IMG/VR virus record: IMGVR_UViG_3300025438_000156
Location: 1 to 21,853 of that record
DNA from: a virus
DNA: 21,853 nt
Strand: one strand, 5' to 3'
Shown here: piece after piece, positions 1 through 21,853 of the stretch
Layout: every line of letters starts with the position of its first letter
Position numbering within the stretch: the first letter of the stretch is position 1
Made by a program: the position numbers and the translations under genes
The notes under the pieces: model-generated
What the model saw: only the letters and a program-made list of their open reading frames with translations
Databases searched by the model: none
What the model was told of the DNA's origin: nothing

Positions 1-2
1 CT

Positions 3-332
3 TGGTATAGAGAAAATGGCTCGGGCTATACTTTTGCTGTAGATGTTAATAATCAGCTTAAGAAAGTAAACCATGGCTTAGTTTATTCTGACTCAAATTG
101 CAGCACTCTAGAGGGTGAGGTCTTTGACTATCCATTACATTTGAATGGAGATACTTTTGTGTTTAAGTTTGAAGAGCGGTTTATGGAATACCCTTTAGGC
201 CCAGGACTTAAAACAGTAGAACCTTATTGGTTTAAAAACGAGTACGGTAATTGTAACCCATGCGCTGGCTCAGCTAAAAATGTTAGAGAGGTACAAGGTC
301 ACGTAGGCTCAGGCATTAGCTTGGCCTATTAG
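3..332 (+). CDS. Unrecognised protein, 3' end only (partial)
   Basis: An open frame runs from the left edge to a TAG stop, giving the last 109 residues; the true start lies outside the window. A TTG at 141 could act as an internal start, but the frame is open to the edge without interruption, so truncation is the simpler reading. The fragment is rich in aromatic residues and glycine and has three cysteines, two in a CNPC motif near the C-terminus. I recognise no domain. It is followed by a hairpin-like dyad and about 130 non-coding bases before the packaging genes, so it probably belongs to the preceding transcription unit. It could be a phage accessory protein or a host gene at a prophage edge. 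Confidence 0.55.
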   Translation, partial: WYRENGSGYTFAVDVNNQLKKVNHGLVYSDSNCSTLEGEVFDYPLHLNGDTFVFKFEERFMEYPLGPGLKTVEPYWFKNEYGNCNPCAGSAKNVREVQGHVGSGISLAY

Positions 333-350
333 TTCTAGACAAATGCTTAT

Positions 351-380
351 TAAAATTGCCATATTAATTTATGGCAAAAC
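351..380. repeat. Dyad repeat, copy 1 (possible operator or weak terminator)
   Basis: TTGCCATA at 356-363 pairs perfectly with TATGGCAA at 370-377 across a 6-base loop, just after the stop of the first gene. The 13 bases TAAAATTGCCATA and the following AATTTATG recur at 7368-7388 after the capsid gene. The stem is AT-rich and no U-run follows on the + strand, so a protein-binding dyad is as likely as a terminator. Confidence 0.45.
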
Positions 381-403
381 AGCAAGCATAGTTAAAGAAT
401 AAC

Positions 404-432
404 TTGAATATGCCGATTATAACGCATAACAT
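404..432 (+). promoter_or_regulatory. Candidate sigma70-type promoter for the head operon
   Basis: TTGAAT (404-409) and TAACAT (427-432) are separated by 17 bases, each matching four of six consensus positions, and lie upstream of the packaging genes in one of the few real gaps. The match is modest and the region is AT-rich, so a chance match is possible. Confidence 0.3.
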
Positions 433-462
433 AAATTGAACATAAATATATGGAGATATATT

Positions 463-843
463 GTGAAAAAAGCAGGCAACCCTAAGCCTAGTAATGGTTT
501 TGGTAAAGATAAAGCGAGAGCTAGTGCGGCTGGTAAAAAGTCTAGTAAGCACTTACCGGCGGACCTTAAGGAAGCTAGGTCAATGAATGCTCACGACTTT
601 GAAAACTCTCTTTATAAATATATGTCTATGCCCTTTATTGATTTACAAAAGATATTTAAAGATCCAAAGACACCAAGCAGAGACCTTGCTGTAATTAGTA
701 TCCTAAAGAATGCTATAGAAAAAGGCGACAATCAAAGACTCAACTTTCTGTTAGAACGAACCATTGGAAAAGTTAAAGACGTATCTGAAGTGAGCATTAA
801 ATCATCACATAAAAGCATTGTTGAAATGTTAGAAGATGAGTAA
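463..843 (+). CDS. Terminase small subunit
   Basis: Predicted DNA-recognition subunit of the packaging motor, 126 residues. The GTG start at 463 is chosen because GGAG lies 8 bases upstream (451-454) in the sequence TATGGAGATATATT; the TTG at 436 lacks such a site. The N-terminus is Lys/Ser/Gly-rich, with a GFGKDKARAS stretch typical of disordered small-terminase starts. The C-terminal half is helical and includes LNFLLERTIGKV, a motif I associate with small terminase subunits of the DUF5681 kind. The stop overlaps the start of the large subunit as TAATG, so translation is probably coupled. The assignment rests on this motif and on position; the family is fast-evolving. Confidence 0.7.
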   Translation: MKKAGNPKPSNGFGKDKARASAAGKKSSKHLPADLKEARSMNAHDFENSLYKYMSMPFIDLQKIFKDPKTPSRDLAVISILKNAIEKGDNQRLNFLLERTIGKVKDVSEVSIKSSHKSIVEMLEDE

Positions 844-2315
844 TGAAGCTCTCCCAAAAAGATAAAGAGAAACTCAAAGATCCTTTGTGGCGCTTGCAAC
901 ACTTGTATTACATAACAAACAAATCAAAGAAGAGAGTTAAGTTCAAGCCGAACTCTATTCAAAGATATTTATTAAAGAACATGACTGGCTATGACAATAT
1001 CCTTAAGGCAAGACAAGTTGGTATCTCTACATTCCTACTACTTAGGAAGCTAGACAAAGCAGCTTTTAACTCAAACCAAACTGAAGTAATACTATCTCAT
1101 GATAGGGAGTCTCTAGGTAAGCTATTCAAAATAATCAGATACGCTTATAAGAATATGCCCGACGATCTAAGACCTGAAATAGATAAAGGCGGCGGCTCTA
1201 GATATAGACTCTACTTCCCAGAAATAAACTCAGAGATCTACTGTACTCTTGAAGCTGTATCGGATGCAGTCTCAGGATTACATATATCAGAAATGGCCTT
1301 AATGAATAATATGGATAAGGTTAGAACTTCAATGGACGCAGTGCCAATTGAAACAGGAGAAATATCTATTGAGACTACTGCAAGGGGATTCAATCATTAC
1401 CACGACTTCTATACTGGAGAGACAGGATATAAGAACTTCTTTTTCCCTTGGTACATGCACGAGGAGTATTGTTTAAACAGAGGGAAAATAAGATGGACAG
1501 CTGAAGAGAAACAACTAAAGCACAAAGCAATTAAACTTTATGGAGTAGAATTAAACGACGATCAAATTTCTTTTCGAAGGTTTAAAATCTCTCAAAGAAA
1601 ATCTAAATCCTCATTCCTACAAGAGTATCCTGAAGACGATAAGACTTGCTTCATAACTACAGGTACACCTGCAATTGATATTACTAAGATACAAGATATT
1701 ATAAAAGACAGACCTGAGCCAATTAGAGAAACTGAATACCTTAAGGTTTATAAAGAAGCTATCTCTGGAACTCCATACGTTTTCGGAGTAGATACAGCTG
1801 AAGGTGTAGGCGGTGATTATTCTGTAGCTGTAGTAATGGATTCAAAGAAAAGAGAAGTTGTTGCTATACTAAGAGGACATTTAAAACCTTTTGATTTTGC
1901 TAATGAGATTAATAAGCTCGCTAAAGATTATAGAAGAGGCCGAGCACCGATGCCATTAGTAGGCGTTGAGAGAAATAACCATGGGCATGCTGTACTTCTA
2001 GAATTAAAAGAACATTTGAACTATCCTAATCTATATATGCACTCTGATAATAGAGCCGGTTGGATTACTGATAAAGTTACAAGACCGATTATGCTCAATA
2101 CTTTTATTGATGCAGTCGAAAACAGTACAGTTAAAATAAACGATATGACGATATTAAACGAATGCCTTACTCTAGTTAATAACAAAGGTAAGATTGAAGC
2201 CGCTCAAGGTAAGCATGACGATAGCGTCATTGCGTCTAGTATTGCTATCCAACTTTCAATTAATGCTAAACAATTAGATATGTATTACGATATAGAAAAT
2301 AAGGTACTACTTTAA
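843..2315 (+). CDS. terL: Terminase large subunit (ATPase and nuclease)
   Basis: Motor that cuts concatemeric phage DNA and pumps it into the prohead. 490 residues, normal for the family. A degenerate Walker A is seen as ARQVGIST (56-63). The Walker B position reads LHISEMALM (146-154), with Ser before the catalytic Glu as in many Mu-like and lambda-unlike terminases. SIETTARG (175-182) fits the coupling motif. The C-terminal RNase H-fold nuclease has its acidic residues in VFGVDTAEG (313-321), VGVERNNHG (373-381) and GKHDDSVIAS (456-465). It starts directly on the stop of the small subunit and is followed after 11 bases by the portal gene, the standard packaging order. Function is clear; the packaging strategy cannot be told from this. 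Confidence 0.95.
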   Translation: MKLSQKDKEKLKDPLWRLQHLYYITNKSKKRVKFKPNSIQRYLLKNMTGYDNILKARQVGISTFLLLRKLDKAAFNSNQTEVILSHDRESLGKLFKIIRYAYKNMPDDLRPEIDKGGGSRYRLYFPEINSEIYCTLEAVSDAVSGLHISEMALMNNMDKVRTSMDAVPIETGEISIETTARGFNHYHDFYTGETGYKNFFFPWYMHEEYCLNRGKIRWTAEEKQLKHKAIKLYGVELNDDQISFRRFKISQRKSKSSFLQEYPEDDKTCFITTGTPAIDITKIQDIIKDRPEPIRETEYLKVYKEAISGTPYVFGVDTAEGVGGDYSVAVVMDSKKREVVAILRGHLKPFDFANEINKLAKDYRRGRAPMPLVGVERNNHGHAVLLELKEHLNYPNLYMHSDNRAGWITDKVTRPIMLNTFIDAVENSTVKINDMTILNECLTLVNNKGKIEAAQGKHDDSVIASSIAIQLSINAKQLDMYYDIENKVLL

Positions 2316-2326
2316 GGGAACAATAT

Positions 2327-4462
2327 ATGGCCAATGATAACGACGAAGTATTGAGTGCAAACTCAAACAATCTTGTAGACCAACTATACTTTGGTACAGC
2401 CGAAAAGACATTACAAGAATCCTCAATGGACCCAGCCTCACAACTTAAGCCTTTCAATGCCGATGATATATATCAAAAGGATAATACATACGGCATCTAT
2501 GACGACATGCTTAAAGATGACCAAATAGAAGTAGCCCTAAGAATTAAAAAAGATTTAGTTCTAAGTAGTGGTTGGGATATTGTTTGCAAAAACGAAGACG
2601 TAAAAGCTGATTTAGAAAAAGCATTAAATGAAGACACTGAATCAAGCTTTGATGCTCAGCTAGAAGAAATACTAAGTGCATACGAATACGGGTTTAGCCT
2701 AACAGAAAAGATATTTAAAAAGAGACCGGACGGTACACTAACACTTAAGACGCTTAAGACAAGGCATCCTGCTAGTTGGATTATCGAGACAGACAACCAA
2801 GGTAATCTTGAAAAGTACTCTCAGGTTGATCTTGCTTCAGAAAATATAATAGATCCAAAGTCCTTAATCCATTACATTAACAATCCTAAGTTTCAAAACC
2901 CATACGGTACAAGCGACTTAAGAGCTGCTTACAATGCTTGGTTTATTAAAAGACAGATAACTAGATACTATGCAATCTTCTTAGAAAAATCAGCATCCCC
3001 TATTCCAGTAGCTAGATATGATTCACAAGCTCCTAGTTCAATGCCAGCTCAATTGTTGACAGTGCTAAAGAAGTTCCAACAAAAGACTGCCCTAGTAATA
3101 CCTAAAGAATTAGAAGTTGAATTTCTAACTCATGGGAATACAGGAGAGGCTTACATAAAAGGAATAAATCTCTTTAACATGTTTATAGGTCGGGCTTTAT
3201 TTGTGCCAGATCTAATGGGCTTTCAAGGTAGTGAAACAAGCGGCGGCTCTTTTAGTTTAGGACAACAACAATTCCAACTATATGCTAAGCATATTCAAAA
3301 GCGCAGAAAGCTAGTAGAAGACATAGTAAACAAACATATAATTAAATCTATAACAGTTCATAACTTTGGCTTCCTAGAAGAAATGCCAGTGTTTAAACTT
3401 AAACCTATTGAAGACGACGACGCTTTGGCAGCTGCTAAAGTTTGGCTAGAAGCAATTAAAGGAAAGGCTTACAAACCTAATCCTGAAGAAATAAATCATT
3501 TTAGAGGTATTGTAAAATTTCCTGAAGGTGACGTAGTAGAAGCTTCGCATGAGCCTGTATCAAATCCAGGGGGGGCCTTTGGTAGCAATGAAGACACGAC
3601 TTTGCTACCGAATGATATAGACAAGATGCAAGCTTTTGCTAAGGGTAATCCTTTTGCTGAGCCTTCAGGAGACTTCCATAAGAAAGTAGATTTTAAACAA
3701 GTAGCAAGATCACTAGATAGTAATATGGATCTAATAAAAGCTGAAGCTCAGCCTTTAATCGAAGCAATCTATGAGGACCTATTTGACCAATTAGAAAAGA
3801 AAAAGATTCTTAAAACTGGAAACATAGAAAGGCTTGAGACTCTTAAACTAAGAAAGCTAAAAGACTTAAAGCTATTACTTAAAAAGGGACTTAAGAAACA
3901 ATACTTAGATGGCAAGCAATTAGCTCAAACTGAATTATTCAAGTCTGACTTTGCAGCACCTATTGTAGATGAACAATTTCTAAAGATACTAGAAGCTGAA
4001 GTGTTTCAATTCATAGGTGATTGGGAATTTAAAGTAACTCAAAAAGCCAGAGTAGAAATGATTGCAGCTATTAAAGATGGCCGACCAATCTCTAGTGTAA
4101 TTGATATTATAAGCACTGAAGGTAAAAAGGATTCAGCCGTTGCTCTTGAAAGGTTTGCTCGAACAAAGACTACTGAAGTTCTTAATAAAGGTAGGGTAGC
4201 ATTCTTTGAGGACTCTGGAGTAGTTTCAGGATACCAGTACTCTGCAATATTAGATGATAGGACAACTGAGATTTGTAGAGGCTTACATGGTAAAAAGTTT
4301 AAGGCAGGCACCGAGCCAATTCCTCCAATGCACTTTAATTGCAGATCTGTTTTAATTCCAATAACTAAGTTTGAAGAGTTTAAGCCAGACAAAGGCGTTG
4401 GCAAAAGAAATATAGATGAGTTCATAGAAGCAGAAAAAGGGAAAGGGTTTAGTAAACAATAA
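2327..4462 (+). CDS. Portal protein fused to MuF-like head morphogenesis domain
   Basis: 711 residues, too long for a portal alone. Residues about 50-370 look like a DUF935/Mu gp29-type portal, the ring at the capsid vertex through which DNA passes: DDQIEVALRIKKDL (64-77), LSSGWDIV (79-86) and a long helical stretch around 200-225. Residues about 455-690 form a Phage Mu protein F-like domain (PF04233), seen in RTKTTEVLNKGR (612-623), ILDDRTTEICRGLHG (641-655) and the closing PPMHFNCRS (666-674), the family's conserved Cys/His signature. The linker around 405-450 is low in structure. In Mu these are separate genes (29 and 30/F); here no stop or start separates them. It ends in TAATG with the next gene. 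Confidence 0.9.
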   Translation: MANDNDEVLSANSNNLVDQLYFGTAEKTLQESSMDPASQLKPFNADDIYQKDNTYGIYDDMLKDDQIEVALRIKKDLVLSSGWDIVCKNEDVKADLEKALNEDTESSFDAQLEEILSAYEYGFSLTEKIFKKRPDGTLTLKTLKTRHPASWIIETDNQGNLEKYSQVDLASENIIDPKSLIHYINNPKFQNPYGTSDLRAAYNAWFIKRQITRYYAIFLEKSASPIPVARYDSQAPSSMPAQLLTVLKKFQQKTALVIPKELEVEFLTHGNTGEAYIKGINLFNMFIGRALFVPDLMGFQGSETSGGSFSLGQQQFQLYAKHIQKRRKLVEDIVNKHIIKSITVHNFGFLEEMPVFKLKPIEDDDALAAAKVWLEAIKGKAYKPNPEEINHFRGIVKFPEGDVVEASHEPVSNPGGAFGSNEDTTLLPNDIDKMQAFAKGNPFAEPSGDFHKKVDFKQVARSLDSNMDLIKAEAQPLIEAIYEDLFDQLEKKKILKTGNIERLETLKLRKLKDLKLLLKKGLKKQYLDGKQLAQTELFKSDFAAPIVDEQFLKILEAEVFQFIGDWEFKVTQKARVEMIAAIKDGRPISSVIDIISTEGKKDSAVALERFARTKTTEVLNKGRVAFFEDSGVVSGYQYSAILDDRTTEICRGLHGKKFKAGTEPIPPMHFNCRSVLIPITKFEEFKPDKGVGKRNIDEFIEAEKGKGFSKQ

Positions 4463-4671
4463 TGCCACATTTTACAAAGATACAAACGTCAAGCGGTGAG
4501 ATAGTTACGGGTGAAGACTCGGGCACAAATCATGGAATACATGTTAAAGAAATAAGCCCACCCATGGTATCTGCCTTTGGCGAGTTACTGAAAAGATTTG
4601 TGCTGAATCGGCTGCCTTTTATAATGCAGGCAGAGGGTGGGAAACTCATACCGATGATAACATTAGCATAG
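4462..4671 (+). CDS. Small unrecognised head-region protein, apparently frame-broken
   Basis: A 69-residue frame starts on the portal stop (TAATG). Its first 42 codons look coding, but after GELL (around 4582-4590) the residues become an unlikely basic-hydrophobic string ending in MITLA. At the same point the -1 frame opens into a well-behaved, alanine- and acid-containing peptide running to 4715 (separate entry). The simplest reading is one protein of about 84 residues whose gene has lost or gained a base near 4585-4592, or a programmed -1 shift. No strong slippery heptamer is present: the local sequence is CTG AAA AGA. The family is not recognised; in position it lies between portal-MuF and protease. 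Confidence 0.5.
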   Translation: MPHFTKIQTSSGEIVTGEDSGTNHGIHVKEISPPMVSAFGELLKRFVLNRLPFIMQAEGGKLIPMITLA

Positions 4672-4715
4672 AATATATATCTCTAGTAGCTGAAGCGGCG
4701 GCGGCGGGGATGTAA
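4587..4715 (+). other. -1 frame continuation of the 4462 gene (42 codons)
   Basis: Reading from ACT at 4587 gives a peptide beginning TEKICAESAAFYNAGRGW and ending in a run of alanines, Gly-Met and a TAA at 4713-4715. It has no start codon or ribosome site of its own and joins smoothly to the upstream frame at GEL/TEK. Its composition resembles real phage proteins far better than the 0-frame tail does. It may be the C-terminus of the 4462 product. Confidence 0.5.
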
Positions 4716-4778
4716 CTGCCGGTGTTAGTTGGCTAGAGAGAATTTAATAAGAAACTAAAATTAATAAATGGAGTTAAT

Positions 4779-6053
4779 ATGGGGAAATTTGTAACTGATG
4801 AGACAGCAATAGAATATGTTTTTAAAGAAACTAATATGTTTGATACCTTTTTTCAAAGAGACATTGAGCCTGGCATAACGCTTTTTTTAGCTAAGCAAAG
4901 AAGCCAGTCAGATGACGCTCTTATTACTCAAGCAATTAGATTTTCTAAAACTATGTTCGACGAAACTAATGCTTTTAATTGGATTGATTCAAACAAGAAA
5001 CTTTACAGTCAAGCTTCAGTAAGAAAATACGCTGAAGACAAAGAGCTTAAGTCTACTGTTAGAAAGCAGTTTGAAATTGAAGGCGTTGAAGTTTTTGCAG
5101 CGGGTACTTGGAATGGAGACACTTATACCATTGATGACCTAGACCAAATGAAACTAGCTTTTGATGAAAACAAAGAAACAATGAAGCCGTTTTTAAAACT
5201 AGGACATGACTCAGACCAAAAGTTATTGCAAACCGATGGCTTGCCGGCTGCCGGTTGGGTTAAAAGTCTTGAGAGAATTGAAGATAAACTTGTAGCATGT
5301 TTTACAAATGTTCCAGAAAAGATAATGGAACTAATAAAGCGTGGTGCTTATAAAAAGGTATCGAGTGAAATATATTGGGATATCGCGGTGAATGGGAAAA
5401 GCTACAAGCATTTCTTATCAGCCGTTGCACTACTCGGCGCTGATATGCCGGCAGTTCAAAACCTATCTGATATATTGCAGATTTATAAAAACTGTGCCGA
5501 TAATAATAAAGACGCAATTGTAAAACACTACTTATTCCCTTCGAAGGAGAAATTTAAAATGGATGATAAAGATAAAGAAATTGCAGATTTAAAAGCTAAG
5601 ATTGAAGAGCTTATGGAAAAACTTGCAGCAAAAGAAAACGCTGAAGAAGAAGGCGCAGCAATAGATGGCGAAAAAGAAAAAGAATTACTTTCTCTTAAAG
5701 CTGAAGTAAAAAAGTTTTCTCAAGAATTAGAAAAAGAAACTGCTAAAAGAGAAGATATTGAATTAGAAAAACACGTTGATTCTATTGACGAGATTACTCC
5801 TTCAATGAAACCATACGTTTTAGAATTATTAGGAAAAGAAAAAAAATCTTATTCTATTAACGATAAAGAATTAGACAAAAGAGATTTGTTAAACGAAATC
5901 TTAAAATTGCATAGTGCTTCGGATGTTAACTTAGAAGAAAGTTCAACTGAAGGCGAAAAGCAAGCCGATTTAACAGAAAAGAAAATTGAAAAATATATGA
6001 CTGATAACAAAGTTAGTTATAGACAAGCCTACACTCAAATTATGAAAGGATAA
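4779..6053 (+). CDS. Mu I-like prohead protease with C-terminal scaffold
   Basis: Capsid maturation protease of the phage Mu gpI type (PF10123-like), 424 residues. The protease region is about 98-235: EGVEVFAAGTWNGDTY (101-116), LKLGHDSD (139-146) with the likely catalytic His143, GLPAAGWV (154-161), and KKVSSEIYW (192-200) holding the candidate nucleophile Ser. Residues 261-330 are a charged Glu/Lys coiled coil, the scaffold part, and the last 20 residues form a basic-aromatic tail that could contact the coat protein. A ribosome site GGAG lies just upstream of ATG 4779. The first 95 or so residues are an extension I do not recognise. An internal in-frame start at 5559 should make the scaffold separately, as gene Z is nested in Mu I. 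Confidence 0.85.
   Translation: MGKFVTDETAIEYVFKETNMFDTFFQRDIEPGITLFLAKQRSQSDDALITQAIRFSKTMFDETNAFNWIDSNKKLYSQASVRKYAEDKELKSTVRKQFEIEGVEVFAAGTWNGDTYTIDDLDQMKLAFDENKETMKPFLKLGHDSDQKLLQTDGLPAAGWVKSLERIEDKLVACFTNVPEKIMELIKRGAYKKVSSEIYWDIAVNGKSYKHFLSAVALLGADMPAVQNLSDILQIYKNCADNNKDAIVKHYLFPSKEKFKMDDKDKEIADLKAKIEELMEKLAAKENAEEEGAAIDGEKEKELLSLKAEVKKFSQELEKETAKREDIELEKHVDSIDEITPSMKPYVLELLGKEKKSYSINDKELDKRDLLNEILKLHSASDVNLEESSTEGEKQADLTEKKIEKYMTDNKVSYRQAYTQIMKG
5544..5549 (+). promoter_or_regulatory. Internal ribosome binding site for nested scaffold
   Basis: AAGGAG, a full Shine-Dalgarno match, sits inside the protease gene 9 bases before an in-frame ATG at 5559. Its place, exactly at the protease-to-coiled-coil boundary, supports use in vivo. 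Confidence 0.7.
5559..6053 (+). CDS. Nested capsid scaffold protein (Mu Z-like)
   Basis: In-frame internal product of the protease gene, 164 residues starting at Met261 (MDDKDKEIADL). It comprises the Lys/Glu coiled coil (about 4-70 of the short form) and a C-terminal segment ending in YRQAYTQIMKG. In Mu the scaffold gene Z is the in-frame 3' part of protease gene I, which lets the phage make many scaffold molecules per protease. The strong AAGGAG site at 5544-5549 gives the same arrangement here. The scaffold would line the prohead interior and be removed by the protease before packaging. Expression from the internal start is inferred. Confidence 0.7.
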   Translation: MDDKDKEIADLKAKIEELMEKLAAKENAEEEGAAIDGEKEKELLSLKAEVKKFSQELEKETAKREDIELEKHVDSIDEITPSMKPYVLELLGKEKKSYSINDKELDKRDLLNEILKLHSASDVNLEESSTEGEKQADLTEKKIEKYMTDNKVSYRQAYTQIMKG

Positions 6054-6057
6054 TATA

Positions 6058-6444
6058 ATGTCAAACTCACCTTTAAGTTTTAGAGTAGCTACTACTCTTG
6101 CCGCTTATAGAATTGTGGGCATTTCAGCAGCTAACACAGTAGCATATCCTGCTAATGGTTTAGTTCTTCCTATTGGAATCACGGATAATGATGTACTAGA
6201 CACAACGTCAAGCATCCCTGTTCATGGTCCTGGAAGTATTGCGAAATGCTTTTTCTCGGATACCGTTTCAGCCGCAGGCCTTGTTGCCGGTGATACAGCT
6301 GGTAAAGGTACGCCATTCACTTTAGCAGATACTACAACTGCTCTAACCCTTGCAAATGCTTATGTAGGTATTTTAGTAGATGCAACTGCAACCGCTGGAG
6401 CTATCGTAAATGTTTACGTAATGCCAGGTTTTGACAGAGTTTAA
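6058..6444 (+). CDS. Head decoration protein (DUF2190-like)
   Basis: 128-residue protein rich in Ala, Thr, Val and Gly with almost no long helices predicted by eye, as expected for a small beta-rich capsid decoration protein. The pattern VGILVDATATAGAIVNVYV (about 103-121) matches the end of DUF2190-type decoration proteins, and an early GNPxxx-like variable loop precedes it. It lies between protease/scaffold and major capsid protein, the usual place for this gene in Mu-like heads. AAAGGATAAT precedes the ATG. It probably binds the outside of the capsid shell; a cement role is inferred from the family and position. Confidence 0.7.
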   Translation: MSNSPLSFRVATTLAAYRIVGISAANTVAYPANGLVLPIGITDNDVLDTTSSIPVHGPGSIAKCFFSDTVSAAGLVAGDTAGKGTPFTLADTTTALTLANAYVGILVDATATAGAIVNVYVMPGFDRV

Positions 6445-6458
6445 GAAAGGACTAAATC

Positions 6459-7367
6459 ATGCCAGTTAAAAGTAAATTACATGTGGATCAGCTCCTTTCG
6501 AATATTTCTGTTAGGTATAGCAACAATGAGTTTATAGCTCATAAAGCTTTCCCTGCCGTAAATGTTAAAAAGGACTCTGATCTTTATAGAGTTTATGATA
6601 GAAATTTTAGAATTCCTGAAACAAGTAGAGCTAATGGCGCAAAAGCCAGAGAGCATTATTTTGAAGTAAGTAACTCTAGTTATGTTTTAGAAAAACATGC
6701 ACTTGTTGATTTTGTTTCAGATAGTGATGTTGAAAACTATGACGTTTCTGATTTAAGAGCTGATACAACTGAAGAATTAACTGATGCTATCATGCGTAGA
6801 AAAGAAAAATCTTTTATAGATTTATTCACTAAAACGTCTTGGAGTCTTACGCATTCTTTATCTTCAGCTTTGAGTTGGAACAATTTAACATTAACTGCTA
6901 ATCCAATTGCAGATCTTGATACGGCAGCGAGTGTTGTACTTGCTAACTCTGGTCAAATGCCAAACTATGTTATTTTAGGTCGAGACAGTTTTGTACTTGC
7001 TAAAAATAACAGTAATGTATTGGACCGAGTTAAGTACACAAGTGCTGAAATCAGCGAGTCTATGCTTGCAAGTCTTTTCGGAGTTGGTGAGCTTTTAGTT
7101 TCCAATGCTCAATTAGATTCTGCGGCTGAAGGGCTTACATCTTCAGTAGCTCAAATGTGGCCTAAGCATGCTTTCTTAGGATATAAACCGCCTAGAGCTT
7201 CTCCAAAAGCTCCAAGTGCTGGGTATATCTTTGAAAAAGCTAAAGCGCCAGTTAAGCGTTGGAGAGTTGAAGAGAGAGAATCAGAAGCAATTGAAGTTAG
7301 AAAAGAGTATGCAATTAAAATAGTTAGTTCACTTTCGGGTTATCTAGTTGCTGGCGTAGCACCATAA
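6459..7367 (+). CDS. Major capsid protein
   Basis: 302 residues, HK97-fold size. It follows the decoration gene and precedes a strong terminator-like hairpin, a frequent arrangement for the most highly expressed head gene. The N-terminus (KSKLHVDQLLSNISVRY, 4-20) and the FIAHKAFPAVNV segment (25-36) resemble coat proteins of the Mu gpT/gpE-like and related groups; the middle holds the acidic DAIMRRKEKSF helix and the C-terminal half has the LGRDSF and YGIF-type strands of an A-domain. The ribosome site is AAAGGAC. It should be cleaved or matured with the I-type protease and assembled on the nested scaffold. The exact family was not tested. Confidence 0.85.
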   Translation: MPVKSKLHVDQLLSNISVRYSNNEFIAHKAFPAVNVKKDSDLYRVYDRNFRIPETSRANGAKAREHYFEVSNSSYVLEKHALVDFVSDSDVENYDVSDLRADTTEELTDAIMRRKEKSFIDLFTKTSWSLTHSLSSALSWNNLTLTANPIADLDTAASVVLANSGQMPNYVILGRDSFVLAKNNSNVLDRVKYTSAEISESMLASLFGVGELLVSNAQLDSAAEGLTSSVAQMWPKHAFLGYKPPRASPKAPSAGYIFEKAKAPVKRWRVEERESEAIEVRKEYAIKIVSSLSGYLVAGVAP

Positions 7368-7388
7368 TAAAATTGCCATAAATTTATG
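7368..7388. repeat. Dyad repeat, copy 2 (palindrome CATAAATTTATG)
   Basis: TAAAATTGCCATA at 7368-7380 is identical to 351-363, and the following AATTTATG also recurs. Here the centre is a perfect 12-base palindrome, CATAAATTTATG (7377-7388). It begins at the capsid stop codon, just as copy 1 follows a gene end. Confidence 0.45.
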
Positions 7389-7393
7389 CGCAC

Positions 7394-7429
7394 GGCTTAT
7401 AGGGTTTAGTTGCTTTTTCCCTATAAGCC
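7394..7429 (+). terminator. Hairpin after the capsid gene
   Basis: GGCTTATAGGG (7394-7404) pairs perfectly over 11 bases with CCCTATAAGCC (7419-7429) across a 14-base loop containing TTTTT. The 3' side lacks a clean U-run (ACCTTTAAT follows), so it may be a partial terminator or an mRNA-stabilising hairpin that sets capsid levels apart from the downstream genes. Confidence 0.7.
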
Positions 7430-7474
7430 ACCTTTAATATTGGAAACAAACATTAATATTAGGAGACTTACAAA

Positions 7475-7771
7475 ATGGCTCGAGCAAGAAAAAGCATTAA
7501 AAAAAGCGATATACCTGTAGAAAAAGCAAAGACTATTGAAGAGGTAGGCTCAGCAAAGACTGAGCATCTAAAGAAACTTTCAAGAGCAAATGAAACGGCA
7601 AGAGTAGAAAGCCTAGCCGAAGTGCCTGAATCAATAACTTATAAAATACACAAACACTTAGTATTAAAAGTTACAAAAATGGCCAGCGGCAAAACGTTTC
7701 AAAATGTTCACGGTAATTTAAAACAAGACAAAACCTTACAACAAAGAATGATTAAAGCCGGACTTTTATAA
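7475..7771 (+). CDS. Small basic protein of unknown function
   Basis: 98 residues, very rich in Lys and Arg, with the N-terminus MARARKSIKKSDIP and a C-terminal half of alternating basic and polar residues (FQNVHGNLKQDKTLQQRM). AGGAG sits about 10 bases before the ATG. It is the first gene after the capsid hairpin and is followed within 10 bases by the gp36-like gene, where many phages carry a small head-to-neck or DNA-end-binding protein. The basic charge could suit DNA contact, but I recognise no domain and give no function. Confidence 0.75.
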   Translation: MARARKSIKKSDIPVEKAKTIEEVGSAKTEHLKKLSRANETARVESLAEVPESITYKIHKHLVLKVTKMASGKTFQNVHGNLKQDKTLQQRMIKAGLL

Positions 7772-7780
7772 AGGATTTAC

Positions 7781-8266
7781 ATGGGACTTTATTGTACAAC
7801 AACATCACTGCAAACTTTAGCAATTGGAACTACCTTTGATTCAGTTACTACAGCTTTAGCGGACAAATGTATTACATGGTCTGAAAATGAAATAAATAAA
7901 TATCTGTCTAAGAGATATGATATTGCTTCCTTTAATACAGTGGGCTCAGTGCCGCCATTAGTGACTACGTGGTGCGAATGGCTGAGCCTTGGCTACCTAT
8001 ATCAAAATAATGGGCGTGGCGGCAAAGAGTCTAGAGAGCGCGGTAAAGAGTACCGAGACATGGCCCTAGATAACCTAACGCTTGTTCAAGAATACAAGTC
8101 AGATCTTTTAAATACAGCTGGCTCGGTAATATCTGATTTTAGTAATACAGCTTATAGAGTTTTATCTAACACAGATTCCTATACTGAAACATTTGCTGAA
8201 GACGATGAATTAAGTTGGGTTGTAGATTCGGATAAGTTGGACGCAATTAAAAGTAGTAGAGACTAA
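7781..8266 (+). CDS. Head-tail connector, Mu gp36-like (DUF1320)
   Basis: 161 residues. The stretch SENEINKYLSKRYD (around 32-45) followed by PPLVTTWCEWLSLGYLYQ (about 59-76) and a charged SRERGKEYRDMALDNL helix is the standard DUF1320 layout of phage Mu gp36: a helical bundle that sits under the portal as adaptor. The C-terminal 40 residues are polar and acidic. It begins 9 bases after the previous stop with an AAAGGA site, and its stop overlaps the next start (TAATG). The role in joining head and tail is from the family. Confidence 0.8.
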   Translation: MGLYCTTTSLQTLAIGTTFDSVTTALADKCITWSENEINKYLSKRYDIASFNTVGSVPPLVTTWCEWLSLGYLYQNNGRGGKESRERGKEYRDMALDNLTLVQEYKSDLLNTAGSVISDFSNTAYRVLSNTDSYTETFAEDDELSWVVDSDKLDAIKSSRD

Positions 8267-8739
8267 TGGCCGATACCGAAATCAAATTTGATAACAGAAA
8301 AGCAACAAAGTTTTTCGCTGGTATGTCAAAGAAGCTAGGGGATGTTACGGAGAGAGATAAAGCTTACATGGGAGTTGTTGCTGCCATAATGATAAAGGAT
8401 GTTACAAAGCACTTTGAAAAGCAACAAGGCCCAAAGAGCAAATGGGAGCGTTGGTCTGATTTTTACGATAAGCATATGAAGGCTATTGGTAAAGGCGGCA
8501 ATAATATTTTGCAAGATACCGGCAATCTAAAATTAAATATAAGAGAAACAAACATTAGAAAAAACCCACTTGGAATAGAATTATTTAATCCTGCTAAAAC
8601 TAGAAGCGGTTTCCCTTATGCTAAGGCTCACGACGAAGGATTAGGCGACTTGCCAGAAAGGCAATTTATGTGGTTGAGTAGAAAAGCGGCAGAAAGCATA
8701 AGTAAAGTTACGCTAGCATTTATAGTGAAAGGCAAGTAA
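8266..8739 (+). CDS. Virion morphogenesis / tail completion protein (Mu gpG-like)
   Basis: 157 residues matching the phage virion morphogenesis family (PF05069; P2 gpS and Mu gpG relatives). Diagnostic stretches are GPKSKWERWSD (about 56-66), ILQDTGNLKLNIRE (81-94) and the closing YAKAHDEGLGDLPERQFMWL (118-137), where AxxHxxGxxxLPxRxF is the family signature. These proteins act at the neck, helping the finished tail join the filled head. Both ends overlap neighbours by one base (TAATG), so it is translated as part of the neck operon. The family assignment is firm; the precise neck position is inferred. Confidence 0.85.
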   Translation: MADTEIKFDNRKATKFFAGMSKKLGDVTERDKAYMGVVAAIMIKDVTKHFEKQQGPKSKWERWSDFYDKHMKAIGKGGNNILQDTGNLKLNIRETNIRKNPLGIELFNPAKTRSGFPYAKAHDEGLGDLPERQFMWLSRKAAESISKVTLAFIVKGK

Positions 8740-9233
8740 TGGCAGCAAGAGCACTAGACCTACCTGGAATTAAAACACAAATAAAAGCACAATTAGATGC
8801 TGTGATAACAACAACGTTATCCACAAACTTATCCACAAATGTTCAAAAGATATTAAAAATCAATCCTGAGTTAATACCGCCACAACCTAGTTTTTACCCT
8901 TGTGTATCTGTTTACTATGACAACAAAAGCATAGATCTTATAGACATAGCTACAAACCAGGATAACGGTAAAAGACAAAGTTTAATAGAGATTAAAATAG
9001 CAGGCATATTATGGAATGATAATTTTGCCGATGTAGTGGGGGATCCTGCCGATGACGATTGCGAGGTATTAATGGAAAATATTGAGCTAGTATTAAGGCA
9101 GTCAGATACTACTTTCAACGGTTTGGTTTTGCACTCTAAACCTACGGCAGTTACTTACCATTCTTATCCTGTTAGTGAGGATACACATTTTAGAGTTGGA
9201 CTATTAACCTTAGAAGCAAAGGCGCACTACTAA
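8739..9233 (+). CDS. Probable tail terminator / neck protein
   Basis: 164 residues, predicted alpha/beta. It begins with a helix (LDLPGIKTQIKAQLDAV), then proline-rich PELIPPQPSFYPCVSVYY, and closes with strands ending in FRVGLLTLEAKAHY, much like minor tail proteins that cap the tail tube. It lies after the gpG-like gene and before the tube gene, interrupted only by the DUF115 gene, the normal position of the tail terminator. It contains a near-repeat TLSTNLSTN encoded by ACAACGTTATCCACAAACTT-like DNA at 8812-8838. No definite family was recognised, so the function rests on order and fold impression. Confidence 0.55.
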   Translation: MAARALDLPGIKTQIKAQLDAVITTTLSTNLSTNVQKILKINPELIPPQPSFYPCVSVYYDNKSIDLIDIATNQDNGKRQSLIEIKIAGILWNDNFADVVGDPADDDCEVLMENIELVLRQSDTTFNGLVLHSKPTAVTYHSYPVSEDTHFRVGLLTLEAKAHY

Positions 9234-10225
9234 TGAAAATGGACGAAAAAGCAACAATCAAACAAAGCAAAAACGCTTACAATCAATGGAAGGATATTTG
9301 GCAAGCAAATGCTAAACATCATTCTAAATTTAAAATGAAGTCTTTAAGAGATTTTGAAAACGTTGGGGTAGGCAGATCAATTCTTTGTGTAGCCAACGGG
9401 TTTTCTTTTGAGGAAAATATCGAAGAGATTAAAAAGAACAAAGATAATTGCGACATTCTTTGTTGTGACAAAACACTAATGCACTTACTAGAGCATGGCA
9501 TTGAGCCAACTTATTGTTTTGTTGCCGATGCGAATGTAAACTATGAAAAGTATATGGAGCCAGTTAAAGACAAGCTACAAAATACAACACTGTTTGTTAG
9601 TGTTTGTGCAAATACAAAATGGGCTGATAACGGAAACTGGAAGGACATGTACTTTACTGTAAACAAAGACTCAATTAATTCAGAGGTCGAGTTTCAAGGT
9701 TTATCAGGATGTCCGAATGTAATACCGGCAGCTACTAACGTTTCAAATCAAATGCTAGTGCTATTGGTCCAGTCTGATAACGAAGGGCGTAAAAACTTCT
9801 TTGGTTATGATGTAATGGGCTTAATTGGATATGATTATTCATGGATGCCAAACAGTGGCTACTACTCTTTTGATAGTACAGGCGACGGCAAATATAATTA
9901 TATGCGGCACCTATACTTAGTTAATAGGAATATGAAGGACTGCTATACCTCGAATAATCTATACTTTTCAGCGTCTTGGTTAGACAAATACCTTAAAACT
10001 TTTAACATGCCTGTAGTACAGTGTAGTAAGAACACAGTTTTAAGTACTCCACGAATTGCAAGCTTAGACAAAGTAATGAATTATAAATATAAAGAAGATG
10101 ATAAAGAAGTAGTATTTAAAATACTAGAAGAGAAAAACAAGGCTTTAGAGTTTATATCTAAAGTAGATAATAAATTGAAAATGATTGGTAAAGATCATTT
10201 CTATCAATACATAGCGAGGGTTTAA
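9233..10225 (+). CDS. DUF115/Maf-like putative glycosyltransferase
   Basis: 330 residues resembling the DUF115/MptE-like core found in motility-associated factor (Maf) glycosyltransferases. Visible family features are RSILCVANGFSFEENIEEIK (48-67), matching the 'xSxxIVxNGPSLxxxIxxLK' opening; CDKTLMHLLEHGIEPTYCFV (78-97), matching 'aLxxLlxxGIxPDyvvxxD' and ending in VADA; TNVSNQMLVLL (168-178); and GYDVMGLIGYDYSW (191-204), matching 'GxxxIxLxGxDLxY'. Maf proteins transfer nonulosonic acids to Ser/Thr of flagellin; MptE relatives are pyrophosphokinases of pterin synthesis. The gene sits between the neck and tail tube genes with a TAATG overlap and one-base downstream gap, so it is co-expressed with virion proteins. 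Acceptor and donor are unknown; virion or host-surface glycosylation is inference. Confidence 0.65.
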   Translation: MKMDEKATIKQSKNAYNQWKDIWQANAKHHSKFKMKSLRDFENVGVGRSILCVANGFSFEENIEEIKKNKDNCDILCCDKTLMHLLEHGIEPTYCFVADANVNYEKYMEPVKDKLQNTTLFVSVCANTKWADNGNWKDMYFTVNKDSINSEVEFQGLSGCPNVIPAATNVSNQMLVLLVQSDNEGRKNFFGYDVMGLIGYDYSWMPNSGYYSFDSTGDGKYNYMRHLYLVNRNMKDCYTSNNLYFSASWLDKYLKTFNMPVVQCSKNTVLSTPRIASLDKVMNYKYKEDDKEVVFKILEEKNKALEFISKVDNKLKMIGKDHFYQYIARV

Positions 10226-10226
10226 A

Positions 10227-11273
10227 ATGGCAGTCGGACAGGGATCAATAGTAAGTACAGAATCATATTTAGCTTTAGGGCGTGAAACAACTTATGGAAC
10301 TATGGTGACTACAACTGCCGGCCTTCCGTTTATATCTGAAGGATTAAAGACGGCTCAAGAGGGTAAAATCTTAGAGCAGTTAGAAAAGTCCAGAGTATAC
10401 TCTCAGCATATGAGAATGGGAAAAATAATTGAAGGCGGTTTAGAGGCCTATGTTTATTCAAGATTAACAGCTACCGGTTGGCTTTTACAAAACGCCTTTG
10501 GCGGTACCGTAACTTCAGCAACGGCAACGGGCGAAACAGCTGGTGGTTCAGCAATAACTCATGTATTTGAAATTGGTTCAATGGATCAAACAAATAAATC
10601 ATTGAGTGCTAACCTAAGAAAAGGTGACTCAGCCAGTGCTAAGATATTTGAATACAACGGCTTAAGAGTTAATGAATTAAACTTTTCTGCCGAGATTGAT
10701 GATAGTTTGAAAATGTCATTAGCTTTTATTGGTAAAGACTCATCTTCAACTTCAAATGATGTTTGCTCAACTTTAACTTTTACATCAATGAGTCCATTAA
10801 GTTTTGTTAATGGTCGAGTGAGTGTAGAGGCTTCTTTTGCAAGCCTAACAAGTTCAAGTTTTTGGCATGTTCAATCTGTAAATTTTGGAATAGGTAACAA
10901 CCTAAAAGGGGACGCTGAAGCAAGACGAATCGGCTCAGATACTTTGGATGTTTTACCTGTAGGGATTGCAACGCTTCCTTTATCAATGACTATTAGATTT
11001 GATACTACAACGGCCTACGATGCAATGCTTGCAAGTACAGAGCTTGCAGTAGAGCTTGAGTTTCAAGCGGCGACAATGACCGGCTCAGTAGCAAGAGAGG
11101 GCATTAAAGTTAGATACCCTTTAGTACAAATTAACGATGCAGGGGACCCAGAAATTGGCGGACCTGATGAAATATTATCAAGCGAAGTATCTTTTAATGT
11201 ACTTAGAGATATTTCAAGTGCTACCGGCTACGCGGTACAATTGGATTTAACAAATGACATTGCAAGTATCTGA
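10227..11273 (+). CDS. Major tail tube protein
   Basis: 348 residues. The opening SYLALGRETTYGT (about 10-22) is typical of siphovirus tail tube proteins, followed by strands, a Gly/Thr/Ala-rich loop (VTSATATGETAGGS) and EYNGLRVNELNFSAEIDDSL (143-162), the recurrent 'fxGcxVnxlslsxxxxgxvxxsf' tube-fold pattern. It follows the neck genes and precedes the chaperone and tape measure, the fixed order of non-contractile tails; no sheath gene is adjacent. It polymerises into stacked rings that form the tail shaft. Its 3' end overlaps the predicted chaperone start by 20 bases. Confidence 0.85.
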   Translation: MAVGQGSIVSTESYLALGRETTYGTMVTTTAGLPFISEGLKTAQEGKILEQLEKSRVYSQHMRMGKIIEGGLEAYVYSRLTATGWLLQNAFGGTVTSATATGETAGGSAITHVFEIGSMDQTNKSLSANLRKGDSASAKIFEYNGLRVNELNFSAEIDDSLKMSLAFIGKDSSSTSNDVCSTLTFTSMSPLSFVNGRVSVEASFASLTSSSFWHVQSVNFGIGNNLKGDAEARRIGSDTLDVLPVGIATLPLSMTIRFDTTTAYDAMLASTELAVELEFQAATMTGSVAREGIKVRYPLVQINDAGDPEIGGPDEILSSEVSFNVLRDISSATGYAVQLDLTNDIASI

Positions 11274-11715
11274 TTATTTATTAATAGCTGTTCTAATATT
11301 GTTTGGAGCAGCTTTAATAGTTTACATGAAAAAAAGCTGGTTTGATAAAAAGTCAGTGCAGGACCTTATAAGCGAGACAAAGCTTATTAAGATTGAAGGC
11401 ATTATATTTAAAATTAAAAAGCTAGATCCCTTTAGTTACATGGACGGCTCTAAATCTTTGGCTCAGCATTATCAAATCTATGAACAGAAAAGAGAAAAGA
11501 CCGGCGAAGTAGCTTTTAAAAAAATCAAAGAACATTACAGAGACGTATTCATGAATGCGGTTATTGAGCCTAAACTTGTAAGAAAAGAAACCGAAGCAGA
11601 GAGCGGCGTTCTTTTTGTCGATAACTTATTATTACATTGGGACTTATGTAATAGTCTCTATGAACAGATAAACGTCTACACCTACGGAAAAAAAAACCTC
11701 AAATTAAATACTTAG
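11254..11715 (+). CDS. Tail assembly chaperone, short form (lambda gpG-like)
   Basis: 153 residues in the unshifted frame. Residues from about 47 on (KIEGIIFKIKKLDPFSYMDG, then QHYQIYEQK and VFMNAVIEPKLV) look like tail assembly chaperones, cytosolic proteins that coat the tape measure during tail assembly. The gene sits just before the tape measure and ends with an A AAA AAC slippery site, both hallmarks of the lambda G/GT system. Oddly, residues 8-25 (YLLIAVLILFGAALIVYM) form a good transmembrane helix, unusual for this role, and the start overlaps the tube gene without a clear ribosome site. ATG 11326 would remove the helix and is an alternative start. Confidence 0.75.
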   Translation: MTLQVSDYLLIAVLILFGAALIVYMKKSWFDKKSVQDLISETKLIKIEGIIFKIKKLDPFSYMDGSKSLAQHYQIYEQKREKTGEVAFKKIKEHYRDVFMNAVIEPKLVRKETEAESGVLFVDNLLLHWDLCNSLYEQINVYTYGKKNLKLNT

Positions 11716-11870
11716 CTAGGAAAAAGCTAGTAGAGCTAGACGCTATTTGTAAAAGGTATGGATTGCGGCCCTCTGAAGTTATAAAATCGGACGCCGAGGA
11801 CTTTACTTTAGACCTTTTAACGATTGTATGCGGTACTGAAGAAGAAACAAAGCTTGCTAAAAAAAGATAG
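11254..11870 (+). CDS. Tail assembly chaperone, long form by -1 frameshift (gpGT-like)
   Basis: A -1 shift at AAAAAAC (11691-11697) extends the chaperone into a frame open to TAG at 11868-11870, adding 57 residues for a total near 205. The added part begins PQIKYLARKKLVELDAICKR and continues through a GLRPSEVIKSDAEDF segment to KKR, a sensible helical, charged domain that fills the 170 bases otherwise empty before the tape measure. In lambda the T extension binds the tube protein and the G part the tape measure, and their ratio set by slippage is essential. The same logic should apply here; the shift itself is inferred from the sequence. Confidence 0.8.
11691..11697 (+). promoter_or_regulatory. 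-1 programmed frameshift site, A AAA AAC
   Basis: The heptamer fits X XXY YYZ in the frame of the chaperone (codons GGA AAA AAA AAC), within a run of nine A. The zero-frame stop follows 15 bases later and the -1 frame is open for 57 codons. AAGCTAGTAGAGCTAGACGC just downstream may fold weakly but gives no obvious strong pseudoknot. Confidence 0.8.
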
Positions 11871-11884
11871 TTTAAGGATGAAAT

Positions 11885-13540
11885 ATGGCTAAACAAGAGG
11901 CAACGCTACTAATAAAGATAAAAGAGACTGGCTCAAAAACTTTGGGTGCAATAAAAAATGGTCTTGGAAGTGTTGCAGGTGCGGCTAAGGTAGCAGGTGC
12001 AGCTTTAATTGCTGGGCTAACTGCATCCCTAGCAGCATATAAAGAACAAGAGCTAGCTATAAATTCAATGAATCAATCACTAGTACAACAAGGTATTTTC
12101 ACGCCACAACTATCAAAGAAATATCAAGAGCTAGCATCGTCTCTTCAAAAAGTTACAACCTTTGGGGATGAAAATATAATCAGTGCTCAGGGCCAACTAC
12201 AAGCATACTTAGGTCAAGAAGAGGTAACTGAAGATTTGTTAAAAGCTACTCTTGATTTTGCTTCAGCCATGAAAGTAGATTTAAAAACTGCCGCTGATTT
12301 AGTTGGTAAAACAGTTGGCTCAAGTACAAATGCTTTAAGTAGATACGGCGTAGAAATAGATACTAGCTTAAGTGCGAGTGAGAAACTAGCTGCCGTGACT
12401 GAATCACTTGGCGGTAAATTTGGCGGCCAAGCTGAAGCTGCAACAAAAGGTTTGGGTGCTTTAACTCAATTAAAAAATACAATGGGCGATGTATTAGAAC
12501 TAGTAGGAAAAGCCTTTGCTCCCTTTGTTGGTTTAGCTGCAAAAAACTTAAATACATTAGGAGAAGAAGCCCAAAATTCATCAAGTTTTTTATCAAATCT
12601 TGCCAGTGTAGCTAAGTTTGTAGCTCAAACATTTGTGTTCTTAAAAAATACTATTGCAGGATTAGGTGAGTTAATTGGTACCGGCCTTGCCGCTTCCATT
12701 GAGTCTATTACTTTATTAACTCAAGGCGAGTTTAAGAGAGCTAAAGAAATGGCATCCATGGGCATGGATGAAATGGGCACTATAATTAAGGATAGGAAAA
12801 ATCTTTTAAATGAAGAGCTTGCAGAAATAGATGCAATTCAAGCCGAGCAAGAGGAAATAAAACGCCAAGAGGAGCTTGAAAAAGAAGAGCAAGCGCAATT
12901 AAATTTAGCACTAATCAAAACAAAAGCTAGAACCAATGAAGTTACTGAGGCACAAAAGCAACAAGCTAAGATGCTAGGTATTGAATTAAAGGGTTCTAAA
13001 AATAGAGCGGCAGCACAAGACGCCTTAGACAAAGCAAAAGAATCTGCAAGAGCATCGTCTTTAAGTAGAATTTCAGGCATGCAAAACTCTAGTAATAAAA
13101 CATTAGCGACAGTTGGAAAGGCCGCGGCATTAACACAAATTGCAATTGCGGCACCTCAAGGGGTTTCAAAAGCATTAGCAGCGTTTCCCCCACCGTTTAA
13201 CTTTGCGGCAGCGGCAGCGGTCGGAGCATCATTTGCGGCTCAAGCAGCGCAAGTATCTGGAATAAAATTAGCTGAAGGCGGTATTGTTACTGCTAGCTCG
13301 GGTGGAACAAATGCAATCATTGGCGAAGGCGGTAGGGACGAGGCCGTAATTCCTTTACCCGATGACTTTGATCCAGACAGCGGCGGCGGTGTAGGCGGCG
13401 GCAGTAATACGTTTAATTTTACAGGCCCAGTACTCGGCGACCAGCAACAAGCAAGAGAGTTTGCTAAAATGATTGATCAAGAGTTATTAGGATTAAGACA
13501 AAGAAACGAATCAGTTTCATTTGATGAAGGGACTTTCTAA
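11885..13540 (+). CDS. Tape measure protein
   Basis: 551 residues, short for this family. It has an N-terminal Ala/Gly-rich hydrophobic stretch (about 27-51), long helical regions of Ala, Lys, Glu and Gln (for example 300-390), a second hydrophobic Ala/Pro segment (410-460), and the characteristic end: GGIVTASSGGTNAIIGEGG (about 465-483) with RDEAVIPLPDD, the 'GGivxxxtxAxiGExGxEaVxPL' signature of tape measure proteins. A Gly-rich linker GGGVGGGS follows. It sets tail length; at the usual 0.15 nm per residue it implies a tail of roughly 80 nm, an estimate only. GGAT precedes the ATG; its stop overlaps the next start (TAATG). Confidence 0.88.
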   Translation: MAKQEATLLIKIKETGSKTLGAIKNGLGSVAGAAKVAGAALIAGLTASLAAYKEQELAINSMNQSLVQQGIFTPQLSKKYQELASSLQKVTTFGDENIISAQGQLQAYLGQEEVTEDLLKATLDFASAMKVDLKTAADLVGKTVGSSTNALSRYGVEIDTSLSASEKLAAVTESLGGKFGGQAEAATKGLGALTQLKNTMGDVLELVGKAFAPFVGLAAKNLNTLGEEAQNSSSFLSNLASVAKFVAQTFVFLKNTIAGLGELIGTGLAASIESITLLTQGEFKRAKEMASMGMDEMGTIIKDRKNLLNEELAEIDAIQAEQEEIKRQEELEKEEQAQLNLALIKTKARTNEVTEAQKQQAKMLGIELKGSKNRAAAQDALDKAKESARASSLSRISGMQNSSNKTLATVGKAAALTQIAIAAPQGVSKALAAFPPPFNFAAAAAVGASFAAQAAQVSGIKLAEGGIVTASSGGTNAIIGEGGRDEAVIPLPDDFDPDSGGGVGGGSNTFNFTGPVLGDQQQAREFAKMIDQELLGLRQRNESVSFDEGTF

Positions 13541-14307
13541 TGGAATTTATTCAAGCTAACTACCTAGATACAACCTCTCAATTAACAATCTCAAGCGGCT
13601 CATTAACAGTTATTAATATATTTACCAGAGACAAAACTAGTCAGTATGTATCTGCCGAATTTAATGATGATTTAACAACCTCAAGCTTTACAATTACTTT
13701 CGATGAAACTCAAAGCGTATCTAGAATTGCTTTGTATGGAATTAATTATAAGTCTTTTTCTATATTCTATAATGGTGTAACTGCTAACACTTTTGCATTA
13801 ACGAGTGCTGATACAAGCGCTAGTGATTGGTCAACAAACTCAGAAACAAGTATGTATTTGTTTTGCACTACTGCAAACGTTTCAAGTATTACATTAGATG
13901 CAAAGACTACTCAGGTAGCTGATAGTGAAAAAGCAATAGGACAATTTGTAGCAAGTGATTTACTATTAGACTTTGTAAAGATACCGAGCGCTAAGAGTTA
14001 CAAGCCATTGGTAAACTCTAAAGAAATGGTACACAAGTTATCCAACGGTGCAATTAAAGTAAACGTGGTAGCTAGAACTCAGTCCACTGACATTAAGCTT
14101 AAATATATTTCAACCGCTTTTAAGAACAACCTAAGAACTGTTTACGATAGTAAGAATGAGTTTATATTTACAGCCTTTGGAACCTCAACGTCATGGGATG
14201 AAGTTTCATTCCCTTGTGTATGGACTGGCTCTTTTGGTTTCGAACAATACTCAGACAATCATTTGGCCGCTGGTTTTCAAGGCTCAATTAAGTTGAGTGA
14301 GGTTTAA
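13540..14307 (+). CDS. Probable distal tail protein
   Basis: 255 residues, mostly beta. The first half reads like a discoidin-type sandwich: SVSRIALYGINYKSFSIFYN (about 59-78) matches 'VsxIxLxxxNxKsfxIxYng'. The second half (about 145-255) ends in SFGFEQYSDNHLAAGFQGSIKL. It immediately follows the tape measure, where distal tail proteins (Dit) lie, and the next gene looks like the tail hub. It probably forms the ring at the tail tip to which baseplate proteins attach. Assignment is by order and fold impression; it could be a different tip protein. Confidence 0.5.
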   Translation: MEFIQANYLDTTSQLTISSGSLTVINIFTRDKTSQYVSAEFNDDLTTSSFTITFDETQSVSRIALYGINYKSFSIFYNGVTANTFALTSADTSASDWSTNSETSMYLFCTTANVSSITLDAKTTQVADSEKAIGQFVASDLLLDFVKIPSAKSYKPLVNSKEMVHKLSNGAIKVNVVARTQSTDIKLKYISTAFKNNLRTVYDSKNEFIFTAFGTSTSWDEVSFPCVWTGSFGFEQYSDNHLAAGFQGSIKLSEV

Positions 14308-15701
14308 TGGGACTATCCAAAGAACTTAAAGCAGGCATGAGCACGGTTTTTAGAAAAGCTTTTATAAAGCGCATGAATGCCGATGGCTCTTATGAAAGTG
14401 ATTGGTTTGAAATTACAAAGGATGTAATTAAATTCGGTTCAATAGGTATTTCTATAGATGCCTCAAGATTTAATAAGATTAACTTTGGATCTAACTCCAT
14501 AGTGCTTTCTAATATTGATGGCAAATATAACCCAGAGGACAATCCTTCTAGTGTTTGGTTTAACTATGCAACACAACAAAGGTCTTTGTTTAAAATAGAA
14601 GCCGGTTATTTAACTAGCTCTTTAGGTTCCGACGGTATTTATAAAAAATCCGAGATTGATAACTCTGTATGGGATAGGAGTTATTGGGACGAAGCTAATG
14701 ACTGGGATGCGACCGTTGTTTTATACAAGGGTGTTATTTCAGGGGATGTTAATTATAGCGACAAAACAAATGTAAACTTTAACGTGATGCCGTTAATGGA
14801 GATATTTAGACAATTCCCAGCCGATGATTTAACAGGCTTTACAAGTACAGGATTAACAGCCTCACAGTTAATGGAAAATATTAGAGACCATACCGACGGC
14901 GCGGCCAATTATGTATTCAGACCTTTCTTTGAAAACACAACTTCCAATTGGGAGATTGAAGCTACTACTAGTATTTATGCAGATTTAAACACAAACTCTA
15001 GTGCTGCTTTAGTAGATTTAAGTTTATGGGATTTAATAGAAAAAATATCACAAGCTGAAAACTACTTAGGTTATGTAAACTCGCAAGGTGTTTTTAGATT
15101 TGTATCTAGAGCGGCCAATACTACAACAAGTCAGTTTGAATTTAACGGCCCTGGGATAACTACAGACAACACTTATGGAGTACAGATAAAGAGCATTAAA
15201 AAGTTCGGTCCAAAGTATAGTAAGTTTTATTCTAGAGTAAGTTTGAAATACAAAGAAGCAGATACAATATCTAGCTACCAAGTCCTACAAGCAAGCCTAA
15301 CAGTTGACGGCGGTAACCTGGCCTGGATACTAGGGCGGCGCTCTATATCCCTAGAGAACACCTTTGTTGCTACCTCAACTGTGGCTAGTACTTTAGTAAC
15401 TAATATTTTTAATGATGTATCTAGTTTGAAAAAAGAAATAGAGTTTAATACTCCTTTTGTACCAGGCCTTGATATTCTAGATTTATGCAAAATATCTTAT
15501 GACACAAGTGCAGTTGAGCCAGAAAACTTATGGGACCTAAACAATTGGGGGGATGCAACCTCTGTTATTGCAACGGGCGACCTTATATGGGACCTTCAAA
15601 CAGGGGATGCTATTAAACTAGACAGCGAAGAATATAATTTAATTAATATAAATATTAATTTAGACACGTTAGAAAATAATTTTATAGCAAGGGAAAACTA
15701 A
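14307..15701 (+). CDS. Tail tip / baseplate hub-like protein
   Basis: 464 residues starting on the previous stop (TAATG). It opens with a beta region that includes FNKINFGSNSIVLSNIDGKY (about 53-72), followed by strands (VLYKGVISGDVNYSD, 142-156), then a helical insert (about 165-240) with MEIFRQFPADDLTGF and LWDLIEKISQAENYLGYVNSQ, and further strands to the end. 'LWDLIxKIxxAxxxxxYxNxxGxFxF' (about 229-257) recalls the hub domain in tail-associated proteins (gp27/gpD-like fold), where subunits form the tail tip ring. No lysozyme or peptidase motif is visible. Position after the distal tail gene supports a hub role. Confidence 0.55.
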   Translation: MGLSKELKAGMSTVFRKAFIKRMNADGSYESDWFEITKDVIKFGSIGISIDASRFNKINFGSNSIVLSNIDGKYNPEDNPSSVWFNYATQQRSLFKIEAGYLTSSLGSDGIYKKSEIDNSVWDRSYWDEANDWDATVVLYKGVISGDVNYSDKTNVNFNVMPLMEIFRQFPADDLTGFTSTGLTASQLMENIRDHTDGAANYVFRPFFENTTSNWEIEATTSIYADLNTNSSAALVDLSLWDLIEKISQAENYLGYVNSQGVFRFVSRAANTTTSQFEFNGPGITTDNTYGVQIKSIKKFGPKYSKFYSRVSLKYKEADTISSYQVLQASLTVDGGNLAWILGRRSISLENTFVATSTVASTLVTNIFNDVSSLKKEIEFNTPFVPGLDILDLCKISYDTSAVEPENLWDLNNWGDATSVIATGDLIWDLQTGDAIKLDSEEYNLINININLDTLENNFIAREN

Positions 15702-16438
15702 TGCCTAGTACTATAACCGCATATACAACTTTTGTTGCTGGTAATTTAATAAAATCTTCAGAGGTAAACGCTAACTTGTCTAACCATAGAGGCAGCTTAG
15801 TACCGATCACTGAAGCAACCGCAACCGCAACTGATAATACTTACGATCTTGGCACGGATGAATATCAATGGAGGGATTTATTTCTAGGTAACAAGGCTCA
15901 TTTTCAAGGTCTTGCTACTACTCCTAGTCTTAATCCTACAACGGGCTCTTATAATTTGTATTCAAAAACCGACGGCCTTTTTTACGCACTAAACTCAAGC
16001 GGTACTGAAACAAAAGTAAGTGCCGTTGACAGAACGCCAGTTACTTTTACGCCAGCTTGGAGCGGTGTTACGGTCGGCAATGCTATTCAAAGCGGCAGTT
16101 ATTATAGAGAGGGCCGAGAAATGGTAGGCGTTGTGCAATTTGTTTTAGGAAGTACTTCAGGCATCACTGGAGACGTTCTTTTGACTATTCCAGGTGCCGA
16201 GGTAATTGATGGGACCTATGAAGCAATAGGTCTTGCCGGTACTGTAGGAACTTTGGGTATGGGTGACGCTGGTACCAATTCATACACCGGTAAAGTCTAC
16301 GCTGCAAACTCAACCCATTTGCGCTTAGCCGATACGAGAAGCGCTGACGCTTTGCTTTCAAGTACAGTTCCATTTACATGGACCACAAACGATATAATTT
16401 TTGTAAAATTTAGAGTAGCAATAGTAGGGTGGTCTTAA
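15701..16438 (+). CDS. Tail tip/fibre protein A (receptor-binding candidate)
   Basis: 245 residues. The first 70 or so (TITAYTTFVAGNLIKSSEVN onwards, then NLSNHRGSLVPITEATATAT and DNTYDLGTDEYQWRD) are nearly the same as those of the next gene and probably anchor the protein to the tail tip; the 'YDLGTxxxxWRxxYxxxI' segment is common in phage fibre and collar proteins. The rest (about 105-245) is a Gly/Thr-rich beta domain with ITGDVLLTIPGAEVIDGTY and RVAIVGWS, resembling jelly-roll head domains of fibres. TAATG joins it to the hub gene. It likely binds the host receptor, or forms the fibre base; the target is unknown. Confidence 0.65.
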   Translation: MPSTITAYTTFVAGNLIKSSEVNANLSNHRGSLVPITEATATATDNTYDLGTDEYQWRDLFLGNKAHFQGLATTPSLNPTTGSYNLYSKTDGLFYALNSSGTETKVSAVDRTPVTFTPAWSGVTVGNAIQSGSYYREGREMVGVVQFVLGSTSGITGDVLLTIPGAEVIDGTYEAIGLAGTVGTLGMGDAGTNSYTGKVYAANSTHLRLADTRSADALLSSTVPFTWTTNDIIFVKFRVAIVGWS

Positions 16439-16465
16439 TAATGATTAAAATAACAAGGGGATTTT

Positions 16466-17275
16466 ATGCCTAGTACAATAACCGCGTACACAACTTTTGT
16501 GGCTGGCACCAAGGCCAAGGCTACTGAAATAAATAATAATCTGTCTAACCATAGAGGTACTTTGTTACCAATAACTGAAGCAACGGCAACGGTTTCAGAC
16601 TTAACTTATGACTTAGGTACTTCAGAACATCCTTGGAGAGAGACGTATACAAACAATATTAACTTTCATCAAACGTCGGGTAGTAATATTATTAAGTTTC
16701 AAATTTCAGCTGCCGAGCTTGATCTATTTATAGATAGCATTACCTCATGTAATTTTGGCGTTAACGGTATGAACTGGGATTATCTAGGCCCTGCCGTTGT
16801 GACTGGATCCTCATCCGATACCGCAACAATAGGTAAGCATGTACTACTATCAAACATAGCTACGTCCGGTTCTTTAAATGGAACGGGCTCTTTTACTCCT
16901 TTTGCTTTTCAATATTGGTCTAAGTATGGTGGGCCTGTATGTTTTGAGGGCATTCAATTTTCCGGTACAGAAAACAACTTTTCTTTTTTAGTAGCTCCAA
17001 CGGCTTCAGTAGTAGCTTTTAGGTTTAATGTCATGTATGGCCTAACAATTACATCTCTAAGCACCATAAGCTCAATAAGTCATACAGCTCATATTTTAGA
17101 AAACGGTTTAAATTACAACGTTTATATTCCTACAACCATTATAAGCGCCGTTGCCTCTGTGGCCGTTGGTAAAAACTTTTTTGGAATACAAATGTATGCA
17201 ACGGCCACAGTAGGTTCATTTGGCGATACCTCTTGTGCGTTGGACGGCTCATTTTTAGTTAAAGATTTAACTTAG
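16466..17275 (+). CDS. Tail tip/fibre protein B, N-terminal paralogue of A
   Basis: 269 residues, starting after an AAGGGG site. Its first 70 residues repeat those of the preceding gene (MPSTITAYTTFVAG, LSNHRGTLLPITEATATVSD, TYDLGT, PWRETY), at both protein and DNA level, while the following 200 are unrelated: a beta-rich domain with HVLLSNIATSGSLNGTGSFT (about 127-146) and a Thr/Ser/Val-rich end. This is what a duplicated anchor with a swapped receptor-binding tip looks like. It closes the tail module; 40 bases later a new set of accessory genes begins. Confidence 0.65.
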   Translation: MPSTITAYTTFVAGTKAKATEINNNLSNHRGTLLPITEATATVSDLTYDLGTSEHPWRETYTNNINFHQTSGSNIIKFQISAAELDLFIDSITSCNFGVNGMNWDYLGPAVVTGSSSDTATIGKHVLLSNIATSGSLNGTGSFTPFAFQYWSKYGGPVCFEGIQFSGTENNFSFLVAPTASVVAFRFNVMYGLTITSLSTISSISHTAHILENGLNYNVYIPTTIISAVASVAVGKNFFGIQMYATATVGSFGDTSCALDGSFLVKDLT

Positions 17276-17315
17276 TGTTTGACAGTTAATATAGTCATAT
17301 AGTGCAATCTAAACT

Positions 17316-18248
17316 ATGAATATAGCAAACACCTTGTACAGACTGAAATATCGTTATGGCAATCTACTGCCTTTAAAAGTGCCAGTTGACCTATCCCTTG
17401 AATTATCTAGTGCCTGTAATATGGCTTGTGGTTATTGCTATCATAGTGACCCAAAGAACCTACCTTTTAAACGTGGGGTTATGGATTTAGCATTAGCTAA
17501 AAGAGCAATTGAAGAGGCAAGTCATATAGGAGTTTCTAGTCTTAAGTTTAATTACAGGGGCGAGGCAACACAGAATCCTTACTTTTCTAAAATTGTAGAA
17601 TACAGCTCTGAGTTTAATTTCATTGATAGGATTTTAAATTCTAACTTTAAGTTCGATACAAACAAAGACGATATCTTTATAGCAATGTGCACGCTGACAA
17701 AAGTAAAGGTTAGCTATGACAGCTTTATTAAAGATGTATTTGAAAAGCAAAGAGCTAAAGGTAATCATGATTTAAGCACAAAGAACATTGATAAGTTTTA
17801 TAATTTTCCTATCCGAGATAAGACACAGTTAGTAATCCAAGCGGTTAGAACTAGTCTAAATAAAAATGAAGATATATATGGGGAAGTAAAAAAACGCTGG
17901 CCTGAAGCTCAAGTTTCTATAAGAGATATGGTAGAGGGTAGAGTCAACAAAGACCTAACCGATCTAAAACATAAAGAGAGAACAGCCGAGCGGCAATCTT
18001 GTCTCCAGGCTCACGTAAGATTAATACTTAATCATGATGGCGCTGTCCAACCGTGCTGTCCATCTATTGATAACAGTTTAATTATTGGCAAGTATCCTGA
18101 AAGCAGTTTAACTGAAATCTTTAATTCACATCAAATTAAGACATTAAGAAAAGATCTTAAAACAGGTAAAGCTTTTGAAAGCCACCCTTGCAAAACATGC
18201 TCAAGTTTTGAGTCTTACAAAAACTATAAGCACCCGTGGGGTTCGTAA
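17316..18248 (+). CDS. Radical SAM/SPASM-like protein
   Basis: 310 residues. The N-terminal CNMACGYC (34-41) is a radical SAM CX3CX2C motif, with three Cys that bind the 4Fe-4S cluster cleaving S-adenosylmethionine. Conserved features include FNYRGEATQNP (78-88), comparable to the family's GGEPxxxP, here with RGEAT. The C-terminal region has Cys229, DGAVQPCC (241-248) and CKTC (292-295), the pattern of a SPASM-like auxiliary cluster. No Shine-Dalgarno is evident before the ATG, which follows the fibre gene by 40 bases. Its stop overlaps the next gene (TAATG). Related proteins modify peptides or sugars; the substrate here is unknown, but the neighbours point to sugars. Confidence 0.8.
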   Translation: MNIANTLYRLKYRYGNLLPLKVPVDLSLELSSACNMACGYCYHSDPKNLPFKRGVMDLALAKRAIEEASHIGVSSLKFNYRGEATQNPYFSKIVEYSSEFNFIDRILNSNFKFDTNKDDIFIAMCTLTKVKVSYDSFIKDVFEKQRAKGNHDLSTKNIDKFYNFPIRDKTQLVIQAVRTSLNKNEDIYGEVKKRWPEAQVSIRDMVEGRVNKDLTDLKHKERTAERQSCLQAHVRLILNHDGAVQPCCPSIDNSLIIGKYPESSLTEIFNSHQIKTLRKDLKTGKAFESHPCKTCSSFESYKNYKHPWGS

Positions 18249-18775
18249 TGAGTATATACGAAGGAAAGTTATTAAACCCAAGCGACATGGAAAACGGTCC
18301 TATAAAAAACGCATATGTTTCTTATAGAGAGCAAAGAACAAGGTGTTATAATAAAAAAAGAGAAAAGTATAAATACTATGGAGAAAAAGGAATTGAAGTT
18401 AAGTACAGCTCAAGAGAATTCATAGGCTGGTGGCTTGAAGAAATTAAAAGCTTTAAAGGAAAAGACCCAACTATATCAAGAATAGACCATAGTAAAAATT
18501 ATGAATTTGGTAATATAAAAATAGAAAGCAGATCGGATAACACCATAGAAAGAAACAAAAGAATTCTGCCCTTCCATAAAGCAAAAAAAGTAATGGCTAA
18601 AAGTAAAGCCGAAAGCTTATTGTTTCTTAGCGTAAACTCTTGCTCGGTTTACTTTGGTGTTTTGCCTATAACAATGAGCAACATTATAAAAAACAAATCA
18701 GAACTTAATGGTTATACATTTAATTTCACTGGAGTCACATTTGGCACTCTTAAACACAGCAATAATATTATGTAG
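18248..18775 (+). CDS. HNH homing-endonuclease-like protein with NUMOD-like C-terminus
   Basis: 175 residues from ATG 18248, chosen because it overlaps the previous stop (TAATG); GTG 18236 would add four residues. The first 105 follow the phage HNH/AP2-like homing endonuclease pattern: RTRCYNKKREKYKYYGEKGI (30-49), then a helix with Phe/Trp, then TISRIDHSKNYEFGNIKIES (75-94) and NTIERNKR (98-105), matching 'lDRiDnxgnYxpxNcxWaxxxxQxxNxR'. The C-terminus (about 125-160), SVNSCSVYFGVLPITMSNII to GYTFNF, resembles a NUMOD-type helix-turn-helix. It sits inside the sugar cassette, so it may be a mobile homing gene or a DNA-binding passenger. Catalytic activity is not certain, as the HNH His pattern is only partly visible. 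Confidence 0.7.
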   Translation: MSIYEGKLLNPSDMENGPIKNAYVSYREQRTRCYNKKREKYKYYGEKGIEVKYSSREFIGWWLEEIKSFKGKDPTISRIDHSKNYEFGNIKIESRSDNTIERNKRILPFHKAKKVMAKSKAESLLFLSVNSCSVYFGVLPITMSNIIKNKSELNGYTFNFTGVTFGTLKHSNNIM

Positions 18776-20048
18776 TAGGGCTAGTTCTAAAAGACTGCCA
18801 GGTAAATGCTTTTTAAAGATCAATCAAAAGCCTATACTAGAGCATCTAATAGACAGACTAATACCCTCAAACATACCTATAATATTGGCTATTCCAAAGA
18901 ATGAAGAGCACCTTTATAAGCATTTAGAATCTAAAGGCATAACTATATTTACAGGTTATGAACATGATCCAATGGCTAGAATGTTTCACGCGGCCAGAAT
19001 ATATAAAGTAAAAACAATAGTACGAGTAACACATGATAAGATTTTTGTAGATTATAAGACATTGCTTAAAGCTGTATATGATTACAACGGGGGATGCCAC
19101 GATTATTTATACAGCACAAAGTTTACCGATGGCTCGGCATTCGAGATAATAGATTTTGAGTTAATTAAAAAAGCAGCCCTATTATATAACGACGTCGAGT
19201 TCATTAGTTATGCAGTAAAGAACCTTACTAAAAACAAACTGCACTTCTATGTTCCAATGGAATTAAGGTCTGATTATAGATTGTTAATAGATTATAAAAA
19301 CGACCTAAAGATATTAGAAATTATATTTAATAAACTTGGCAATAACGTATCCTTAAAAGCTGTTATTAGATTTTTAGATAAGTCTAGGTGGGTGAATAAG
19401 ATTAATAAAATGCCACTATTAACAGTCTACACTTGTAGTTATAACTCTAGTGATTACATAGAGAAATGTATTCATTCAGTATTAAATCAAAACATATTTT
19501 ATAAAACACATTTCATATTTATAGACGATTGCAGCACTGACGATAGTTTTCAAAAGGCGTGTAAGCTAACTTATAAATATAAGAACATTGATATTATTAG
19601 AAACCAAAAAAACGTAGGTCTGTCTAGTAGTTCAAACATTGCTTTAAAACATGCTCAAGCAAAATACATAGTAAGACTTGATGCCGATGACTATTTTGTA
19701 AACAATCAATCCCTTGAAACTCTAATGAATAAGATCATTAAGGATGATTGTGACGTTGTTTATCCTGATAATTACTTTGGATCATTCCAGAAAATACAGA
19801 AAGGTAATGAGCAGCATCACGTAGGCGGCGCTATCTTTAAGACTAGAGCTATTAATCATATTAAGTTTACTGAAAAGCTTTCAGGATTTGAAGGTTATGA
19901 CTGGTTCTTAAAAGCTAAAAAGGAATTAGATATAGGTTACTTAGAGGAGCCTATGTTTTTTTATAGGCAGCATGATAAGTCATTAAGTAAAAACAATTTA
20001 GAAAAAAGAGAAATCCTTAAACAACAAATAGAGAGTGCCCACCTATGA
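18741..20048 (+). CDS. SpsF-like cytidylyltransferase fused to family 2 glycosyltransferase
   Basis: 435 residues if started at TTG 18741, which has GGAG 6 bases upstream and gives the short N-terminus MALLNTAIILCSRA expected of SpsF proteins; ATG 18708 lacks a site and adds 11 residues. Residues 1-225 match SpsF/NeuA-type enzymes that activate sugar acids as CMP-sugars: RASSKRLPGK (13-22), a HDPMARMFHAARIYK segment (75-89), and RSDYRLLIDYKNDLKILE (176-193), the usual 'RxTxDxxxDlxxi' end. Residues 226-412 form a GT-A family 2 domain: VYTCSYNSSDYIEKC, FIDDCSTDDS (about 260-269), GLSSSSNIAL and DADD (314-317), the metal-binding motif. The fusion implies activation and transfer in one protein. 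Confidence 0.75.
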   Translation: MALLNTAIILCSRASSKRLPGKCFLKINQKPILEHLIDRLIPSNIPIILAIPKNEEHLYKHLESKGITIFTGYEHDPMARMFHAARIYKVKTIVRVTHDKIFVDYKTLLKAVYDYNGGCHDYLYSTKFTDGSAFEIIDFELIKKAALLYNDVEFISYAVKNLTKNKLHFYVPMELRSDYRLLIDYKNDLKILEIIFNKLGNNVSLKAVIRFLDKSRWVNKINKMPLLTVYTCSYNSSDYIEKCIHSVLNQNIFYKTHFIFIDDCSTDDSFQKACKLTYKYKNIDIIRNQKNVGLSSSSNIALKHAQAKYIVRLDADDYFVNNQSLETLMNKIIKDDCDVVYPDNYFGSFQKIQKGNEQHHVGGAIFKTRAINHIKFTEKLSGFEGYDWFLKAKKELDIGYLEEPMFFYRQHDKSLSKNNLEKREILKQQIESAHL

Positions 20049-20416
20049 GTCAGAAAAAGAAATGGCCTAAGATTGATTTAATTCATTTTATTGCTAATAA
20101 TTCTTACAATGAATGGAATAAGTTTCTAACAAAAAGTGAGTATGAAAATAACTACACTGCAATAGTAAGCGTATTTTATGGCTTACAAGTTGGTATGCAA
20201 GTAGCTGTTAAAAACAAAGTAAGCACTCCTTTTATTGTAGATACTTTTATAAGATTGCAACGCTCGGCTGAAAAGACATTAAAGAGAATGTATAGAAAGC
20301 AGCATGGCACTTTACCTAGAGACGTATTAAGTAATGACAGAGTAAAAGAAATCTTACATAAAAAAAGGAATGTAGATAATGACTTCGAAAAATGGCTTAC
20401 ACTTCAGAGATATTAG
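20045..20416 (+). CDS. Small protein of unknown function
   Basis: 123 residues, overlapping the previous stop as ATGA and the next gene by 38 bases, so it is translated with the cassette. It is basic, mainly helical, with aromatic residues at the start (KKWPKIDLIHFIANNSYNEW) and a long charged region RLQRSAEKTLKRMYRKQHG (about 75-93) followed by RDVLSNDRVKEILHKKR. No signal peptide, membrane segment or catalytic motif is visible. I recognise no family; its tight packing between the transferase and synthase suggests it is part of the same unit. Confidence 0.75.
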   Translation: MSQKKKWPKIDLIHFIANNSYNEWNKFLTKSEYENNYTAIVSVFYGLQVGMQVAVKNKVSTPFIVDTFIRLQRSAEKTLKRMYRKQHGTLPRDVLSNDRVKEILHKKRNVDNDFEKWLTLQRY

Positions 20417-21206
20417 AACATGGGGACCAAAACCTAAGTATGACCGAGTAAGAAAGTTTGAAAAAGTAGACAATGATTTTATAAAAATAGCAGGCCCGTG
20501 CTCGGTTGAGAACAAGCATCAAATTTGGAAAATGGCAAAGATAGTAAGTGAGCTAGGAGCAAACTATTTAAGAGGCGGCGTGTTTAGAGCTGGCACTTAC
20601 CCAGGTAATAACTTTGGTTGGGTTGAAGAGGAGTTAATTGCTCATTATCACGAGGCGGCCGAGGCCTTCGGTCTAAGAAATATAATAGAAGTATTAGACT
20701 ATACTGAAGACAGTTTGGAATTGATTTCAAAATATTGTAGCTGTTATCAGATAGGGGCAAGGTCTATGCAAAACTATACTTTGCTTAAAAGAATAGCACG
20801 CTCTGGTAAAAGAATCTTTTTAAAACGTGGAACAAATGCAACGCTCGACGAACTGTTAGGCTCTTGTGAGCACTTATTAATTAATGGGGCTAAGGATATA
20901 GTTATTATTGAACGTGGCGGTGTAACCAATTTAAACCATGTTAGATGGGATCTTAGTATTAGTATGATACCAGCTGTTAAAGCTCTAACTCAAATACCTA
21001 TAATAGTAGATGCTTCTCATGGAACTGGACGCCGTGACTTGGTTGAACCTATGAGTTTAGCCGGTATTGCTGCCGGTGCCGATGGCCTTTTATGTGAGGT
21101 TCACGAAAATCCTGATTATAGTTTTAGTGATGCAGAGCAAGCAATTGAACCGATTGCATATAAGAATTTAATGGATAAAGTAAATAAAATAAAAAGCATA
21201 ATCTAA
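20379..21206 (+). CDS. DAHP/KDO8P synthase-family aldolase with atypical signature
   Basis: 275 residues with an AAGGA site 9 bases before ATG 20379. It belongs to the class I DAHP synthetase/KDSA family (PF00793), which joins phosphoenolpyruvate to an aldose phosphate to make a 3-deoxy-2-keto acid. Visible motifs are IAGPCSVE (37-44, metal-ligand Cys41), QIGARSMQN (124-132), LKRGTNATLDE (148-158), ERGG (178-181), DASHGTG (211-217, His214), GADGLLCEVHENP (233-245, Glu240) and FSDAEQA (249-255, Asp251), so all four metal ligands are kept. DAHP synthases carry KPRTS and KDO8P synthases KANRSS at the substrate loop; here RGGVFRAGTYPG (65-76) has neither, with Arg for the Lys. The substrate is therefore uncertain. 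Beside a cytidylyltransferase, a sugar-acid route is more likely than aromatic amino acid synthesis. Confidence 0.8.
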   Translation: MTSKNGLHFRDIRTWGPKPKYDRVRKFEKVDNDFIKIAGPCSVENKHQIWKMAKIVSELGANYLRGGVFRAGTYPGNNFGWVEEELIAHYHEAAEAFGLRNIIEVLDYTEDSLELISKYCSCYQIGARSMQNYTLLKRIARSGKRIFLKRGTNATLDELLGSCEHLLINGAKDIVIIERGGVTNLNHVRWDLSISMIPAVKALTQIPIIVDASHGTGRRDLVEPMSLAGIAAGADGLLCEVHENPDYSFSDAEQAIEPIAYKNLMDKVNKIKSII

Positions 21207-21218
21207 AGGAGCTTAATT

Positions 21219-21853
21219 ATGAAATGCGCAATATGTGACTCAAAAGAAAACTGGAAAAACGTGGACGAATACAGAATAAAACCCGAGGGCATGTGTATGT
21301 GTACTAAGTGCGGGTTTGTTTCTTATCCTGAAAAGTACCAAACAAAGCAAGAAATTATAGATTTTTACAGAGAGGACTATAGATCAAGGCCTAGTGTTGG
21401 AAACCTATACACAGGAGAAACTAAGTTAAATTATCACAACGCTTTTTTAGGTGAGCTATTAGCTAAGTGGAATAAAGATGATAAGAAAAGAAGTGTATTT
21501 GAAGTTGGAAGTGCATACGGGATATTTTTAAATTGGATGCGCAAGACTCTTAAAAATTGTGACGTAGCCGGTACAGAAATCACTACTAGTTATAAGAGAA
21601 ACGCCTTTCATGAATACGGTATAGACTTAAAAGACGACTTTGATGATACTAAAAAATACGATCTAATTTGTAGTTACAAAGTTTTAGAACATCAAATGGA
21701 TCCAGATTACGAACTAAGACGATATGCTGAGTGTTTAACTAAAGACGGTTTTATTTATTTAAGTATTCCTGTCTGGTTTAATAGACTTAATAACTTTGGA
21801 GCTGCTGGTTTTGACGTAGAATATTACTATCATACAAATCACATAAACGTATG
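21219..21853 (+). CDS. SAM-dependent methyltransferase with Cys4 knuckle (truncated by window)
   Basis: The first 211 residues are present; the frame is open at the right edge. AAGGAG lies 8 bases before the ATG. Cys3/Cys6 and Cys28/Cys31 (KCAIC, CTKCG) form a probable zinc knuckle, followed by a class I Rossmann fold: VFEVGSAYGIFL (93-104) is motif I, AGTEITTSYK (117-126) the acidic end of strand 2, DLICSYKVLEHQMDP (148-162) motif II with the LEH of Methyltransf_23 proteins, and a DGFIYLSIP strand (176-184). Such knuckle-plus-methyltransferase proteins commonly act on nucleotide sugars or glycans (C- or O-methylation). It follows the aldolase by 12 bases, which suggests methylation of the cassette's product. 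Acceptor unknown. Confidence 0.8.
   Translation, partial: MKCAICDSKENWKNVDEYRIKPEGMCMCTKCGFVSYPEKYQTKQEIIDFYREDYRSRPSVGNLYTGETKLNYHNAFLGELLAKWNKDDKKRSVFEVGSAYGIFLNWMRKTLKNCDVAGTEITTSYKRNAFHEYGIDLKDDFDDTKKYDLICSYKVLEHQMDPDYELRRYAECLTKDGFIYLSIPVWFNRLNNFGAAGFDVEYYYHTNHINV

Follow-up and report, generated by a model that had tools for sequence, protein, structure and literature searches.

The genes downstream of the tail fibres of an uncultured tailed phage lead us to suggest that a Maf-like enzyme decorates a virion protein with a 3-deoxy-2-ulosonic acid that the phage itself produces in CMP-activated form, a reading that we consider reasonably probable. The basis obtained for it consists of the genes themselves, their conservation and order, an exchange of the synthase among relatives, residue changes and a fold match. 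A preliminary description of the 21,853-nucleotide stretch of viral DNA analysed here (the window) had placed genes for a radical SAM protein, a cytidylyltransferase-GT2 fusion, a PEP-condensing aldolase and a methyltransferase behind the tail-tip genes, closely spaced, and had read them as a sugar-acid cassette. All four are found at that place on one strand, with adjacent cassette genes overlapping or separated by 12 bp (Table 1); an HNH gene and a 123-residue open reading frame between them had been overlooked. The sugar-acid interpretation is supported, the main new support being the replacement of the aldolase by NeuB in relatives and a gene of Maf/sialyltransferase fold in the tail operon. 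Which aldose is used, whether CTP is consumed and whether particle or host surface is the target are points on which we infer from these data.

Table 1. Features of the window discussed in the text, with supporting matches.
Feature	Positions	Strand	Matches and remarks
PF01973 (MptE/Maf_flag10) protein, 330 aa	9233-10225	+	PF01973 9e-15, 55.3 bits vs 34.6
Probable tail-tube (major tail) protein	10227-11273	+	PHROG 290 (tail; called minor tail protein) 1.8e-28
Two tail-fibre-like genes	15701-17275	+	Shared N-terminus; directly upstream of cassette
Radical SAM protein with SPASM domain, 310 aa	17316-18248	+	PF13186 1.1e-8
HNH endonuclease, 179 aa	18236-18775	+	PHROG 3377 3e-16
SpsF-type cytidylyltransferase fused to GT2, 446 aa	18708-20048	+	PF02348, PF00535
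o124, conserved all-helical 123-aa protein	20045-20416	+	No family; same slot in 18 phages
PEP-condensing aldolase, 275 aa	20379-21206	+	PF00793 2.5e-45; PDB 1zco 3.8e-53
SAM methyltransferase with N-terminal Cys4 motif	21219-21853, cut by contig end	+	PF13489 1.2e-11

By its sequence, the aldolase descends from DAHP synthases of type I-beta and has RAGTY where these have KPRTS. Profile, Cys-His-Glu-Asp metal ligands and PEP-binding Arg/Lys residues place it in the DAHP/KDO8P synthase superfamily, and C41, H214, E240, D251, R65, R128, K149 and R179 are invariant in the phage set. The window enzyme does not carry the erythrose-4-phosphate motif KPRTS; RAGT is invariant across all aligned phage aldolases (RAGTY in the window copy), whereas KPR[TS]S is present in all five relatives found in bacteria, and the alignment search returned only the KPRTS type. 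Its scores fail to reach the curated thresholds of the two DAHP synthase models (TIGR01361, 241.5 vs 267.75; PRK08673, 268.1 vs 335) and of the model for the KDO8P synthase KdsA (TIGR01362, 67.5 vs 314). Invariant RAGT in place of KPRTS sets the aldolase apart from ordinary DAHP synthases. That identity would have spoken against the preliminary description, and we rejected it on the sub-threshold scores, the invariant motif and the KPRTS type of the five bacterial relatives. A DNA pattern for RAGTYPGN gave no match in bacterial genomes, the pattern being too strict in that its final N is not conserved, and a literature search found no direct paper on KPRTS contacts. Aldolase matches in 'phage' records from Listeria, Enterococcus and Staphylococcus are unannotated and possibly host DNA.

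Eighteen contigs cover the aldolase slot: 11 hold only the aldolase, six only a short homologue of the NeuB (sialic-acid synthase) family, one holds both and none neither. The chance of so little overlap is 3.8e-4, not corrected for descent; on the portal tree, the supported branches require no fewer than three changes between the two enzymes. The NeuB homologue of the relatives matches PF03102 (2.2e-21) and, in the PDB, NeuB, PseI and SpsE, and both metal histidines (GYSxH, EKH) are invariant in the alignment of the phage NeuB-like proteins, which comprise ∼223–254 residues and end after the barrel, devoid of the C-terminal SAF domain. Judged by these sequences, the phage NeuB-family synthase would do the same job as the aldolase.

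GT2 enzymes do not usually take CMP-ulosonates as donors. In the fusion protein, the GT2 domain (PF00535 2.5e-27, residues 239–376) follows an SpsF domain (PF02348 4.8e-13, residues 18–176) that belongs to CTP_transf_3 with 49.9 bits vs 22.6. The fusion is retained in 19 phages with conserved SxRxPxK, THDK, RLLIDYPED and DADD motifs; the nucleotide-binding motifs of SpsF are conserved in the aligned sequences except in one N-terminally short copy. The PF02348 profile and the preserved SxRxPxK and RLLIDYPED-type motifs thus bear out the earlier assignment of the SpsF-like domain as a cytidylyltransferase. The N-terminal half of the radical SAM protein matches many radical SAM models, and the protein possesses both the CxxxCxxC motif (C34/C38/C41) and the SPASM cysteines; motif and C-terminal cysteines are invariant in 14 aligned phages. 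The methyltransferase, found in 19 phages, has 211 of its 450 residues inside the window (full gene, L002:10841-12193), and its C-terminal part yields weak TPR-like matches. The AF2 model of o124 (pLDDT 85) consists solely of helices, and a fold search with it gave no PDB match at E ≤ 0.001. The HNH gene, whose cluster has no open reading frame in the other fetched contigs, is probably a free-standing homing-type insertion and lies outside the sugar pathway.

Within this lineage of uncultured tailed phages, the cassette is as conserved as the head and tail genes. In 23 related contigs, with portals ∼44–54% identical to that of the window, it is core, has the same order and is under purifying selection (dN/dS 0.1–0.4, similar to head genes): the genes for the radical SAM protein, the SpsF-GT2 fusion, o124, the methyltransferase and the PF01973 protein keep recurring alongside those for terminase, portal and tail. 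Six of the 23 are circular (41–48 kb, with 127-bp end overlaps), and additional contigs beyond these 23 agree with core status. The preliminary description had named absence from all related phages, and thus a local host junction, as grounds for giving up its reading; the cassette is instead present in every related phage covering the region. Mere chance neighbourhood was rejected in view of the gene order conserved in all these relatives, and a host junction because this phage has a further record, of 31 kb, that runs past the cassette into phage-type genes. Of the two tail-fibre-like proteins encoded upstream, which are 65% identical to each other over their first 69 residues, the first matches tail fibre PHROG 7121. 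A second lineage, L172, combines genes for a radical SAM protein, SpsF, GT2, an aldolase (YGTYPP), a methyltransferase and a PF01973 protein within ∼10.2 kb, and no homologue of the portal of the window's lineage was found in it. A search for cultured relatives, in which 50,697 phage records were queried by tblastn with the radical SAM and PF01973 proteins, gave no match, and a literature search found no direct paper on phage nonulosonate pathways. In the 23 records we found neither PF02350 (NeuC-type) nor PF01380 (KdsD-type); since the usual aldose-making genes were not found, the aldose would come from the host or from an unrecognised enzyme.

The PF01973 gene is part of the tail operon: its start overlaps the upstream tail gene, 1 bp separates its end from the probable tail-tube gene, which is itself followed by genes for a chaperone-like protein and the tape measure, and it has the same location in 21 contigs. 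PF01973 also includes the archaeal pterin kinase MptE, and in bacteria Maf-type transferases serve flagella. The protein matches Maf 5mu5 by profile (4.8e-5), and Foldseek with its AF2 model (pLDDT 91) retrieves Maf 5mu5 (1.7e-10), then MptE/HPPK (8sd5, 2.2e-5) and then the sialyltransferase ST8SiaIII (1.3e-3), the TM-score to Maf being moderate (0.57 by query length). Hence, of the features of Maf, the PF01973 domain with a Maf/CstII-like fold is present; the large N- and C-terminal domains and the flagellin acceptor are not, the protein having 330 residues and a tail gene as neighbour. On the strength of the modelled fold we regard it as a putative Maf-like CMP-sugar glycosyltransferase; the tail-tube protein, by its neighbouring gene, is the candidate acceptor. 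Maf enzymes use CMP-nonulosonates and accept CMP-KDO too, and the Maf_flag10 domain resembles CstII (PMC11339370).

In the pathway that we propose, the aldolase would, to judge from its family and residues, join PEP and an aldose, probably not erythrose 4-phosphate and perhaps one without phosphate, to a 3-deoxy-2-ulosonic acid; in other members of the lineage a NeuB-family synthase would take the aldolase's role. The SpsF domain would then couple the acid to CMP, the radical SAM enzyme and the methyltransferase would tailor the sugar in either order, and the Maf-like enzyme, as its fold and gene position suggest, would use the CMP-sugar to modify serine or threonine residues in a protein of the virion, for which the product of the adjacent tail-tube gene is the likeliest candidate. 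Genes for a dehydrogenase and an epimerase are located near the terminase, and the fused GT2 may attach an additional sugar, for which a uronic acid from these two enzymes is a possibility. Points against this explanation are the inclusion of MptE in PF01973, the moderate Maf TM-score, the missing SAF domain of the NeuB-like proteins, the usual donors of GT2 enzymes and the fact that the common aldose-making genes were not found in the 23 records.

The alternative with the greatest weight shares the pathway and differs in the destination, namely a host-surface component (LPS, capsule or lipid carrier) that blocks superinfection or alters a receptor. The position of the cassette after the fibres, where genes modifying the host surface also occur, speaks for it and against a virion target; moreover, envelope glycan clusters typically hold GT2 and NAD-sugar genes, those of pelagimyophages have been interpreted in this manner (PMC7029224), and a third phage group has a large glycan cluster in which a related KPCTYP aldolase adjoins a NeuA-like gene. 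We nonetheless consider it unlikely, if worth keeping in mind, since the cassette genes are core and travel with virion genes, and since the Maf-like gene is embedded among tail genes, with an overlapping start, and Maf enzymes target proteins (PMC11339370). It is this gene's place in the tail operon that tips the choice toward the particle.

The remaining alternatives are far less probable. Radical SAM, methyltransferase and glycosyltransferase genes are also known from DNA hypermodification pathways, so that the module might modify phage DNA or make a small molecule instead of a protein or envelope glycan; the CMP-sugar logic with its exchange of PEP synthases, the Maf-like fold and the location within the late structural block, away from replication genes, make this improbable. 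That the aldolase, amid unrelated glycan genes, serves as a DAHP synthase to raise the supply of aromatic amino acids in infected cells would fit its nearest families, and is very improbable given the missed cut-offs, the replacement of KPRTS in every member, the NeuB synthases in the same slot and the fact that no further shikimate gene was noticed. Least credible is a defence role, with a viperin-like radical SAM gene and incidental companions: weak PADLOC pVip matches (6.9e-9) are set against a score of 27.6 with the NCBIfam viperin model (cut-off 180), the SPASM domain and the constant vicinity of glycan genes.

Returning to glycosylation of the virion, it is tempting to speculate, with slightly less than even confidence, that two lineages with different virion genes O-glycosylate their own tail tubes with a self-made, PEP-derived CMP-3-deoxy-2-ulosonic acid, by means of a Maf-type transferase and of a hitherto undescribed subfamily of DAHP-derived synthases (RAGTY, YGTYPP) that can take the place of NeuB and vice versa. 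If true, a virus would itself make, activate and attach an acidic sugar, with genes conserved like those of the capsid, the presence of radical SAM and methyltransferase genes in structural operons would be accounted for, a new PEP-synthase specificity would be added, and phage tails would join flagella as targets of Maf-type glycosylation. With an acidic coat, particles might stick differently to cells, surfaces or immune factors.

Among known systems, the nonulosonic acid/Maf pathway (NeuB/PseI/LegI, NeuA-type CMP ligase and Maf; e.g., in Campylobacter) likewise comprises a PEP-condensing synthase, which is of the NeuB family in some of the phages too, a cytidylyltransferase and a PF01973 transferase of Maf fold. 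The phage set differs in that (i) it is virus-borne, with the transferase in the tail operon, (ii) the synthase is usually DAHP-derived, and the NeuB lacks SAF where present, (iii) no NeuC-type epimerase was found, (iv) the ligase is fused to GT2, and (v) the Maf-like protein has just 330 residues. The KDO pathway (KdsA-KdsB-WaaA) follows the same logic of PEP aldolase, CMP ligase and transferase; the phage aldolase, however, is nearer to DAHP synthase than to KdsA, no KdsD (SIS) gene was found in the 23 records, and the transferases are GT2 and Maf-like. The Bacillus spore-coat Sps cluster shares a GT2 (SpsA), an SpsF ligase and a NeuB-type synthase (SpsE), whereas the phage set has SpsF and GT2 fused, radical SAM and methyltransferase partners, a Maf-like transferase and a viral genome as its setting.

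Few phages are known to have glycosylated virions, and for the mycobacteriophages among them we know of no PEP-derived acidic sugar pathway. Their glycans are on capsid and tail-tube subunits, by the account of Freeman et al. 2023 given in PMC12619734; the likeness lies in glycans on virion proteins, here predicted from genes, and the difference in that the present phage appears to encode sugar synthesis and activation as well. Finally, marine T4-like phages possess clusters of sugar-acid or glycosyltransferase genes, often near tail fibres (pelagimyophages, PMC7029224; a cyanophage with KdsA/KdsB). These clusters were described within hypervariable regions, whereas the present set is small, ordered and part of the core of its lineage.

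The window covers part of the genome of a tailed phage and encodes a terminase, a portal fused to a head morphogenesis domain, a protease, a major head protein, connector and tail genes, a tape measure, tail-tip genes and two fibre-like genes. The latter (15701-17275) are 65% identical over their shared initial 69 residues, which suggests that receptor-binding tips have been duplicated or can be exchanged. The ensuing cassette genes all lie on the same strand, overlapping or at most 12 bp apart. Every gene named in the preliminary description is present, but the HNH endonuclease gene and the small ORF o124, which could encode a pathway adaptor or chaperone, had been overlooked. The gap holding the HNH gene looks like an insertion hot spot, because other members (contigs G013, G020 and G036) carry different small ORFs there.

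Coordinates of the features discussed (plain numbers refer to the window; L002 is the 31,242-bp record of the same phage, L172 a record of a second phage group)
Feature	Coordinates	Remarks
PF01973 protein gene	9233-10225	PF01973 9e-15; start overlaps the stop codon of the tail gene before it, ends one base before a probable tail-tube gene
Cassette	17316-21853	SPASM radical SAM, HNH endonuclease, SpsF-type cytidylyltransferase fused to GT2, 123-aa ORF, DAHP-family PEP aldolase, methyltransferase
HNH endonuclease gene	18236-18775	between radical SAM and SpsF-GT2 genes
o124	20045-20416	conserved, helical, without known family; always between ligase-GT2 and synthase
Epimerase and UDP-sugar dehydrogenase genes	L002:19335-20825	many related genomes have this pair close to the terminase
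Related gene set	L172:1711-11868	~10.2 kb, among virion genes: methyltransferase, radical SAM/SPASM, SpsF, GT2, aldolase, PF01973 protein

Relatives were gathered from a viral collection with an alignment of four portals as query, the best 80 of 403 being retained. Of 45 of their records searched with profiles, 19 matched the cytidylyltransferase, 12 the aldolase family and 33 PF01973; the remaining records are mostly short fragments. Proteins were then clustered for 23 contigs, six of them circular (127-bp end overlap). All 19 contigs reaching the cassette region carry the SpsF-GT2 fusion together with the radical SAM gene (the latter identified by clustering in 17 and recovered later in two); o124 occurs in 18 of these, and the methyltransferase in every contig extending far enough. 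The search for synteny proposed in the preliminary description thus found the same order, after the fibres, wherever the region is covered, except that the cassette is inverted as one block relative to the tail genes in G016 (L138:17910-19217 and L139). Additional contigs agree with this pattern (L219 and L220 being near copies). Where estimable in the lineage, dN/dS of cassette genes is 0.18-0.39, similar to terminase and portal. The cassette is core to this phage lineage, whose hosts are probably diverse in view of a GC content ranging from 32 to 64%. In a distant member (L165:3825-8276), a lysozyme-like gene is inserted between SpsF-GT2 and synthase, and the terminase genes immediately follow the methyltransferase. 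No description of such a lineage was found in the literature library searched, and tblastn with the radical SAM and PF01973 proteins matched none of 50,697 phage records.

That the cassette marks a host junction is ruled out by record IMGVR_UViG_3300005931_000055 (L002). This record contains the window, at 99.96-100% identity where stretches of the two were compared, and extends beyond it: the complete methyltransferase (450 aa) is followed by an endolysin-like gene (PHROG 894) and several others, and the contig closes with genes for an NAD-dependent epimerase and part of a UDP-sugar dehydrogenase. It also holds a long repeat (L002:17590-18183), one frame of which gives a glycine/serine/tyrosine-rich ORF and other frames valine/threonine-rich ORFs.

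The slot that separates o124 from the methyltransferase holds the synthase: the aldolase in 11 contigs, a NeuB-family protein in six and both in one (G035), while there is no contig with neither; L208 is a second contig combining both. The NeuB identity is firm (PF03102, 2.2e-21; matches to solved N-acetylneuraminate, pseudaminate and SpsE synthases), the histidines of GYSxH and EKH being invariant and the SAF domain absent from the phage proteins. Supported branches of the portal tree force at least three changes of synthase type. Since two different PEP synthases replace each other, the slot would serve PEP condensation to a 3-deoxy-2-ulosonic acid, for which this swap is the best evidence.

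The aldolase, which matches PDB 1zco (3.8e-53), descends from type I-beta DAHP synthases. It is not the ordinary DAHP synthase that the preliminary description had considered as a refutation, scoring under the curated cut-off of both DAHP synthase models and having its KPRTS loop replaced by RAGTY (RAGTF in one; RAGT is invariant), whereas all five bacterial relatives fetched have KPR[TS]S. Positions aligned with the metal ligands and PEP site are invariant across the phage aldolases. The KPRTS arginine and the residues following it hold erythrose 4-phosphate, and their loss suggests that the phage enzyme may take another aldose, perhaps unphosphorylated, as is the aldose of NeuB enzymes. In 23 records, searches for a hydrolysing UDP-HexNAc 2-epimerase (PF02350) and for a KdsD-type isomerase (PF01380) found neither. 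Hence these phages encode neither the full sialic acid pathway nor the full KDO pathway, and the aldose has to be supplied by the host or by some unrecognised enzyme. A UDP-sugar dehydrogenase in 16 of the 23 records (in relatives often short, about 250-300 aa), often with an adjoining epimerase near the terminase, suggests a uronic acid as second sugar, perhaps for the GT2.

A second phage group (L169-L179), whose records yielded no portal of the window's lineage, emerged from a search with the aldolase alignment. In L172, SpsF and GT2 are separate, overlapping genes and the aldolase motif is YGTYPP; recurrence alongside different virion genes indicates that the enzyme set travels together, whether fused or not. 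Aldolases of a third group carry yet another motif type, KPCTYP; at L182:4517-6762 one of these belongs to a large phage glycan cluster, with genes for a NeuA-like cytidylyltransferase and a 2OG-oxygenase-like protein nearby.

The cassette very probably represents a real, conserved viral pathway to an activated acidic sugar. That this sugar decorates the virion is the somewhat favoured reading, modification of the host surface by the product being its main rival; what points to the virion is the fold and place of the Maf-like PF01973 gene, located within the tail operon in 21 of 23 contigs. Its profile matches Maf of Magnetospirillum best in the PDB (4.8e-5). The preliminary description, which considered another range, does not mention this gene. 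The AlphaFold2 model of its product (pLDDT 91) is most similar to Maf (1.7e-10), followed in order by the archaeal pterin kinase MptE, a cell-division regulator and the CMP-sugar complex of human sialyltransferase ST8SiaIII (1.3e-3); the gene of the second group also matches a PHROG named alpha-2,3-sialyltransferase (4.6e-4). Maf enzymes transfer CMP-activated nonulosonates to serine or threonine of flagellin and also accept CMP-KDO, and the PF01973 domain resembles sialyltransferase CstII (PMC11339370).
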